DNA of 64,000 nucleotides from assembly GCF_014202225.1 (NCBI RefSeq), contig NZ_JACHGE010000001.1:353320-417319 (forward strand), written 5' to 3'. Position numbers and translations under genes: made by a program. Origin of the DNA: Algibacter amylolyticus. Lineage in GTDB: Bacteria; Bacteroidota; Bacteroidia; Flavobacteriales; Flavobacteriaceae. Position 1 is the stretch's first letter. Every line of letters begins with the position of its first letter. The notes beneath the pieces are model-generated. The model ran no database searches and had not been told where the DNA came from. It saw only the letters and a list, made by a program, of their open reading frames with translations. Below are positions 1 to 64,000 of this stretch, in pieces.

Positions 1-638
1 AATGATTTATTTTTTAAATCTAAACCTGTAAAAATGCCTTTTTGGTACATTTTTTCGGCCGTTACCTTGCCTACGCCATAAAATTTTCGAATATCCAATT
101 GTTCTAAAAACTCAAGAACTTCCTCGGGATTTACCGTTTTTTGTCCGTTTGGTTTATTGTAATCACTAGCTACCTTAGCAATAAATTTATTAATAGAAAT
201 ACCAGCAGAAGCTGTTAAACCGACCTCTTCAAGAATTCTAGCTCTAATTTCTTCAGCAATTTTCGAGGCACTTGGGTTTCCTTTTTTGTTTATGGTAACA
301 TCTAAATACGCTTCATCTAAGGATAATGGTTCTACCAAATCGGTATAATCATGAAAAATTTTTCTAATTTTTTTAGATATTTCTGTATACCGTTCAAAAT
401 TTGTTTTCACAAAAATAAGATGCGGGCATAGTTTTATAGCCAAAGAGCCAGACATCGCACTTTTAACTCCAAATTTTCTAGCCTCGTAACTCGCAGCACT
501 AATAACACCGCGTTTTCCACCACCACCCACGGCAATTGCTTTGCCTTTAAGTTCTGGGTTATCCAATTGCTCTACAGATGCATAAAACGCATCCATATCA
601 ACATGAATAATTTTTCTTAATGGAAAATTGCTAGACAT
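1..638 (-). CDS. dinB: DNA polymerase IV (DinB), partial
   Basis: This is the N-terminal part of a Y-family translesion polymerase; the gene runs off the left edge, so only about 212 codons are present. Reading the minus strand from the ATG at 638 gives MSSNFPLRKIIHVDMDAFYA. That contains the DMDAFYASVE motif with the first catalytic aspartate, and further on SLDEAYLDV supplies the second metal-binding Asp-Glu pair. GGGGKRGVISAASYEARKFG is the nucleotide-binding fingers/palm region. Family members are usually 350-400 residues, so the thumb, little finger and beta-clamp peptide lie outside the window. It is divergent from the CYTH gene with a 53-bp gap. Identification is firm; regulation is not visible. 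Confidence 0.95.
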   Translation of the reverse strand, partial: MSSNFPLRKIIHVDMDAFYASVEQLDNPELKGKAIAVGGGGKRGVISAASYEARKFGVKSAMSGSLAIKLCPHLIFVKTNFERYTEISKKIRKIFHDYTDLVEPLSLDEAYLDVTINKKGNPSASKIAEEIRARILEEVGLTASAGISINKFIAKVASDYNKPNGQKTVNPEEVLEFLEQLDIRKFYGVGKVTAEKMYQKGIFTGLDLKNKS

Positions 639-691
639 ACCGTAAATTTAGGCATTAAATGCCTGTTTATTAAAGTAAGATTAGGATAAAA

Positions 692-1180
692 ATGATAGAA
701 ATTGAACGTAAATTTTTGGTGACTTCAAATGCTTTTAAAACAGAGGCTTTTAAATCTACACGGATTACACAAGGGTATTTAAATTCCAATAAGGATAGAG
801 CTGTTAGAGTACGGATTAAAGGTGAGCAGGGGTTTTTAACCATAAAAGGGGCATCATCAAAAAATGGCTTATCGCGTTTTGAATGGGAGAAAGAAATTCC
901 CCGTAAAGAAGCTCAAGAATTATTAAATTTGTGCGAACCGGGAGTTATTGATAAAACCCGCTACGAGGTAAAAGTAGGCCGTCATATTTTTGAAATTGAC
1001 ACGTTTTATGGTGGTAATGAAGGTTTAATTATAGCCGAGATCGAACTAAAAAACGAAAATGAAACTTTTGAAAAACCAAATTGGTTAGGCGAAGAGGTTT
1101 CTGGCCAAATCAAATATTATAACTCACAGTTAAGTAATAACCCTTTTAATACATGGGATACGTCCTGTAATAATTTATAA
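692..1180 (+). CDS. CYTH domain protein (triphosphate tunnel family)
   Basis: The 162-aa protein begins with the diagnostic EIERKFL signature of CYTH domains (residues 3-9), followed by alternating charged strands typical of the triphosphate tunnel fold: RVRIKGEQGFLTIKG, DKTRYEVKVG, FEIDTFYGGNEGLIIAEIEL. The length equals a single CYTH domain with no CHAD or other partner. Family members hydrolyse inorganic triphosphate or act as class IV adenylate cyclases; nothing here separates these, but short bacterial forms are more often tripolyphosphatases. It is the first gene of a tight run: the YCII lipoprotein starts 3 bp after its stop. A cytoplasmic enzyme is expected because no signal peptide is present. 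Confidence 0.88.
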   Translation: MIEIERKFLVTSNAFKTEAFKSTRITQGYLNSNKDRAVRVRIKGEQGFLTIKGASSKNGLSRFEWEKEIPRKEAQELLNLCEPGVIDKTRYEVKVGRHIFEIDTFYGGNEGLIIAEIELKNENETFEKPNWLGEEVSGQIKYYNSQLSNNPFNTWDTSCNNL

Positions 1181-1183
1181 AAA

Positions 1184-1726
1184 ATGAAATTAATGAAAAG
1201 AATTCTAGTAATATTTACACTTAGTTTCATGCTATTTGCATGTAAAGACAATTCAGTAAAACCGGAAGCAGAAGAGGTTATTAATGAGGTTACTAATGCT
1301 ATAAAAGACGTTGCTGAAATAGAACCGGAAGTTCCAAAAACTACAAAGGAAATTAAGGAAGAACTTACGGCTAAAGGTTTTAAGATTTTTGATTATGTAG
1401 ATGAAGCCACTCAAGATACTATCATTATGCAGCAGTATTTTATGGCGTTTTTAAAAAAAGGTGCCATTCGTATGCAAAACGAAGAGGAATCTGCAAAACT
1501 CCAAAAACAGCATTTAGCACATTTAAAAAAAATGTACCAGCTAGGTTATGCTGATATCTCTGGTCCTTTTGGTGATGATGGCGATATTCGCGGTATAACC
1601 ATTTACAATGTACCAACTTTAAAAATGGCCGATAGTTTAGCAAATTCAGATCCTATGGTTAAGGCCGGAAGATTGGTTATTGAAGTACACCCATGGTGGG
1701 CCGCAAAAGGTTTTGAATTACGCTAA
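1184..1726 (+). CDS. Lipoprotein with C-terminal YCII-related domain
   Basis: The 180-aa product starts with a lipoprotein signal ending in LFAC (lipobox; mature Cys about residue 20). A glutamate-rich linker of about 40 residues follows. From about residue 85 to the end the pattern is that of a YCII-related domain: FLKKGAIRM, a helix with QKQHLAHLKKM, ISGPFGDDGDIRGITIYNV, then DPMVKAGRLVIEVHPWWAAKG, where the KAGRL and PWW features are conserved in the family. The histidine in HLAHL and the Asp of DDGD sit where family active-site residues are expected. YCII proteins are normally cytoplasmic, so an exported lipid-anchored version is unusual. Its stop overlaps the next start by one base, implying co-translation. 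Confidence 0.75.
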   Translation: MKLMKRILVIFTLSFMLFACKDNSVKPEAEEVINEVTNAIKDVAEIEPEVPKTTKEIKEELTAKGFKIFDYVDEATQDTIIMQQYFMAFLKKGAIRMQNEEESAKLQKQHLAHLKKMYQLGYADISGPFGDDGDIRGITIYNVPTLKMADSLANSDPMVKAGRLVIEVHPWWAAKGFELR

Positions 1727-2601
1727 TGCTAAAGTTTGTTAGAGGGCTTTACCTCGTTTTAAATATGGCAATTATTGTTGCTTTATTAGCCATTCATTTT
1801 GTGGTTAAAGAAAGTAGCCATCAAAGCTCCTTGCTTTATTACATGTTGCCTTTACCCATTATAATTTTTACAGTTTTAATTTTAAGTGTTTTTTTATCTA
1901 AAAGATATAGAAGGTATAACCTCATATTAACCGGATTGTTATTGATAATTTGGTTAAGCCGAAGTTTTAAAATTAATATTCCAGAAGACGCTCAAGAAAG
2001 CGATTTAGAAGTGGTTTTATGGAACGCATCTCGAGAAAATAATTTTAAAGAAGCTTTTATAGAAAACGAAAATATCCCTGATGTTTTTGTTTTGGTTGAA
2101 GCTCGAAGAATGAATATTAAAAGGCTTCAGATTGATTTTCCTGAGTATCATTTTTATTTTTCTGGTGAAGAAATTTCCATTTTTTCTAAAACACCTATTG
2201 AAGGCATTGAAGTGAATCAAAATAAATTTAGAACCATTATTGTAAGCTTTAAAGTGAAAGACATTCGTTTTTATGCTGTTGATGGCGTAGGAAGTTTAGA
2301 TGTTCCTCGAGCTTGGGGATTAGATTTTATTGATGCACAAATAGAAGAAAAAGAACGCGCTGTGTTGTTAGGGGATTTTAATGTGCCTTTTGAGTCGAAA
2401 TTTTTTAGTGCCATTAAATCTAACTTTAATCATGCTTTCAATGAAAAAGGAAATGGATTTCGCGAAACTTGGTTTTGGAATATGCCGTTACTTTCTTTAG
2501 ATCATATTTGGGTTTCAAAAGACTTGCAGGTTATAGCTACAAAAAAAATAAACACGTTTAAAAGCGATCATTGCATGATTAGAACAACCATTAGACGGTA
2601 G
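1726..2601 (+). CDS. Membrane-anchored endonuclease/exonuclease/phosphatase family protein
   Basis: The 291-aa protein has about three hydrophobic segments in the first 90 residues (for example LYLVLNMAIIVALLAIHFVV and LLYYMLPLPIIIFTVLILSV), then a soluble EEP-fold domain. EEP hallmarks visible are LWNASREN (metal-binding Asn region), DVFVLVEA (catalytic Glu), LLGDFNVP (the GDFN motif), SLDHIWVS and a terminal SDHCMI (SDH motif). The family includes nucleases, sphingomyelinases and inositol phosphatases; with an N-terminal membrane domain the active site probably faces the periplasm, so the substrate cannot be named. The start overlaps the preceding lipoprotein stop (ATGCTAA-type arrangement), and its stop abuts the convergent pbpC end with no gap. 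Confidence 0.85.
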   Translation: MLKFVRGLYLVLNMAIIVALLAIHFVVKESSHQSSLLYYMLPLPIIIFTVLILSVFLSKRYRRYNLILTGLLLIIWLSRSFKINIPEDAQESDLEVVLWNASRENNFKEAFIENENIPDVFVLVEARRMNIKRLQIDFPEYHFYFSGEEISIFSKTPIEGIEVNQNKFRTIIVSFKVKDIRFYAVDGVGSLDVPRAWGLDFIDAQIEEKERAVLLGDFNVPFESKFFSAIKSNFNHAFNEKGNGFRETWFWNMPLLSLDHIWVSKDLQVIATKKINTFKSDHCMIRTTIRR

Positions 2602-4953
2602 TTATTCCGATATTTCAAATTTTCGTTTTGCCTCGTTTCCAAATGCATCAACAACAGTAATAATATGTTGTCCTGATGTTGGTTTAACTGCTAACTCATG
2701 AATATCTTTTGTGCTTCCAATAAACTTTTCATCAACATACCAAAACACTTTAGTTTCTGGCTTGGAATGGGCAATTTTTAAAATAAGATCGTTGGTATTG
2801 CCATCAAAATCTTTTGGTAAAAAAATACTGTTATTGGCTTTTGGGTAAATAAAATCTATAGACACACTATTTTCGCCTATACAATCACTTCTATATTTTG
2901 GTAACGGTTTATAAAACGGATTTTTAGTTTTGTAATAATAGGCCATTAATGGTGGCAGCACAAACCAAGACTTATGGTTAATATTACTTAAATCCTCGCA
3001 CGAAGCGTTCACTTGAAAGGTGTTATGTTTATCCAAGTGAATTAAAACATGATACGGACACGGTTTGGTTTTTAGTCCGCTAATTTGAATGTATTTTTGT
3101 TGGGTATCATCGCAATTTGGAGAAGCTCTATGGCCGCTTTGTTTGCAAATAGTAACGTTTTGCATTTCATCAAAAGGTTTAGCAAACCAATCGCTGTTTG
3201 GCAATAAACCGAACACATCAAATAAAATAGGCGCCGCGGTTTGCACGCCAACTAATCCTGGTCGGCCTTCGCCATCGGCATTTCCAACCCAAACACCAAC
3301 TACATAATCTTTTGTGGTTCCAATGGCCCAAGCGTCTCTAAAACCGAAACTGGTACCGGTTTTCCAAGCTATTTGTTTCGAGCCATCAAAAAACTCCCAA
3401 CTTTCATCACTTTCAGGTCGGTTTACTTCTTTTAAGCTTTCGTAGGTTAGATATATAGAGGCGGCATCAAAAAGTGTTTTATCAGTAGTTTTGTTTCCAA
3501 AATCAACAACTTCAGAAGCCAAAAACGTAGGTTCGCAAAATTCATTTGAAAAGTATTCGCTAGAATGTTCCGAGAAATGGTTCAAGGTTGAAGATAAAGC
3601 AGCATAGCTTTTACATAAATCCCAAAGGTTACTTTCGGCACCGCCTAAAACTAAGGATAATCCGTAATGATTGGCATTATATTTTAAATCCTTAAGATGG
3701 AGTTGTTTTAAATAATGGTAGAATCTATCTAAACCAAAACCTTGCAACATTCTAACGGCTGGCACATTTAAAGAGCGTGATAAAGCACGACTTGCAGGTA
3801 CAGCGCCATCATAGGTTTTATCGTAGTTTTCAGGATTGTAGCTTCCAAATTGTGTGGGTACATCGGCTACCAAGGTATTAGGAAGTAAATCGCCAGCATC
3901 TAGCATAGCAGCATATAAAAATGGTTTTAAAATACTACCGGTACTTCTAGGTTTGTCAATAATATCTACATCCTTTTGATGCGCTTTATCTGTTGGTGTA
4001 TTACCAACATAAGCTAAAACTTGTCTGGTTTTTACATTTAAAACTAAAACCGCTGCGTTGTGTATTTCGTTTTGGCTAAGTTGATTGTAATGTGTTTGTA
4101 CAATACGGTTTACACGATCTTGAAGTTTTGCATTTATGGTAGTATGAATACGTTGTCCGTAATGTCCTTTAGTTACTTTTTGTAATAAATGAGGTGCTAT
4201 TTGCGGCAGCGGATAAGGTTTTTGAGGTAAACCTTCGGCAGTAGAAAGTTTATAGGTAAGTGAATCTAAAATCGTGTTATCTAAAAGCTTTTTCAGCAGG
4301 CGATTTCGTTTATTTAATAAGCGCTCTTGGTTTTTACCGGGGTAAATTAAACTAGGTGCGTTTGGTAAAACCGCTAAAGTGGCACTTTCTGCCCACGATA
4401 AATCGTTTGCATGTCTATTAAAATACCGCCACGAAGCTGCTTCAAGCCCTACCACATTTCCCCCGAAAGGGGCATTACTGGTATAAAACGCTAAAATATC
4501 ATCTTTAGACTCTCGTAACTCCAAACGTGTGGCTAGAATTATTTCTTTTACTTTTTCAAAATAGGTTCTAGATTGTCCTTTTCTCGATAGTCTGATAACC
4601 TGTTGCGTTAGGGTGCTTCCGCCACGTTTAATACCTCCAGATTTTAAATTATCTCGTATGGCCTTAAAAATAGAAATTGGGTTAAACCCAGGATGTTTAT
4701 AAAAGTACTCGTCTTCAAATTGTAGAATACAAGTTTTAAATTTATCGGGAATAGAATCGTTATGCGGAAAACGCCATTGTCCATCTTTGGCTATTTGTGC
4801 ACCTAAAAGTTCATTGTTGGAACTTGTAATTACAGTAGTTGTAGGGTCTTTAAAAAGTTGTTTTGGTAAGCAAAACATATAAGCAACACATAGTACAGCA
4901 ATAATTGCCGATTTAATTTTATGTTTCTTTATGGTGTTTATTAGGCCTGTCAT
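2602..4953 (-). CDS. pbpC: Penicillin-binding protein 1C
   Basis: This 783-aa bifunctional peptidoglycan synthase has a short cytoplasmic tail and one membrane anchor (about residues 14-30). A GT51 glycosyltransferase domain follows with FEDEYFYKHPGF (catalytic Glu near residue 80) and GGSTLTQQVIRLSR. The transpeptidase domain has the SxxK motif in STGSILKPF (about residue 340), an SLN motif in ALSRSLNVPA and KTGTS (about residue 534). The C-terminal part from about residue 690 matches the beta-rich PBP1C-specific domain. Length is normal for PBP1C. In many proteobacteria pbpC is next to an alpha-2-macroglobulin gene; here that partner lies 2.8 kb upstream on the same strand, separated by three genes. 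A dispersed CCTTCCCTT repeat begins directly before the start codon. Confidence 0.95.
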   Translation of the reverse strand: MTGLINTIKKHKIKSAIIAVLCVAYMFCLPKQLFKDPTTTVITSSNNELLGAQIAKDGQWRFPHNDSIPDKFKTCILQFEDEYFYKHPGFNPISIFKAIRDNLKSGGIKRGGSTLTQQVIRLSRKGQSRTYFEKVKEIILATRLELRESKDDILAFYTSNAPFGGNVVGLEAASWRYFNRHANDLSWAESATLAVLPNAPSLIYPGKNQERLLNKRNRLLKKLLDNTILDSLTYKLSTAEGLPQKPYPLPQIAPHLLQKVTKGHYGQRIHTTINAKLQDRVNRIVQTHYNQLSQNEIHNAAVLVLNVKTRQVLAYVGNTPTDKAHQKDVDIIDKPRSTGSILKPFLYAAMLDAGDLLPNTLVADVPTQFGSYNPENYDKTYDGAVPASRALSRSLNVPAVRMLQGFGLDRFYHYLKQLHLKDLKYNANHYGLSLVLGGAESNLWDLCKSYAALSSTLNHFSEHSSEYFSNEFCEPTFLASEVVDFGNKTTDKTLFDAASIYLTYESLKEVNRPESDESWEFFDGSKQIAWKTGTSFGFRDAWAIGTTKDYVVGVWVGNADGEGRPGLVGVQTAAPILFDVFGLLPNSDWFAKPFDEMQNVTICKQSGHRASPNCDDTQQKYIQISGLKTKPCPYHVLIHLDKHNTFQVNASCEDLSNINHKSWFVLPPLMAYYYKTKNPFYKPLPKYRSDCIGENSVSIDFIYPKANNSIFLPKDFDGNTNDLILKIAHSKPETKVFWYVDEKFIGSTKDIHELAVKPTSGQHIITVVDAFGNEAKRKFEISE

Positions 4954-5012
4954 TTACCCTTCCGTCCTTTGGACACCTTCCCTTCATGAAGGCAAGGAAT
5001 TGTGCAGGAGTT
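4954..5012. repeat. Dispersed intergenic repeat, family B copy 1
   Basis: The segment contains ACCCTTCCGTC followed by CACCTTCCCTTcatgAAGGCAAGGAATTG. The same layout (CCTTCCCTT, short loop, AAGG-rich arm, AGTTG/AATTG) recurs at 7669-7729 and 52974-53043, and the ACCCTTCCGTC start is shared with the last copy. It has imperfect hairpin potential. This copy lies in the 5' leader of pbpC. Confidence 0.6.
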
Positions 5013-5111
5013 TAGTTTTAATTTATTAATATTTTTTATTAAACGCTCATCCATTAAAAGCAGGAGCGGATTTAGTTTTGCTAAAAGAAACTAAAAAAAG
5101 AATTAGTTTTA

Positions 5112-5435
5112 TTAAGACTCTTGGTTTCTTAGAAACTCATACTCGCGTTCTACTTTGCAAATTCTTACCTTATACCAACTGTACCAATCTTGTCTTCCTT
5201 TTTGTTGCGCCTGTAAATGCGCCGTTTGTTGTTTCCAGTTTTTAATGGCTTCAACAGTTTCCCAATAACTAACAGTAATTCCAATACCATCTCTTGCACT
5301 TTCCATACCTAGAAAACCTGGTTGCTGTTTGGCTAAATGTTCCATTTTATCTGCCATTTCTGCATAACCTTCAATATTTTCATTTTGAGTTGATGTGAAG
5401 ATTACCGCATAATAAGGTTTAAAGTCATTTGTCAT
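5112..5435 (-). CDS. Antibiotic biosynthesis monooxygenase (ABM) domain protein
   Basis: The 107-aa protein is a single ABM-fold domain. Features are YYAVIFTSTQNENIEGYAEM (first strand and helix), HLAKQQPGFLGMESARDGIG (the conserved PGF(L)GMES turn) and ITVSYWETVEAIKNWKQQTAH, ending with a YSWYKVRICKVEREY strand. Members include quinol monooxygenases and haem-degrading enzymes, but many are uncharacterised and this subgroup (YczJ-like) has no settled substrate. It is cytoplasmic with no signal peptide. It lies 14 bp downstream of the DUF2071 gene on the same strand, so the two are probably cotranscribed. Confidence 0.78.
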   Translation of the reverse strand: MTNDFKPYYAVIFTSTQNENIEGYAEMADKMEHLAKQQPGFLGMESARDGIGITVSYWETVEAIKNWKQQTAHLQAQQKGRQDWYSWYKVRICKVEREYEFLRNQES

Positions 5436-5449
5436 TGGTCAAAAGGTAT

Positions 5450-6181
5450 TTAATTACTAATTAGTGGCATTTTCTTCTTATTCCAAGTTAAAACTTGTAC
5501 GCCGCTAGAGTAATGCATTCTATCTGGTTGGTTATTTATTAAATGGTTAAAACGCCCATAGTTTAATTTTAAACTACTAATGTTTATATTTTGCATGGGC
5601 CATTCCACATGGTGCACGTCGTATTCAATAATATGTTTTTTATAATCTTGAAAAACCGCATAACGTTCAGTAAGCCATAAATCGGTTTTATCTTTTGTAA
5701 CAGGCGTTTCATTGCGTTCATATTTAATATGAAACGTGTCATAAAATATATTATTTTCCGATGTAAAAGTAGATGCGTTTCTACTCATTTTAGAATGCCT
5801 ATATGGAAATTTAGAAAGTGTTTTTAAAACCTTACAAGATGTTTTTTTACTGCCTTCCATACTTAAAAAGTACACACTAGGCTTGCCATTACAAACCACA
5901 TAAACACGAATATTTATTTCTTGAAAATCTGAAATATGAGGGATTTTTGGAAGGCTCCTAATACCAATTTTATTCATGTTAAAAGCCACTAAACTCACCC
6001 ATGTTTTACCGTAAAGAGTATCTACTACTAGAGGTTTAGGAAGTAGCGGTTTAATTAATTCTGGGGTAACTTCCCAATGTAAAAAAACAACCTTATTCCA
6101 TTCTTGGTAAAACTTCCAAGAACGTTTTGGGTATGCAAAAGGTCTGTGCGATTTTTGTTTTAATATGTCCTTTGCTTTCAT
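5450..6181 (-). CDS. DUF2071 (YqjF-like) protein
   Basis: The 243-aa protein matches the DUF2071/YqjF pattern: an N-terminal WKFYQEWNKVVFLHWEVTPE, then LIKPLLPKPLVVDTLYGKTWVSLVAF (two short pieces of the conserved L-P...D...G..WVS..pF block) and ISDFQEINIRVYV. Later SVYFLSMEGSKK and the C-terminal DVHHVEWPMQ are also typical. The biochemical role of the family is unknown; the fold is predicted to be related to acetoacetate decarboxylase. No signal or membrane segment is visible. It is upstream of the ABM gene and likely shares its transcript. Confidence 0.75.
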   Translation of the reverse strand: MKAKDILKQKSHRPFAYPKRSWKFYQEWNKVVFLHWEVTPELIKPLLPKPLVVDTLYGKTWVSLVAFNMNKIGIRSLPKIPHISDFQEINIRVYVVCNGKPSVYFLSMEGSKKTSCKVLKTLSKFPYRHSKMSRNASTFTSENNIFYDTFHIKYERNETPVTKDKTDLWLTERYAVFQDYKKHIIEYDVHHVEWPMQNINISSLKLNYGRFNHLINNQPDRMHYSSGVQVLTWNKKKMPLISN

Positions 6182-6290
6182 GTTGTTTTTTTTGAACGGG
6201 AAAGCATGCTATTTAATTATGCCCCGTTCAATTTAGCTATAGGTAAATTTAAAAAGAAATTCACAGAGGGTGTAGCCTTAAAACAATAAA

Positions 6291-7415
6291 TTATTCGGTA
6301 GCATTTTCAAGACCTGTAGTTAAGCCGTCTAAGAACCCATAATATCCGGGTTTAGGGTCTAAATTTTCGTCAAAAATAGTTGGCCATTCTTTTAAATCGT
6401 AGAAAGGTTTAATCCATGTATCACGATCATTAAAATCCCAGAAAGTAATTCCAAATTGTTGTGTTTTTGGCACATGTTTTCGGTAAAGCATCACAACTTG
6501 TTTAAATTTTTCGGCCTGTGCCATTTCCATGTCATGGGTTAAAGTGGTTATTTTTGGTTTGTCTTTTGCATTTTCATCGCGGGTATTAAAAATAATATCC
6601 AGTTCAGAAATATGAATAAGTAACCCTGTAGAAGCCGCTAATTTTAATGCATTTGCAATGGCCTTTTCTGTGGTATCCATTTCTAAATGCATTTGCAATC
6701 CAATACCATGTATAGGAACATCGCGTTTTACAAGATCGTTAACCATGGCTACTATACCATTCAATTTTTCCGGATGTCTTTCATGCCCAAAATCATTATA
6801 AAATAACTTGGCATCAGGATCGGCATCGTGCGCATATCGAAACGCTTTTTCAATATAATCTTTACCAAAAGTATTAAACCAAAACTCGTCTCTAAATTCA
6901 CCAGATTTATCGGCGAAAGCTTCGTTTACAACATCCCAAGCAACCACATCATCTTTATATCGGGTTAAAACAGTAGTAATATATTTTTTTAGGTAGGCGT
7001 CTGCCCATGCAGCACCTTTTTTGTTGGTCATGTTAGTAATCCACTCCGGCACATTGTAATACCAAACTAAAGCATGACCAAACAAACGCATATCATGCTT
7101 TTGTGTGTAGGCCACTAATCTATCTACGTTAGTAAAATCTGGGATGCTATCATGCTCGACTAATGCATACATTTTCATGTCGTTGGTAGCCGTAATACTA
7201 TTAAAGTTGGTGTGGGTAATGGAATCTAGCTTGCTATCCTTTAATACTTTACTAATATTTATAGCGCCACCAATAGGTAAGTCAGACCAATCTTTAAGAC
7301 CTTTGTTGGTAGATACTTCAATATCTTGTTTTAAAGCTTGATCTTGCGAGACTTGTTTGCAAGAGGTAATAAGTAATACAGAAATCAGGCCGAAATAGAG
7401 AGTTTTTAGATACAT
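6291..7415 (-). CDS. GH10 endo-1,4-beta-xylanase, lipoprotein
   Basis: The 374-aa protein has a lipoprotein signal with LLITSC (mature Cys about residue 19) and then a single glycoside hydrolase family 10 barrel. The acid/base glutamate is in WDVVNEAF (about residue 164) and the nucleophile glutamate in HISELDI (about residue 269). Other GH10 markers are GHALVWY, FYNDFGHE and GIGLQMHLE, and WDFNDRDTW near the end. Length fits a one-domain enzyme. It should cleave beta-1,4-xylan backbones at the outer surface or in the periplasm. No SusC/SusD pair or other glycan gene is nearby, so it is not in a polysaccharide utilisation locus within this window. A TATATTTG box on the minus strand sits 26 bp upstream of the start. 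Confidence 0.93.
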   Translation of the reverse strand: MYLKTLYFGLISVLLITSCKQVSQDQALKQDIEVSTNKGLKDWSDLPIGGAINISKVLKDSKLDSITHTNFNSITATNDMKMYALVEHDSIPDFTNVDRLVAYTQKHDMRLFGHALVWYYNVPEWITNMTNKKGAAWADAYLKKYITTVLTRYKDDVVAWDVVNEAFADKSGEFRDEFWFNTFGKDYIEKAFRYAHDADPDAKLFYNDFGHERHPEKLNGIVAMVNDLVKRDVPIHGIGLQMHLEMDTTEKAIANALKLAASTGLLIHISELDIIFNTRDENAKDKPKITTLTHDMEMAQAEKFKQVVMLYRKHVPKTQQFGITFWDFNDRDTWIKPFYDLKEWPTIFDENLDPKPGYYGFLDGLTTGLENATE

Positions 7416-7440
7416 TTGTTATTAAGTGTAAAATTTACAC

Positions 7441-7448
7441 CAAATATA
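7441..7448 (-). promoter_or_regulatory. Candidate -7 box for the xylanase gene
   Basis: On the minus strand the sequence reads TATATTTG, an exact match to the Bacteroidota -7 consensus TAnnTTTG, 26 bp before the xylanase start codon. No convincing TTTG -33 element was found at 19-21 bp spacing, so this is a partial match. Confidence 0.4.
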
Positions 7449-7483
7449 TCATTTATTTAAATAAAGCCCTACTAACAAGGCAA

Positions 7484-7590
7484 TTATTTGGGCGTTACCT
7501 CAAGGGTCGGGCTTTCGGCAGTTGCTTTTTTGTGTTGCATAAACGCAACAACACAAAAAGAGCTTCAACAAATGCCTCAATCCCTAACGT
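7484..7590 (+). repeat. Dispersed intergenic repeat, family A copy 1
   Basis: The element starts ATTTGGGCGTTACC and AAGGGTCGGGCTTTC and ends CAATCCCTAACG. Copies with the same two ends are at 44371-44450 (same orientation) and 53178-53282 (opposite orientation). The termini are short inverted repeats (GGCGTTA versus TAACGC at the far end). The centre is different in each copy; here it is a long hairpin around GTGTTGcataaaCGCAAC. With family B copy 2 it fills most of this 319-bp gene-free interval. Confidence 0.75.
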
Positions 7591-7668
7591 ACCTGTTTGC
7601 TAGCTTATGGAATTAAGTTTTAAGTTTAATTTGTTTTTGCGGGAGTTCGGTTTTTGTACCTTTCCGCG

Positions 7669-7729
7669 TTAATTTCATAGGGAATTAAAGCCACCTTCCC
7701 TTTTTTTAAGGGAACGAGTTGATTGTGAT
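7669..7729. repeat. Dispersed intergenic repeat, family B copy 2
   Basis: GGAATTAAAGCCACCTTCCC, a T-rich loop and AAGGGAACGAGTTG correspond to the GGAGTTAAAGCAACCTTCCC / GGAAGGAGTTG arms of the copy at 52974-53043. It forms an imperfect hairpin just after the alpha-2-macroglobulin stop and could also act as its terminator. Confidence 0.6.
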
Positions 7730-7734
7730 GCAAA

Positions 7735-10700
7735 TTACTTCTCTACCGTAACCCATTCTCCTTTCGTTCTAACTAAAAAGTCATTATCGTACATGGCTTC
7801 GGCTTGTACACCAGGTAAGTAATAGGTACCTAAATACGATGCATTCAACATGACGATAAACGTTTTGGTACTGTGTTTTCCTTTTTCTGGTAAATCAAAA
7901 TAGAAATTTACGCGGTCGTCTCTAATATCGGTATGTCTTGCAGCGCTTGTTACTGTACTTCCAAAGGCCGTAAAACGGGTGTTAACAATTTCCCAACCCG
8001 ACGGGAAAATTTGTATTAAAGCCACATCATTTACTGCCGTATTTTTTAAATTACTTACGCTTACAGCGGCCATAAAATCTTGACCTTGCATAAGCTTAGA
8101 TATTTCAATTGGATTGCCTTTTAAATCTTTGTACTTAACAGATACGCTTAAACCACGTTGCTCTACCAATTCTTGACCTAGCGGTAATTTTCCAGAATTT
8201 AAAACTCTAACGTAAATTACATTGCCTTTTGAATTGGTAAATGTTAAATTATTAGCGCCATCAACAACTTGTAATTCACGTTGTGCAATGGCACTTTTGG
8301 TGTCTATATTTTCAGTTTTTCCGTTTATGGTGTAATTTACGTTTAACGCTTTTCCGCCATTGGCATTAACCATTTTAGCCATAGCCAATAAACTATAAGC
8401 TGAGGTTTGTGTACTCATCCATCGATCGCTCGATAAATCTTTAGCAATAGTTTCTGCTAGTTCTCGCATTTTAGCGTTTTTGGTAAGCACCATAGTCTCT
8501 AAAGCCATAGCACGGTTTCTATCTACAGATCCATAGGTGTAATAATTATAACGCTGAGGTTTAAAATTAATATTTGCCGACTGTGAAATCTTATCGCTAG
8601 CTTCTTGCTGTCCTGCTAAAGCATAGGCTGCTGCCAATCGCCATTTAGCTTCGTTAGAAATTTCGGAGAATTCTCGAAGTCTGTTCATGCTTCCTAATTC
8701 CGGACTTCCGGCTAATGCTAATGTGTAAAGCCTGTAGGCTTGAGCTAAATCGGAATTATAGCTTCTATAACTAGGGCGCCAATTTCTAGCCGCTTGCTTT
8801 TGGTATTTTAACCAATTGCTTTTAAAGGTAAGTGGTAATACATACCCTTTCTTTTCGGCTTCAAGCATAAAATGCCCAGCGTAACTTGTTCCCCAATCAT
8901 TCGCGCTTTGTTCTCCAATCCAATAACTTAGTCCGCCATGAGCCCGTTGAAAATGCCCTAAACGCTTAATACCATTTTCCACATTGGTTTGAATTTGTTT
9001 CTTTTTTTCGTAGGTCAAATCAAAAATATCGGCTAAAAACAATTGCGGAAATACACTCGATGTGGTTTGCTCTACACAACCATGCGGATATTGAATTAAG
9101 TATTGTAACCTACGTGAAAAATCCATTGGCGGTAAGGTTGAAAACTCAATGGTTGCACCATTTGTTCCTGCTACACCAAAGGTTGTAAAATCTAAAGTTT
9201 CAGAAGCATTTGCTGCCAAAGTTTTATCTATAGCTTTGGATGTTATTGGGTTGGTGTTTAAAACATCTAACTCTACTTTGTAAGTCGATTTTTCGCCATT
9301 TCCTGTAGCAATCACTTCAACGGTATTAATGCCTTTAGCTTTACTAACATCTAATTCAAAATAAGCCATTTGTTCGTCGGGTTGGGCAAAACTCAAGGTT
9401 TTAGTGGTTTCTCCAACAATCGAAATGCCATCGCTCAGTTTTAAACTAATGTTTACATTTTTCACTTTAGGTTCCATAGCAAAAACGGTAACTGGTAACG
9501 TTACTTTTTCACCTGGGCTTAACTTCCGCGGAAGCGTTGCTAAAACCATAAGCGGTTTTTTAACTTCTACAGCTTTATCTGTGCTGCCATAAGCTTCATT
9601 GCTGTTGTTTCCTGCAACCACCATGGTGCGTACCGAACCTATGTAATTTGGTAGTTTTATTTGATGTATTTTGGTTTGTCCTGCATCCAATTTAAAAGGC
9701 CCTAAATAGGTAACCACAGGTTTAAAACGGTTTGCTTTTTTGTTTTTTCCGCCAGCAGCACTACCATCGCCACCAATAGCAAACACTTGGTCTATGCTGC
9801 CAGAATAGGCACCAATAACATCATCGAAAATATCCCAAGTTTTTACACCTAAAGCTTCGCGTTTATAAAATTCATCCCAAGCATTTGGGGTTTTAAAACG
9901 TGTTAAATCTAGTAAACCTTCTTCAACCATAGCAATGGTATAGGTCATGGCTTTTTTGTTTTTTTCAGATATTTTAACCTCAAAGGTTTGCTCTGGGCGT
10001 AATTTATCTGGCATTTGTAATTGAGGTTTCAATATAGTGTTTGGATCTTCTACCATAATTGGAATTACGCCATACAAACGAATTGGTAAATCGTTGGCCG
10101 TAATAGCATGCGGTTGTAGTAATGAAATGTTTACAAACACATTTGGTGCCATGTCTTTACTAATTGGAATATCTACAACGGTTTCTCCTTTGGTTGTTTT
10201 TACCCATTTATAATCTAAAACTTCGGTACCATTTTCTATACTTACCAAAGCACGCCCTTCGCTTCCTGATGCAAAGGTGATTTTAGCGGTTTCTCCAACA
10301 TTATAGTTTTCTTTATCTGCTGAAAAGACTAGCATTTTAGCCGCTTCTTTATCGCTAGATGGTGCTTTTTGCCACCAGTTTTTATAAAAATAGGCTGTTC
10401 GTCCTGTGGCATGACCACTTACAGGATCGGAAACTCTTATTAAATAGCGGCCTCTATCATTATCAGGAACCTTAATGTTAAAAGTGGCTTTGCCATTTGC
10501 ATCTGTATTTACTTTTGTTGTGGTGTAAGGCCTGTGGTAGTTGCTAGAAACGTAGCTAGACAAATTATCGTAAGAGGAATTCCACCACCAACGCCATTCT
10601 ACTTTATAAATTTTAACTTCTAGATTGTTTCGTTTTATAGGCTTGCCATTTTTATCGACTACAACGACATCAAACGTTTGATTTTCGTCTGTAAAAAACG

Positions 10701-13305
10701 AACCGTACGCATTGCCTTTTGGGGAACGTAATCCCACAAAAGACTGGTAAGGGGCATATTGTTTTGTAAAGGCGTCCATTGAGAAGTCGCCACCATTTTC
10801 GAAGGCACGGACTAAAAATTGAACGTTAAGCATACCAGGAGCATTTTTACCAACACTCAGGTTTTTATTTATTGTGGCTAAGCCTTCGTTGTTTACTTTG
10901 CCTTCAAAAACATTTATTTCTTCGGTTTGAAAGTTTCGTGTAGGGTCGTTAAACGTATAATCTTTATAGTTTTTAAACGCCGTATAGGCCGTACTAAATT
11001 TAGCTTTTACCTCGGCTTTTAAATTTTTTCCTGGAGCGCCATGAAGCCATTTTAAATCTAAGTGCCCTTCAAGAGGAGTTTTGCTAGAAAGTATCTCGTT
11101 TTCAAAATCGACTTTAATTTTTAAGCGATTAGGTTTTACAGTTTCAATTTTTAAAGGTTTGTAAAATGTAGCACCTCCAACAGATACTTTGGCATTGTAA
11201 TTTCCTGTTTTATCTTCGGTAGATGTTGTTACCGTGAACTTGTAAAAATTATCAATATTATTTGTAGTAACGTTTTTATGTACCAATTTGCCATTGGGGT
11301 CGGTAATTTCGAGTTTTACAGGATGGTTTTTTGGGAGCGGATTTGCTCTATCATTTAGCATAAAGGTTAAGTGCAACGTATCTCCTGGTCTCCAAACTCC
11401 GCGTTCGCCATAAATATAACCTTTAAGTCCGCGTTGTAAACGATTTCCAGACACATCGAATTTGCTTAAGGATAATGAGTTACCATCATGAAGTTTTACA
11501 TAGGTTTTGTTTTTTCCTTTTGAAACAATGGCGAATGCTGTATTTTTATCGGAATCAATTAAGGTTAAACCTTGCTCGTCGGTATTTCTACTAGCTAATT
11601 CTTGCTGCTGGAAATTATAAATAGCCACCTTAGCACCAGCTTCAGGATTGGTATTAAGTATATTAGAAACTGCAAAATAATACGAGTTGTTAGCGGCTTG
11701 TTTAGCAATAACACCCAAGTTTGAAGCCAATAAATTTTGAGACACTATTTTATTTTCGCCGTAATAGGCATCATGACAAGGGTTTTGCTCTTCGCGCCAA
11801 TTGTATGTATAGTTTTTGTAGCGGTAAGCCTTGTTGTCCCAATATGCTTCTTCGCGTAATTCTTCATCTTCACTATCTGTTTCGGTGTAATCGCCCTCGT
11901 AATAATCATCTTCATAATAATCATCGTAATCATCGCTTTCAGAATTTGAAATTCCGGCATTAGCCTCGCAATCGTATAACGAATAGCTTTTATTAAAACT
12001 TAATTCTATACGGTAAATGGCGCCAGCGTCTGCTTTAAAATATTGAGATAAATCTATACTATAGGCTTTCCATTTTCCAGAATTTTCGGCTGCGGTTTGT
12101 AGTGGTATAGTTTGTTTTGCAATACGACGACCAACCTTTTTAATATCGTAAGTGTTATTGCTGCTTAAATTATTGTCTTGCAGAAACTGAAGGATATTGT
12201 CTTCAAAAATCTTAATAACACGAACATCAACAGCACTTAAATTAACCGCCTCAAAATTGAATTTTAGTTGTTCGGAATTTGGTAAAATAGTACCATTGCT
12301 AATTAGTCGAACTTGTGGTTTTAAAGATTCGAAAGCAATGGTTTCAGAAAAAGGTTTTTTCAGCTTAAAACCATCGGTGTTTTTTATGCCTTGAAATACA
12401 TCAACTTGAATGTTGCCAACTAATTTAGTGTCTGGATATACTTTTAATACATTGCCATCCACAATGTATTTTGGGTTTTTTACCTTTTGAATAGTGACTA
12501 AACCATCAAAATTTTGTTGTTTTTTTAACGGATCTGAGAAGTTTATAGATAAATATTGTTCGGGCGATTGAATGACGTCTACGTTTACAATGCTAAAATT
12601 ATTTATACCTGGAATAGCCATGGTGTTTTCGCCCTCGTTTGATGCTTTTATGGCTTTTCCATTCCATTTAACAAGTATGTTATCGTCGTCTATTTTACGA
12701 TTAATACTATCAATTTTAAACTCGAAATACTTTGAGGATGTATTGGCTTCATTAAAAACTATGGATAGGTTTTTACCATTTTGAGTCGCTTCAACTAAGG
12801 TTTTGGCATCTTTAAGTGAAATGATATCGGCCGATTTTATTACGCCTTCCAAGTACTGCCAATTTTTACTATACGATTGTAAATGATTAGTATCTATATT
12901 AAAACTTGGTGTTATTGTTTTAAACTGAAAGGTGTAATCGCTAAAACCGTCGGGCATATTTTTATAAATGTCGCGAAGTTTAACGGTAACTGTGTATTCG
13001 GTATCTGGTTCTAGATTTTCATCGGGTGTAAAAAGGAGCGTGTGCTTATTTCCGGCTGTTAATTTGCCTTCTACATGAGGTTTAATACTTATAATGTTAT
13101 CTGTAATGTCTTGACCCATTTCCCAGCCTTCAACCTCGTTAGCTAAATTAATTTGAATAGGATTTGCTACCGATGTTATGCCAGAAGTGGTGTAGCTTAT
13201 ATAGTCTCGAAACTTAAAAAGGTTATCGGTTTCTACAACTTTCTTTTTACAAGAAACAATAATTGAAAGTATAAAAATGAACGCAAAAAGCTTTTTTAGA
13301 GACAT
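7735..13305 (-). CDS. Bacterial alpha-2-macroglobulin family lipoprotein
   Basis: The 1856-aa protein has a lipoprotein signal with SIIVSC (mature Cys about residue 19) followed by many macroglobulin-like beta domains. The conserved A2M domain with YLGPFKLDAGQTK and IGSVRTMVVA lies around residue 1200-1250. The thioester motif GCVEQT is at about residue 1408 and is followed by the helical thioester-domain toroid. Such proteins trap and covalently bind proteases and are thought to protect the periplasm or cell wall together with PBP1C. An unusual acidic and tyrosine-rich insert (runs of D, E and Y) lies at about residues 452-485. The gene is on the same strand as pbpC. A TAATTTTG box lies 22 bp upstream of the start. 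Confidence 0.95.
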   Translation of the reverse strand: MSLKKLFAFIFILSIIVSCKKKVVETDNLFKFRDYISYTTSGITSVANPIQINLANEVEGWEMGQDITDNIISIKPHVEGKLTAGNKHTLLFTPDENLEPDTEYTVTVKLRDIYKNMPDGFSDYTFQFKTITPSFNIDTNHLQSYSKNWQYLEGVIKSADIISLKDAKTLVEATQNGKNLSIVFNEANTSSKYFEFKIDSINRKIDDDNILVKWNGKAIKASNEGENTMAIPGINNFSIVNVDVIQSPEQYLSINFSDPLKKQQNFDGLVTIQKVKNPKYIVDGNVLKVYPDTKLVGNIQVDVFQGIKNTDGFKLKKPFSETIAFESLKPQVRLISNGTILPNSEQLKFNFEAVNLSAVDVRVIKIFEDNILQFLQDNNLSSNNTYDIKKVGRRIAKQTIPLQTAAENSGKWKAYSIDLSQYFKADAGAIYRIELSFNKSYSLYDCEANAGISNSESDDYDDYYEDDYYEGDYTETDSEDEELREEAYWDNKAYRYKNYTYNWREEQNPCHDAYYGENKIVSQNLLASNLGVIAKQAANNSYYFAVSNILNTNPEAGAKVAIYNFQQQELASRNTDEQGLTLIDSDKNTAFAIVSKGKNKTYVKLHDGNSLSLSKFDVSGNRLQRGLKGYIYGERGVWRPGDTLHLTFMLNDRANPLPKNHPVKLEITDPNGKLVHKNVTTNNIDNFYKFTVTTSTEDKTGNYNAKVSVGGATFYKPLKIETVKPNRLKIKVDFENEILSSKTPLEGHLDLKWLHGAPGKNLKAEVKAKFSTAYTAFKNYKDYTFNDPTRNFQTEEINVFEGKVNNEGLATINKNLSVGKNAPGMLNVQFLVRAFENGGDFSMDAFTKQYAPYQSFVGLRSPKGNAYGSFFTDENQTFDVVVVDKNGKPIKRNNLEVKIYKVEWRWWWNSSYDNLSSYVSSNYHRPYTTTKVNTDANGKATFNIKVPDNDRGRYLIRVSDPVSGHATGRTAYFYKNWWQKAPSSDKEAAKMLVFSADKENYNVGETAKITFASGSEGRALVSIENGTEVLDYKWVKTTKGETVVDIPISKDMAPNVFVNISLLQPHAITANDLPIRLYGVIPIMVEDPNTILKPQLQMPDKLRPEQTFEVKISEKNKKAMTYTIAMVEEGLLDLTRFKTPNAWDEFYKREALGVKTWDIFDDVIGAYSGSIDQVFAIGGDGSAAGGKNKKANRFKPVVTYLGPFKLDAGQTKIHQIKLPNYIGSVRTMVVAGNNSNEAYGSTDKAVEVKKPLMVLATLPRKLSPGEKVTLPVTVFAMEPKVKNVNISLKLSDGISIVGETTKTLSFAQPDEQMAYFELDVSKAKGINTVEVIATGNGEKSTYKVELDVLNTNPITSKAIDKTLAANASETLDFTTFGVAGTNGATIEFSTLPPMDFSRRLQYLIQYPHGCVEQTTSSVFPQLFLADIFDLTYEKKKQIQTNVENGIKRLGHFQRAHGGLSYWIGEQSANDWGTSYAGHFMLEAEKKGYVLPLTFKSNWLKYQKQAARNWRPSYRSYNSDLAQAYRLYTLALAGSPELGSMNRLREFSEISNEAKWRLAAAYALAGQQEASDKISQSANINFKPQRYNYYTYGSVDRNRAMALETMVLTKNAKMRELAETIAKDLSSDRWMSTQTSAYSLLAMAKMVNANGGKALNVNYTINGKTENIDTKSAIAQRELQVVDGANNLTFTNSKGNVIYVRVLNSGKLPLGQELVEQRGLSVSVKYKDLKGNPIEISKLMQGQDFMAAVSVSNLKNTAVNDVALIQIFPSGWEIVNTRFTAFGSTVTSAARHTDIRDDRVNFYFDLPEKGKHSTKTFIVMLNASYLGTYYLPGVQAEAMYDNDFLVRTKGEWVTVEK

Positions 13306-13723
13306 GGATAGACGAATTTATATGAACAAAATTAGGTAAAAAAGAAAGCGTAAGGTGTTTCTCGTTAATAAAATTACGTTCATTTTTTTAAGTTTAGACT
13401 TTTAGTTGTTGTTAAAGTACTCCCAAAAAATATAGTAATTAAGTTTGAAAATGTTCTTATAATTAACACGAGTTGTTATGAAATATTTTATTTTCAGTTG
13501 AAGATACTATTCATAGAATGGATTGGCTGTTAGATGTTTTATGACGATAACTCTGTTTTAAATTGAATATAAAAAGGCCTTATTTAGACTCTATTAACGG
13601 TAGTTTTTCTATTGTTAATTAAAACTGGAAACAATCATTATATCATTCGTAAATTTCAGTAAAAACGACTTTTAATTGGTATATTCGTAAATATATTCAG
13701 TATAACTCATAAATCAATAATTA
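13306..13723. other. AT-rich divergent intergenic region, 418 bp
   Basis: This gap separates the divergently transcribed alpha-2-macroglobulin and aldehyde dehydrogenase genes, so it should hold promoters for both. Only the minus-strand TAATTTTG box at 13327-13334 could be assigned. No coding potential, strong hairpin or dispersed repeat was recognised. Confidence 0.6.
13327..13334 (-). promoter_or_regulatory. Candidate -7 box for the alpha-2-macroglobulin gene
   Basis: The minus strand reads TAATTTTG, matching TAnnTTTG, 22 bp before the start codon. No clear TTTG element was seen at the expected upstream distance. Confidence 0.35.
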
Positions 13724-15277
13724 ATGAAGAATAAAGAAGCAGATTTTGGTATCGATAACGCACTTAAAATACTTGGAGTTACAGGTTTAAATGAAGGCTC
13801 GTCTATAGGATTAACTAACTTTTCTTCTGGTGAAATTATCGAATCTTTTTCGCCCGTTGATGGATTATTGGTGGGTAAAATAAAACAAACTACAAAGGCA
13901 GATTACGAAAAAGTTATGGAAGCTGCTACTTCGGCCTTTAAAACTTGGCGAACAATGCCTGCGCCACAAAGAGGCGAAATTGTGCGCCAATTTGGTAATA
14001 AATTACGAGAAAAAAAGGAAGCTTTAGGTAAACTAGTATCCTATGAAATGGGTAAAAGTTATCAAGAAGGTTTGGGCGAAGTTCAAGAAATGATTGATAT
14101 CTGCGATTTTGCAGTAGGATTATCGCGTCAGCTACACGGTTTAACCATGCACTCTGAGCGTCCAGGACACCGCATGTACGAGCAATACCATCCGCTAGGT
14201 GTGGTTGGTATTATTTCGGCTTTTAATTTTCCAGTAGCTGTTTGGGCGTGGAATACGGCTTTAGCTTGGGTTTGTGGCGATGTTTGTGTTTGGAAACCCT
14301 CTGAAAAAACACCTATGTGTGGTGTAGCTTGCCAAAATATTGCTGCCGAAGTTTTTGCCGAAAATAACTTGCCAGAAGGTATTTCATGTTTAATAAATGG
14401 CGATTATAAGGTTGGGGAATTTATGAGCAAGGACACGCGCATTCCATTAATATCTGCAACAGGTTCTACTAGAATGGGAAAATTGGTAGCTCAAGAAGTT
14501 GCTGGGCGTTTAGGTAAAAGTTTATTAGAGTTAGGTGGCAATAACGCTATAATTGTTACGCCAGATGCCGATATAAAAATGACGGTTATAGGTGCTGTTT
14601 TTGGTGCCGTTGGTACTGCAGGACAACGTTGTACTAGTACACGCCGATTAATAATTCACGAATCGATTTACGATAAGGTAAAAACTGCTGTTGTGGATGC
14701 GTATAAACAATTGCGCATTGGAAACCCGCTAGATGAAAACAATCATGTTGGGCCGTTAATAGATAAAGATGCTGTTAAAATGTATCAAAATGCTTTAGAG
14801 AAAGTAGTTGAAGAAGGCGGAAACCTTGTAGTTGAAGGTGGCGTGCTTTCTGGAAAAGGTTACGAAAGCGGATGCTATGTAAAGCCGGCAATTGCAGAAG
14901 CTAAACCAAATTTTATGATTGTACAACACGAAACTTTTGCTCCTGTTTTATACTTGTTAAAATATTCTGGAACGGTTGAAAATGCTATAGACATTCAAAA
15001 TGAAGTTGCGCAAGGGCTTAGTTCTGCTATTATGACGAATAATTTACGCGAGGCGGAACGTTTCTTGTCTGTTCAAGGATCAGATTGTGGCATTGCAAAT
15101 GTAAATATTGGAACTTCAGGAGCTGAAATTGGAGGTGCTTTTGGAGGTGAGAAAGATACAGGTGGCGGACGCGAATCGGGTTCAGATGCTTGGAAAGTTT
15201 ACATGCGTCGTCAAACCAATACCATTAATTATACTACAGAATTGCCACTGGCTCAGGGTATTAAATTCGATTTATAA
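13724..15277 (+). CDS. ALDH7-type aldehyde dehydrogenase (aminoadipate-semialdehyde dehydrogenase-like)
   Basis: The 517-aa protein is a full-length NAD(P)-dependent aldehyde dehydrogenase. Visible motifs are FNFPVAVWAWNTALA and WKPSEKTPM (cofactor binding), LLELGGNNAIIV (general-base Glu about residue 268) and GTAGQRCTSTRRL (catalytic Cys about residue 301), plus GAFGGEKDTGGGRESGSD near the end. The wording of these motifs, notably ELGGNNA and GQRCTSTRR, is that of the ALDH7/antiquitin group, which oxidises aminoadipate semialdehyde (piperideine-6-carboxylate) in lysine breakdown. Substrate assignment is by family resemblance only. It stands alone with its own terminator hairpin at 15299-15332. 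Confidence 0.87.
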   Translation: MKNKEADFGIDNALKILGVTGLNEGSSIGLTNFSSGEIIESFSPVDGLLVGKIKQTTKADYEKVMEAATSAFKTWRTMPAPQRGEIVRQFGNKLREKKEALGKLVSYEMGKSYQEGLGEVQEMIDICDFAVGLSRQLHGLTMHSERPGHRMYEQYHPLGVVGIISAFNFPVAVWAWNTALAWVCGDVCVWKPSEKTPMCGVACQNIAAEVFAENNLPEGISCLINGDYKVGEFMSKDTRIPLISATGSTRMGKLVAQEVAGRLGKSLLELGGNNAIIVTPDADIKMTVIGAVFGAVGTAGQRCTSTRRLIIHESIYDKVKTAVVDAYKQLRIGNPLDENNHVGPLIDKDAVKMYQNALEKVVEEGGNLVVEGGVLSGKGYESGCYVKPAIAEAKPNFMIVQHETFAPVLYLLKYSGTVENAIDIQNEVAQGLSSAIMTNNLREAERFLSVQGSDCGIANVNIGTSGAEIGGAFGGEKDTGGGRESGSDAWKVYMRRQTNTINYTTELPLAQGIKFDL

Positions 15278-15298
15278 TTTATCTTCGATTTACGCATT

Positions 15299-15332
15299 GA
15301 AAAGTCACATTTGTATTAATGTGACTTTTTTG
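15299..15332 (+). terminator. Rho-independent terminator after the ALDH gene
   Basis: AAAGTCACAT, an 8-9 nt loop and ATGTGACTTTTTT form a perfect 10-bp stem followed by a T tract, 22 bp after the ALDH stop codon. Confidence 0.85.
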
Positions 15333-15413
15333 GTTTTATTGGTTCCTATTTTACGAGCTTAAAGTGTTATCTTGTAGTCACTTATATTTTATTAACCAAA
15401 AACTAAAAATCTA

Positions 15414-16349
15414 ATGAGTAAAAAATCATCCTATCTTTTAGGAATTATACTCACTATTATTCTCGGTACTATTTTGTATTACTTTCTCTGTTGTAGCGTA
15501 TGCTGTGGCAAAGAATCTTGTAAAAATAAAGTGGACGAAACTAAAAGTGTTATAACCCCAGAAATAAAAGATGCCACTAAAAATGCATTTGTATTAAAAG
15601 ATGCTAACGGCGACTTTAATCTTAACTTAAGAGAGAATTTCAATTTTAAATCGTCTAATTTTTCAATTTTACAACCCGTTTCTACTAATATTGAAAACGG
15701 CGTGGTAATGCTTAAAGACTATCTTTTAACAAATCCTTTAAAAACGGTAGATATTACAGGTTTTTATAAAAGTGATGAAACTAATAATTCTGCCTATCCA
15801 AATCTTGGGATAGCAAGAGCAAATTCGGTTAAAAATTACTTGGTTTTACATGGCATCTCTTCTAAACAAATAGATACTTATGGCAAATTAAACGATGGTA
15901 TTAATGCAGATGAAAGTAAAACATTGTTTGGACCAGTGGAGTTTGGTGTTGCAACAGCAGATGCATCAGATACCTCGGCAATTGAAGCTTTAAAAACAGC
16001 TTGCGATGCCATTAGGGCAAACCCATTAGTGTTACATTTTAAAACAGGGCAAGCATCAATAAATTTAACTCCAGAACAACGCCAGAAAATTGCAGATATT
16101 TCTCATTGTGTAGATAAATTAGGGGTTGAAATACAGGTTGTAGGACATACCGATAATATAGGAGATGCCACAAACAATATTGTTTTAGGCCAACAGCGTG
16201 CAGATTTTGCTAAAGGTTATTTGGTGAAAAATGGAATATTGGAAGGCAATATAGAAACATCATCTAAAGGACCTAACCTGCCTATTGCAGACAATGCCAC
16301 CGAAGCAGGACGAGCAGAAAACAGAAGAACAGAAATTACAATTAACTAA
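15414..16349 (+). CDS. OmpA family protein with two OmpA-like domains
   Basis: The 311-aa protein has an N-terminal membrane segment (YLLGIILTIILGTILYYFLC) followed by cysteines, then two OmpA-like units. The first (about residues 75-165) is degenerate but keeps VDITGFYKSDE and GIARANSVKNYL. The second (about 195-311) is canonical: LHFKTGQASIN, VVGHTDNIGD, LGQQRADFAKGYL and a terminal GRAENRRTEI with the peptidoglycan-binding Asp/Arg residues. It is expected to be anchored and to bind diaminopimelate in peptidoglycan. It is 21 bp upstream of a membrane-anchored helix-hairpin-helix protein and probably cotranscribed with it. Confidence 0.87.
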   Translation: MSKKSSYLLGIILTIILGTILYYFLCCSVCCGKESCKNKVDETKSVITPEIKDATKNAFVLKDANGDFNLNLRENFNFKSSNFSILQPVSTNIENGVVMLKDYLLTNPLKTVDITGFYKSDETNNSAYPNLGIARANSVKNYLVLHGISSKQIDTYGKLNDGINADESKTLFGPVEFGVATADASDTSAIEALKTACDAIRANPLVLHFKTGQASINLTPEQRQKIADISHCVDKLGVEIQVVGHTDNIGDATNNIVLGQQRADFAKGYLVKNGILEGNIETSSKGPNLPIADNATEAGRAENRRTEITIN

Positions 16350-16370
16350 AATTAAAAAAAATATAAAATT

Positions 16371-16925
16371 ATGAATTGGTGTATATTAATTCCATTAGTA
16401 GTCGGTGCAATTTGCGCTATATTAGGTTATTTATTAGGCAGACTCATAGGTGGTGGAAACCATGATGAGTGCAACAATAAATTAGGAAGATTACAAACAC
16501 AGCTAGATGCTTGTAAATTAAGCAAGGTTTCATTAGAGGGCGATTTAAAATCAACGAAGGCTTCTTTAGCGTCATCATTAATTGCTCCTGCTGCTCCCGC
16601 GGCTTCTATGTCAAGTGCTGTTTTAATTCCGTTTGATGCAGCTGCGGCTAAAGCTGTGCTTGGAAAGAAAATAAAAGAAAACGATTTAACGGTTGTAGAG
16701 GGTATTGGACCAAAAATCCAGGAGTTATTTCATAATAACGGTGTAAAAACATGGAAAGCATTATCAGAATGTTCCATTGAAAAATGTAAAGAAGTTTTAA
16801 TTAGTGGAGGCGATAGGTTTAAAATGCACAAACCAGGTACATGGCCAAAACAAGCTAAGTTTGCCTACGAAGGTAAATGGGCCAAATTGCTTAAATGGCA
16901 AGATGAATTGGATGGCGGAAAATAA
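16371..16925 (+). CDS. Membrane-anchored helix-hairpin-helix domain protein
   Basis: The 184-aa protein begins with a membrane anchor (CILIPLVVGAICAILGYLLG) and a glycine-rich turn, then a short coiled-coil-like stretch and an Ala/Pro linker. The C-terminal 80 residues form a helix-hairpin-helix-like domain: DLTVVEGIGPKIQELFHNNG, TWKALSECSIEKCKEVL, then KMHKPGTWPKQAKFAYEGKW. This block is widely seen at the ends of OmpA-associated or ribosomal-L21-like proteins and resembles DUF4332. No function is established; nucleic-acid binding is the generic expectation for GIGPK hairpins, which is odd for a membrane-tethered protein. A strong terminator follows. Confidence 0.78.
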   Translation: MNWCILIPLVVGAICAILGYLLGRLIGGGNHDECNNKLGRLQTQLDACKLSKVSLEGDLKSTKASLASSLIAPAAPAASMSSAVLIPFDAAAAKAVLGKKIKENDLTVVEGIGPKIQELFHNNGVKTWKALSECSIEKCKEVLISGGDRFKMHKPGTWPKQAKFAYEGKWAKLLKWQDELDGGK

Positions 16926-16941
16926 GTATTACCATTACTTT

Positions 16942-16978
16942 AAAAAAATCGTTTCCTGTTAAGAAACGGTTTTTTTTG
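16942..16978 (+). terminator. Rho-independent terminator after the HHH protein gene
   Basis: AAAAAATCGTTTC, a 7-nt loop and GAAACGGTTTTTTTT form a stem with A-rich and T-rich flanks, 17 bp after the stop. The next about 35 bp resemble the sequence following the terminator at 18979-19010. Confidence 0.85.
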
Positions 16979-17392
16979 TATATTCATGTTTCATATTAAC
17001 TTATTTTAATAGATTTCAAATTAGCTATTGTAGTTAATTTAATAGTAACAAATTAACATTGATAAGAAATTTTGTAAGTTATTATTTTAGTTTTTTAGAA
17101 TAAAATGTATAAAAAACCCAAAGTTATTAATGAAACAAATCGTGATATTATTAACGAGCCTAAATATATTAATATGGTTAACTCCTTTTAAGATATATTC
17201 TATTACAGAATTACATTTGCAAAACAGTAGAGCGGTAAGTTTTTGATTTTAAGCTTTTAAAAAGTTTTCGGGAAAAATTTGGGCCAATTTTAATTAACTT
17301 AAAATGCGATTATTTTACAAATGTTAAAACTGGTGATAATTTGCAAAAAAATAATGTACTAATCTTCCAGAAGATTTAATCATGGAAAGCAT
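16979..17392. other. Long AT-rich leader region before the histidine kinase gene
   Basis: This 414-bp gap has no recognisable gene. It contains one candidate -7 box (TACATTTG, 17212-17219) that would give a leader of about 170 nt. No riboswitch or strong hairpin was recognised within the leader. Confidence 0.5.
17212..17219 (+). promoter_or_regulatory. Candidate -7 box upstream of the hybrid histidine kinase
   Basis: TACATTTG matches TAnnTTTG exactly, and a TTTA at 17187-17190 sits 21 bp upstream as a near-match to the TTTG -33 element. The start codon is about 175 bp downstream. Confidence 0.4.
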
Positions 17393-18889
17393 ATGATTGA
17401 TAAGAGAAAGGAAAAAATCATAAATAAACGATTTCAATTTATAGATATTTCAAGAAATGGAATTATTAATGAAAGCGAGAATAATTTATTTTTCCTAGAA
17501 AAAGGAACATCAATATTTGAAGCACACACTTTTTTTGAAGCTATTAGTTATTATTTCGAGCAAGAGGCGGGCAACAGTCACCATTTAACTTGTGTTAATT
17601 TTGAAATAAAAGGGGTAACAGGAATATATGATATTGATATTGATATTTTAGAGGATAACTTGATTTTTATGTTTTTAGATCTCACTAGTCATTACAAATC
17701 ATCTCAAATATTATCGCAAGAAAGAAATGAGTCTGTAATAGAAGGGCAAATCCTTAAGGAAAAGGAAGCGTTTAAAAATATATTTTTAGCAAATACAAGT
17801 CATGAATTACGAACTCCACTAGCCACAATTATGGGGTTTACTTCTATTTTACACAGGTCAAGTTTAACATTAGATCAATTACATAATCTTAATATTATAA
17901 AAGGATCGTGCGAGCAATTAAAACGAGTTGTCGACGATATTTTAGATATTTCTAGTATCGAGATGGGGCAGTTAAAAATTAATAATTCAAGATTCGATAC
18001 TACAAGTTTCTTTAAAAACTTAGAATTTGTTTACACTGTTAAATCTTCAGAGAAAAACTTAAAATGTTCAATTGTTATTGATAAAAAATTACCTCAGTTT
18101 ATAGATGGCGATAAACTTAGACTAAGGCAGGTTTTAGGAAATCTATTAGATAACGCTATTAATTATACAGATAAAGGAGCTATTAAATTAATTGTTAAAG
18201 TTGATACTACAGAAAATGACAATGTTTGTGTAGATTTTAAAGTTTCTGATACCGGCATTGGAATAAACAAAAAAGATATTCATACCATTTTTGAAAGTTT
18301 TGAACGGGTTAATAACAAAAACAATAAAGGCACAGGGCTTGGTTTGGCCATAGTAAAAAAATTAGTAATATTAATGGAAGGTAATATTGAAGTTAAAAGC
18401 ACTCCTAGTAAAGGCACTGCTTTTAATGTTAAATTAAATTTTAAAATATCTGAAAACCAAAAAGCGTACAAAACTATAAAATCAGATAGCAAAAAAAATG
18501 ATAGTAAGAAAAAACGTAACATTTTAATTGCAGAAGACTTAGAGGTCAATCAAATTTTAATGATGCGAACCTTATCAGACTTTGGTGGGTTTTACTTTGA
18601 TATTGCAAGTAATGGCGATCAAGTTATTAAGTACCTTCATAAAAACAAGTATGATTTAATATTAATGGACTTAAAAATGCCAACAATGGATGGCCATGAT
18701 ACTACAAGGTTTATTAGAGAATCTTCGAGAGCTAATTTTAAGAATATTCCAATTATTGCCGTTACAGCTAAAGCATCATCTTTAGAAAGAGAACAATGTT
18801 TAAACACAGGCATGAATGATTATATTACAAAACCATTTAACGAAAAGGAACTACTAAAAAAAATGAATGCTCTATTAAAAATATATTGA
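17393..18889 (+). CDS. Soluble hybrid sensor histidine kinase/response regulator
   Basis: The 498-aa protein has no membrane segment. Residues 1-110 form a PAS-like sensor region, followed by a short helix and a HisKA domain with NTSHELRTPL (phosphorylated His about residue 137). The HATPase_c domain shows DNAINYTDKGAIKL (N box), DTGIGINKKD (G1) and GTGLGLAIVKKLV (G2). A C-terminal receiver domain follows a Ser/Lys-rich linker and has IAEDLEVN, LILMDLKMPTMDG (phospho-acceptor Asp about residue 425), VTAKA and KPF. No separate output domain or partner regulator is adjacent, so the output is unknown. It is monocistronic, with a long leader and its own terminator. Confidence 0.92.
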   Translation: MIDKRKEKIINKRFQFIDISRNGIINESENNLFFLEKGTSIFEAHTFFEAISYYFEQEAGNSHHLTCVNFEIKGVTGIYDIDIDILEDNLIFMFLDLTSHYKSSQILSQERNESVIEGQILKEKEAFKNIFLANTSHELRTPLATIMGFTSILHRSSLTLDQLHNLNIIKGSCEQLKRVVDDILDISSIEMGQLKINNSRFDTTSFFKNLEFVYTVKSSEKNLKCSIVIDKKLPQFIDGDKLRLRQVLGNLLDNAINYTDKGAIKLIVKVDTTENDNVCVDFKVSDTGIGINKKDIHTIFESFERVNNKNNKGTGLGLAIVKKLVILMEGNIEVKSTPSKGTAFNVKLNFKISENQKAYKTIKSDSKKNDSKKKRNILIAEDLEVNQILMMRTLSDFGGFYFDIASNGDQVIKYLHKNKYDLILMDLKMPTMDGHDTTRFIRESSRANFKNIPIIAVTAKASSLEREQCLNTGMNDYITKPFNEKELLKKMNALLKIY

Positions 18890-18978
18890 ATGCAATGATT
18901 TATTTAGTAATAACAAAAAGCTATTTTTAGTGCCGTAAAGTAAAGCTTTAGAGCAAAGTTGATAAAATATTTTCTTTT

Positions 18979-19010
18979 AAAAACCGTTTCAAACTTGAAA
19001 CGGTTTTTTT
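18979..19010 (+). terminator. Rho-independent terminator after the hybrid kinase gene
   Basis: AAAACCGTTTC, a short loop and GAAACGGTTTTTTT form a stem with a T tract. The bases after it (GTATCTTCATATTTCAGATT) resemble those after the terminator at 16942-16978. Confidence 0.85.
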
Positions 19011-19109
19011 GTATCTTCATATTTCAGATTAAACCATTTTAACAGGCTTAGGTCTAAGAGTATACCGTGTTGCTACTTAACAGGTTTTATGTCTTAATAT
19101 TATCGCTTT

Positions 19110-20501
19110 ATGAAAACAAAACATATACAACATTTATACAGACGTATTGGTTTTGGCATTTTACCCGCAACTTTAAATAAGTTGTCAAAAAAGAGCGAAA
19201 AAGCAATTATTAATGAGATGTTTGAATCTTCAAAAAAATTCACGCCACTCGAAATTGATATTTCAGAATTAACAGCAATTTATAGTAGTATTATAAAGAA
19301 GGAATCTACACTAGATTCTGAAACTCGAAAAAAACTTCAGCAATTAGGTCGTAAAAAACAAATTGAATTTAATATTGCTTGGGTAGATAGACTTACCAAT
19401 ACTCCAGAGATATTAAGAGAAAAAATGACCCTGTTTTGGGCAAACCATTTTGTCTGTGAGGATAGTACTATTTCTTATATAAAAAACTTCAATAATACGC
19501 TAAGAAAGCATGCTTTGGGTGATTTTAGAGCTTTTGTTAACGCCGTTTCTAAGGAAGCATCCATGACAAAATATTTAAATACAAAGCAAAATAAAAAGCA
19601 AAAGCCAAACGAGAACTTTGCTCGAGAATTAATGGAGTTGTTTACACTTGGGGTTGGATATTATTCTGAAGAAGATATAAAAGAAAGTGCTAAAGCATTC
19701 ACAGGTTATAGTCATAATTTAAAAGGAGACTTTGTATTTAGAAAGGCTAGACATGATGATGGCGAAAAAACCTTTTTTGGCAAAACTGGTAATTTTTCGG
19801 GCGAGGATATTATAGATATCATATTGGAGCAAAAACAATGCGCTAAGTATATATGCGGAAAGATATACCGCTATTTTGTAAATGATTTGATTGATGAAAA
19901 TCATGTTAATGAAATGGCTAATGTTTTTTATAAAGACTATAATATTGAGAATGTAATGCGTTATATGCTTACATCTGGCTGGTTTTATAATGATCAAAAT
20001 ATAGGTTCAAAAATTAAGTCGCCAATAGAATTTATAGTAGGCCTTAAAACCATAGTGCCCACAGATTTTAAAAACCCGAAACAACTTTTATATATTCAAA
20101 AACTATTGGGTCAAATACTTTTAAATCCACCAAATGTAGCTGGTTGGAAAGGTGGTAAAAGTTGGATAGATAGCAATACTATTGTTTTGCGTTTAAAATT
20201 ACCATCGTTATTATTAAATAATGCCTATATATCTAAAGAAAAACTAGGTGAGGTTGATGAATATGCTCAGGCTAAAAAAGAGGCTTTTAAGAAAAAATAT
20301 GGTAAACGATTTAAAACAGTTGCCAATTGGGAGTATTTTAATACACAATTTAAAAATGTTGCGATAAGTGATTTTCAAAAACATGTCTTGGCGTGCGAGG
20401 TTAGTGAAAGCGCAAAAGCGTATTTGCAATCTTTAGAGAAAGTCTCCAAAAAAGAATACTGTGTGCAGCTCATGTCGTTACCCGAATATCAAATGTGTTA
20501 A
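19110..20501 (+). CDS. DUF1800 family protein
   Basis: The 463-aa protein matches DUF1800: HLYRRIGFGILPATLNKL near the N-terminus, REKMTLFWANHFV, then NENFARELMELFTLGVGYYSEEDIKESAKAFTGY split across the conserved central block, and GWKGGKSWIDSNT later. The family has no established biochemical role but is nearly always encoded immediately upstream of a DUF1501 protein, as here, where the next ATG lies 2 bp after this stop. The pair is thought to act at the cell envelope. No classical signal peptide is visible at this start. Confidence 0.9.
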   Translation: MKTKHIQHLYRRIGFGILPATLNKLSKKSEKAIINEMFESSKKFTPLEIDISELTAIYSSIIKKESTLDSETRKKLQQLGRKKQIEFNIAWVDRLTNTPEILREKMTLFWANHFVCEDSTISYIKNFNNTLRKHALGDFRAFVNAVSKEASMTKYLNTKQNKKQKPNENFARELMELFTLGVGYYSEEDIKESAKAFTGYSHNLKGDFVFRKARHDDGEKTFFGKTGNFSGEDIIDIILEQKQCAKYICGKIYRYFVNDLIDENHVNEMANVFYKDYNIENVMRYMLTSGWFYNDQNIGSKIKSPIEFIVGLKTIVPTDFKNPKQLLYIQKLLGQILLNPPNVAGWKGGKSWIDSNTIVLRLKLPSLLLNNAYISKEKLGEVDEYAQAKKEAFKKKYGKRFKTVANWEYFNTQFKNVAISDFQKHVLACEVSESAKAYLQSLEKVSKKEYCVQLMSLPEYQMC

Positions 20502-20503
20502 TT

Positions 20504-21694
20504 ATGGACAGAAGAAAATTTTTAAAACAGTCGTCTTTAGCAAGTAGCCTATTTTTTGTTCCTAGTTTTGTTAGAGCATTCGAGGAGGTTGCAAGTAGTA
20601 AATTAGGTTATAAACGTTTAGTAATTATACAGCTATCTGGAGGTAATGATGGGTTAAATACTGTTATTCCTTACAGAAACGATGTGTATTATAAAGCGCG
20701 TCCTACATTAGGAATTCCACAAAAAGACATTATTAAGTTAAACGATGAGGTTGGTTTAAACTCTAGTTTAAAGCCATTAAAAAGGCTGTACGATAAGGGT
20801 TATTTATCTATTATTAATAACGTAGGGTACCCAAACCCAATACGATCTCATTTTAGGTCTATGGATATTTGGCAAACTGCTACCGACGCTAATACATATT
20901 CGCAAAGTGGATGGATTGGTCGTTATTTAGATCATTATGGAAAACAACCACACAGCGCTATCGAGGTGGACGAAAGTTTATCCCTAGCCATGAAAGGCGA
21001 ACAGTTTAACGCCATTGCAACACAAGATGCAAAGGCTTTTTATAACTTGTCTAAAGATCCATATTTTAAAAACATTCATAAGCATAAAAACGATGCGCAT
21101 TTAAGCGAGCACAATTTGGGTTATTTATACAAATCTATGATTGCTGCGGAGTCTTCAGCTAAGTATATTTTCGAAACCAGTAAAACCGTTACTAGTAAAA
21201 AAGAATATCCAAATAATAAATTTGGAAAGCAGATGAAAACCACAGCACAATTTATTAATTCGCGCATAGAAACTAAGGTGTTTTATACCTCTTTAGGCGG
21301 TTTCGATACACACGTAAATCAATTAAATACCCAGAAACGATTATTAAGTAATTATGCAGAAAGTGTAGAGGCTTTTGTGGAAGATTTAAAAGATAATAAC
21401 ACGTTTAAAGATACCTTAATTTTAACCTTTTCGGAATTTGGGCGCCGTGTAAAACAAAACGCTAGTATTGGTACAGATCATGGTACAGCAAACAATGTAT
21501 TTATAATTGGCGAAAACTTAAAGAAACAAGGGTTGTATAATACTATGGCGAGTTTAAGTGATTTAGACGATAACGGCGATTTAAAATTTGAAATAGATTT
21601 TAGAACTATTTACGCCACCGTGTTAGATAAATGGCTGGAAGTAGATAATAAAAAGGTACTCAATACATCCTTCAATCCGTTAGATTTTATTTAA
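20504..21694 (+). CDS. DUF1501 family protein with Tat-type signal
   Basis: About 396 aa from the ATG at 20504. An upstream GTG in frame at 20495 overlaps the DUF1800 stop and is less likely, because MDRRKFLKQSS puts the twin-arginine motif (RRKFLK) right at the N-terminus, followed by a hydrophobic stretch. DUF1501 (sulfatase-like fold) hallmarks are QLSGGNDGLNTVIPY, GYPNPIRSHFRSMDIWQT, SLGGFDTHVNQ, TFSEFGRRVKQN and GTDHGTANNVFIIG, which carry the metal-site type Asp, His and Glu residues. It should be exported folded and act with the DUF1800 product. The biochemical role of the pair is unknown. Confidence 0.9.
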   Translation: MDRRKFLKQSSLASSLFFVPSFVRAFEEVASSKLGYKRLVIIQLSGGNDGLNTVIPYRNDVYYKARPTLGIPQKDIIKLNDEVGLNSSLKPLKRLYDKGYLSIINNVGYPNPIRSHFRSMDIWQTATDANTYSQSGWIGRYLDHYGKQPHSAIEVDESLSLAMKGEQFNAIATQDAKAFYNLSKDPYFKNIHKHKNDAHLSEHNLGYLYKSMIAAESSAKYIFETSKTVTSKKEYPNNKFGKQMKTTAQFINSRIETKVFYTSLGGFDTHVNQLNTQKRLLSNYAESVEAFVEDLKDNNTFKDTLILTFSEFGRRVKQNASIGTDHGTANNVFIIGENLKKQGLYNTMASLSDLDDNGDLKFEIDFRTIYATVLDKWLEVDNKKVLNTSFNPLDFI

Positions 21695-21710
21695 AATCCA
21701 TTTAATTTTT

Positions 21711-21880
21711 TTGGAGCCTGCCTACCGTCAGGAAGGTTACCACTCCGTTCGTCTATGTCCAGAGCAGACGGTCGGGTTTGAAGTCTGTCTTGAGCATAGA
21801 CGAAAGACCGCAAGTCCTTGCTCTCCCGATTTCCATCGGAATAGCTGCGGGCTATCCACTGCAATCCCCAACGCAGGTAA
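21711..21880. repeat. GC-rich repeat scar with nested hairpins
   Basis: This stretch is clearly richer in G and C than the genes around it and has open frames on several frames at once, a sign of composition rather than coding. It contains a perfect inverted repeat TTCGTCTATG (21748-21757) / CATAGACGAA (21795-21804) with an inner CAGAC/GTCTG pair, a CCTGCC...GTCAGG motif, and near its end GCAATCCCCAACGC, which matches the conserved 3' end (CAATCCCTAACGC) of repeat family A with one change. It looks like a composite of dispersed elements. The rest of the 424-bp gene-free interval holds two terminator hairpins. Confidence 0.55.
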
Positions 21881-21925
21881 ATCTGCAAAAGGCCGTCATT
21901 AAAACAATTAATGGAAAATTTAGGC

Positions 21926-21976
21926 ATAAAAAAAACCTTGAACCAATCTTAACGATTTGGGGCGCAAGGTTTAATT
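21926..21976 (-). terminator. Terminator-like hairpin
   Basis: On the minus strand, AACCTTGCGCC, CCAAATC, a short loop, GATTGG and CAAGGTTTTTTTT form a long stem followed by eight T residues. On the plus strand the same stem could also end the DUF1501 transcript, although the T tract there is weak. Confidence 0.65.
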
Positions 21977-22047
21977 AAATGATTAATAGCATAACAAATA
22001 TATAAAAACCAACGTTATAAATTGTTGCTTTAATGTTAATAAAACGG

Positions 22048-22087
22048 AAAAACCCCAAATTTTAATAAAACATAAAATTTAGGGCTT
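22048..22087 (-). terminator. Terminator after the frameshifted lipoprotein copy
   Basis: On the minus strand CCCTAAATTTTA, a loop and TAAAATTTGGGGTTTTT form a stem with a T tract about 30 bp beyond the stop of the lipoprotein copy at 22119. Confidence 0.65.
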
Positions 22088-22118
22088 TCGACTAACTAAT
22101 TATAAAAATAATACTAGG

Positions 22119-22564
22119 TTATTTGCTTAATGTAGTCCTATATTCAGGATATTCTTCGTTATGAAGTTCTAACCTTGTATTGTCAATAGAATCAATAATT
22201 ATATTGGTTGTGGTGCCGTAGTCAAATTCTACAATAATTTTTGTGCCATCAGCACTCAAAATATAGATGTAAGTTACGATGCCGTTAGATTCGCAAACAT
22301 CGTCTGTATCAAGAAAATAGTTCTGAACTAATAATGTACCATCATTTAAAAAATTGTAGTGTGAGTTTATAGTGCAATCGTTCGCTTCTTCATAGGTTTC
22401 AGGATCGGTAGTTGTATCCCAAACTCCTGCTACAAACCATTTATTTTCTAATAGTTCTGTTACCGTAGGTTCATCTTCTTTACTATCATCACTAGAGCAA
22501 GCGCAAACTGATGTCATTAAAGCAATACGACTAGTAATTTGTAGTTTTTAAGCACTGTTTTCAT
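22119..22564 (-). pseudogene. Frameshifted copy of the tandem lipoprotein gene
   Basis: This is a paralogue of the gene at 22668-23111, with a near-identical mature region (CSSDDSKEDEPTVTELLENK, DTTTDPETYEE, SDGT-type block, ILSADGT). The equivalent start ATG at 22564 reads MKTVLKNYKLLVVLL and then hits TAA. Compared with the intact copy one A is missing in the run near 22517-22523 (AAAG versus AAAAG), which shifts the frame inside the signal peptide. The open frame that remains starts inside the lipobox region (at 22517) and lacks an export signal, so the product is unlikely to be secreted. A short homopolymer change could be natural decay, reversible variation or a sequencing error. The function of the family is unknown. 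Confidence 0.75.
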
Positions 22565-22667
22565 GTTTTAATTATAAGTTTTGTTAATGGTAGTTTGTAT
22601 AGAACCATGTTGGGTTACTTCACTTTATGCCGCAGGAATAAACAGCTCACGTGTTCTAAAAATGAGA

Positions 22668-23111
22668 TTATTTGTTAAATACGTATCTAAATTCTGGAAA
22701 CTCTTTATTATAAAGTTCTAAAGTAGTATCATCAATAGCGGTAATAATTAGGGTTGATGTGCCATCTTCAAATTCTACAATAACTTGCGTTCCATCAGCG
22801 CTTAAAATGTAGGTGTAGGTTTCGATGTCGCTAGATTCGCAGACATCATCCGCATCAAGAAAATAGTTCTGAGACAATAATGTGCCATCGCTTAAAAAAT
22901 TATAATATATGTTTCTAGCACAATCATCCACTTCTTCATAGGTTTCAGGATCGGTGGTTGTATCCCAAAATCCTATTGCAAACCATTTATTTTCTAATAG
23001 TTCTGTTACAGTAGGTTCGTCTTCTTTGCTATCATCACTAGAGCAAGCGCAAAATGATATCATTAAAAGTAATACGACTAGTAATTTGTAGTTTTTAAAT
23101 ACTGTTTTCAT
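22668..23111 (-). CDS. Small lipoprotein of unknown function (lipocalin-like size)
   Basis: The 147-aa protein has a clean lipoprotein signal, LLLMISFCAC, then an acidic linker (SSDDSKEDEP). The mature part is beta-rich with LLENKWFAIGFWDTTTDPET, FLSDGTLLSQNYF, YILSADGTQVIVEF and ITAIDDTTLELYN. The order (W near the start, a DGT turn, ILS.DGT, DDTTLEL) resembles the lipocalin-like lipoproteins common in Flavobacteriaceae, but this is only a fold-level impression. A frameshifted tandem duplicate lies 104 bp downstream. Two direct 15-bp repeats upstream (23176-23211) may be regulator sites for it. Confidence 0.7.
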   Translation of the reverse strand: MKTVFKNYKLLVVLLLMISFCACSSDDSKEDEPTVTELLENKWFAIGFWDTTTDPETYEEVDDCARNIYYNFLSDGTLLSQNYFLDADDVCESSDIETYTYILSADGTQVIVEFEDGTSTLIITAIDDTTLELYNKEFPEFRYVFNK

Positions 23112-23175
23112 GTTTTAAATTTGTAAGTTATGTTAATAATTGCATGCAAATTATATCTTAACCAGTTGACTTTAC

Positions 23176-23211
23176 ATCACATATGTAACAAAGTATATCA
23201 CATATGTAACA
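23176..23211 (-). promoter_or_regulatory. Two tandem 15-bp repeats, candidate operators
   Basis: ATCACATATGTAACA occurs at 23176-23190 and again, unchanged, at 23197-23211. The start-to-start distance is 21 bp, two helical turns, so both copies face the same side of the DNA. Each contains the palindrome ACATATGT. They lie 65-100 bp upstream of the lipoprotein start at 23111. This is the layout of a double operator or activator site; the regulator is unknown. Confidence 0.5.
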
Positions 23212-23340
23212 TGCTTGTTTTATCTAGATAATCAAAGGTTTTCAAGGTTATTGTATGTGTTAGATATACAATAGGCCATGGTTTTATGAAATAAGTAAGC
23301 CTACGTGTTTAGGTTTTTAGGCTTCACTTAAGGCAGGAAA

Positions 23341-24474
23341 TTAGCTGTACTTAACTTTTCTTAAAATTCTTAAAGACTCCTTGTAGAGGTTGTAATATTC
23401 CTTGTTGTAAGCCTTTATGTAAGGTTTGGCTTCGTGTAGTTTGTCTATGGCCTCATGAAATAAGTTGAGGTAACAAATTAGGTAAGTTGATGGTAGATTT
23501 TTTAAATCTAAGTCTTCGCTGGCAGTTAGTGGTTGACCTTTTTTTAGTTTTTCTAAAATGGCATTATTTGTATTGTAAACATGGTGTAAATCTTTTTTAT
23601 TAAACTGTGGAGGCTCAAAAAGCAAATGGGTGTCAATAGAGTAACTGGCATTATCTTCAAACTTAATAATTGTCTCTTCCAAAGGATAATATTTAGCTAA
23701 ATTTTGAAGGCCCAGATTTACGTATTCAATAATTTTAAAGCTATCATCGTTAATCGATATGGCAACTTCGTCTAAAGCCGAAAAAAACAAACGCACCTGT
23801 TCGTTAATTAATTCTATATCCACTCTGGAGTAGAATGTATTTTCTTTAACTATCTTTTTATGTCCTGCCCAACATACAACAAAATACTCTTTAAATACTT
23901 TGTATTGTGCATTATAGTCTTTACGGCTATTCATAAAATGGAAAACACCATTTAGAGTGTGCTCTATATTGTTTTGGGCATGGTTTTCTATAGCTTCAAC
24001 TATTTTAGAATTTACATCCTTAATTTCAATATCAAAAACCTTAGGCATACTCATACTACCATCTCTAAAAAAGACAGAGCCGCCATAGTATTTCCAAATG
24101 TTTTTTCTAAGAGATGTTATTTTACCTGTAGGTCTAATAGTTACTAAGCCAACTACTTTATCGTCTGGTAAGTGAGGAAACGGAATATTCTCATATTGCA
24201 CAATTGGCGGATGACTCAAATACGCATTAATGAGGTTTTGTATTTTACTATCATCAAAAAAATCGACACCAATAATAGTGTTATCCTCATCTTCAACACC
24301 AATAACTATATACGAATTGTTTTTAGGGTTGCTATTAGAAAGGGCACAGACATGCTTTAAAAACTTAGCTTTTCCTTCTTTATGGCTAATATCAACTTTT
24401 CGCTTTTTATCATAAAAGCTATTCTCGTCGTTATGGGCAAGTAAGTGTTTTATGAGTAGGCGTTTGTTAATCAT
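23341..24474 (-). CDS. AlbA_2 (Schlafen AAA-4-like) domain protein
   Basis: The 377-aa protein carries near its N-terminus a region typical of AlbA_2/divergent AAA-4 proteins: KFLKHVCALSNSNPKNNSYI, VIGVEDEDNTIIGV and a following LINAYLSHPPIVQYENIPF, with VGLVTIRP and then GGSVFFRDGSMSMP. The remainder (residues 150-377) is helical and not recognised. AlbA_2 proteins are putative nucleic-acid-binding or transcriptional regulators, and some occur in defence loci, but no partner gene of a known defence system is present here. It is monocistronic in an accessory stretch between lipoprotein genes. Confidence 0.7.
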   Translation of the reverse strand: MINKRLLIKHLLAHNDENSFYDKKRKVDISHKEGKAKFLKHVCALSNSNPKNNSYIVIGVEDEDNTIIGVDFFDDSKIQNLINAYLSHPPIVQYENIPFPHLPDDKVVGLVTIRPTGKITSLRKNIWKYYGGSVFFRDGSMSMPKVFDIEIKDVNSKIVEAIENHAQNNIEHTLNGVFHFMNSRKDYNAQYKVFKEYFVVCWAGHKKIVKENTFYSRVDIELINEQVRLFFSALDEVAISINDDSFKIIEYVNLGLQNLAKYYPLEETIIKFEDNASYSIDTHLLFEPPQFNKKDLHHVYNTNNAILEKLKKGQPLTASEDLDLKNLPSTYLICYLNLFHEAIDKLHEAKPYIKAYNKEYYNLYKESLRILRKVKYS

Positions 24475-24494
24475 TTAAAAATGGTCGGGTTTTC

Positions 24495-24510
24495 TTTTCC
24501 GCGAAAGCGA
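24495..24510. repeat. Dispersed short motif, family C copy 1
   Basis: TTTTCCGCGAAAGCGA resembles TTTCCGCGAAAGCG at 32851 and the perfect palindrome at 31705-31724. It lies in the gap between the AlbA_2 and cadherin-repeat genes. Confidence 0.5.
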
Positions 24511-24562
24511 TGGTCTTTAATTAAAGTAATTTTAGTTTTTTGAAAAGTTATCTTTTTCGTGG

Positions 24563-25795
24563 CTACCATTGTTTTTGGGTTGTGCTTAAGCCTTGATATA
24601 AAACAACTTGATTAGCTGAGTTAGGTAAAGTGTTAACATCACCCGGTCCTGTAACAACATTTCGCTCTGTAATATTTTTGTATTTAAGGCTGTTGTTGGC
24701 GTGTATTCCTAGGTAACCCAAATCGGTAGTTGGTGAATTACTTCCTTTTAAAACAAAATAATTGGTAGTATCAACTTCATTAGCTGGTAAAGGGTTGCCT
24801 AAATCGATAAAACCGTCTGAAACGCTCGTACTTGATTGTTTTACTTTGTTTGTTGTGCTTACAGCATGGTTATTAGTTTTAAGTGCAAAAACATAGCTGC
24901 CACTAGGCATTGTTAAATCATCATTATTTGCAGCCGTAAAGGATGTGCGAGAGTTGAGATTAGAAGTTTCGTAAGCTATATAATCATCATCGGAAGTGGC
25001 TACTTTAGTAACGGCATTTAATTTATTAGCTAGAACATTATATTCTGCTTCTTCAATAATAATCCATGTGCCATCCGTAGCAGCTAAATAATCTGCTTGA
25101 GAGGTGGTTAAAAAAGATGCGATATCATCTAGGTTGTTAAGGTTAATTGTTGCGGTAGCGCTTGCTGTATCAATTGCATCAATAATAGAAATTGAGGCGC
25201 TTATTATTGGGTTGGTTTCAAAATCAAAAATTACAGGATCTGCTACGGATAACTCACCTGTACTTGGGTTAATTTTTAATGCTCCATCAGGTGTTTGAGA
25301 GCTTATAGTAAAACTTAAAGTTTTAGTGCTAGTGGCTTGAATAGTTGCAATAACAGCATCCGTTATTGGGTTTTCATCAAAGTTAGTAACTAGGTTTTCA
25401 ACGCTTATTGTATCATCAAGATCATTAATGTTAATTGTTACTATTGCACTTGCTGAATCGTTTTTGTCGCTAATCGATATTACAGCGTTTATAATCTGAT
25501 TAGTTTCAAAATCAAAAACCGCAGTATCTGCTACTGATAACTCACCTGTACTAGGATTAATTTTTAATGCTCCAGCAGGTGTTTGAGAACTTATGCTAAA
25601 GCTTAATGTATAATTGCTTGTTGCTTGAATTGTGCCTATACTAGCATTTAAAGTTGGGTTTTCATCAAAATTAGTAACTAGGTTTTTAACGATTATTTTA
25701 TTGCTGGCACTAGAATCGTCGTCGCTGCCACAAGAGCATGTAAATAATAAAATTATTAAAATAAAAAAGCTTGAAGGTTTTAGACTGTTTTTCAT
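24563..25795 (-). CDS. Lipoprotein with two cadherin-like repeats
   Basis: About 410 aa from the ATG at 25795; a GTG seven codons upstream in the same frame would place extra residues before the signal and is less likely. The lipoprotein signal is IILLFTCSC. Two near-identical repeats of about 95 residues follow, each with VTNFDENP, TLSFSISSQTP.GALKINPS, TGELSVAD and FDFETN..I.A.I.I.D, the cadherin/CHDL pattern of calcium-binding Ig-like folds. The C-terminal 190 residues are not recognised; they contain TWIIIEEAEYNVLANKLN and many Ser/Thr/Asn. It is likely a surface or periplasmic adhesive or recognition protein. Confidence 0.78.
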   Translation of the reverse strand: MKNSLKPSSFFILIILLFTCSCGSDDDSSASNKIIVKNLVTNFDENPTLNASIGTIQATSNYTLSFSISSQTPAGALKINPSTGELSVADTAVFDFETNQIINAVISISDKNDSASAIVTININDLDDTISVENLVTNFDENPITDAVIATIQATSTKTLSFTISSQTPDGALKINPSTGELSVADPVIFDFETNPIISASISIIDAIDTASATATINLNNLDDIASFLTTSQADYLAATDGTWIIIEEAEYNVLANKLNAVTKVATSDDDYIAYETSNLNSRTSFTAANNDDLTMPSGSYVFALKTNNHAVSTTNKVKQSSTSVSDGFIDLGNPLPANEVDTTNYFVLKGSNSPTTDLGYLGIHANNSLKYKNITERNVVTGPGDVNTLPNSANQVVLYQGLSTTQKQW

Positions 25796-26032
25796 AATTA
25801 AGAATTTATTGAGCACTATGTTTAGTATAATTAAATGTATTTATTAACGAATACTTTAGTTTAAACTCTATATGTTAGAAAAGGAGCAAATATTTAGTTT
25901 TAATTTATAGGTTAATGCATGGTAAAGTTATGATAATAAGTATAATATATCTAATGTTAGTTTATAGAATTAAATAGGTTTCTTTATCTTTTAAAAGTTT
26001 AGACGCTTCATTAAAATGTTTTTTTTTTACTG

Positions 26033-26782
26033 TTATTCCTTTTTTACGGTAGTAGAATTAGCTTGAGCCGTAGGAAACACCAATAAATCTGCAATATTAA
26101 CATGTGGTGGTCTAGAAATAGCAAAATAAATAATCTCTGCAATGTCTTTTGCTTGTAAGGCTTTAAAACCTGTGTAAACATTATCTGCAACAGCATCGCC
26201 TTTAAAGCGTACTTTAGAAAATTCGGTTTCTACCAAGCCAGGATTAATGGAGCCTACTTTAATGCCAAACGGGTTTAAATCAATACGCATACCTTCAGTA
26301 ATGGCTAAAACAGCGTGTTTACTAGCGCAATACACATTGCCTTTTGGATACACTTCTTTACCAGCCGACGATCCAATATTTATAATTTGGCCAGATTTAC
26401 GCTCCGTCATTTGTGGTATTATGGCTTTACTAACGTATAGCAAACCTTTAACATTAATATCCATCATGGCGTCCCAATCGTCTATACTTCCTGTTTGTAT
26501 AGGGTCTAAACCATGAGCGTTACCCGCATTGTTTATTAAAATATCAATAGTTTTAAAATCTTTCGGAAGGTTTTCAATAGCTTTAAACGTTGCATCCTTA
26601 TCGCGAACATCAAAATTTAAAATATGAACATCGGTTAATCGTGCTAATGCTTTCTGAATGGTTTTTAGTCTTTGTAAGCGTCTGCCGCAAAGCACCAGGT
26701 TAATGCCTTGCTTTGCAAATTCATAAGCGGTAGCTTCTCCAATTCCGCTTGTAGCTCCAGTAATTAGTGCTGTTTTTTTCAT
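26033..26782 (-). CDS. Short-chain dehydrogenase/reductase (YdfG-like)
   Basis: The 249-aa protein is a classical SDR. It has the cofactor motif GATSGIGEA (residues 8-16), NNAGNAHG, INIGSSAGKEVYPKGN with the catalytic Ser, and YCASKHAV with catalytic Tyr and Lys, then NPGLVETEFS. Its closest look is to the YdfG/serine 3-dehydrogenase-like group that reduces 3-hydroxy acids or semialdehydes, with an Arg pair (CGRRLQRL) after strand 2 suggesting NADPH preference. The substrate is not deducible. It is monocistronic and divergent from the moxR/Bat operon. Confidence 0.9.
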   Translation of the reverse strand: MKKTALITGATSGIGEATAYEFAKQGINLVLCGRRLQRLKTIQKALARLTDVHILNFDVRDKDATFKAIENLPKDFKTIDILINNAGNAHGLDPIQTGSIDDWDAMMDINVKGLLYVSKAIIPQMTERKSGQIINIGSSAGKEVYPKGNVYCASKHAVLAITEGMRIDLNPFGIKVGSINPGLVETEFSKVRFKGDAVADNVYTGFKALQAKDIAEIIYFAISRPPHVNIADLLVFPTAQANSTTVKKE

Positions 26783-26978
26783 GTAATGTGTTATTTATCT
26801 CAACCCTAAAAATACTTAAAAGCCATTATAAAATAGAAGCTTTTTAAAAGATATAAGTTAGGATGCTTTAACTATTTAAGATAAACTTATAATAATTAAT
26901 TGTTAAATGGTGTAAACATTGGGTTTCCTTAAAATTTTTAACCATTTTTTAACATGGTATCATCAAAAATTTTAACAC

Positions 26979-27010
26979 TTTGCAAACCGAAAATAACTAC
27001 TGTATTTTTG
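26979..27010 (+). promoter_or_regulatory. Promoter of the moxR/Bat operon
   Basis: TTTG at 26979-26982, a 20-bp spacer and TATTTTTG at 27003-27010 match both halves and the spacing of the Bacteroidota housekeeping promoter (TTTG, 19-21 bp, TAnnTTTG). Transcription would begin about 27015, roughly 15 nt before the moxR ATG at 27031. The overlap also argues against a TTG translation start at 26980. Confidence 0.75.
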
Positions 27011-27030
27011 GATTTATAATAAAACAAAAA

Positions 27031-28035
27031 ATGATGGAAGAAACCAGTACAATTGATATTAAGTCAATTAACGAGAAAATTGAAAAAGAAAGTGCTTTTG
27101 TTGATTTACTGATGCTAGAAATGAATAAAGTCATCGTAGGTCAAAAACACATGGTAGAACGTTTGTTAATTGGTTTACTGGGGCAAGGGCATATTTTGCT
27201 TGAAGGTGTTCCGGGTTTAGCAAAAACTTTAGCAATTAATACTTTGGCACAGGCTGTAGATGGTAGCTTTAGTAGAATACAGTTTACTCCAGATTTATTA
27301 CCTGCAGATGTTACAGGAACATTAATCTACAACATGAAGGTTAATGATTTTTCAATTAAAAAAGGACCAATATTTGCAAATTTTGTCTTAGCAGATGAGA
27401 TAAATAGAGCGCCAGCTAAAGTGCAATCGGCACTTTTAGAAGCTATGCAAGAAAAACAGGTAACTATTGGTGATGAAACCTTTAAGTTAGATAAGCCATT
27501 TTTAGTAATGGCAACTATGAATCCGGTTGAGCAGGAAGGAACTTATCCTTTACCAGAAGCACAGGTGGATCGTTTTATGCTAAAAACAGTTATTGATTAT
27601 CCAAAAATTGACGAAGAACAATTAATTATGCGTGCCAATTTAAAAGGGGCTTGGGAGAAGGTAAACCCAGTAGTGTCTATAGCACAGATTCTTAGAGCGC
27701 AAGACGCTGTTCGAGAGGTTTATATGGATGAAAAAATAGAAAAATATATTTTAGATATTATTTTTGCTACACGTTATCCTGAAAAATTTAGACTTCCAGA
27801 TTTAAAACCATTAATTTCATTTGGAGCATCACCTCGTGGTAGTATAAACTTAGCAACAGCGGCAAAATGTTATGCCTTTATTAAGCGTCGTGGGTATGTA
27901 ATTCCTGAAGATGTTCGTGCTGTAGTTTATGATGTGTTAAGACACAGAATTGGAATTACTTACGAAGCCGAAGCAGAAAATATTACTTCAATAGATATTA
28001 TAAACAAAATAGTAAACGAAATAGAGGTACCATAA
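27031..28035 (+). CDS. moxR: MoxR-type AAA+ ATPase
   Basis: About 334 aa from the ATG at 27031, chosen because the in-frame TTG at 26980 lies inside the -33 promoter element. It has Walker A GVPGLAKT, the GSFSRIQFTPDLLPADVTGT sensor-like block, Walker B VLADEINRAP, and ATMNPVEQEGTYPLPEAQVD with the sensor 1 Asn and arginine-finger region, plus the C-terminal lid SFGASPRGSINLA. MoxR ATPases act as chaperones for VWA-domain partners, here the DUF58, BatA and BatB proteins encoded downstream. It is the first gene of the operon. Confidence 0.94.
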   Translation: MMEETSTIDIKSINEKIEKESAFVDLLMLEMNKVIVGQKHMVERLLIGLLGQGHILLEGVPGLAKTLAINTLAQAVDGSFSRIQFTPDLLPADVTGTLIYNMKVNDFSIKKGPIFANFVLADEINRAPAKVQSALLEAMQEKQVTIGDETFKLDKPFLVMATMNPVEQEGTYPLPEAQVDRFMLKTVIDYPKIDEEQLIMRANLKGAWEKVNPVVSIAQILRAQDAVREVYMDEKIEKYILDIIFATRYPEKFRLPDLKPLISFGASPRGSINLATAAKCYAFIKRRGYVIPEDVRAVVYDVLRHRIGITYEAEAENITSIDIINKIVNEIEVP

Positions 28036-28044
28036 ATGAGTTTC

Positions 28045-28147
28045 CAGTATTCAGTTTCAGTGAGCAGTTGCTTACTCAACTGAATACTAAAAAAACTTAA
28101 CGGTTTATTGATAACTGATTACTGCGACTGAAAACTGTTTACTGAAT
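28045..28147. repeat. Dispersed hairpin repeat, family D, in the moxR-DUF58 spacer
   Basis: The spacer is made of related heptamer-like units: CAGTATTCAGTTtcagt, then AACTGAATACTA forming an inverted arm, then TAACTGATTACTGCGACTGAAAACTG cut by short changes. The left half can fold on itself (AGTATTCAGTT pairs with AACTGAATACT). Such CAGT-rich spacers are familiar in Flavobacteriaceae genomes. The element fills the 114-bp gap inside the operon. Confidence 0.6.
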
Positions 28148-28149
28148 AG

Positions 28150-29016
28150 ATGGATACTAAAGAATTACTAAAAAAAGTACGAAAAATTGAGATTAAGACA
28201 CGCCGTTTGTCTGATCATATTTTTGGAGGAGAATACCATTCCACCTTCAAAGGTCGTGGTATGACTTTTAGTGAGGTGCGTCAGTATCAATTTGGCGATG
28301 ATGTTAGAAATATAGACTGGAATGTTACCGCACGTTATAACGAACCTTACGTAAAAGTTTTTGAAGAAGAACGCGAACTCACCATGATGCTTATGGTAGA
28401 TGTTTCGGGGTCTGAGTTGTTTGGTACAAACCAGCAATTTAAAAACGAAGTGGTTACCGAAATTGCTGCAACTTTAGCGTTTTCGGCAACACAGAATAAC
28501 GATAAAATAGGACTCATATTATTTTCGGATAAAGTAGAGCTTTATATTCCGCCTAAAAAAGGTCGATCGCATGTACTACGTATTATTCGAGAGCTTATAG
28601 AGTTTAAGCCAGAAAGTAAGCTTACAAATTTTGCCGAGGCTTTAAAGTTTTTGCAAAACGTCATGAAAAAGAAAGCCATTGTATTTGTGCTTTCAGATTT
28701 TATTGCAGACGATTATAAGCAAACCATGAAAATTGTTTCTGGAAAACACGATGTTACAGGTATTCGGGTTTACGATAAGCGAGAAGAAGAAATTCCAAAT
28801 TTAGGTATAGTACAAATGCAAGATGAGGAAACTGGCGAACTCATGCTAGTAAATACATCTTCAAAAAAAGTGCGAATTAATTACGGGAAGTTCTATAACC
28901 AAAAAGTAGCGTATTACAAGGATAGCTTTACAAAATCTGGTGCAGGCGCTATAGATTGTCGTGTAGACGAAAGTTATGTAAAAAAGCTTTTGGGCTATTT
29001 TAAAAGAAGAGGATAA
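28150..29016 (+). CDS. DUF58 domain protein of the Bat operon
   Basis: The 288-aa protein is a cytoplasmic DUF58/VWA-like protein. It has IKTRRLSDHIFGGEYHSTFK and GRGMTFSEVRQYQFGDDVRN (the conserved G.G.eF..vR.Y..GDd.R), IDWNVTARYNEPYVK, then a VWA-like core MLMVDVSGSELFGT with the MIDAS pattern DxSxS and VFVLSDFIADD. In this operon type it is the partner of MoxR and acts before the membrane VWA proteins. The gene is separated from moxR by a repeat-filled spacer and from the next gene by a 21-bp duplication. Confidence 0.9.
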   Translation: MDTKELLKKVRKIEIKTRRLSDHIFGGEYHSTFKGRGMTFSEVRQYQFGDDVRNIDWNVTARYNEPYVKVFEEERELTMMLMVDVSGSELFGTNQQFKNEVVTEIAATLAFSATQNNDKIGLILFSDKVELYIPPKKGRSHVLRIIRELIEFKPESKLTNFAEALKFLQNVMKKKAIVFVLSDFIADDYKQTMKIVSGKHDVTGIRVYDKREEEIPNLGIVQMQDEETGELMLVNTSSKKVRINYGKFYNQKVAYYKDSFTKSGAGAIDCRVDESYVKKLLGYFKRRG

Positions 29017-29019
29017 AAA

Positions 29020-29059
29020 GATTTACAATTTATGAATAACGATTTACGATATATGAATA
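29020..29059 (+). repeat. 21-bp tandem duplication over a start codon
   Basis: GATTTACAATTTATGAATA (29020-29038) and GATTTACGATATATGAATA (29041-29059) are direct repeats with a 21-bp period and 17 of 19 positions identical. Each contains an ATG in the same frame (29032 and 29053), so the start region of the next gene is duplicated. Confidence 0.7.
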
Positions 29060-30690
29060 GAAAACACACCGTCATCGGACTTCCGTCTTCGGTCTTTTTT
29101 TCTATATTCTTTATTCTGTTTTCTCTTATTTCATCAGGTCAAGTTTCATCAACCATCGATTCTACTTCAATCAAAATTGGTGAGCAAATTACTTATTACG
29201 TTCAAGTTGAAGCAGACTCTACCGCTTTAGTGGTTTTTCCAGAAGGGCAAACTTTTTCGCCTTTAGAAATGATTGAATCCTATGAAATTGATACCCTTAA
29301 GAAAATCGATAAATACAACCTAATTAAAAAATACGGATTAACCCAATTTGATTCTGGGTCTTACACCATTCCGAGGCAAAAAATAATTGTTGGAGATAAA
29401 ACCTTTTTTACCGATTCGTTAAAGGTTGAGGTTAATAATGTTGTGGTAGACACCACACAAGGTTTATACGATATTAAACCCATTATTGCTGTAGAAAAAA
29501 GCGGGAGCGATTGGTGGAAGTATCTATTGCTAACCGTACTAGTTATAGGTGTATTAGCGTTTTTATTATATTGGTTTATTTGGCGAAAAAAGCCGTTAAC
29601 GGAAGATGAAAAAATAGCCTTATTACCACCTTATGATAGAGCAAAATTAGCAATTCGTAAGTTGGATGAAAGCACGTATTTAGAAAATCAAAATTTAAAG
29701 GATTATTACTCAGAGTTAACTTTTATTATTAGAAAATATCTTGACGAAAAAGTATACGATAAAGCTTTAGAAAGTACCACCGACGAGCTAATTACAAGAT
29801 TAAAAATACTAAAACAAGGCAATCAAGTCGATTTAAGTAAAGATGATATCAAGAATTTAGAAGACATCTTAAAACGTGCCGATTTAGTAAAATTTGCAAA
29901 ATCTGCTCCAGATATCGAGTTAGCTAAAATTGATAGAGACACCATAGATGTTGAAATTGATCATGTAAAAGAAGCATTGCCAGAACCTACCGAGGAAGAA
30001 AAACTTCTAGACGAAAAATATAGAGAAGAGCAAGAACGTAAAAAGAAACGTAAAAAGATCTGGCTAACGGTTGGTATTAGTGTGTTTTTATTACTTGCAA
30101 CCTTAACTGGGTTGTCTTTAAAATATGGATTCGATTTAGTAAAAGATACCATAATTGGTCATGATAGTAAGGAGCTTTTAGAGGGCGATTGGGTGCGCAG
30201 TGAATACGGTTTTCCACCAATTACCATTTCTACACCTAAAGTTTTAAAACGAAGCACGCCAGAATTGCCAGAAGAAATGGCGCAACAAATAGAATTAACG
30301 CAATTTAGCTACGGAAGCTTAATTGATAAATTTCAAATACAAGTTGCCACCACAAACATTAAAAATTTAGGCGAGAATAAAATTAATTTGGAGCAGGCTA
30401 TGGAAGGCACATTAAAAGTGTTTGAAAATGCTGGAGCACAAAATATAATTACTAAAAACGAAAAGTTTGTAACACCAAATGGTGCCGAAGGATTAAAGGT
30501 TTATGGTACTATGGATTCACCTGTTTTAGGAACCGATAAACTTGAAAAAGGTAAATATGTTATTTTAGGATTTACCGCAGAAAGCGTGGTGCAACAAGTC
30601 ATGCTTTTTTATAAAGAACAAGATGTTTATGCCGAACAAATGGTAGATCGTATTTTAAATTCAGTCGAACTTAAACCTGCGGAAGAATAA
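29053..30690 (+). CDS. Bat operon membrane protein (BatD-like) with two membrane segments
   Basis: About 545 aa from the ATG at 29053; the ATG at 29032 in the duplicated start adds MNNDLRY and cannot be excluded. The signal peptide (FFSIFFILFSLISSGQ) is followed by a beta-rich periplasmic domain with SIKIGEQITYYVQVE as in BatD-like proteins. A membrane helix (LLLTVLVIGVLAFLLYW) follows, then a cytoplasmic helical domain (SELTFIIRKYLDEKVY), a charged stretch, a second helix (TVGISVFLLLATLTGLSL) and about 190 C-terminal residues of unknown fold. Its position between DUF58 and BatA is normal for flavobacterial Bat operons. The next start overlaps its stop. Confidence 0.8.
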   Translation: MNRKHTVIGLPSSVFFSIFFILFSLISSGQVSSTIDSTSIKIGEQITYYVQVEADSTALVVFPEGQTFSPLEMIESYEIDTLKKIDKYNLIKKYGLTQFDSGSYTIPRQKIIVGDKTFFTDSLKVEVNNVVVDTTQGLYDIKPIIAVEKSGSDWWKYLLLTVLVIGVLAFLLYWFIWRKKPLTEDEKIALLPPYDRAKLAIRKLDESTYLENQNLKDYYSELTFIIRKYLDEKVYDKALESTTDELITRLKILKQGNQVDLSKDDIKNLEDILKRADLVKFAKSAPDIELAKIDRDTIDVEIDHVKEALPEPTEEEKLLDEKYREEQERKKKRKKIWLTVGISVFLLLATLTGLSLKYGFDLVKDTIIGHDSKELLEGDWVRSEYGFPPITISTPKVLKRSTPELPEEMAQQIELTQFSYGSLIDKFQIQVATTNIKNLGENKINLEQAMEGTLKVFENAGAQNIITKNEKFVTPNGAEGLKVYGTMDSPVLGTDKLEKGKYVILGFTAESVVQQVMLFYKEQDVYAEQMVDRILNSVELKPAEE

Positions 30691-31694
30691 TGTTAGAAGG
30701 TATTGAATTTGTAAATAAAGAATTTTTCTGGTTGCTGTTAGTACTTCCATTGGTTGTACTATGGTACATTTTAAAAAATAAAAAACAAACAGCCGAACTT
30801 AAAATATCAAGTTTAAAAGGTTTTAAAGTAACCAGTTCGTGGTTACCAAAACTTAGGCATTTGTTGTTTGGATTACGCTTATTGGCATTAGCCCTTATAA
30901 TAATGGCACTAGCAAGACCACAATCGGTAGATGTGTCTACAAAAACCAAAACCACCAGAGGTATAGATATTGTTATGGCTATTGATGTTTCGGCAAGTAT
31001 GCTGGCTAAAGATTTATCGCCAAATAGATTAGAAGCTTTAAAAAAAGTAGCCTCAGAGTTTATTAAAGGCAGACCAAACGATAGAATAGGTTTGGTTGAG
31101 TACGCTGGCGAGAGTTATACCAAAACACCAATTACTAGCGATAAGTCTATTGTATTACGTTCGCTTAAAAGCATTAAATACAATAACATTATTGAAGGCG
31201 GAACTGCTATAGGCATGGGTTTAGCTACTTCGGTAAATAGATTAAAGGATAGTAAAGCATCAAGTAAAGTTATTATTTTATTAACCGATGGTGTAAATAA
31301 CTCCGGATTTATAGATCCTAAAATTGCAAGTGAGTTGGCTGTCGAGTATGGTATTAAAACATACACCATAGGTTTAGGAACCAATGGAATGGCATTATCG
31401 CCAGTGGCTATTTTACCAAACGGTAATTTTCAATATGGACGAATTCAAGTGGAAATTGATGAAGAGTTGCTAAAAGAAATCGCTGAGGTTACAGGTGGTA
31501 AATATTTTAGAGCTACCAATAATAAAAAGCTTGAAGAGATTTACGAAGAAATAAATAAGCTAGAAAAAACAGAAATCGAAGAGTTTAAATATTATAATTA
31601 CGAAGAAAAATTTAGACCATTAGTGATTCTTGCAGGCTTGTTACTTCTAATGGAGTTACTATTGCGTTACACCGTTTTTAGAAGTTTTATTTAG
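30690..31694 (+). CDS. batA: BatA, VWA-domain membrane protein
   Basis: The 334-aa protein has an N-terminal helix (FFWLLLVLPLVVLWYIL), a second helix around residue 60, a VWA domain from about residue 90 with the MIDAS motif AIDVSASM, the TPITSDKS and ILLTDGVNNSG elements, and a C-terminal helix (LVILAGLLLLMELLL). The topology of one long loop VWA between membrane anchors is the BatA/BatB signature. It is thought to act with MoxR and BatB in an envelope complex linked to aerotolerance and stress survival. The start overlaps the previous stop, so translation is coupled. Confidence 0.92.
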   Translation: MLEGIEFVNKEFFWLLLVLPLVVLWYILKNKKQTAELKISSLKGFKVTSSWLPKLRHLLFGLRLLALALIIMALARPQSVDVSTKTKTTRGIDIVMAIDVSASMLAKDLSPNRLEALKKVASEFIKGRPNDRIGLVEYAGESYTKTPITSDKSIVLRSLKSIKYNNIIEGGTAIGMGLATSVNRLKDSKASSKVIILLTDGVNNSGFIDPKIASELAVEYGIKTYTIGLGTNGMALSPVAILPNGNFQYGRIQVEIDEELLKEIAEVTGGKYFRATNNKKLEEIYEEINKLEKTEIEEFKYYNYEEKFRPLVILAGLLLLMELLLRYTVFRSFI

Positions 31695-31704
31695 ATGTTT
31701 TTTT

Positions 31705-31724
31705 ATTTCCGCCAAAGCGGAAAT
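31705..31724. repeat. Dispersed palindrome, family C copy 2
   Basis: ATTTCCGCCAAAGCGGAAAT is a perfect 8-bp inverted repeat with a 4-nt loop in the 118-bp spacer between batA and batB. The rest of the spacer (ATTAGTGAATTCGTGG and on) also looks like repeat-derived sequence. Confidence 0.6.
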
Positions 31725-31812
31725 CATAAAAAGAGAACTCTAAGAATAAAAATATTAGTGAATTCGTGGAAACAGATTTAAACAAATCCGCGACAAACAA
31801 CTAAACAATAAA

Positions 31813-32850
31813 ATGTTTCAATTAGAAGAAAAAATATGGTTTTGGACATTAGGAGTTATTCCAGTAATAATCCTGCTCTTTTTGGTACTTCAATTTTGGA
31901 GGTATAGAACACAGAAAAAGTTTGCTGATGCCGCATTACTTAAGCGATTAAGTCCGAATAGATCTGTTTTTAAATCCGTTTTAAAAATCATCGTGTTAAG
32001 TTTAGCATTTTTATGTTTAACAATTGCTTTAGTAAATCCTAAAATTGGTACAAAACTTGAAACGGTTAAGCGAGAAGGTGTCGATATTGTGTTTGCAGTC
32101 GATGTTTCCAAAAGTATGTTGGCAGAAGATATTGCTCCAAACCGATTAGAAAAATCTAAACAATTAGTTACTCAAATTATAAATAATTTGGCAAGCGACC
32201 GTGTGGGTATTATTGCTTATGCCGGAAAAGCGTTTCCGCAACTGCCAATTACAACAGATTATGCATCGGCTAAAATGTTTTTACAAAGCATGAACACCGA
32301 TATGCTATCATCGCAAGGTACCGCCATTAACGAAGCTATTAAATTGGCTAAAACCTATTTTGATAACGAGGAGCAAACCAATCGTGTACTTATAATAATT
32401 TCCGATGGCGAGGATCATAGCGAACAAGCAGCTGTGGTTGCAGAAGAAGCTAGCGAGGAAGGTATTAGAATTTTCACCATTGGTGTTGGCGATGTAAAAG
32501 GAGGACCAATTCCAGAAAAAAGAAACGGTGTAGTTTTAAGTTATAAAAAAGATAGCCAAGGCGAAACGGTAATTACAAAACTAAACGAAGAAACGTTAGA
32601 AAATATAGCATCAGAAGCTAACGGTGTTTACATTAATGGTAAAAACACAAACGATGTGGTTGAGAAGATTCGTGAGATATTAAATACCATGGATAAAACG
32701 GAGTTTGAAGCTAAAGAATTTGCAGATTTTAAAGATCAGTTTCAATGGTTTTTAGGTTTCGGAATTTTCTTTTTATTATTAGATGTTTTACTATTAGAAA
32801 GAAAAACAGGCTGGTTAAAGAAGTTGAATTTATTTAATGAAAATTTTTAA
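31813..32850 (+). CDS. batB: BatB, VWA-domain membrane protein
   Basis: The 345-aa protein is a paralogue of BatA: an N-terminal helix (WTLGVIPVIILLFLVLQF), a second around residue 55-75, a VWA domain with MIDAS AVDVSKSM, QLPITTDYASA, the IISDGEDHSEQA motif, and a C-terminal helix (FQWFLGFGIFFLLLDVLLL). BatA and BatB are expected to form a membrane complex with the metal sites in the periplasm. The spacer upstream contains repeat family C and no recognisable promoter. Confidence 0.92.
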   Translation: MFQLEEKIWFWTLGVIPVIILLFLVLQFWRYRTQKKFADAALLKRLSPNRSVFKSVLKIIVLSLAFLCLTIALVNPKIGTKLETVKREGVDIVFAVDVSKSMLAEDIAPNRLEKSKQLVTQIINNLASDRVGIIAYAGKAFPQLPITTDYASAKMFLQSMNTDMLSSQGTAINEAIKLAKTYFDNEEQTNRVLIIISDGEDHSEQAAVVAEEASEEGIRIFTIGVGDVKGGPIPEKRNGVVLSYKKDSQGETVITKLNEETLENIASEANGVYINGKNTNDVVEKIREILNTMDKTEFEAKEFADFKDQFQWFLGFGIFFLLLDVLLLERKTGWLKKLNLFNENF

Positions 32851-32870
32851 TTTCCGCGAAAGCGTGAATC
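32849..32870. repeat. Dispersed short motif, family C copy 3
   Basis: TTTCCGCGAAAGCGTGAATC, directly after the batB stop, is an imperfect form of the palindrome at 31705-31724. Confidence 0.5.
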
Positions 32871-32950
32871 TCATTAATTGAAGTCGTACTATTTTTTATA
32901 ATTTTTTTAACGCCAAAAACACATAAGATTCTATAATTTAGAAATAAAAA

Positions 32951-33805
32951 ATGAAGCATATAATTCTTATCATAATAACATTAACTTCGATTTTTTCTTT
33001 TTCGCAAGAAGAAAACGAAGCGTTGCTATTGGCTGCAAAAAAGGCTAATAATTTTGTTTATGAAGGCAATGAGCTAATTGATAGTGAAGATTTTGTTTCG
33101 GCAGAAATGGCTTATCGTAAAGCAATTTCCGAACAACCAACAGGAGCCACAGGAGCATATAATTTAGGCACATCGTATTACAAAAGTGGTAATTTTAACG
33201 AGGCATTATATCGTTTAGAACAAGCTGTAAAAACAGCAAGTACAAAGTCTGAAAAACATAAAGCGTTTCATAATATTGGAAACATTTTAATGCAAAACGA
33301 AAAGTGTAAAGAAGCGGTTGAGGCTTATAAAAATGCATTAAGAAACAATCCTTCCGATAATGAAACCCGTTACAATTTAGGTGTAGCGAAAGTTTGTGCA
33401 GAACAACAACAGCAGCAAGACGACCAGAATAAGGAAGATAAAGATAACAAAGACGAAAATAAAGAGAACAAAGACCAAAAGGAAAACCAGGATAATAAAG
33501 ATAAAGAGGGCGAAGATAAAGAGGATAAAAAGGACGAGGGCGACGACGATAAAAAAGAAGGTGAAGACGAGAAAGATGAAGATGGTAAGCCTAAAGATGA
33601 AAAGGAAGATGAAAAAGATAAAGGAAAGGATGGCGATAAGGAGAAAGAAGAAAATAAAAAGCCACAACAGCAACCAGGACAATTATCGCCTCAGCAAATT
33701 AAAAGTTTGTTAGAAGCCATGAATAATCAAGAACAAAAAGTTCAAGAAAAAATGAATGCCGAAAAACAAAAAGGTGTTAAAATTAAAACCGATAAAGATT
33801 GGTAG
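32951..33805 (+). CDS. batC: BatC, TPR protein with charged low-complexity tail
   Basis: The 284-aa protein has a signal peptide (LIIITLTSIFSFSQ) and three or more TPR units in residues 35-150 (AEMAYRKAISEQPTGATGAY, NEALYRLEQA, KEAVEAYKNALRNNPSD). A run of about 85 residues composed almost only of K, E, D, N and Q follows, then QPGQLSPQQIKSLLEAMNNQ and a charged end. This matches BatC in the Bacteroidota operon, a periplasmic scaffold for BatA/BatB. The low-complexity DNA produces long open frames on other strands that are not genes. Confidence 0.9.
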   Translation: MKHIILIIITLTSIFSFSQEENEALLLAAKKANNFVYEGNELIDSEDFVSAEMAYRKAISEQPTGATGAYNLGTSYYKSGNFNEALYRLEQAVKTASTKSEKHKAFHNIGNILMQNEKCKEAVEAYKNALRNNPSDNETRYNLGVAKVCAEQQQQQDDQNKEDKDNKDENKENKDQKENQDNKDKEGEDKEDKKDEGDDDKKEGEDEKDEDGKPKDEKEDEKDKGKDGDKEKEENKKPQQQPGQLSPQQIKSLLEAMNNQEQKVQEKMNAEKQKGVKIKTDKDW

Positions 33806-33920
33806 GTTTGAGCTATAAGTTTAGTGCAAGATTTTAAAAACCTTGTAGGTATTAAAAAGAATAAATTAAAATCATTTTGTCGTGCAAGAGGCACAGCCTA
33901 AGCATCTCAATTTAATACAA

Positions 33921-35693
33921 ATGAAAATTATAAAACATTTATACATATTACTCATATTGGTTTCAACACTTGCTTCGGCGCAAGTAAAGTTTGATGCAAA
34001 ACCTAGTAAAACCAAATTAGGGATTAACGAGCGCCTGCGTATTGATTTTGAAATGAATCAAGATGGCGATAACTTTAATCCGCCAGATTTTAATGGATTT
34101 ACCGTTGTAGGTGGCCCAAACCAATCGGTAAGTAATTCGTGGATTAATGGTAAACGATCATTTAAAAAAACATACTCTTATTTTTTAGCCCCTAAAAAGC
34201 GCGGAAGTTTTACAATTTCTCAAGCTACTATAACTATTGATGGTGAAACCTTTAAAACAACACCTTTAAAAATAGAGGTTACAGCTGCAGTAGATATTCC
34301 TAAGGATCCTAACGACCCTAATTATTTAGCTTCAGAAAACATACATTTAGTTGCCGAAATATCTAAAACAAACCCATACCTTAACGAGGCTATTACAGTT
34401 GTGTATAAGCTTTATGTGTCGCCTAAAATAGCGGTGGATAATTGGAATGAAATCGATTCGCCTAGGTATAACGATTTTTGGAGCCAGAATATAAATACGC
34501 AAGGTCAAAAAGTTCAAAACGGAACGTATAACGGCGAAGATTATCGCTATTTAGTGTTAAGAAAAACGGTTTTATATCCTCAAAAAACAGGAAAATTAAA
34601 TATCGAGCCATTAACCTTAGATCTTTCTATGCGTGTGCCTTCAAACAGGCGGGATATTTTTGGTAGTTTATTAATGACGCGTGTTAACCGAACCGTTTCG
34701 GCAGGTAACCAAACCATTAATGTAAAAGGATTGCCAGAAGAAGGTAAACCGGCAGATTTTACAGGTGCTGTTGGCGATTTTAAACTTAATGTGTCTTCTT
34801 CTAAAACAGAGTTAGATGCCACAGAGTCCTTGCTGTTAAGCGTAAAAGTGTCTGGTAACGGAAATTTAAAACTATTTAAGCTTCCTAAAATATCGTTACC
34901 AAGCTCGTTAGAAGTATACGAGCCAGAACATAAAGAGGATGTTACTACTAATTTATCTGGTATGCAAGGTAGTATTTCAGATAGTTATACTGTAGTGCCT
35001 CAGTTTAAAGGTAAGTACCCTATACCAAGTATTTCATTTTCGTATTTCGATTTAAAATCCAAGAGTTATAAAAGGCTCACATCTAACGAAATTGTTATTA
35101 ATGTGCTAAATGGTCCGTCAAACAACGCAGTAGCATCTAATGCTAATCAAGCGGCCAATAGTAATAAGCAGGCTGTAGTTTTAAATAACGATCAGTTTGC
35201 ATTTATAAAAACAAAAACTAACTTTTCGGCTGTAAAGCCAAAATACTTTTTTAAGTCTAGCACGTTTTGGGGCTTACTGCTTTTACCATTTTTAGCAATT
35301 CCTTTGGCTATAATAATTCGTAAAAAGAAGGCAACACGAGATGCCGATGTATCTGGTAATAAAATTAGAAAAGCCAATAAGCTTGCTCGTAAATATTTAA
35401 GCAATGCGAAAAAGGCTTTAGGTAAAAAAGAAGCATTTTATATTGCCTTAGAAAAAGCGTTACATAATTATTTAAAGGCGAAGTTACAAATTGAAACTAA
35501 CGAACTTAGTAAAGATAAAATTAAGAGTTTATTGGCCGAAAAATGCGTAGAAGAAAGCGTTATAAAAGATTTTGAAGGGATTTTAGAAAGTTGTGAGTTA
35601 GCCCGATATACACCAATTGATATTGTGACTATGCAAGAGGATTACGATAAGGCGGCAAAAACTATTTCATTAATCGATAAACAAGCACGTTAA
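33921..35693 (+). CDS. batD: BatD, periplasmic/membrane protein
   Basis: About 590 aa. The ATG at 33921 is chosen because it starts a clean signal peptide (MKIIKHLYILLILVSTLASA); the in-frame GTG at 33882 would add 13 polar residues before it. The periplasmic part is a set of Ig-like domains with KTKLGINERLRIDFEMNQ, FTVVGGPNQSVSNSWING, YLNEAITVVYKLYVS and the typical FTGAVGDFKLNVS. A membrane helix (FWGLLLLPFLAIPLAIIIR) near residue 455 is followed by a cytoplasmic helical domain with FYIALEKALHNYLKAKL. It is followed after 1 bp by batE. Confidence 0.92.
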   Translation: MKIIKHLYILLILVSTLASAQVKFDAKPSKTKLGINERLRIDFEMNQDGDNFNPPDFNGFTVVGGPNQSVSNSWINGKRSFKKTYSYFLAPKKRGSFTISQATITIDGETFKTTPLKIEVTAAVDIPKDPNDPNYLASENIHLVAEISKTNPYLNEAITVVYKLYVSPKIAVDNWNEIDSPRYNDFWSQNINTQGQKVQNGTYNGEDYRYLVLRKTVLYPQKTGKLNIEPLTLDLSMRVPSNRRDIFGSLLMTRVNRTVSAGNQTINVKGLPEEGKPADFTGAVGDFKLNVSSSKTELDATESLLLSVKVSGNGNLKLFKLPKISLPSSLEVYEPEHKEDVTTNLSGMQGSISDSYTVVPQFKGKYPIPSISFSYFDLKSKSYKRLTSNEIVINVLNGPSNNAVASNANQAANSNKQAVVLNNDQFAFIKTKTNFSAVKPKYFFKSSTFWGLLLLPFLAIPLAIIIRKKKATRDADVSGNKIRKANKLARKYLSNAKKALGKKEAFYIALEKALHNYLKAKLQIETNELSKDKIKSLLAEKCVEESVIKDFEGILESCELARYTPIDIVTMQEDYDKAAKTISLIDKQAR

Positions 35694-35694
35694 T

Positions 35695-36453
35695 ATGAAA
35701 AAGATATTATACATACTGTCGTTTTTGTTGAGTTTTGGAATTTTTGCACAAAACCAAACACTATTCGAAAAGGCAAATAATTTATATAACCAAGGTAAAT
35801 ATGCCGAAGCTATAGATAATTATAGCATGATTTTAGACACCAAAAAGCATTCGGCAGAGGTGTACTTTAATTTAGCAAATGCACATTATAAACTCAATAA
35901 TATTGCGCCAAGTATATTTTATTTTGAAAAAGCATTACAATTAAAACCAAAGGATGCAGATATAAAAAACAATATAGCTTTTGCTAGAAATATGACTATC
36001 GATGCTATTGATGTGGTTCCAGATGCAGGGTTTTCAAAACTGTTAAATACAACAACCAATAAAATGTCGTTTGATGCCTGGGCAAAGGCATCAGTGGTTT
36101 TAGTATTTTGTTTTGTAGTATTGTTTTTAGTGTATTATTTTGCATATTCTACTCTAAATAAGCGTTTAGCATTTATTGGTAGTATAGCGGCATTAATATT
36201 TGTTTTTATAACATTGGCTTTTGCTTTTCATAAGTTTAATTTAGAAAAAAGAGATAATCCTGCTATTATTTTTGCGCAAGAAAGTAAAGTAAAAAGTGAT
36301 CCAAACTCAAGAAGTGAAGAGTCTTTTAGACTACACGAAGGAACTAAAGTTCAGGTTGTTGAAGCTTATAATGGCTGGAATAAAATAGAACTTTCTGATG
36401 GTAAAACAGGATGGGTAAACTCTGAAGATTTAAAGCTGTTAAAGGCGCCATAG
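35695..36453 (+). CDS. batE: BatE, TPR and SH3 domain protein
   Basis: The 252-aa protein has a signal peptide (ILSFLLSFGIFAQ), TPR repeats (FEKANNLYNQGKYAEAIDNY, AEVYFNLANAHYKLNN, SIFYFEKALQLKP), two membrane helices around residues 135-180 and a C-terminal bacterial SH3 domain with ESFRLHEGTKVQVVEAYNGW and GKTGWVNSEDL. That architecture is specific to BatE of Bacteroidota aerotolerance operons. It closes the operon. Confidence 0.92.
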   Translation: MKKILYILSFLLSFGIFAQNQTLFEKANNLYNQGKYAEAIDNYSMILDTKKHSAEVYFNLANAHYKLNNIAPSIFYFEKALQLKPKDADIKNNIAFARNMTIDAIDVVPDAGFSKLLNTTTNKMSFDAWAKASVVLVFCFVVLFLVYYFAYSTLNKRLAFIGSIAALIFVFITLAFAFHKFNLEKRDNPAIIFAQESKVKSDPNSRSEESFRLHEGTKVQVVEAYNGWNKIELSDGKTGWVNSEDLKLLKAP

Positions 36454-36498
36454 GTTTAGTTTTAATGAAAATTTAACACTATTACGAGGGATATGTTT

Positions 36499-36506
36499 TA
36501 TCTTTG
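36499..36506 (+). promoter_or_regulatory. Candidate -7 box for the small secreted protein/SulP module
   Basis: TATCTTTG matches TAnnTTTG and ends 15 bp before the ATG at 36522. The upstream half is unclear (TTTAACA at 36472). A TTG start at 36504 would lie within this box and is therefore unlikely. Confidence 0.45.
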
Positions 36507-36521
36507 CACTTTATTTTTTTG

Positions 36522-36818
36522 ATGAAAAAACAAATTACAGCAATATTTTTCTTGGTTTTATTTTTGGGTCTCATAGCAGCTCCAACTGTAATTGTTGTTT
36601 TAGACGATTCTGTTGATACATCAATATTTTATTCTTTAGCTGAAGAAGAAGAAAGTGGTAAGGCAAAAAATATGTTGTCTCCTTTTTCTCTTCAAAACCA
36701 CGACTTTTTAAGTAATGTTGAATTTAAAGAACTTCAGCAGTTTGGGTATTATTATAAAAACTACCCAAAACCACATCTCAATTTAATTTCTCCACCACCC
36801 GATTTTTACATAATATAA
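36522..36818 (+). CDS. Small secreted protein of unknown function
   Basis: 98 aa from the ATG at 36522. It has one N-terminal hydrophobic segment (ITAIFFLVLFLGLIAAPTVI) that could be a signal peptide or anchor, then an acidic piece (LAEEEESGKAKN) and a proline-rich end (YPKPHLNLISPPPDF). No domain is recognised. The gene sits 92 bp upstream of the first SulP transporter, in the same direction and probably on the same transcript, so a role connected with the transporter is possible but unproven. Confidence 0.65.
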   Translation: MKKQITAIFFLVLFLGLIAAPTVIVVLDDSVDTSIFYSLAEEEESGKAKNMLSPFSLQNHDFLSNVEFKELQQFGYYYKNYPKPHLNLISPPPDFYII

Positions 36819-36910
36819 TTTCGTTTACAGGCCTGTATTTCTTAGGTCTTATAATTAAGTTTAATCGCTTTTGGTTTTAAAACATTTAACCAAAAGGAAA
36901 ATTATTATGT

Positions 36911-38503
36911 ATGTTTAAAAGTATTAAGAACGACTTGCCAGCGAGTATAGTTGTATTTTTTGTTGCATTACCATTATGTTTAGGTATTGCATTGGCCAGT
37001 GGAGCGCCATTATTTTCAGGAGTAATTGCGGGTATTATTGGAGGTGTTGTTGTTGGAAGTTTAAGTGGTTCTAAATTAGGTGTAAGTGGTCCTGCTGCAG
37101 GTTTGGCAGCTATTGTGTTAACCGCTATTGTTAGCTTAGGTAGTTACGAGAATTTTTTAGTAGCTGTAGTTTTAGCGGGTATTATTCAAATTATTTTTGG
37201 TGTTTTAAAAGCAGGTGTTATTGGTTATTATTTTCCATCGTCTGTAATTAAAGGAATGTTAACCGGTATTGGGATTATTATAATCTTAAAGCAAATACCT
37301 CACTTTTTCGGGTATGATGCCGAGGCAGAAGGTGCCGATAGTTTTGTAGAAAGCACGGGTGAAAACACGTTTTCTGCCCTATTAAATATTTCCGATCATC
37401 TTATTTTAGGGTCACTTATTATAGGACTTATTGGTTTAGGTATTATTTTGTTTTGGGATAAAGTATTGTCGAAAAAAGCTAAGATCTTCCAAATTATCCA
37501 AGGGCCTTTTGTAGCTGTTGTAGTGGGTGTTATTTATTTTTCGCTAACTCAAGATAGCGACACATTAAATATTGCATCATCTCACCTAGTAAGTGTTCCA
37601 ATTCCAGAAGATTTCGATTCTTTTCTAGGGCAATTTAGTTTTCCAAATTTCGCATCTATAATTAATCCAGACGTTTGGATTGTAGCATTTACAATTGCTT
37701 TAGTAGCTAGTTTAGAGACTTTATTAAGTGTTGAGGCTACCGATAAGTTAGATCCGCATAAAAACGTTACACCAACCAACCGCGAGTTATTAGCACAAGG
37801 TACTGGTAATATCGTTTCTGGATTAGTAGGAGGTTTACCAATTACACAGGTAATTGTTAGGAGTTCTGCTAATATTCAATCAGGAGGAGCTTCTAAAATG
37901 TCTACTATTATACACGGTTTCTTATTGTTAATATCAGTTGTGGTTATTCCTAAATTATTAAACATGATTCCGTTGTCTGTGTTGGCTGCAATTCTACTTG
38001 TTGTTGGTTACAAATTAGCTAAACCTGGTTTATTTGTTAAAATGTATAAAATGGGATGGAAACAATTTGTTCCTTTTGTAGTAACTGTTTTAGGTATCGT
38101 GTTTATCGATTTACTTTGGGGTATTGGTTTAGGTCTTGCCGTTGGTATTGTTGTAATACTTTTAAAAAGTTACCAAAATTCACACTTTCTTCATATAGAA
38201 GATAAAAGTAATGGTAAGCATAAAATAAAAATGACTTTAGCCGAAGAGGTAACTTTCTTTAATAAAGGTGCTATACTTAAAGAGTTGGATAGTTTACCAA
38301 TAGATACATATTTAGAAATTGACTTAATTAAAACTAGATTTTTAGATAATGATATTATTGAAATTTTAGAAGATTTTCTTTTTAAAGCTGAAGAAAGAAA
38401 CATTGATATAAAACTTGTTTCTAAACGTGGTGTTGTGGAAAACCCTTCAAGTTTTATTAGATTTTTTAATGAAAGACCAAAATCAAGTTTAAGCTTAAGT
38501 TAA
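36911..38503 (+). CDS. SulP family anion transporter (module 1)
   Basis: The 530-aa protein has about 11-14 hydrophobic segments and the SulP signature blocks LPLCLGIALASGAPLFSGVIA, GSKLGVSGPAAGLAAIV, SLETLLSVEATDKLDP and IVSGLVGGLPITQVIVRSSA. A C-terminal STAS-like domain (about residue 435 on) has FFNKGAILKELDSLP and TRFLDNDIIEILEDF. SulP members carry sulfate, bicarbonate or other anions; the adjacent beta-carbonic anhydrase suggests bicarbonate here, by context. It is followed after 5 bp by a universal stress protein gene. Confidence 0.88.
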   Translation: MFKSIKNDLPASIVVFFVALPLCLGIALASGAPLFSGVIAGIIGGVVVGSLSGSKLGVSGPAAGLAAIVLTAIVSLGSYENFLVAVVLAGIIQIIFGVLKAGVIGYYFPSSVIKGMLTGIGIIIILKQIPHFFGYDAEAEGADSFVESTGENTFSALLNISDHLILGSLIIGLIGLGIILFWDKVLSKKAKIFQIIQGPFVAVVVGVIYFSLTQDSDTLNIASSHLVSVPIPEDFDSFLGQFSFPNFASIINPDVWIVAFTIALVASLETLLSVEATDKLDPHKNVTPTNRELLAQGTGNIVSGLVGGLPITQVIVRSSANIQSGGASKMSTIIHGFLLLISVVVIPKLLNMIPLSVLAAILLVVGYKLAKPGLFVKMYKMGWKQFVPFVVTVLGIVFIDLLWGIGLGLAVGIVVILLKSYQNSHFLHIEDKSNGKHKIKMTLAEEVTFFNKGAILKELDSLPIDTYLEIDLIKTRFLDNDIIEILEDFLFKAEERNIDIKLVSKRGVVENPSSFIRFFNERPKSSLSLS

Positions 38504-38508
38504 GACAT

Positions 38509-39330
38509 ATGAAAGCAAAAAAATATAAAATATTGGTTCTTTCAGATTTAAAGAAGCATACCAATAGCACTATAAAAAGTGCTGTTGGTTTAGCAAAAAT
38601 GATAGATGCAGAAGTTGACGTATTTCACGTAAAAAAACCAACCGATGTTGTGGCTAGCGATAGTCAATTGTCTGCCATTAGAACTATAAATCAGGAATTA
38701 AATCAATTTAAAAATAAAATTGAGAAGCTTATAAATCCATTTATTGAAAGTTATAACATAGCTATAACTTCTAATTATGGTTTAGGTAATATAAAGTCTG
38801 AAATTGAAGCTTATATTAGTGCTACTAAGCCAGATGTTATTGTATTGGGTAAACGAAATACTAAGATTTTAAAATTGGCAGGCGATCATGTTACAGATTT
38901 CGTTTTAAAAACACACAACGGACCAGTGTTAATAGTTTCTAATAAAAACGGGATAGCTCCAGAAACCGATTTGCATATTGGTTTACTTAATGGGCAATCT
39001 CAAGTTTTTAATCAACATTTTAATGGTAACTTGTTTGAAAATACAAAAGCACCTTTAAAATCTTTTAATATTGTAAATAGTGTAAATTCAGGATATAAAT
39101 TAGGAGATAAGCCTAATGAAAATACTATCGATTTTGTGTTTGAAAAAAACGATAATACTATTAAAAATATAGATCAGTATTTAGATAAAAACAAGGTTAA
39201 CTTATTATTGATAAACCGCTCTGTTAAAAAAGGAACCACGGCCAATAATGAGTCTGAAATAAAACAAATAATCAATAATGTAAACGTGTCGTTGTTTATA
39301 ACTAGCAATACTCAAAAACAAGCCGTTTAA
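38509..39330 (+). CDS. Universal stress protein family protein
   Basis: The 273-aa protein has one clear Usp domain: KYKILVLSDLKKHTNSTIKS at the N-terminus, a helix (AVGLAKMIDAEVDVFHV), then DVIVLGKRNTK and GPVLIVSN. The classical ATP-binding G-x2-G-x9-G(S/T) loop is not clear, so nucleotide binding is uncertain. The second half (residues 150-273) looks like a degenerate second Usp unit. It lies between a SulP transporter and a carbonic anhydrase with 5- and 21-bp gaps, and may regulate the transporter. Confidence 0.8.
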   Translation: MKAKKYKILVLSDLKKHTNSTIKSAVGLAKMIDAEVDVFHVKKPTDVVASDSQLSAIRTINQELNQFKNKIEKLINPFIESYNIAITSNYGLGNIKSEIEAYISATKPDVIVLGKRNTKILKLAGDHVTDFVLKTHNGPVLIVSNKNGIAPETDLHIGLLNGQSQVFNQHFNGNLFENTKAPLKSFNIVNSVNSGYKLGDKPNENTIDFVFEKNDNTIKNIDQYLDKNKVNLLLINRSVKKGTTANNESEIKQIINNVNVSLFITSNTQKQAV

Positions 39331-39351
39331 AAATTAATAAAACAATATATT

Positions 39352-39978
39352 ATGAAAGCACATACAAGAGAAACGCAGTCTACAATGACGCCAGCAAAAG
39401 CAATTCAATTCTTAAAAGAAGGGAACCAAAGATTTCAAAATAATTTAAAAGCAAACAGAAACCTTTTAGAGCAAGTTAACGATACTAGCGATGGGCAATT
39501 TCCTTTCGCAACTATTTTAAGTTGTATTGATTCTAGAGTTTCTGCCGAATTGGTTTTCGATCAAGGTTTGGGCGATGTTTTTAGTGTTCGTATTGCAGGA
39601 AACTTTGTAAACGAAGATATTTTAGGAAGCATGGAATTTGCATGTAAACTTGCAGGAACAAAAGTAATTGTTGTATTAGGTCATACAAGTTGTGGTGCTG
39701 TTAAAGGCGCTTGCGATGATGCTAAACTAGGGAATTTAACGGCTATGTTAAGTAAAATTAAGCCTGCGGTAACTGCTGTTTCAGAGCCTGCTGATGCTAG
39801 TTTAAGAAACTCTAAAAATTTAGATTTTGTTGATAGCGTATCTAAAAAGAACGTAGAGTTAACAATTGATAGAATACATGCTGAAAGCCCTGTATTATCA
39901 GAAATGGAAAAGAATGGAGAGATAACAATTGTTGGTGCTATGTATGATATTAATACAGGAGCAGTAAACTTTTACTAA
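39352..39978 (+). CDS. Beta-carbonic anhydrase (module 1)
   Basis: The 208-aa enzyme interconverts CO2 and bicarbonate. Zinc ligands and the Asp-Arg dyad are visible: ILSCIDSRVSAE (Cys, Asp, Arg) and LGHTSCGAVKGA (His, Cys). NQRFQNNLKANR near the N-terminus and VRIAGNFVN are typical of the family. There is no signal peptide, so it acts in the cytoplasm, where it could draw on bicarbonate brought in by the SulP protein encoded two genes upstream. Confidence 0.92.
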   Translation: MKAHTRETQSTMTPAKAIQFLKEGNQRFQNNLKANRNLLEQVNDTSDGQFPFATILSCIDSRVSAELVFDQGLGDVFSVRIAGNFVNEDILGSMEFACKLAGTKVIVVLGHTSCGAVKGACDDAKLGNLTAMLSKIKPAVTAVSEPADASLRNSKNLDFVDSVSKKNVELTIDRIHAESPVLSEMEKNGEITIVGAMYDINTGAVNFY

Positions 39979-39987
39979 AAACCTTTT

Positions 39988-40671
39988 ATGATATTTAGGA
40001 GTTTAAAAAATAATATAGTTTTGGTAGCATTAGCAGTATTGTTTGTGCTACCAAATTTTGTTGTTGCGCAAGAAAGCGATTTTGGAAATTGGCTAATTTA
40101 TATTGGTAACAAAAAGCTAGATTCTAAATGGAATATCCATAACGAAATACAATACAGAAACTATAATGCTGTTGGCGATTTAGAACAATTGCTTTTACGA
40201 ACAGGTTTAGGATATACTTTTAACGAAAGTAAAAACAATATTTTGCTAGGCTACGGATATATTTTATCAGAAAATTATATTAATGATACTGATGAAAAAA
40301 TTTCTGTTAATGAGCATCGAATTTTTCAACAATTTACATCCAAACAAAGTGTAGGAAGAGTAAAATTAAATCACCGCTATCGTTTCGAGCAGCGTTTTGT
40401 GGAGGATGATTTTAAAATGAGATTCAGGTATTTTCTAGGTTTAAGCATTCCGTTAACGGTTCAGGCAGAAAACCTTACTAAGTTATATTTTTCTGCTTAT
40501 AACGAGATATTTTTAAACACAAAGTCATCTGTTTTCGACAGAAACAGGGTTTATGGAGGTCTAGGCTATCATCTCAATAAAAACATACGGATTGAAGCTG
40601 GTTATATGAACCAGTTCTTTGAAACTTCGGGTAGAGATCAATTTAATATTATAACCTTTATTAATTTTTAA
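39988..40671 (+). CDS. DUF2490 outer-membrane beta-barrel protein
   Basis: The 227-aa protein has a signal peptide (VALAVLFVLPNFVVAQ) and a series of amphipathic strands: FGNWLIYIGNKKLDSKWNIH, NEIQYRNYN, LLRTGLGYTF, ILLGYGYIL, and a final FNIITFINF ending in Phe as outer-membrane barrels do. The pattern with WxxY..N.K.....HxE.QYR is that of DUF2490. It begins 9 bp after the carbonic anhydrase and closes the module. It might be a pore or anchor; no substrate is known. Confidence 0.85.
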   Translation: MIFRSLKNNIVLVALAVLFVLPNFVVAQESDFGNWLIYIGNKKLDSKWNIHNEIQYRNYNAVGDLEQLLLRTGLGYTFNESKNNILLGYGYILSENYINDTDEKISVNEHRIFQQFTSKQSVGRVKLNHRYRFEQRFVEDDFKMRFRYFLGLSIPLTVQAENLTKLYFSAYNEIFLNTKSSVFDRNRVYGGLGYHLNKNIRIEAGYMNQFFETSGRDQFNIITFINF

Positions 40672-40683
40672 AAGGGTAATTTT

Positions 40684-40719
40684 AAAAAAATCAATACTTA
40701 AAGTATTGATTTTTTTTTT
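40684..40719 (+). terminator. Terminator after the first SulP/carbonic anhydrase module
   Basis: AAAAATCAATACTT, a 2-nt loop and AGTATTGATTTTTTTTT make a perfect stem with a long T tract, 12 bp after the DUF2490 stop. Confidence 0.9.
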
Positions 40720-40763
40720 GAATAAAGAAGAGTTAACTTAGTTATCTAAACAACAAACTAGAC

Positions 40764-42626
40764 ATGAAAAATATTTTTTCAAACATAAAAGGAGATGCCT
40801 TTGGCGGAATAACCGCAGGTATTGTAGCATTGCCATTGGCATTAGCTTTTGGAGTTTCATCTGGCTTAGGTCCCACTGCAGGATTATACGGAGCCATTTT
40901 TATAAGTTTCTTTGCTGCACTTTTTGGAGGGACAAGTACTCAAATTTCTGGGCCTACCGCACCAATGACTGCTGTAAGTATGGTAGTTATTGCAGGTATT
41001 ATTGCAACAAATGATGGCGATGTTAACAAAGCCCTACCAGTTATTCTAACAGTATTTTTAATTGCTGGTTTAATGCAAGTTGGTTTAGGAGTTTTAGGCT
41101 TAGGAAAATACATTAGGTATATTCCGTATCCAGTAGTTTCTGGATTCATGACAGCTATTGGTGTAATTATCCTATTAACTCAAATTTTACCTTCGTTGGG
41201 TTACTATCCAAAGGAAGATATTGAGTTTGTTAATACCTTTAAGCCAAAAGCAGAAGAGGTTATTTTAGAAAATATTTTAAAAGAAGAAGCGGGCGAAGGT
41301 ATTTTGGTTCTTGAGAATTTTAAAGAAACCATTAATCGTGCTAATGAAATTTCGCAAGAAGCCATTCTAAAAGAATCTCAAACCTTAGCAGCAAAAGAAG
41401 CTTCGGGAGCATTAGGAGCTGTAAAAGCAATACCTAAAGCGCTTCAAAACATTAACTGGCTAGAGTTAATTTTAGCCCTAGGAACCATATTTATAATTTA
41501 TGGTTTTAAGCGCATCACAAAAGCGGTACCAAGTACCTTGGTGGCTTTAATAGTCATGTCGGGAATTGCCGTTGGTTTCGGTTTAAATTACAGGCCTATT
41601 GAAGAAATCCCTAGCGGATTACCTATTCCTAATTTAGAGATTTTTACAAATTTTAATTTAGCTAGTGTTACACCATATATCTTTACGGCTTTAACCTTAG
41701 CGCTTTTAGGTGCTATTGATTCCTTACTTACTAGTGTGGTTGCAGATAATATGACGAAAACCAAACACAAACCAAATAAAGAATTAGTTGGTCAAGGTAT
41801 TGGTAATAGTATTGCAGCAGTGTTTGGAGGTCTTCCAGGAGCAGGTGCAACTATTAGAACTGTTGTTAATATTACCTCTGGCGGAAAAACAAAGTTATCG
41901 GGAATGATAGCGGGTGTTATGTTATTAATAATCCTTTTAGGATTAGGACCAATAGCATCTCAAATTCCAGCAGCTGTATTGGCAGGTATATTAATTACTG
42001 TAGGCATTGGTGTTATGGATTATAAAGGCTTAAAAGCCATTCCTGCTTTACCTAAGGATATGAAAATAGGGCCTTTTAAAATGAGTTCGGAAGTATTAAT
42101 AATGCTTGTAGTTTTATTACTATCAACATTCTGGAATTTAGTTTATGCAGTAGGAATAGGATTAGTTATAGCATCTTTAATGTTCATGAAAAAGATTGGA
42201 GATTTAACCGCAGAACGTTCAGACGTTAAAGCCCTTAAAGAGGAAGCTTGGGATGATGAAATAGGATTTCCTGCAAATTTAAAAGAAGAAGTATTTGTTA
42301 AACACCTAAAAGGGCCATTGTTTTTTGGTTCTACAAGCGATTTTCAAGCGCTAACACAACAAATCCCAAACACAGCAAAAACCGTTGTTTTAAGGTTAGG
42401 GCGTATGCAGTATATGGACCAATCTGGACTATATGCTATGGAAGATATGCTTCAGGAGTTAAATAAAAATAAAGTACAAGTCTTGTTTGTTGGTTTATTA
42501 AAACAACCAAAGTATATGATGGAGCGTATCGATATTATTCCTGATATGGTTCCAAAAGAGCATATCTTCAGTAATTTTAAAGATTGTATGACTTGGATAA
42601 AGCAAAACGTTAAAGACGAAGTTTAA
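40764..42626 (+). CDS. SulP family anion transporter with STAS domain (module 2)
   Basis: The 620-aa protein has the SulP blocks GGITAGIVALPLALAFGVSS, GTSTQISGPTAPMTAVSM, ALLGAIDSLLTSVVADNMT and GGLPGAGATIRTVVNI. The C-terminal STAS domain has LKGPLFFGSTSDFQAL and RLGRMQYMDQSGLYAMEDM. Unlike module 1 it has an inserted helical, charged stretch of about 70 residues (roughly residues 150-225, rich in E, A, K) between membrane segments. It is followed after 8 bp by a second beta-carbonic anhydrase, again pointing to bicarbonate as the likely substrate. Confidence 0.9.
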   Translation: MKNIFSNIKGDAFGGITAGIVALPLALAFGVSSGLGPTAGLYGAIFISFFAALFGGTSTQISGPTAPMTAVSMVVIAGIIATNDGDVNKALPVILTVFLIAGLMQVGLGVLGLGKYIRYIPYPVVSGFMTAIGVIILLTQILPSLGYYPKEDIEFVNTFKPKAEEVILENILKEEAGEGILVLENFKETINRANEISQEAILKESQTLAAKEASGALGAVKAIPKALQNINWLELILALGTIFIIYGFKRITKAVPSTLVALIVMSGIAVGFGLNYRPIEEIPSGLPIPNLEIFTNFNLASVTPYIFTALTLALLGAIDSLLTSVVADNMTKTKHKPNKELVGQGIGNSIAAVFGGLPGAGATIRTVVNITSGGKTKLSGMIAGVMLLIILLGLGPIASQIPAAVLAGILITVGIGVMDYKGLKAIPALPKDMKIGPFKMSSEVLIMLVVLLLSTFWNLVYAVGIGLVIASLMFMKKIGDLTAERSDVKALKEEAWDDEIGFPANLKEEVFVKHLKGPLFFGSTSDFQALTQQIPNTAKTVVLRLGRMQYMDQSGLYAMEDMLQELNKNKVQVLFVGLLKQPKYMMERIDIIPDMVPKEHIFSNFKDCMTWIKQNVKDEV

Positions 42627-42634
42627 ATATAAAT

Positions 42635-43261
42635 ATGGATTTAAATAAAGTTTTTAAAAACAACGAAGCGTGGATTAAAAAGCAATTGGAAACCTCCGAA
42701 AGCTATTTTGAAGACCTTGGTAAAGGTCAAACTCCAGAGTTATTATACATTGGTTGCAGCGATAGTCGTGTAACTGCCGAGGATTTAATGGGTTTAGGTC
42801 CAGGTGAAGCCTTTGTACATAGAAATATTGCAAATATGGTTTCCGGAATAGACTTAAACGCCATGAGTGTGGTCGAATATGCCGTGTCTCATTTAAAAGT
42901 AAATCATGTGGTAGTTTGTGGTCATTACGGCTGTGGTGGTGTAAAAGCCGCAATGCAATCGGCAGATTTAGGTGTGCTAAATGGCTGGTTACGTAATATT
43001 CGCGATGTATATAGAATTCATAAAGTAGAATTAAGTTCTATTACCGATGAAGAAAAAAAATATGAAAGACTCGTAGAGCTTAATGTAAAAGAACAATGCG
43101 TGAATTTAATTAAAACCGCAGCAGTGCAAAAAGCATACAGAGATAGAGATTTACAAGTTCACGGTTGGGTTTTCGATATTCATACAGGAAAACTAATCGA
43201 TCTAAAAATAGATTTCGAAAAGTATTTGCATGATATTATGGAAATCTACCATCTAGATTAA
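42635..43261 (+). CDS. Beta-carbonic anhydrase (module 2)
   Basis: The 208-aa cytoplasmic enzyme has the zinc site YIGCSDSRVTAEDLMG (Cys, Asp, Arg) and CGHYGCGGVKAAMQ (His, Cys), plus FVHRNIANMV and VHGWVFDIHTGKL. It belongs to the classic plant/E. coli Can-like clade and is not a close duplicate of the enzyme at 39352, which has a different motif wording (SCIDSR, HTSCG). It probably supplies or consumes bicarbonate moved by the adjacent SulP transporter. Confidence 0.93.
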   Translation: MDLNKVFKNNEAWIKKQLETSESYFEDLGKGQTPELLYIGCSDSRVTAEDLMGLGPGEAFVHRNIANMVSGIDLNAMSVVEYAVSHLKVNHVVVCGHYGCGGVKAAMQSADLGVLNGWLRNIRDVYRIHKVELSSITDEEKKYERLVELNVKEQCVNLIKTAAVQKAYRDRDLQVHGWVFDIHTGKLIDLKIDFEKYLHDIMEIYHLD

Positions 43262-43277
43262 TCCAATACATTTAATA

Positions 43278-43310
43278 ATAAAAAAGCTACTTTAAAAAGT
43301 GGTTTTTTTT
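43278..43310. terminator. Bidirectional terminator between carbonic anhydrase and cvpA
   Basis: AAAAAAGCTACTTT, a 3-nt loop and AAGTGGTTTTTTTT form a stem (with one G-T pair) flanked by A and T tracts, so it can serve the plus-strand anhydrase and the convergent cvpA gene. Confidence 0.8.
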
Positions 43311-43833
43311 ATGCCTTCTGCTCTAATGTATCATCTTCCTCTAGGTCTTCTTTCGGCGTTAAAATATTTGGGAAAATCATCGGCACCAAGCCTTTTACCG
43401 GCTTGTAAAGTATGGTGCTGTCAATGTTTTCTTCATCTACAAACGTTATGGTGTTATTCATTTTATCAAAAACATTCAAAATAACACTTAAAATTAAAGC
43501 TGTTTTTAAGGCTCCAAAAATCCCGCCAGCCAATTTGTTTATTATGCCTAATGCGGCAAAATCGGCTAGTTTAGTAAGTGCTTTTCCAGCTAGTCCAATA
43601 GCTAAAACAATAATTATAAAAGTTATAGCAAAGGCCACAATATTAATGGTTTTTTCTTCCCATGCTGTTTTAGTTTGCAAAAATTCGGCAGCAAAGTTGC
43701 TAAAGTGTATTGCGCCATAAACACCGGCAACTAATGCAATTAAAGAGGCTACTTCAACAAAAAGTCCCTTCATAAAACCACGAACAAGACCAAATAAAAT
43801 TAATGCACCTAAAACAATATCAATAACACCCAT
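43309..43833 (-). CDS. CvpA family membrane protein
   Basis: The 174-aa protein has four hydrophobic segments: VIDIVLGALILFGLVRGFMKG with the CvpA-type glycine-rich start, VASLIALVAGVYGAIHF, NIVAFAITFIIIVLAIGLAG, and GGIFGALKTALILSVIL. This is the CvpA (colicin V production) architecture. The tail is acidic (LTPKEDLEEDDTLEQ). It is a monocistronic inner-membrane protein of uncertain function, divergent from the gene at 44008. A TATATTTG box lies 19 bp upstream. Confidence 0.88.
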   Translation of the reverse strand: MGVIDIVLGALILFGLVRGFMKGLFVEVASLIALVAGVYGAIHFSNFAAEFLQTKTAWEEKTINIVAFAITFIIIVLAIGLAGKALTKLADFAALGIINKLAGGIFGALKTALILSVILNVFDKMNNTITFVDEENIDSTILYKPVKGLVPMIFPNILTPKEDLEEDDTLEQKA

Positions 43834-43851
43834 ATTTAAAGTTATTTAAAG

Positions 43852-43859
43852 CAAATATA
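43852..43859 (-). promoter_or_regulatory. Candidate -7 box for cvpA
   Basis: The minus strand reads TATATTTG, matching TAnnTTTG, 19 bp before the start codon. The upstream TTTG half is not evident. Confidence 0.4.
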
Positions 43860-43884
43860 AAATAATACTAACACTTAGGTTTAT

Positions 43885-43892
43885 TAACTTTG
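43885..43892 (+). promoter_or_regulatory. Candidate -7 box for the conserved gene at 44008
   Basis: TAACTTTG matches TAnnTTTG, 115 bp before the ATG at 44008 and back to back with the cvpA box. Confidence 0.4.
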
Positions 43893-43962
43893 CAGCTTTA
43901 AAATTAGTGAAACTAATATTTTCAAGCATGTATTGCTAAGCAAATATGTTTTAGTTGCACTA

Positions 43963-43983
43963 ATCCCGATTAAATATCGGGAT
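43963..43983. repeat. Perfect palindrome in the leader of the gene at 44008
   Basis: ATCCCGAT (43963-43970), 5 nt, ATCGGGAT (43976-43983). The motif could be a regulator site, a leader hairpin or a copy of a dispersed flavobacterial palindrome; only one copy is in this window. Confidence 0.5.
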
Positions 43984-44007
43984 CTCATCTTAATTACAAT
44001 AAGTTTA

Positions 44008-44364
44008 ATGGCTAGAGACGAACAATTAAAAGAACGCTGGGAATTGGTAGTAAAAAAACTATCCAATCAATTTGCCGATGGCGACACGCTAGATCTTGAT
44101 GCTATTATTTATTTAATAGGCGTGCAAGAACTTGGGCAATTAGATCGCGAGTTTAAAAAAGACCAAAAGCTAGACCTCATGCATATTGCTATTTGCAAGT
44201 TGTTGGTGCCTTATGGATATTACGAACTCGATTTTGTGGATAACGATGGTTGGCCACATTATAAAACGCTAGCAGAACTACCAAATTTAAAAGCCGGCGA
44301 GCAAAGTGTGTTAATGAAGGAAGCCATTGTAAGCTACTTTATAGAAACAGAATATATCCATTAA
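44008..44364 (+). CDS. Conserved hypothetical protein, 118 aa
   Basis: The frame is open from a TTG at 43933, but the ATG at 44008 (MARDEQLKERWELVVKKLSN) is preferred because the upstream codons run through the palindrome and look like leader sequence. The protein is acidic and helical: DTLDLDAIIYLIGVQELGQL, LDLMHIAICKLLVPYGYYEL and a C-terminal LMKEAIVSYFIET. No signal, membrane segment or catalytic motif is seen. I recognise it only as a type of short conserved protein in Flavobacteriaceae. Confidence 0.75.
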   Translation: MARDEQLKERWELVVKKLSNQFADGDTLDLDAIIYLIGVQELGQLDREFKKDQKLDLMHIAICKLLVPYGYYELDFVDNDGWPHYKTLAELPNLKAGEQSVLMKEAIVSYFIETEYIH

Positions 44365-44370
44365 AACACT

Positions 44371-44450
44371 GCGGGCGTTACCACAAGGGTGGGGCTTTCA
44401 CTACTCGCTCTCTGCGAGGAGCTCAAACAAACCGTTCAATCCCTAACGCA
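44371..44450 (+). repeat. Dispersed intergenic repeat, family A copy 2
   Basis: GCGGGCGTTACC, CAAGGGTGGGGCTTTC at the left and TCAATCCCTAACGCA at the right match copies at 7484-7590 and 53178-53282. The centre is a short hairpin (CTCgctctctGCGAGGAGC). The right end directly precedes the pheS promoter region. Confidence 0.75.
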
Positions 44451-44467
44451 ATTCACGTAAAAAATAG

Positions 44468-44475
44468 TAAATTTG
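44468..44475 (+). promoter_or_regulatory. Candidate -7 box for pheS
   Basis: TAAATTTG matches TAnnTTTG, 20 bp before the pheS start. The upstream -33 position would fall at the end of the family A repeat. Confidence 0.45.
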
Positions 44476-44495
44476 CCATCATTTTGTAAAAGGTC

Positions 44496-45515
44496 ATGAT
44501 AGATAAGATAAAAGAACTCATAGCAGAAGCCGAAGCTTTTAAAGCCCAATCTAAAGAGGAAGTAGAAGCATTTCGTATTAAATATTTAGGTAAAAAAGGA
44601 TTATTAAACGACTTTTTTGCTGAGTTTAAAAATGTAGCAAACGATCAAAAAAAAGAGTTTGGTCAAACTATAAACAAGCTTAAAAACACTGCCGAAGCTA
44701 AGGTTAATGCCCTTAAAGAAGAGCTAGAAAGTAAAGAAGAAGTAAAAGGTGTTTATAGCGATTTATCGCGCCCAGGCGAGCCTATTCAAATAGGCGCAAG
44801 ACACCCTATTTCTATTGTAAAAAATCAAATTATCGATATCTTTTCGCGCATTGGTTTTAATGTAAGCGAAGGTCCAGAAATAGAAGACGATTGGCATAAT
44901 TTTACAGCATTAAACTTGCCAGAATATCATCCAGCACGCGATATGCAGGATACGTTTTTTATTCAAACTAATCCAGATATTTTATTACGTACACACACCA
45001 GTTCGGTACAAGTACGTTATATGGAAAATAATCAACCGCCTATTCGTACAATATCTCCAGGTAGAGTATATAGAAACGAGGCCATATCAGCACGTTCACA
45101 TTGTTTTTTCCACCAATTAGAAGGCTTGTATATAGATAAAGATGTAAGTTTTGCAGATTTAAAACAAACCTTACAACACTTTACAACCGAGCTTTTTGGT
45201 AAAGCTAAAATTCGTTTACGTCCGTCTTACTTTCCATTTACCGAGCCAAGTGCAGAGGTAGATGTGTATTGGGGATTAGAAACAGAAACCGATTATAAAA
45301 TTACTAAAGGTACAGGCTGGTTAGAAATTGGAGGCTGTGGTATGGTAGATCCAAACGTATTAAAAAACTGTGGAATAGACCCTGAGGAATATTCTGGGTT
45401 TGCCTTTGGTGTTGGTATAGATCGTATAGCCATGTTACTGCATCAAATAAGTGATATTCGTTTATTAAGCGAGAACGATGTGCGTTTCTTAGAGCAATTT
45501 AAATCTGCTTTATAA
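44496..45515 (+). CDS. pheS: Phenylalanine--tRNA ligase alpha subunit
   Basis: The 339-aa protein is a full-length bacterial PheS. It has the N-terminal coiled coil with KEEVEAFRIKYLGKKG, then the class II catalytic core: GPEIEDDWHNFTALNLPEYH, HPARDMQDTFF, RTHTSSVQVRYM, motif 2 GRVYRNEAISARSHCFFHQLEG split across the active-site strands, and motif 3 GFAFGVGIDRIAMLLHQI. It charges tRNA-Phe together with PheT. The beta-subunit gene is not adjacent, as is common in Bacteroidota. A strong terminator follows. Confidence 0.97.
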   Translation: MIDKIKELIAEAEAFKAQSKEEVEAFRIKYLGKKGLLNDFFAEFKNVANDQKKEFGQTINKLKNTAEAKVNALKEELESKEEVKGVYSDLSRPGEPIQIGARHPISIVKNQIIDIFSRIGFNVSEGPEIEDDWHNFTALNLPEYHPARDMQDTFFIQTNPDILLRTHTSSVQVRYMENNQPPIRTISPGRVYRNEAISARSHCFFHQLEGLYIDKDVSFADLKQTLQHFTTELFGKAKIRLRPSYFPFTEPSAEVDVYWGLETETDYKITKGTGWLEIGGCGMVDPNVLKNCGIDPEEYSGFAFGVGIDRIAMLLHQISDIRLLSENDVRFLEQFKSAL

Positions 45516-45542
45516 AGCAAAACGTTTTTAAAAATATATAGT

Positions 45543-45572
45543 AAAGCCAACTGTTAACAGTTGGCTTTTTTA
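45543..45572 (+). terminator. Terminator after pheS
   Basis: AAAGCCAACTGTTAACAGTTGGCTTTTTTA in two arms: AAAGCCAACTG and CAGTTGGCTTT are perfect complements, followed by T residues. Confidence 0.9.
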
Positions 45573-45597
45573 TTTAACAACATTTTAACTTCGATTA

Positions 45598-45615
45598 GTT
45601 CGGTTTGTTCCGAAC
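45598..45615 (+). promoter_or_regulatory. Perfect 6-6-6 palindrome, candidate operator of the efflux operon
   Basis: GTTCGGTTTGTTCCGAAC is a perfect inverted repeat of 6-bp arms with a 6-bp spacer. It ends 6 bp before a TATATTTG -7 box (45622-45629), so it covers the -33 region of the promoter of the regulator gene at 45689. It is a natural autorepression site for the dimeric winged-helix protein encoded there. Confidence 0.6.
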
Positions 45616-45621
45616 CTATTA

Positions 45622-45629
45622 TATATTTG
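45622..45629 (+). promoter_or_regulatory. Candidate -7 box of the RND efflux operon
   Basis: TATATTTG matches TAnnTTTG, 60 bp before the regulator start. It lies directly downstream of the palindrome at 45598-45615. Confidence 0.5.
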
Positions 45630-45688
45630 CAGAGAATTTTACTGTCCATGAATAATATATTCAATACAACGGTATTAAAATAGTAAAC

Positions 45689-46192
45689 ATGAAAAAAGAT
45701 ATCTGCCAAAAAAAAATGAGTCTTGTTGAAAAACTAGGTGTTCATTTAGAAGCAAGAGAAAACCTAGCTCCTGTTGCTGCACGTATTTTGGCCTACATAA
45801 TTCTAACGGGTAAAAGAGGTGCCACTTTTGAAGACTTGGTAAGTGTACTTTGTGCTAGTAAAAGTACCATTTCAACGCATGTAAATCATTTACAAGATTT
45901 AAATAAAATTGAATATTTCACAAAAACTGGCGATCGTAAAAAGTATTTCATCATCGATAAAAACACTATTATTCAGCATGTGGATAGGATGATAAGTCAT
46001 TGGGATGAAGAGCGCGCTATTCATTTAGAAATTAAGGCATATAAAGAAACCCAAAACGAACTAAAAATTGAAAATAACGACGAGAAGTTCGATTTAAGTT
46101 TTCATAACGATTATGTAAAGTTTGTAGACGAAGCCACAGCATCAGTTAAAGAATTAAGAGAAAAATTAATAAGCAACAAGTTCCATATTTAA
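45689..46192 (+). CDS. GbsR/MarR-like winged-helix transcriptional regulator
   Basis: The 167-aa protein has one winged helix-turn-helix: APVAARILAYIILTGKRGAT, FEDLVSVLCASKSTISTHVNHLQDLNKIEYFTKTGD in shorter pieces, with the recognition helix around SKSTISTHVNHL, and a wing KTGDRKKYF. The C-terminal half is a long coiled helix for dimerisation. This matches the GbsR-like MarR relatives that sit in front of RND pumps in Bacteroidota. It is the first gene of the operon (12 bp to the adaptor gene) and probably represses it through the upstream palindrome. Confidence 0.85.
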   Translation: MKKDICQKKMSLVEKLGVHLEARENLAPVAARILAYIILTGKRGATFEDLVSVLCASKSTISTHVNHLQDLNKIEYFTKTGDRKKYFIIDKNTIIQHVDRMISHWDEERAIHLEIKAYKETQNELKIENNDEKFDLSFHNDYVKFVDEATASVKELREKLISNKFHI

Positions 46193-46204
46193 AGTTTTAC
46201 CAAA

Positions 46205-47335
46205 ATGAAAAAGAATAAACTATATACCATACTAACACTAAGTCTTTTCTTAGTTATTGTAAGTTGTGGCAATTCAGACCAAAAACAAGGAGCAGCGGCT
46301 CCTCCGCCTGCACCTTTTCCTGTGTCGCAATTAGAAACTAAAACCGTAACAGGTTATCAAGATTACCCAGCTACAATAGAAGGGATTGTAAACAGTGATG
46401 TAAGAGCAAAAACATCTGGTTATATCGAGAAAGTATTTGTAGACGAAGGTCAAAAAGTACGTAAAGGACAAGCTTTATTTAAGTTAGAAACTCAGTCTTT
46501 AAGTCAAGATGCAGGAGCTGCAAAAGCGCGTGTTAATGTGACACAAGTTGAGGTAGATAAGTTAATTCCTTTAGTAGAAAAAAACATTATTAGCCCCGTG
46601 CAATTGGAAACCGCTAAGGCAAATTTAGCCCAAGCAAAAGCTACCTTAAGTGGTGTTTCTGCTAATATTGGTTATGCCACTATTAAAAGTCCAATAGATG
46701 GTTATGTTGGCGCTATAAATTTTAGAGAAGGGGCTTTAATTAGTCCAAACGATGCAACGCCTTTAACTACGGTTAGCGAAATAGACCAAGTATATGCCTT
46801 TTTTAGTTTTAACGAAGCTCAATATATCGATCATTTGCAACGCTCGGAAGGGCAAAATAAAGCAGAACGTATTAAAAATTCGCCAGACTTAAGTTTAGTT
46901 CTTGCAAATGGAAAAATGTATTCTGAAAAAGGACGCATTCAAACTAGTACAGGCCAAATAAACCAAAGTACAGGAACCATTCAAATTAGAGCCGCTTTTA
47001 ATAATCCTAACGAAATTTTAACCAATGGAAACAGCGGTAAAATTAGAATTCCTACCGAGTATAAAGATGCTGTAGTTGTACCACAATCTGCAACCTTCGA
47101 ACAACAAGGAAATATTATGATTTACAAGTTAGTTGCAGACAATAAAGTAGCCACATCTATCTTAAAAGTAAAAGGAACAGTAGATAACTTATATGTTGTA
47201 GAATCTGGAGTAAAGGCTAACGATAAAATAGTAGTATCCGGAGTAGGTAAACTAAGAAACGGCATGGTAATCTCACCGCAAAACACCTCTTTTGAAGACG
47301 CTATTAAACCCGTTGCAACTTTATTTAGAAATTAA
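46205..47335 (+). CDS. RND efflux periplasmic adaptor (membrane fusion) lipoprotein
   Basis: The 376-aa protein has a lipoprotein signal (LFLVIVSC, Cys about residue 21), then the HlyD/AcrA order: a lipoyl half-motif VRAKTSGYIEKVFVDEGQKV, a helical hairpin (GAAKARVNVTQVEVDKL, LETAKANLAQAKATL), the second lipoyl half YATIKSPIDGYVGAINFREG, and a beta-barrel with SGKIRIPTEYKDAVVVPQSA. It bridges the inner-membrane pump and the TolC-like channel encoded next to it. Confidence 0.95.
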   Translation: MKKNKLYTILTLSLFLVIVSCGNSDQKQGAAAPPPAPFPVSQLETKTVTGYQDYPATIEGIVNSDVRAKTSGYIEKVFVDEGQKVRKGQALFKLETQSLSQDAGAAKARVNVTQVEVDKLIPLVEKNIISPVQLETAKANLAQAKATLSGVSANIGYATIKSPIDGYVGAINFREGALISPNDATPLTTVSEIDQVYAFFSFNEAQYIDHLQRSEGQNKAERIKNSPDLSLVLANGKMYSEKGRIQTSTGQINQSTGTIQIRAAFNNPNEILTNGNSGKIRIPTEYKDAVVVPQSATFEQQGNIMIYKLVADNKVATSILKVKGTVDNLYVVESGVKANDKIVVSGVGKLRNGMVISPQNTSFEDAIKPVATLFRN

Positions 47336-47358
47336 ATAACCACCAAACATAATTTATC

Positions 47359-50300
47359 ATGTTAAAAACATTTATTGAAAGACCAGTGCTTTCAACAGTA
47401 ATCTCTATTATTATAGTTATGCTAGGTGTTATTAGTATAACTAGCTTACCAATAGAAGAATATCCAGATATTGCGCCGCCTACCATTAAGGTAACTGCAA
47501 ATTATACAGGAGCAAACGCCGAGACTGTTTTAGAGAGTGTAATTATACCTATCGAAGAACAAATTAATGGTGTTGAAGGTATGACATACATAACTTCTAC
47601 CGCGTCAAACACGGGTACAGCAGAAATTACAGTGTACTTCGATCAAGAAATTGATGCAGATATAGCAGCTGTAAACGTGCAAAACCGTGTATCTAGAGCA
47701 ACACCTTTATTACCACAAGAGGTAATACAAACAGGTATAACTACACAAAAACAGGAAACCAGTGCACTGATGTTTATTTCTATGTATTCTGAAAGCGAAA
47801 ATTACGACGCTACATTTATTCAGAATTACTTAAAAATTAACGTTATTCCAGCTATGCAACGTATTAGTGGTGTTGGTGATGTTAGTGTATTCTCGCAACA
47901 AGATTATGCCATGCGTATTTGGTTAAACCCAGAAAAATTAGCTTCTTATAATTTAATTCCTTCAGATATTTCGGCAGTTTTAGCAGAACAAAATTTAGAA
48001 GCTGCTGCGGGATCTTTAGGTCAGAATAACGGTGAATCTTTTTCGTATACTTTAACCTATAGCGGTCGTTTTAAAGATGAAGCACAATACAGCGATATTG
48101 TTATTAAAGCTTTAGGAAACGGAGAGTTTTTACGTTTAAAAGATGTCGCAACCATCGAGTTAGATGCACAATCTTATGCGTCTAACGCCATGAGTAAAGG
48201 GCATCCGGCAGTATTTATGGGGATCTTTCAAACCAAAGGTTCTAATGCACAAGAGATTATTGAAAACATAAAAGTAACTCTAGAGCAAGTAAAAGCAGAT
48301 CTTCCAGAAGGATTAGATGTATTTGTACCTTACGATACGAGTTTGTTCTTAAACGCATCTATCGAAAAAGTAATTAGCACTTTATTAGAAGCCTTTTTAT
48401 TGGTATTCCTAGTGGTGTTTATCTTTTTACAAGATTTCCGTTCTACCTTAATTCCAGCAATTGCAGTGCCTGTTTCTATTATTGGTACGTTCTTTTTCTT
48501 GAATATTTTTGGGTATTCTATAAACTTATTAACCCTATTTGCTTTAGTGCTCGCCATTGGTATTGTGGTAGATGATGCCATTGTAGTTGTAGAGGCGGTA
48601 CATGCCAAACTAGATGAAGGTGAAAAAGACCCTAAAAAAGCCACACTTACAGCCATGAACGAAATTTCTGGAGCAATTATTTCTATTACTTTAGTAATGG
48701 CAGCGGTATTTATTCCAGTAACTTTTGTAACGGGTCCAACAGGAGTATTTTATGAGCAGTTTGGTGTAACGTTAATTATTGCCATTTTAATTTCGGCAGT
48801 AAACGCATTAACTTTGAGTCCTGCATTATGTGCTTTATTATTAAAAGGGCATAAGGATGATGAAGAGTTAAAAGGAAAAAGTCCGCTAAAACGTTTTTAC
48901 ACATTATTTAATCGTGGATTTAACGCTACGGTTGATAGATATGGTAAATCGCTTCAGTTTTTATACAGAAGAAAATTTGTTTCAGTTTTATTATTAATCA
49001 TTGCTGTTGTAGGTATATATTGGGCTGCAACAACAACACCAACAGGATTTGTGCCTAATGAAGATAGAGGCATTATTTTCGCTAATATCGAATTACCTCC
49101 AGGAGCTTCATTAGATAGAACAGATGCAGTAGCAAGACAACTTTATGCTAAAGCCGAAGGCATAGAGGGTATTTCAGCAGTAAACTTTATTAAAGGTAGA
49201 AGTTTAATTAGTGGAGCTGGTAGTAACTTTGGTTTTGGTATTATTAAATTAGAAGATTGGTCAGACCGTACAAGTCCTGCACTTTCAGCACAAGCCATTA
49301 CCGGAAAATTATTTGGTATAGCAGCTACCATTCCAGAGGCTAATATTATTTTCTTTTCGCCACCTAGTATTCGTGGTTTTGGTAACTCGTCTGGTTTCGA
49401 AATTAACTTATTGGACAAGTTTGGAGGCGAGTTTACAGATTTAGATCAAGCAAACAAAGATTTTTCAATGGCCTTAATGAGTCACCCAGAAATTAAGTAT
49501 GCAACATCTTCATTTAATACGAGCTATCCGCAATACGAGATGGAAGTAAATGTGCCTTTAGCAAAAGAAAAAGGAGTGTCGGTTACTAGTATTTTCTCTA
49601 CGTTGCAAGGCTATATTGGTGGAATTTATGCGTCCGATTTCTCTAGATTTGGAAAACAGTTTAGAGTATATATACAAGCCTTACCAGAAGATAGAGCAGA
49701 CGAAAATGCTTTAAATAGTATGTATGTTCGAACAGATTCTGGCGAAATGACACCAATTACGCAGTTTGTAACCTTAAAGCGTGTGTATGGACCACAATCG
49801 GTAACACGTTTTAACTTATTTAATTCAACTACAATTACAGGGGCCACAAACGAAGGTTTTAGTACCGGTGATGCTATTAAAGTAATTGAAGAAGAGGTTG
49901 CAAAATTACCAAGTAATTATACTGTTGCCTATTCTGGTTTAACACGTGAGGAGGTAAATGCAGGAAACCAAACAACGTTCATTTTTATATTAAGTATCCT
50001 ATTTGTGTATTTCTTATTAAGTGCGCAATACGAAAGTTATTTATTGCCATTTGCAGTAGTATTTTCATTACCATTTGGTGTATTTGGGGCTTATATAAGT
50101 ACGAAGTTTTTAGGTTTAGAAAATAATATTTATTTCCAAATAGCCTTAATTATGCTTATTGGGTTATTGGCTAAAAACGCCATACTTATTGTGGAGTTTG
50201 CTTTAGCCAGACGAAAGAACGGTGAGAGTATTGTAGATGCCGCAATTCACGGAGCAAAATCGCGTTTACGTCCTATTTTAATGACCTCATTCGCTTTTAT

Positions 50301-50496
50301 TTTAGGGTTAATGCCATTAGCGTTAGCAAAAGGTGTTGGGTCTGAAGGGAACAACTCTATTGGTTCTGGTGCTGCTGGTGGAATGCTTATAGGTACGCTT
50401 TTAGGAGTTTTTGTAATTCCTATCTTATTTATACTATTCCAGTGGTTACAAGAAAAAATTTCAGGGAAACCAGTAATACAAACTATTGAAGAATAA
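47359..50496 (+). CDS. RND efflux pump permease (HAE1 family)
   Basis: The 1045-aa inner-membrane proton antiporter has 12 predicted helices and two large periplasmic loops. Signatures are FIERPVLSTVISIIIVMLGV at the N-terminus, EEYPDIAPPTIKVTANYTGA, the TM4 motif FALVLAIGIVVDDAIVVVEA with the proton-relay Asp pair, and the second-half repeat IGLLAKNAILIVEFAL. Length and order match AcrB-type pumps. Substrates are probably hydrophobic drugs, bile-like compounds or lipids, not deducible from sequence. The outer-membrane gene starts 4 bp after its stop. Confidence 0.96.
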   Translation: MLKTFIERPVLSTVISIIIVMLGVISITSLPIEEYPDIAPPTIKVTANYTGANAETVLESVIIPIEEQINGVEGMTYITSTASNTGTAEITVYFDQEIDADIAAVNVQNRVSRATPLLPQEVIQTGITTQKQETSALMFISMYSESENYDATFIQNYLKINVIPAMQRISGVGDVSVFSQQDYAMRIWLNPEKLASYNLIPSDISAVLAEQNLEAAAGSLGQNNGESFSYTLTYSGRFKDEAQYSDIVIKALGNGEFLRLKDVATIELDAQSYASNAMSKGHPAVFMGIFQTKGSNAQEIIENIKVTLEQVKADLPEGLDVFVPYDTSLFLNASIEKVISTLLEAFLLVFLVVFIFLQDFRSTLIPAIAVPVSIIGTFFFLNIFGYSINLLTLFALVLAIGIVVDDAIVVVEAVHAKLDEGEKDPKKATLTAMNEISGAIISITLVMAAVFIPVTFVTGPTGVFYEQFGVTLIIAILISAVNALTLSPALCALLLKGHKDDEELKGKSPLKRFYTLFNRGFNATVDRYGKSLQFLYRRKFVSVLLLIIAVVGIYWAATTTPTGFVPNEDRGIIFANIELPPGASLDRTDAVARQLYAKAEGIEGISAVNFIKGRSLISGAGSNFGFGIIKLEDWSDRTSPALSAQAITGKLFGIAATIPEANIIFFSPPSIRGFGNSSGFEINLLDKFGGEFTDLDQANKDFSMALMSHPEIKYATSSFNTSYPQYEMEVNVPLAKEKGVSVTSIFSTLQGYIGGIYASDFSRFGKQFRVYIQALPEDRADENALNSMYVRTDSGEMTPITQFVTLKRVYGPQSVTRFNLFNSTTITGATNEGFSTGDAIKVIEEEVAKLPSNYTVAYSGLTREEVNAGNQTTFIFILSILFVYFLLSAQYESYLLPFAVVFSLPFGVFGAYISTKFLGLENNIYFQIALIMLIGLLAKNAILIVEFALARRKNGESIVDAAIHGAKSRLRPILMTSFAFILGLMPLALAKGVGSEGNNSIGSGAAGGMLIGTLLGVFVIPILFILFQWLQEKISGKPVIQTIEE

Positions 50497-50500
50497 CACG

Positions 50501-51919
50501 ATGAAATCAAACATAAAACATATAAATTTTAGTAAAGGTGCTTTAGTATTGTTAGTTGCATTAACGTTACAAAGTTGTTTTGTGGCTAAAGATTATGAAC
50601 GACCAAATTTAGAAACTGAAACAGAAGCGCTTTACCGCACAGATAATTTGCCAACAGATAGTTTATCTATTGCAAATGTATCATGGAAAACGTTGTTTAC
50701 AGACCAATACCTTCAGCAATACATAGAAGAAGGTTTGCAAAATAATATGGATGTTCGGAGCGCTTTACAGCAAATTATTTCGGCCGAAGCTTATGCTAAA
50801 CAAGGTAAAGCAGGGTACTTTCCAACCTTAAGTGTTGGGCCTAACTATACGCATCAAGAATACTCAGCTAATAGCCAATTTGGGTCTATATTTAGCGGTG
50901 GTTTAGATACTTACGATGTAACCGCCAATTTATCTTGGGAAGCCGATATTTGGGGTAAAATAAGAAGTAATAAACGGGCAACGCAAGCGGCTTATTTACA
51001 AAGCGTAGCAGGACATCAAGCTGTAAAAACACAGTTGGTTTCTAGCATTGCAAACACGTATTATAATTTGTTGGCCTTGGATGCGCAGTTAGAAATAACA
51101 AAGCAAACTATTGAAACTAGAGAAATTGGGGTTGAAACCATTAAAGCCTTAAAAGATGCGGGCCAAGTAACACAAGTGGCTGTAGATCAAAATATAGCGC
51201 AGTATAATAGCGCTAGAGCATTACAGGTAGATTTAGAGGTTGCCATTTTTAAAACTGAAAACACCTTAAGTATTTTATTGGGTAAAGCACCTCAAAATTT
51301 TGAAAGAAGCAGCTTAAATATTCAAAAAATAAATGAGGAAATTACCGTTGGTGTACCTTCTACTCTATTAAGTAATAGACCAGATGTTATGGCTGCAGAG
51401 TTTGCATTAATTCAGAATTTTGAGTTAACCAATGTTGCTAATAGCAGTTTTTACCCGAGTTTAACGCTAACAGCGTCTAGAGGTTTACAAAGTTTAGAGT
51501 TGGATAATTTATTTAATACCAATTCACTTTTTGCTACAGTTGTAGGTGGGTTAACGCAACCGCTTTTTAATCAGCGTAAGCTTAAAACTCAAAAAGAAGT
51601 GGCTTTAGCAAACCAGGAAAGTGCACTTTTAAACTTTAAGAAAACATTATTGGTTGCAGGTAGCGAAGTATCTAATGCTTTATATAGCTATAACGCCGAA
51701 ACTAGAAAATTTCAATTTAGAAAAAATGAAGTTGAAGCTTTACGTACTGCAGAAGCAAACTCTGAAGAATTGCTTAAAAACGGTTATGCCAATTACTTAG
51801 ATTTATTAACAGCAAGACAAAGTGCTTTAAGTGCAGAGCTTAATGTTATAGGTAGTAAATTACAACAGTTAGTATCTGTTGTAGATTTATATGAAGCACT
51901 TGGTGGCGGATGGAGATAA
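50501..51919 (+). CDS. TolC/NodT-type outer-membrane efflux lipoprotein
   Basis: About 472 aa from the ATG at 50501. An in-frame TTG at 50486 lies inside the permease gene and is less likely. The lipoprotein signal is LTLQSC (Cys about residue 25), followed by VAKDYERPNLETET. Two OEP repeats follow with NVSWKTLFTDQYLQQYIEEG, LSWEADIWGKIRSNKRA, LLSNRPDVMAAEF and the second long helices (LLKNGYANYLDLLTARQSAL). It forms the outer-membrane exit duct of the pump. Confidence 0.95.
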   Translation: MKSNIKHINFSKGALVLLVALTLQSCFVAKDYERPNLETETEALYRTDNLPTDSLSIANVSWKTLFTDQYLQQYIEEGLQNNMDVRSALQQIISAEAYAKQGKAGYFPTLSVGPNYTHQEYSANSQFGSIFSGGLDTYDVTANLSWEADIWGKIRSNKRATQAAYLQSVAGHQAVKTQLVSSIANTYYNLLALDAQLEITKQTIETREIGVETIKALKDAGQVTQVAVDQNIAQYNSARALQVDLEVAIFKTENTLSILLGKAPQNFERSSLNIQKINEEITVGVPSTLLSNRPDVMAAEFALIQNFELTNVANSSFYPSLTLTASRGLQSLELDNLFNTNSLFATVVGGLTQPLFNQRKLKTQKEVALANQESALLNFKKTLLVAGSEVSNALYSYNAETRKFQFRKNEVEALRTAEANSEELLKNGYANYLDLLTARQSALSAELNVIGSKLQQLVSVVDLYEALGGGWR

Positions 51920-51930
51920 AATAAATAACT

Positions 51931-52524
51931 ATGATTACTAAGGCAACTTTGCTAAAATGTTCTATTAAAAAGTTTACGCAATGCGGGAGCAAGCATGTAA
52001 CTTTAGACGAGATAGCAAATACACTTGGCATATCAAAAAAGACAATTTATACTTTTTATAAAAACAAAGAAGCACTAGTTTCGGCGAGTATTGAAAGTTT
52101 ATTAAACGAGTATAAAGTAGATATAAATGGGATTGTTAATAGCAATGGTAAAGATCCTGTTTTGTGTGTTATAATAATTTACCAGAGAGGGTTTGAGTAT
52201 TTAAAATACTTTAAGCCCTCTTTTCTTTTTGGTCTAGAAAAGTATTACCCTAAAGCAAATGCTTTATTTGAAGATTTTGTTGAAGAGTTATCTAACACGA
52301 TAGTTTATAAATTGCTTAAACAAGCACAAGAATCTGGAGATATTAAAGCGGAAGTTAACTTAAAACTAATAGTTAGTATTTATTTTTTACGTATTGATAA
52401 ACTGGTTTTTAAGAAGAATAACTTATTCGATTTATACCCAAAAGAGGAACTTTTTAATCATTTGGTAGTTTATAATTTAAAAGGAATAATTACACCTAAT
52501 TATTCTAATTCTTATTTTGAATAG
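51931..52524 (+). CDS. TetR family transcriptional regulator
   Basis: The 197-aa protein has a TetR N-terminal HTH: HVTLDEIANTLGISKKTIYT followed by FYKNKEALVSASIESLL. The C-terminal ligand domain (residues 60-197) is helical and unassigned. It begins 11 bp after the outer-membrane efflux gene, so it belongs to the same operon and may provide a second, ligand-responsive control over the pump in addition to the GbsR-like protein at the front. Confidence 0.9.
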   Translation: MITKATLLKCSIKKFTQCGSKHVTLDEIANTLGISKKTIYTFYKNKEALVSASIESLLNEYKVDINGIVNSNGKDPVLCVIIIYQRGFEYLKYFKPSFLFGLEKYYPKANALFEDFVEELSNTIVYKLLKQAQESGDIKAEVNLKLIVSIYFLRIDKLVFKKNNLFDLYPKEELFNHLVVYNLKGIITPNYSNSYFE

Positions 52525-52541
52525 TTTACTATTTTTGCAGC

Positions 52542-52937
52542 ATGAAAAAAGATATTGAAATTCCTGTTGTAAAAGACGTTTATATTGCTGTTGTAAACGA
52601 GTATAACGATATTTATAAAACTCAAGACTGGAACGCTTATATAATTAACAATAAAGATGTTGATTTAGAAATGGTTATTATTGTTACCGATGGCTATTCT
52701 GAAACTAAAACAACATCGAAATTTAGAAAAAAAATTGATGTGCTTCCTAAAAAGAGTTATGCTAAAATAGAGCTTATACAAGAGGAGTTATTTGCTTTAA
52801 ATAACCAGTTTAACGTGTCTTTTTTCGAGGGTAACCAAATGTTTGATAAAACCTATTTGTTTAGAAAAAACACTATTAATCTTAAGGCTTTACAACCTGT
52901 ACCCTTAATGGATGTTAAAGGTGTTTTGGTGAAATAG
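52542..52937 (+). CDS. Conserved hypothetical protein, 131 aa
   Basis: The protein is soluble, mixed alpha/beta: DWNAYIINNKDVDLEMVIIV near the middle, SYAKIELIQEELFALNNQFN and a C-terminal PLMDVKGVLVK. There is no signal peptide or known motif. I recognise it as a conserved single-domain protein of Bacteroidota; homologues sometimes carry a phenylalanyl-tRNA synthetase label, which cannot be right because the real pheS is at 44496 and this protein has no class II motifs. It is 17 bp after the TetR gene. Confidence 0.72.
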   Translation: MKKDIEIPVVKDVYIAVVNEYNDIYKTQDWNAYIINNKDVDLEMVIIVTDGYSETKTTSKFRKKIDVLPKKSYAKIELIQEELFALNNQFNVSFFEGNQMFDKTYLFRKNTINLKALQPVPLMDVKGVLVK

Positions 52938-52973
52938 CATATTCTTACGGAGGTAGGAATCCCATAAAAAGAA

Positions 52974-53043
52974 CCCTTCCGTCTTTAATTACTTTTACTG
53001 GAGTTAAAGCAACCTTCCCTTAAAAAAGAGGAAGGAGTTGAGT
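52974..53043. repeat. Dispersed intergenic repeat, family B copy 3
   Basis: ACCCTTCCGTC, then GGAGTTAAAGCAACCTTCCC, an A-rich loop and GGAAGGAGTTGAG. It matches the copies at 4954-5012 and 7669-7729. Together with the family A copy at 53178-53282 it accounts for much of this 387-bp gene-free interval. Confidence 0.65.
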
Positions 53044-53177
53044 TTACGTTTTGGTTTAAGATTTTTGTTAAAATACAATATAATTAACAGTTTTAATAAA
53101 CGGAATGTAATGCTGCTCCTTTTGTAGGCTAGATTGGATTCTGTTTTAATGTGATATAATAAAAGACAAGGTGGTTT

Positions 53178-53282
53178 TTGCGTTAGGGATTGCAGCGGCA
53201 TCCTTTTTTTTGCTGCCATAAATGGCAAAAAAAAGATATAGCGTAAAGCCCGACCCTTTTCGGGTAACGCCCAAATAATTGT
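53178..53282 (-). repeat. Dispersed intergenic repeat, family A copy 3
   Basis: In reverse orientation: GCGTTAGGGATTG at the left end and AAAGCCCGACCCTTTTCGGG, then TAACGCCCAAATAATTG at the right. The centre is a T-rich hairpin (GCTGCCATaaATGGCA). The last bases (CAATTATTTGGGCG on the minus strand) match copy 1 exactly over 14 positions. Confidence 0.75.
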
Positions 53283-53324
53283 TATAAATTAATAGTATTA
53301 GATTCTTGCTTTTGCAGGACTTGT

Positions 53325-54326
53325 TTAATCCAATTTATCGGTAAGTTTTTTAAATACTTTTTTAGGGTTTTTATTGTCGTATAAAATCTCGTAAACAGCG
53401 TTTATAATAGGGATTTGAGTTTTTTTAACGTTTTTTTCGTTAAGCGTATGGGCGCTTTTTGTAGCGTAATATCCTTCGGCAACCATGCTCATTTCCATTT
53501 GTGCAGATTTTACGGTGTAGCCTTTACCAATCATATTTCCAAACATACGGTTTCGCGAAAACACCGAATAGCCAGTTACTAGTAAATCGCCTAAGTAAGC
53601 CGAATTATTAATGTTACGTTTCATTTTATGGCGCTTTTTAATAAAGCGTTTCATTTCGCGTATGGCATTACTCATTAATACACTCTGGAAGTTGTCGCCA
53701 TAGCCTAAACCGTGTGCTATTCCGGCTGCAATGGCATAAATATTTTTAAGCATTACGGCGTATTCAATACCAATTATATCGTCGCTGGTTTTTGTTTTAA
53801 TGTAATCGCTAGATAGGTTGTTGGCAATAGCCTCGGCTTTTGCAGTATTAGAACATGAAATGGTTAGGTAGGATAAACGCTCTAAAGCTACTTCTTCGGC
53901 ATGACAAGGTCCTGCAATTACCGCAATATTATCGTAAGGTATTTTATAGGTTTCATGAAAATGCTCGCCTACCAACAGTCCTGTTTCGGGCATTATGCCT
54001 TTTACTGCAGATACTATGGTTTTGTTAGAAATATCGACAGTTAGTTTTTCTAATTCGCTATGGATAAAGGCCGATGGGATAACAAAAATTAAAACATCTG
54101 CATATTCGGCAATTTCATTAATATCGTTGCTAAGTTTTAATTGCTCTAAATGAAACTCTACCGAACTTAAATAATTAGGATTATGTTGTTCTCTTAATAA
54201 ATGCTCTTTAGTGTATACGCTGCGCATATACCAACCAATTTCATTTAAGTTTTCGCTAAGCATTTTTACAATTGCTGTTGCCCAACTTCCTGCTCCAAAA
54301 ACCGCATATTTTAAAGGTTTATCCAT
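53325..54326 (-). CDS. gpsA: Glycerol-3-phosphate dehydrogenase [NAD(P)+]
   Basis: The 333-aa enzyme reduces dihydroxyacetone phosphate to sn-glycerol 3-phosphate for phospholipid synthesis. It has the dinucleotide motif AVFGAGSWATAIVKML at the N-terminus, VSAVKGIMPETG, AVIAGPCHAEEVALE, the catalytic Lys in EYAVMLKNIYAIAAGIAHGL and SRNRMFG. The usual P-S-F/H of the GPS motif is P-C-H here, as in other Bacteroidota. Length is normal. It is monocistronic and divergent from the lipoprotein gene at 54538. Confidence 0.95.
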   Translation of the reverse strand: MDKPLKYAVFGAGSWATAIVKMLSENLNEIGWYMRSVYTKEHLLREQHNPNYLSSVEFHLEQLKLSNDINEIAEYADVLIFVIPSAFIHSELEKLTVDISNKTIVSAVKGIMPETGLLVGEHFHETYKIPYDNIAVIAGPCHAEEVALERLSYLTISCSNTAKAEAIANNLSSDYIKTKTSDDIIGIEYAVMLKNIYAIAAGIAHGLGYGDNFQSVLMSNAIREMKRFIKKRHKMKRNINNSAYLGDLLVTGYSVFSRNRMFGNMIGKGYTVKSAQMEMSMVAEGYYATKSAHTLNEKNVKKTQIPIINAVYEILYDNKNPKKVFKKLTDKLD

Positions 54327-54349
54327 AGGTCTTATATCATTTTCTAAAT

Positions 54350-54357
54350 CAAAAATA
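54350..54357 (-). promoter_or_regulatory. Candidate -7 box for gpsA
   Basis: The minus strand reads TATTTTTG, matching TAnnTTTG, 24 bp before the gpsA start. The -33 half is unclear. Confidence 0.4.
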
Positions 54358-54487
54358 CATAAATATTTTTCATTTTAAAGGGCTGTTGTAAAAGAATCTG
54401 GAAATGAGGGTAAAGCTGTGTGATTAAGGCGTTTTTATAATGTTTTAAAGCTTTTGATAGTGGTATGAAAAGTGGGGTTTAAAATGT

Positions 54488-54504
54488 TTGGCACGCGTTT
54501 TGAA
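54488..54504 (+). promoter_or_regulatory. Sigma-54-like (-24/-12) promoter of the lipoprotein gene
   Basis: TTGGCACG, 4 nt, TTGAA resembles the sigma-54 consensus TTGGCACG-N4-TTGCA. The -24 GG (54490-54491) and the -12 G (54502) are 12 bp apart, the spacing sigma-54 needs. The only core change is A for C in the -12 GC. Transcription would start near 54514, 24 nt before the ATG at 54538. Confidence 0.55.
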
Positions 54505-54537
54505 ACTACTTAAACAGAACCCCTAAAATGTTATATT

Positions 54538-55476
54538 ATGAAAACGATAAAATTACTTTCTAGTTTTGCTTTAATAGCAACTCTTTTTACATCTTGTTAT
54601 ACAGAGGTTATAGTCGATGATTTTAATGAGGTGCCACCACTTACAGCAAATCAGTTATTAAACTCTTACGAGTTGTGGTATGTAGATATTAATAGCACTG
54701 TTGGTTATGGCGAATCGCCGTTTTTACAAAAAGCGTTTACAGTATCGTTTATTAATGGCGTGTTATACGCTAATAATAATATTGCCGGTTTAGGTAGCAA
54801 TGGTAATGGATATGGAATTGATGTTGCTAATTATGATGCTTATAACATGATTTTAGATGTGCAACATGATATTGATGGTTTTTCAACTTTTGATGTTTAT
54901 GAAGTAGATTATAATACTATTGAGTTGTACAATCCAAACAACGATACCTCGTATTTTTTAGATGGTTATCAACGTAATAATTTTGATTATGATTTTGTGT
55001 TTTATGATAACATCCATTATTTTTTACAAGAATATGATGCTTGGGAAAAAACATATACAAGTGAATATGGCGCTATAAACGAGTTTGATAATGAAAATTA
55101 TTTACAGTTTTTAGCTGGCGGAAATGATTCTGAATTTAGAAGCTCGCAAGACACAAACATTAATAACACAAATAACTTGTACTGGGATTACACAGGTGTT
55201 TACGGTGTAGGAGATGTAAGTGGTAATGAAACTTTAAAAACTTTAACATTAGATTATGATTACTTAGGCAATGAATATTTTGAGCTGAGCGTTATAAATG
55301 ACAGCAAGATAGAGTTGTTTCATCCTGCTTCTGAAACGGTTTATGAATTTGAAGGAAGAGGATATATTCAGTATTTAAAATCTGATAGTAAAAAACAAAA
55401 CAAAGTTAAAGTAGATAAAATGCGTAAGCATAGAAAAGATAAAGTAGCAAACCCTAGAGAAAATACAAGGGTTTAA
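54538..55476 (+). CDS. Conserved lipoprotein of unknown function
   Basis: The 312-aa protein has a lipoprotein signal (LFTSC, Cys about residue 20) and then a duplicated beta-rich layout: LNSYELWYVDINSTVGYGES, AFTVSFINGVLYANNNIAGL, then LQNWDY-like second half with LYWDYTGVYGVGDVSG and LTLDYDYLGNEYFELSVIND. The two halves each end in an 'S/T-I-E-L-(Y/F)-.P' motif (IELYNPNN, IELFHPAS), pointing to an internal repeat. The tail is strongly basic. I recall close homologues in flavobacteria carrying a nicotinic acid mononucleotide adenyltransferase label, but no such motif is visible. It is preceded by a sigma-54-like promoter and followed by a strong terminator. Confidence 0.75.
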   Translation: MKTIKLLSSFALIATLFTSCYTEVIVDDFNEVPPLTANQLLNSYELWYVDINSTVGYGESPFLQKAFTVSFINGVLYANNNIAGLGSNGNGYGIDVANYDAYNMILDVQHDIDGFSTFDVYEVDYNTIELYNPNNDTSYFLDGYQRNNFDYDFVFYDNIHYFLQEYDAWEKTYTSEYGAINEFDNENYLQFLAGGNDSEFRSSQDTNINNTNNLYWDYTGVYGVGDVSGNETLKTLTLDYDYLGNEYFELSVINDSKIELFHPASETVYEFEGRGYIQYLKSDSKKQNKVKVDKMRKHRKDKVANPRENTRV

Positions 55477-55516
55477 AAAAAGATAGAATTAGCATTCTTA
55501 TAGAGTGCCTTAATTA

Positions 55517-55582
55517 AAAATTTTGGTTGGTTATTTAGTTTAGAAACCGCTTAAAGCACTCTGCTTTAAGCGGTTTCTTTTT
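55517..55582 (+). repeat. 66-bp direct repeat R1, including terminator
   Basis: The 66 bp run from AAAATTTTGGTTGGTTATTT to GCTTTAAGCGGTTTCTTTTT and recur at 59280-59345 with one difference (T for A in the loop). The right half is a hairpin, GAAACCGCTTAAAGC, 5 nt, GCTTTAAGCGGTTTC, followed by a T tract; here it is the terminator of the lipoprotein gene at 54538. The two copies flank the 55604-59088 cassette. Confidence 0.9.
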
Positions 55583-55603
55583 TTTTTTTTGAATAAGCTT
55601 GCA

Positions 55604-55837
55604 CTATTTTTTAGAGTTGTCTCTTAATTTTTTAATACCAAATGCCGCAGCCCCAATAATTAAAGCAGCAATGCCACCATCTAGAGGTACGCCTTGGTTA
55701 TTATCGATAACATTATCTGAATCATCTCCAGATCCAAAAGCTGGAGGACCTTGTGGTCCTTGAGCCATTAGGCTAGTTGTAGATATAAAGGCAAAAACTA
55801 AAAGCACTGCTTTAATGGTTTTTAGTAAATTTTTCAT
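55604..55837 (-). CDS. Small secreted protein with PID-CTERM-like C-terminal sorting signal
   Basis: The 77-aa protein has a signal peptide (AVLLVFAFISTTSLMAQ), a short Gly/Pro/Asp-rich mature region and a three-part C-terminus: VPLDGG (residues 50-55), a hydrophobic stretch (IAALIIGAAAFG) and a basic tail (IKKLRDNSKK). This is the layout of exosortase-type sorting signals, and the P-x-DGG box is like short Bacteroidota proteins annotated as PID-CTERM. It lies 20 bp downstream of the giant FG-GAP protein gene on the same strand and is a paralogue of the protein at 61144. No exosortase is adjacent to this copy. Confidence 0.8.
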   Translation of the reverse strand: MKNLLKTIKAVLLVFAFISTTSLMAQGPQGPPAFGSGDDSDNVIDNNQGVPLDGGIAALIIGAAAFGIKKLRDNSKK

Positions 55838-55857
55838 GATGTTCGTTATTTAATAAA

Positions 55858-58800
55858 TTAGTTAATAATTAATTTTTTGGTAGTTGTTAATCCTTTTGAG
55901 GTGAGATTTACAAAATATACCCCGCTGTTTTTAATAAAGTTAGCATTAACAGGTATTCTGTTTCCTGTTGCTAGACCATTTGTTTCAAATACTTTAGCAC
56001 CTAAAGCATTAAATATGGTTAGTTCTAAATCATTTATTCCATTAGGGATATTTAAAAAGAAGTTACCCGTAGTTGTAGGGTTAGGGTATAATAGAACCTT
56101 ACTTAATTCTGTATTTGCAACGGCTAATGTTTTTTGGAAAATAATTTTAAATCTATCTCCAGCAAATGAGGCTGGAATGCCAGCATCTATACTATAGGCA
56201 TAAGGCGTTTCTCCGTTTTGAAGGAGTTCTGTAGTTTGGTTTAAATAGGTATCTACTAAAAACGGTGTGTCGCCTTGTAAAGCCGTTGCTTTAGCTACTA
56301 ATACATAATCTGTATGACGATAGGTATTAATTTCTAATTGAATTTCGTCTGATGTAGAAGGTGTTGCTCTGCTATCCACACTTAAAAAATTACCATCAAT
56401 ATTTGTGGCTAAATTTTCATCTAAGTTTGTAAATTTAGTAGCATCACTAAAATCTACATCATTATTTCCGTTATCATCAAATAAAATTAGAACACCATCT
56501 GCAACCGTTCCGTTTTCAGTTGTAAATGCGCTGCTTTCGTATAAATTTAAGCCCAATTGCCCGGTGCTTGCTGTTTTAGCAGAACTTTTAAAGACGTTTG
56601 TTTCTTGGGTTGAAGTATGTTTAAACGATGGTCTGAACACTATATAATTACCGCGAGGATGATAAATTCTAGATTGTACAAAACAACCTTGGCCTACTTG
56701 TAAATATTGATTGGCTTCGGAAGCTCCTTGCGAACTATTATTTCCAGTTGCTAAAATAACGGTAACATAGCCACCTCTAGTGTTTATAGTTGGATCCCAA
56801 ACCCAATAAAAGTTGGAATTTACGTTCAGGTCTAATTCATATGCAATTACACTATTCATGTTTACTTGTGCTTGATACGGATTTCCAACAAAACTAAAGC
56901 CGCCATTCAATTCGTTTAAATAGGTGTGGTAATAACCAGTGTTCTCAGCAGTGAGTTCTCCTTTTGAAACTAAAGTTGTTGGTGATGGTGTGGCATCGTT
57001 ATCAAATAAATCTGTAGTTCTGTCTCCTCTTACAAATAAACGGTAGGGTGTACCTGCTGTTAAAATAGTATTATCGGTATTAGGAATAGGGTCCCATGAA
57101 GGGTACAAGTTATTAAAAGTATACATGGATGGATTGCCACTGTTGGTGGCATCGAAACCATTAGCGCCAGAGCTAGATCCAGTTATATGCGTAGCTTGTT
57201 GCCAGTTATCTGCAATAGGGGCAGACGTGGTTACAGGTGTGCTTAAAAAACGGAAGGCTCTTTTTGCGGGAATGTAACGCTCTATGGTATATTCTCCTAT
57301 AAATTTAGCAGCATTGTGTTGACTTGCAATAATAGCCGTACCAGTAGCGTCCGATTTAAAGGTTACCGTTCCGTCATTGGTCATTACTGTTTTAGTGTTG
57401 AGTATCACATTTGGATTAAAGGTTAAGGAAGCATCTGTTTCAACGGTTAAAGAAGCATCTTCTTCTAGTAATAAATCTTGCCCAACTACTAAAACAGGAT
57501 AATTAGGCATCCCAGAAGGAATAAGAATATCGCTATTAGTTGCTAATCCTGGAGCGTTATTGCATTGCCAGTTACTGGCATTGGTCCAATCGGTATTTAT
57601 ATTCCCTGTCCAGATATGGTTATTTAAGGTAACATTTACAGTAAATGTACATTCTATGCTTTCCGCATCGTTGGTAGCTGTTGCTGTAACGGTGGTTTCA
57701 CCAATAGGGAACATGCTGCCAGAAGCTGGTAGGTATGTAATAGTTGGTACTGGAGTACCTGTAGCTGTGGCTTCAAAATTAACAATAGCACCACATTGTC
57801 CTACAGTAGTATTAACACTAATAGCATCAGGACACGTTATAGTTAAAGGAGTTTCCGGCTTAAAAAAGTAGGCAGATCCTGAATCATATCCTGCATCATC
57901 GTTAAAAGGAGCCCCCGCAATGGCGTAGTCTCCTGAAATGGTCACGGAATTCCCGAAATAGTCCTGATTAGCCCCGTCTGTGGGGGTAAGTTTATCCTCT
58001 TGGTTCCATGTGGTGCCTGTGCGCCCAAATACATAGGCAGCCCCTGAAAAAGGTGCCTTAACATCGGCATAAACAGCCCCCACAATAGCGGTGTTTCCAG
58101 AAATGGCCACGGACCACCCGAAATAGTCGCCAGCAGCCCTATCTGCAGCAGTAAGTTTAGCCTCTTGGTTCCATGTGGTGCCAGTGCGCGCAAATACATA
58201 GGCAGCCCCTCTATTACCTCCCGTATCATCGTCTCGATAAGCCCCCACAATAGCGGTGTTTCCAGAAATGGCCACGGACCACCCGAAATGGTCATAAGTA
58301 GACCCTTCTGCAGCGATAAGCTTATCCTCTTGGTTCCAAGTGGTGCCTGAACGCACAAACACATAGGCAGCCCCTGAATCATATCCTGCATCATCGTTTA
58401 AATAAGCCCCCACAATAGCGGTGTTTCCAGAAATAGCAACAGAAACCCCGAATAGGTCATAATCAGCACCATCTGTAGCGGTAAGTTTAGCTTCTTGGGT
58501 CCATGTGTTGCCTGAACGCACAAACACATAGGCAGATCCTGAAGCACTTCCTGAATTATCGTCTTTATGAGCCCCCACAATAGCGGTATTTCCTGAAATG
58601 GCAACAGATCTCCCGAAGAAATCGCCAGCAGCCCCGTCTGCAGCAGTAAGTTTAGCCTCTTGGGTCCATGTGTTGCCAGTGCGCACAAACACATAGGCAG
58701 ACCCTGAAGTATTTCCTGCATCATCGTCTAGATCAGCCCCCACAATAGCGGTGTTTCCAGAAATGGCCACGGACCACCCGAAATAGTCGTCAGCAGCCCC

Positions 58801-59088
58801 GTCTGCGGCAGTAAGTTTAGCCTCTTGGGCCCATGTGTTGCCTGTAAGCACAAACACATAGGCAGCCCCTGAATTAGAGCCAGCATCATCGTCTCCATAA
58901 GCCCCCACAATAGCGGTGTTTCCAGAAATGGCCACGGAATACCCGAATTCGTCGCCAGCAGTCCCATCTGCTGCGGTTGCTTTAATAATTTCATCCCAGT
59001 TTTGAGATTTAGACAGTTGCGGGCATAAAAAAGTTATGCTACATACAAATACCAGCAGGTAGCGTTTAATGTGTAAAATGTTTTTCAT
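55858..59088 (-). CDS. FG-GAP repeat surface protein with HYR domain and T9SS sorting domain
   Basis: About 1076 aa from the ATG at 59088; an in-frame TTG at 59112 would place nine extra residues before the signal peptide (LLVFVCSITFLCPQLSKSQ). Residues 45-430 hold seven tandem 55-residue FG-GAP-like units (FG.SVAISGNTAIVGA, DDDAG, AAYVFVRTG, W.QEAKL). A HYR-type domain (ITCPDAISVNTTVGQCGAIV) follows, then a long module starting HIWTGNINTDWTNASNW and TIERYIPAKRAFRFLSTPV shared with the protein at 61412. It ends in a type A T9SS domain (LLYPNPTTTGNFFLNIPNGI, GVYFVNLTSKG, KKLIIN). It is exported by type IX secretion. Its partner gene is the small protein at 55604. Confidence 0.9.
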   Translation of the reverse strand: MKNILHIKRYLLVFVCSITFLCPQLSKSQNWDEIIKATAADGTAGDEFGYSVAISGNTAIVGAYGDDDAGSNSGAAYVFVLTGNTWAQEAKLTAADGAADDYFGWSVAISGNTAIVGADLDDDAGNTSGSAYVFVRTGNTWTQEAKLTAADGAAGDFFGRSVAISGNTAIVGAHKDDNSGSASGSAYVFVRSGNTWTQEAKLTATDGADYDLFGVSVAISGNTAIVGAYLNDDAGYDSGAAYVFVRSGTTWNQEDKLIAAEGSTYDHFGWSVAISGNTAIVGAYRDDDTGGNRGAAYVFARTGTTWNQEAKLTAADRAAGDYFGWSVAISGNTAIVGAVYADVKAPFSGAAYVFGRTGTTWNQEDKLTPTDGANQDYFGNSVTISGDYAIAGAPFNDDAGYDSGSAYFFKPETPLTITCPDAISVNTTVGQCGAIVNFEATATGTPVPTITYLPASGSMFPIGETTVTATATNDAESIECTFTVNVTLNNHIWTGNINTDWTNASNWQCNNAPGLATNSDILIPSGMPNYPVLVVGQDLLLEEDASLTVETDASLTFNPNVILNTKTVMTNDGTVTFKSDATGTAIIASQHNAAKFIGEYTIERYIPAKRAFRFLSTPVTTSAPIADNWQQATHITGSSSGANGFDATNSGNPSMYTFNNLYPSWDPIPNTDNTILTAGTPYRLFVRGDRTTDLFDNDATPSPTTLVSKGELTAENTGYYHTYLNELNGGFSFVGNPYQAQVNMNSVIAYELDLNVNSNFYWVWDPTINTRGGYVTVILATGNNSSQGASEANQYLQVGQGCFVQSRIYHPRGNYIVFRPSFKHTSTQETNVFKSSAKTASTGQLGLNLYESSAFTTENGTVADGVLILFDDNGNNDVDFSDATKFTNLDENLATNIDGNFLSVDSRATPSTSDEIQLEINTYRHTDYVLVAKATALQGDTPFLVDTYLNQTTELLQNGETPYAYSIDAGIPASFAGDRFKIIFQKTLAVANTELSKVLLYPNPTTTGNFFLNIPNGINDLELTIFNALGAKVFETNGLATGNRIPVNANFIKNSGVYFVNLTSKGLTTTKKLIIN
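57885..59000 (-). repeat. Seven tandem 165-bp coding repeats
   Basis: The word AATAGCGGTGTTTCC (or a close variant) recurs at 57919, 58084, 58249, 58414, 58579, 58744 and 58909, exactly 165 bp apart each time. The units encode the FG-GAP-like repeats and keep high nucleotide identity, so they are recent or homogenised. Open frames in other frames here are by-products. Confidence 0.9.
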
Positions 59089-59279
59089 GTTGGTTAGATT
59101 AATTAATAGCAATTGTTAAATCATTTACTTATTGTTAAAAACAAGTGAATACGCTATTAAATAAATTAACCAGGGAGAGAGATTCTTAATGAGAGGTCTA
59201 ATATTCAGATTTAATTTAGCGGTGCAAAAGAAATCCGATAATCGGTAATTAAATCATTATGAATGGATTATCTGAATTG

Positions 59280-59345
59280 AAAATTTTGGTTGGTTATTTA
59301 GTTTAGAAACCGCTTAAAGCACTCAGCTTTAAGCGGTTTCTTTTT
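59280..59345 (+). repeat. 66-bp direct repeat R2, including an orphan terminator
   Basis: A 65/66 match to R1 (55517-55582) in the same orientation. The hairpin and T tract are intact but no plus-strand gene ends upstream of it; the neighbour on the left is the minus-strand FG-GAP gene. It lies in the 334-bp gap before kbp, the rest of which shows no recognised feature. Confidence 0.88.
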
Positions 59346-59422
59346 ATTTTTATTTGTATATAATGTGACTTATTACTAGTTATTGCGTCTTAATAATGTT
59401 AACCTTAAAAATAAAGTAGACA

Positions 59423-59920
59423 ATGGGATTATTTTCATTTATTAAAAACGCAGGAGCCAAAGTATTTGGAATTGGAAAAACAGAAGAAGAAGAGGCAAAA
59501 GAAGTCGCTATGGAAGCTGCAGTAAAAGAATTAAAACGAGAAGAAGCTGCCGCAAGAAAGCTAGAAGAAACTATAACAGATTTACAATTACAAGTTGAAG
59601 GTTTAAAAGTTTTTATTGATGATGATACAGCAACAATTTCTGGATTAGCTTACAATCAAGCAACAAGAGAAAAAGTTGTATTAGTAGTTGGAAACTCTAA
59701 CGGTATTGCTACTGTAGACGACCAAATGACTGTTGAACATGAAGAACCTATAGCAAAATTTCATACGGTAGCTAGTGGAGATACCTTAGGAAAAATTGCA
59801 AAAACATATTATGGTAACGCTATGAAATACCCAGTTATTTTTGAAGCGAATAAACCAATGCTTACAGACCCAGACAAAATATATCCGGGACAAGTATTAC
59901 GAATCCCAACTTTAGATTAG
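59423..59920 (+). CDS. kbp: LysM/BON domain protein, potassium-binding Kbp (YgaU) homologue
   Basis: The 165-aa protein starts MGLFSFIKNAGAKVFG like E. coli Kbp. A charged helix follows, then a BON domain (LQVEGLKVFIDDDTATISGL, VVLVVGNSNGIATVDDQM) and a C-terminal LysM domain (FHTVASGDTLGKIAKTYYGN, IFEANKPMLTDPDKIYPGQV). E. coli Kbp is a cytoplasmic K+ sensor of 149 aa; the extra length here is in the N-terminal helix. It has no signal peptide. It lies between the two surface-protein cassettes but on the opposite strand, probably the ancestral neighbour of the lipoprotein gene at 54538. Confidence 0.9.
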   Translation: MGLFSFIKNAGAKVFGIGKTEEEEAKEVAMEAAVKELKREEAAARKLEETITDLQLQVEGLKVFIDDDTATISGLAYNQATREKVVLVVGNSNGIATVDDQMTVEHEEPIAKFHTVASGDTLGKIAKTYYGNAMKYPVIFEANKPMLTDPDKIYPGQVLRIPTLD

Positions 59921-59963
59921 AACATGAGCACTTAATTAATAGCTAATTACATTATTATGTTCG

Positions 59964-59997
59964 AAGGCCAACTTGCAAAAGTTGGTCTTTATTTTTT
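59964..59997 (+). terminator. Terminator after kbp
   Basis: GGCCAACTT, a short loop and AAGTTGGTCTTTATTTTTT form a stem with a T-rich tail, 45 bp after the kbp stop. Confidence 0.8.
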
Positions 59998-60061
59998 ATA
60001 TAAAGTTGTATGTAGTAAAATTTTGATTGCCTTAGCTTTTAGTCATAATTTTAAACGTTTT

Positions 60062-60483
60062 TTAATTCACATAGGTATTAAAAAACTCTGTGGAATCATG
60101 AATTTCTTTTTCTAAAACATAAGAATAGCCATTTTTGGATTCCGAATTATAAGAGATATGCAAGCTGTAAAGTCTTTTTAGAACTTTAAATTTAGCTGGC
60201 TTAAATTTCGTATTCGTTGTTTAATGAATAGGTGTTACTATCCTTTTTTAATAGGCCTACACCGATTTTATGAAACCAATCGCCTATTTCTGTTTCCTCA
60301 AATCCTAGGGCATTTTCAATACCAAACTCATTGTATAACCCTTTTTCCATAAAGATATTCATCTTTATGCGTTACACTTTCAATAGTTGATACCAAGATG
60401 GATTTAAATTTTACTTCTGTAATTTTTCCAGTCCAGTCGAATCTTGAAAAATTATAATTTTCATTTGGAAGATCTATTTTAAC
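60062..60483 (-). pseudogene. Decayed gene with two frameshifts (mutarotase-like?)
   Basis: No single frame is open, but the minus strand reads continuously across frame changes. The first piece begins VKIDLPNENYNFSRFDWTGK and goes on to EYLYGK; the frame then shifts near 60355 to GLYNEFGIENALGFEETEIG, DWFHKIGVGLL, SLNNEYEI; it shifts again near 60200 to FKPAKFKVLKRLYSLHISYN and ends FFNTYVN with a stop at 60062. The sequence type (RFDWTG, EFGI, KIGVGLL) faintly recalls galactose-mutarotase-like proteins; this is weak. The 5' end is missing. It lies 92 bp downstream of the exosortase gene on the same strand and fills most of the 655-bp gap. Confidence 0.7.
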
Positions 60484-60575
60484 TTAAAGGTGTTTTTTTT
60501 AAGTATATGTGGTAATAATACTTCGTTTTTTAGATTAATCTATTTTGAGAAATTTAGTCTATTGATTTAAACTTT

Positions 60576-61154
60576 TTAGACAAGATTAGTTTGTTTATTC
60601 AATGTTTTAAAATTAAATTGAATGTTTCGAATGTAAAACATCCAAATAATAACGATAACAGAATAAATAGCCCATTTAAGTAAGTAACGGTGTGCAAGAT
60701 CAAAATAGGTCTGATGATGTAAATTAATGTAAGCCAAACCTGCACATCTAAAAATATTAAGTATATGTATTATTAAAATTCCAGAAATTAAATATAAAAT
60801 TTTACGCCAAAATTTAGAAGGAAAACAAAAAATCAATCCCATATATAGCATAAGTACAAACAGACCGTTACATCCGTCGGCTATATAAACTACCTTAATA
60901 TCATTAAAATATATTTGAGGTAATTCAGTGTAATATTTTTTTGCGTATTCTCTTTTTACGCTAAAATTTGAAGAGTTTGTAAAAGTATTTAAAACTTTTG
61001 TAGAATAGGTTCCAATATTTTCGGATAAGTGGTAATTAACGGCTCTTAAATCCAATGAAAAAAGAAATTTACATAAAACATAAAACAGTAAGGCTTTAAT
61101 AAAGATAAGCCTTACTGTAAATGGAAATAGTTTATATAATTTCTTAAAGTGCAC
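60576..61154 (-). CDS. Exosortase family transpeptidase-like membrane protein
   Basis: The 192-aa protein is a multi-span membrane protein with the exosortase/archaeosortase triad: Cys95 in VYIADGCNGLFVLMLY, Arg136 in HILNIFRCAGLAYI and His155 in FDLAHRYLLKWAIYS. Hydrophobic segments flank each residue and a soluble loop of about 50 residues precedes Cys95. Size is close to the short exosortases (XrtF-like) of flavobacteria, but I cannot place it in a named subfamily. It starts with GTG at 61154, 11 bp inside the end of the small sorting-signal gene, so the two are translationally coupled. It should cut at the VPLDGG signal of its neighbour in the inner membrane. Confidence 0.85.
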   Translation of the reverse strand: MHFKKLYKLFPFTVRLIFIKALLFYVLCKFLFSLDLRAVNYHLSENIGTYSTKVLNTFTNSSNFSVKREYAKKYYTELPQIYFNDIKVVYIADGCNGLFVLMLYMGLIFCFPSKFWRKILYLISGILIIHILNIFRCAGLAYINLHHQTYFDLAHRYLLKWAIYSVIVIIWMFYIRNIQFNFKTLNKQTNLV

Positions 61155-61407
61155 TATTTTTATTATCCCTTAGTTTTTTAATACCAAATGCAGCGGCTCC
61201 TAAAAGAAGTATCGCTAGTCCGCCATCTAATGGAACATCGCCATTATCAACAGTGTCTGTAGGTGGTCCTCCAGGTCCTGATCCAGGTCCTCCACCAGGT
61301 CCAAATTGCGCATTTAAGTTGTTGGAAAAGCATACTAATGCAAAAACAATAATTATTCTACTAACCGTCTTTGAAAATGTGTTTCTTGTGTTTTTCATTA
61401 CATTCAT
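61144..61407 (-). CDS. Small secreted protein with PID-CTERM-like sorting signal, next to exosortase
   Basis: The 87-aa protein (or 84 aa from the ATG at 61398) has a signal peptide (RIIIVFALVCFSNNLNAQ), a Gly/Pro-rich mature part (FGPGGGPGSGPGGPP), and a C-terminal VPLDGG (residues 58-63), hydrophobic LAILLLGAAAFG and basic KKLRDNKNS. It shares GVPLDGG/GDVPLDGG, GAAAFGIKKLRDN with the 77-aa protein at 55604. It begins 4 bp after the giant T9SS protein stop and overlaps the exosortase start by 11 bp. It is the likely cognate substrate of that enzyme. The mature part is only about 25 residues, so it may be a tether or a matrix component. Confidence 0.85.
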   Translation of the reverse strand: MNVMKNTRNTFSKTVSRIIIVFALVCFSNNLNAQFGPGGGPGSGPGGPPTDTVDNGDVPLDGGLAILLLGAAAFGIKKLRDNKNSAL

Positions 61408-61411
61408 TTTT

Positions 61412-64000
61412 TTAATTAATATTTAACTTTTTGGTTGTTGTTCTGCCTTTAGAGCTCATTTTTACAAAGTAGATGCCTTGGCTAAGGAAAGACCTTGTGT
61501 TTATGGAGATTTTGTTTCCTGATTTTAATCCCGATTTAGAATATAATTTAGCTCCTTGTACATTATAAATAGTTACTTCTAAGTCGTTAATATCAGCAGG
61601 GATATTTAAGTAAAACTTACCTGTTTTAGAAGGGTTCGGGTACATTATAATCTGTTCAGCAACATTAGTTTCGGTAGACAAAAGTGCCGATGAAAAAATG
61701 ATTTTAAATCGATCTCCAGCTACCGAATTAGGATTGTCAAAATCAACAGTATAGTCATAGTTCACCGTTCCCGTTTCTGGTATTTTAGTTGATACATTAG
61801 TATAGTTGTCAACTAAATGGGCAGTCGTGCCTTTTATTTCACTTGCTTCTAAAACTATAGTGTAATTTGTGGTTCTGTATGTATTAATTTCTAATTGAAT
61901 TTCTTCAGCATCCATTGGGGCAGCTCTGTTTTCGATACTTAACAATACACCATCATTATTAGTGGCAATATTTTCATCTAGGTTCGTTAATTTAGGAGCA
62001 TCATTAGCATCTATGGCATTAGTTCCTTGATCGTTAAACAGAATTAACATACCATCAGTTTTCGATTTGTTGGCTGCTAAGGCGCTAGTTTCATATAAAG
62101 ATAATCGTAATTGACTTATTTTAGATGCTTTTTTATTTGAAGTTTTGAATACTAAAGTTTCTGATTCTGATGTTGCCTTACTTGCTTGCGTGAAACTTAA
62201 TGATGATTGGCCTGCTCCATCAGTATTTACCCATCCAGATTGACCAGCTTGTAAAAATTGGTTAGCATCTGACTCATTTGTGGAAGCGACACCGGTAGAA
62301 GCATTAATGGCAGTATATGCACCTCTATAACCTAAGGTTGGATCCCAAATCCAATAGTATATTGTACTAATATTGGTAGCACCCGTTGTTAATACCGTAT
62401 TCATATTAATTGGGGCTTGAAAAGGATTGGCAAAGGCAACAAATTGTGATGCGTTAAGATTAATGCTAAAAACACTTGTTCCATCGTTTTCCGCAGTCAA
62501 CTCGCCTGTTGCTCTTAAAGTAGTTTCTGAGGATGGTGCATTATTATTTGTTAAATCGGTAGTTCTATCTCCTCTAACCAAGGTATGATACACCGTACCA
62601 GTATTTATATTAGTAGCATTTGTATTAGCCATTTGGATATAATTATTAGCTACATTATCAAAAATGTACATGGATGGATTTCCTGTATTGGTATAATCAA
62701 AACCTAATTGATTATTAACATCAGTAGATCCTGTAATGTGAGTGTCCATTTGCCAGTTGCTTGAAATAGGTGTGCTCGTATTAACAGGAGAAGCTAATTG
62801 TCGGTATGCTCTTTTTGAAGGGATATAGCGTTCTATTGTAAAATCGCCATTATAAGTACCAGTGCCTGAACCTATATAAGCAGATCCTGTGGCATCAGAT
62901 TCAAATGTAATGGTACCGCCAGCATTGTCTAGAACGCCATCGTTAGTAACCACTGCGTTTGGATTTACTGTTAATGAAGTTCCAGCTTGAACAGTAACTT
63001 TTGAACATTCATCAATATAGAGATTTTGTCCATTCATTAATATAGGATAGTTAGCTGATCCGTCATTGATAATTACATAAATACTATTAAGCGACAGTCC
63101 TGGTGCAAAGCCAAACAAATAGTTTGCTGCTTCAGTCCAATCCGAGTTAACAGCTCCTATCCAATAAAAATAATTTATTATGCCTGAAGTACATGGACTA
63201 CCTTGTGTTACTGTGATTGTGAAATCATGGGTTGGAATTGAAGGATAATAATGGTGGTTAGTGTCTTCAACTAATAAACTAATATTAAAAGGGCCTAAAT
63301 CGCTATTTCCTGGAGTACCAGTTAATACAGCTGTACCAGTAGCAGGATCAGTTGTAAGTGTGAGCCATGTAGGCAGTGGTGTTGATGGTACTAAATCAAC
63401 GGTATCTCCAAACGCAATGTCTGGGTCATTTGCCACTATGTTATAGGTATAGGTTTGATTAACTCCTACTTCCGTAACAGGTGTTGACGATACCGATGGC
63501 ACTGTATTTATTAAATGTGACACTTCATGGGTTGCCTCATCTCCATAACTATCTCTAGCCGTGAATATGGCATGTTTGTGTCCCCAATCTGATGCTTGTG
63601 TTGGCCAGCTAAAAGTTCCACTTGTTGGATTGTCAGCAACTGTTGGAAATGGGTTTAAAGATGCTCCTGCATATAATGGGATAGGATTTCCTATCATATT
63701 TTTTCCTGTAACATCAACTATTTGAACCACATCATTAGGATCTGGATCGCTAGCTTGTACGGTATAGGTAATAAGTGTACCAGGTGATACTACATAATCA
63801 TGCGTGGCTTCTGCAGGTGTAGGTGGTACATCAAATACAGGGTTTAAACTTACATTTATTGAAATTGATGTACTAGTTTGGGCTCCAATTTCGTCTGTGG
63901 CGATAAAATTAATAACATTTGTGCCTAAGTTATTTGCAGCTGGCGTCCATGAGAATGAAGTGCTAACGGTGCCATTTCCTGAAACAGGTAGTGCAGGGTT
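61412..64000 (-). CDS. Giant T9SS surface protein, partial at the right edge
   Basis: The frame is open to the window edge, so the N-terminus is missing; at least 860 residues are present. The visible part begins with Ig/cadherin-like repeats (TSISINVSLNPVFDVPPTPA, ITYTVQASDPDPNDVVQIVD, YTYNIVANDPDIAFGDTVDL, WLTLTTDPATGTAVLTGTPG). From about 63170 it continues with the module shared with the FG-GAP protein: YFYWIGAVNSDWTEAANYLF, TIERYIPSKRAYRQLASPV, VRGDRTTDL, GDRFKIIF. It ends in a type A T9SS domain (IIMYPNPSKTGKFYLNIPAD, GIYFVKMSSKG, KKLNIN). It is cotranscribed with the small sorting-signal gene and exosortase. Confidence 0.88.
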   Translation of the reverse strand, partial: NPALPVSGNGTVSTSFSWTPAANNLGTNVINFIATDEIGAQTSTSISINVSLNPVFDVPPTPAEATHDYVVSPGTLITYTVQASDPDPNDVVQIVDVTGKNMIGNPIPLYAGASLNPFPTVADNPTSGTFSWPTQASDWGHKHAIFTARDSYGDEATHEVSHLINTVPSVSSTPVTEVGVNQTYTYNIVANDPDIAFGDTVDLVPSTPLPTWLTLTTDPATGTAVLTGTPGNSDLGPFNISLLVEDTNHHYYPSIPTHDFTITVTQGSPCTSGIINYFYWIGAVNSDWTEAANYLFGFAPGLSLNSIYVIINDGSANYPILMNGQNLYIDECSKVTVQAGTSLTVNPNAVVTNDGVLDNAGGTITFESDATGSAYIGSGTGTYNGDFTIERYIPSKRAYRQLASPVNTSTPISSNWQMDTHITGSTDVNNQLGFDYTNTGNPSMYIFDNVANNYIQMANTNATNINTGTVYHTLVRGDRTTDLTNNNAPSSETTLRATGELTAENDGTSVFSINLNASQFVAFANPFQAPINMNTVLTTGATNISTIYYWIWDPTLGYRGAYTAINASTGVASTNESDANQFLQAGQSGWVNTDGAGQSSLSFTQASKATSESETLVFKTSNKKASKISQLRLSLYETSALAANKSKTDGMLILFNDQGTNAIDANDAPKLTNLDENIATNNDGVLLSIENRAAPMDAEEIQLEINTYRTTNYTIVLEASEIKGTTAHLVDNYTNVSTKIPETGTVNYDYTVDFDNPNSVAGDRFKIIFSSALLSTETNVAEQIIMYPNPSKTGKFYLNIPADINDLEVTIYNVQGAKLYSKSGLKSGNKISINTRSFLSQGIYFVKMSSKGRTTTKKLNIN

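Follow-up and report, generated by a model that had tools for sequence, protein, structure and literature searches.

A small exosortase and an overlapping PID-CTERM precursor gene as a probable enzyme–substrate pair in Algibacter amylolyticus

In a 64,000-nucleotide stretch (the window, with positions counted from its first letter) of the genome of Algibacter amylolyticus, a marine flavobacterium, we found a gene at 60576..61154 on the minus strand for a protein of 192 amino acids that is, as judged by its sequence, an exosortase, and directly upstream of it the gene of an 87-amino-acid PID-CTERM precursor (precursor 1; 61144..61407, minus strand), which is very probably the substrate that this enzyme cuts. 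This pairing is well supported, at the level of sequence, by the family models, the conserved adjacency of the genes and their matching occurrence across genomes. The two reading frames share 11 bp (61144-61154), and the exosortase is translationally coupled to its probable substrate gene; in the order of transcription, the minus strand carries a type IX secretion system (T9SS) type A cargo gene, precursor 1 and the exosortase. An earlier, sequence-only reading had described a tiny gene overlapped by 11 bp by that of a 192-amino-acid membrane protein with the exosortase triad Cys95/Arg136/His155, and the frames as well as the residues were confirmed.

The same reading had proposed searches with exosortase and PID-CTERM models as a check. 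The protein, translated from a GTG start, scored 56.6 bits against the exosortase/archaeosortase signature TIGR04178 (cut-off 23) and 30.8 bits against Pfam PF09721 (Exosortase_EpsH; cut-off 25.7), which places it in the superfamily, and precursor 1 scored 40.6 bits against the PID-CTERM model NF046080 (cut-off 26). The columns of C95, R136 and H155 did not vary across 41 aligned sequences, among them the window exosortase. Its AlphaFold2 model had a mean pLDDT of 88.1 and a pTM of 0.80. Among solved structures, no relative was found by sequence (four matches, the best at E 0.45), and a PDB fold search with the model gave 159 matches at E ≤10, none of them at ≤0.001 and the best at 0.21. At the level of subfamilies, the score was 68.3 bits for XrtF (TIGR04128, cut-off 90) and 99 bits for XrtX (NF046081, cut-off 170), against which eight relatives of the enzyme reached 100.6–126.7 bits, and it was under the cut-offs of all the other named subfamily models matched. 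In a tree of 67 proteins, 49 rows of the exosortase type lay on one side of a branch with an SH-aLRT of 99, with 6 XrtF and 12 XrtX rows outside it; this tree was built by a quick method, its XrtX rows did not form one group, and it carried a long-branch warning that included the window row. Before its construction, 13 loci had been dropped as duplicates of other rows or as broken or short frames. The window enzyme had a long branch (0.82) and paired with that of the sister species G206, also long-branched, with a support of 99. Membership in XrtX or XrtF was thus ruled out by the curated cut-offs and the tree, and the sequences place the window exosortase in a separate clade without an NCBIfam subfamily name. 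None of the scanned models covers this subfamily or the membrane partner described below; the C-terminal signal of the precursors is already covered by NF046080.

Precursor 1 (VPLDGGLAILLLGAAAFGIKKLRDN, then a terminal KNSAL) contains VPLDGG, a hydrophobic segment and KKLRDN in the order given by the sequence-only reading, which had taken KKLRDN for the very end, a place that belongs to KNSAL. The mature part, rich in glycine and proline, is tiny, as had been stated, but amounts to about 28 residues instead of about 25 if the cut is after LNA, a site judged by eye. The N-terminus was hydrophobic by a rule-based call and by eye. A second ATG at 61398, which would give 84 amino acids, may be the actual start, because homologues begin with MKN. 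Precursor 2, of 77 amino acids (55604..55837, minus strand), is a second probable substrate, with 37.9 bits against NF046080 (cut-off 26). With the type-specific profile A2, precursors 1 and 2 scored 61.7 and 57.0 bits, and with the XrtF-type profile A7, 25.0 and 24.6 bits, respectively. Extra precursors of the same type were also observed at L087, L089, L092, L093, L085, L068, L144, L153, L155 and L162, either dispersed or beside the operon; in Tamlana, the extra precursor adjoins the operon after the membrane gene. The mature parts of these extra precursors were Gly/Asn-rich at one extreme and His-, Lys- or Cys-rich at the other.

Homologous loci came from two samples. Among 199 genomes of the family, 13 loci in 12 genomes reached 102 bits or more in a comparison with the window exosortase, ahead of the next match at 58 bits; a PID-CTERM gene was directly upstream of the exosortase in 11 of these 13 loci, and a gene for a membrane protein of about 135 amino acids was directly downstream in 11 of 13. 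The second sample consisted of 47 loci from a scan of named genomes, which is biased to close kin because it was driven by two peptide patterns, and which has several genomes in common with the 13-locus set. There, the membrane gene followed the exosortase in 47/47 loci and a precursor (profile score >15 bits) was present within 700 nt upstream in 39/47. These loci came from Winogradskyella, Algibacter, Tamlana, Flaviramulus, Flavivirga, Mariniflexile, Yeosuana, Confluentibacter, Seonamhaeicola, Hyunsoonleella, Jejuia, further Flavobacteriaceae and three Chitinophagaceae/Chitinophagia MAGs. The eight loci without a precursor within that distance include one at a contig edge (L148, in which the contig starts 106 nt upstream of the exosortase) and one in which the precursor is 1.4 kb upstream, behind a cargo fragment (L156); at L165, L168, L172, L176, L178 and L183, a check of the named loci found no precursor upstream of the exosortase. 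At L077 (G124:C137, 1966-4382), whose exosortase has no precursor in front of it, the ORFs upstream include one of 483 amino acids that presumably resembles a membrane-bound O-acyltransferase. Because of the 39/47 upstream precursors and 47/47 downstream membrane genes, direct coupling is the rule in this clade, so that the earlier view of a directly coupled enzyme and substrate as unusual does not hold here. The gene set was not found in the titles and abstract starts of open-licence PMC articles, where PID-CTERM was likewise without papers; nevertheless, the kind of system is already known, since NCBI has PID-CTERM and XrtX models.

The membrane protein of about 135 amino acids had no match above cut-off in NCBIfam (five proteins, with one sub-threshold match) or in Pfam (two proteins). 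It was found in all 11 other exosortase-bearing genomes of the 199, and a profile search at E 0.01 indicated its absence from the window genome, which is rated 99.99% complete. A search for a relic gave a best match of E 0.22 downstream of the window exosortase and of E 0.022 in the whole window. A 4.5-bit match downstream of the G206 exosortase, on the opposite strand at E 0.012, was not accepted as a relic, and the 19 kb fetched around that exosortase, whose gene likewise overlaps its own precursor gene, contained no membrane gene. Within the window genus, the exosortase was present in 3 of 10 genomes, one of which (G201) has the membrane gene. Furthermore, the second exosortase copy of G145 (L078) has no membrane gene beside it and has the longest branch in the tree (1.66). 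We infer a joint evolution of the exosortase and its membrane partner, and a shift in constraint once the partner was lost. No homology was detected between this partner and the XrtF partner or ORFs beside XrtX, in a comparison with shallow alignments, in which the XrtF partner and the ORFs beside XrtX were also mutually unmatched and the proteins were chosen by position, except L005 (TIGR04127). The comparison with a profile of XrtX partners, likewise shallow and with those partners taken by position, gave E 0.11.

Each of the two precursors immediately follows a T9SS cargo gene; neither the gene of precursor 2 nor the two cargo genes had figured in the sequence-only reading. Cargo 1 (61412..64000, minus strand) extends past the window end and has 1179 amino acids in L079; it scored 44.2 bits against the type A sorting model TIGR04183 (cut-off 23), and 4 nt separate its stop from precursor 1. 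Cargo 2, which contains FG-GAP repeats (55858..59112, minus strand; 1076 amino acids from the ATG at 59088), scored 45.6 bits against the same model and stops 20 nt before precursor 2. The two cargos are identical in 282 of 578 C-terminal residues, a common region in which Pfam finds the sorting tail only and of which the structural model has a mean pLDDT of 55.9. The heads of such cargos vary, the domains above cut-off being FG-GAP in cargo 2, MopE in L142, PPC in L152 and laminin G in L184, with none in L145 and L143. A small tripartite ORF that begins no more than 350 nt downstream was present behind 20 of the 43 cargo ORFs examined: behind 15/17 with at least 47% identity (13/15 without two duplicate loci) and behind 5/26 below that identity. 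The rows of at least 47% identity include two close kin (L150 and L156), and many of them had been retrieved for lying next to an exosortase. Among 28 cargo loci chosen without a link to an exosortase, with no more than 6 candidates per genome scored, such an ORF was behind 7, four of them in XrtF genomes without the window-type exosortase (G087, G053, G042 and G174). A general rule by which such a cargo always has a precursor behind it is rejected by these counts, and only within the close cargo subfamily are cargo and precursor tightly linked, as 15/17 compares with 5/26 and 7/28.

Some loci around cargo genes showed further arrangements. In L212, L214, L215 and L231, from XrtF-only genomes, the small ORFs behind the cargo have the degenerate tails APIDGF, PLPINGF, APIHF and APIDGL, which suggests that the sorting signal is broader than the NF046080 motif. 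Hyunsoonleella aquatilis (L184:1-6001) has two cargo genes, each with a near-identical precursor 9 nt behind it. In G206, the exosortase set is on a contig other than that of the cargo in L208 (G206:C9), which is without a small tripartite ORF and has near neighbours as in the window (a homologue of the gene at 54538 and LysM genes). In the window, a direct repeat of 89 nt with a terminator-like hairpin flanks the 3.7-kb pair of cargo 2 and precursor 2, with the left copy at 55500..55588 and the right copy at 59263..59351 (91% over 89 nt; core 70/72 nt). Since the locus L072 of G049 has the same neighbours with a single repeat copy and no cargo–precursor pair, the pair looks, from this comparison, as if it was inserted or duplicated at a terminator.

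On another contig, the window genome also encodes an XrtF, which scored 238.6 bits, and the TIGR04127 partner of XrtF, at 144.6 bits. The genome further has a third, poly-proline PID-CTERM peptide, which is just below the NF046080 cut-off of 26 with 25.7 bits and scored 105.9 bits with profile A7. The earlier proposal of an assignable pair stands with a reservation, as XrtF and a second PID-CTERM type reside in the same genome. Because the profile scores separate the two types (A7 vs A2), the local exosortase is a better candidate than XrtF for processing the two window precursors. Across the 199 genomes, profile A2 gave 21 matches of at least 53.2 bits, exactly in the 12 enzyme-bearing genomes, the next being 36.6 bits; 20 of the 21 were training sequences of the profile. 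The partner profile matched in 11/12 enzyme genomes and 0/187 others, all 11 matches being training rows. Therefore, the independent evidence is confined to the 187 genomes without such matches.

The poly-proline precursor, of about 65 amino acids, is encoded outside the window (G000:C1:286906-287097; L003, L099) and has relatives in L080-L099 and L234-L291. Its proline-rich mature part ends in GLPIDGG, after which come a hydrophobic stretch and a basic tail. Its gene converges with a neighbouring ORF (MFTGIIE), which we take to be riboflavin-synthase-like (ribE), in 53/58 loci and, in a second set, in 11/12 XrtF-type loci. At E 1e-5, profile A7 matched in 110 of the 119 genomes with XrtF and in 3 of the 80 without it, these three being 84–88% complete; at E 1e-3, it matched in 116/119, although some of these matches (e.g. 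G100) cover no more than a signal peptide within a longer frame, and the best match is in some cases not the ribE-linked copy. In the single sampled genome of genus-f1-g127, the match was weak (E 0.008), and the peptide may have diverged in some genera. The poly-proline peptide is thus a candidate target of XrtF by its sequence and distribution.

In the mechanism that we favour, the precursor would be exported through Sec and lose its signal peptide at about LNA|Q, and its C-terminal hydrophobic segment would keep it in the inner membrane. C95 of the exosortase, with H155 and R136, would then cut near PLD/GG, and the new C-terminus of the peptide of about 28 residues would be passed to an envelope acceptor; precursor 2 would be handled by the same local exosortase. 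By analogy with archaeosortase A, the acceptor would most likely be an amino lipid, and we hold it as a tentative proposition, somewhat short of an even balance, that the acceptor is a lipid. It may also be that the enzyme only cleaves and the peptide is freed as a secreted peptide or signal attached to nothing. The tiny and varying mature parts (Gly/Pro-rich vs Cys-, His- or Lys-rich) would suit such a product, whereas archaeosortase A attaches its targets to lipid according to PMC7157517; the sequence is not decisive here, and we regard release as rather unlikely. The fixed adjacency, the overlap and the small size of precursor 1 could even point to a membrane protein that stays uncut as a subunit of the exosortase instead of a substrate, but a subunit would hardly carry, near its C-terminus, a sorting signal that belongs to a named class or have further same-type copies far from the enzyme, as in G049, G133, G145 and G124, which makes this reading very improbable.

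The cutting of both precursors by the local exosortase has also to be weighed against the possibility that this exosortase is a decaying relic after the loss of its partner and that XrtF processes both precursors. The missing partner, the long branch of the enzyme, and the presence of XrtF with its TIGR04127 partner in the window genome are in line with such decay. On the other hand, the frame is open and the triad intact, and the dN/dS was about 0.31 in comparison with G206, at a dS of 1.26 that is near saturation; this substitution pattern is one of purifying selection, and the enzyme still looks constrained. In addition, G206 keeps the enzyme and the overlapping precursor with no partner in the 19 kb fetched, and type-specific precursors were present in 0 of 107 XrtF genomes without the local exosortase. 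Taken together, decay appears improbable, and the local exosortase remains the preferred candidate for the enzyme that cuts the two precursors.

The placement of each precursor immediately after a cargo gene raises the possibility that the peptide acts together with the T9SS cargo. It is conceivable, if somewhat doubtful, that the mini-peptides are dedicated partners of T9SS surface proteins and that the cargo C-terminal region and the anchored peptide form a surface complex. Such a complex, if true, would link two envelope-sorting pathways, and the position of the precursors directly behind T9SS cargo genes offers a testable bridge between them. Since, in the clade of the window exosortase, the enzyme, the substrate and the membrane partner of about 135 amino acids share an operon, a two-gene experiment could reveal both the action of such an enzyme and its acceptor.

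Among known systems, XrtX/PID-CTERM (NF046081, NF046082 and NF046080) is alike in the exosortase fold, in the PID-CTERM signal and in having a small membrane protein associated with it, and a PID-CTERM ORF was directly upstream of XrtX in 1 of the 12 loci viewed (L191). It differs in that the window enzyme and eight relatives score below 170 bits and belong to a separate clade, and no NF046082 partner was found downstream of the window exosortase or among five partners of its relatives. XrtF with its TIGR04127 partner (Fjoh_1448/1449 in Flavobacterium johnsoniae) likewise combines a small exosortase with a small membrane protein encoded next to it and is co-resident in 12/12 genomes bearing the window-type exosortase; unlike in the window, where the enzyme is also below the XrtF cut-off, the probable peptide of XrtF is not adjacent but usually beside ribE. 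An xrtF deletion with phenotypes in biofilm and sand colonisation has been published. EpsH/PEP-CTERM is related through the Pfam Exosortase_EpsH match, but the window enzyme shares its operon with one tiny substrate, which bears a PLDGG signal instead of PEP. A single EpsH acts on many full-size substrates encoded at scattered sites and sits in exopolysaccharide clusters. Archaeosortase A of Haloferax volcanii, whose ArtA model gives the window exosortase 19 bits (cut-off 75), shares the tripartite C-terminal signal and, as reported in PMC7157517, attaches its targets C-terminally to lipid; a thioester at the active-site cysteine has been proposed there, with the route from thioester to ethanolamine as a speculative model. 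According to the same source, its targets include the full-size S-layer glycoprotein, whereas the mature product in the window would have only about 28 residues.
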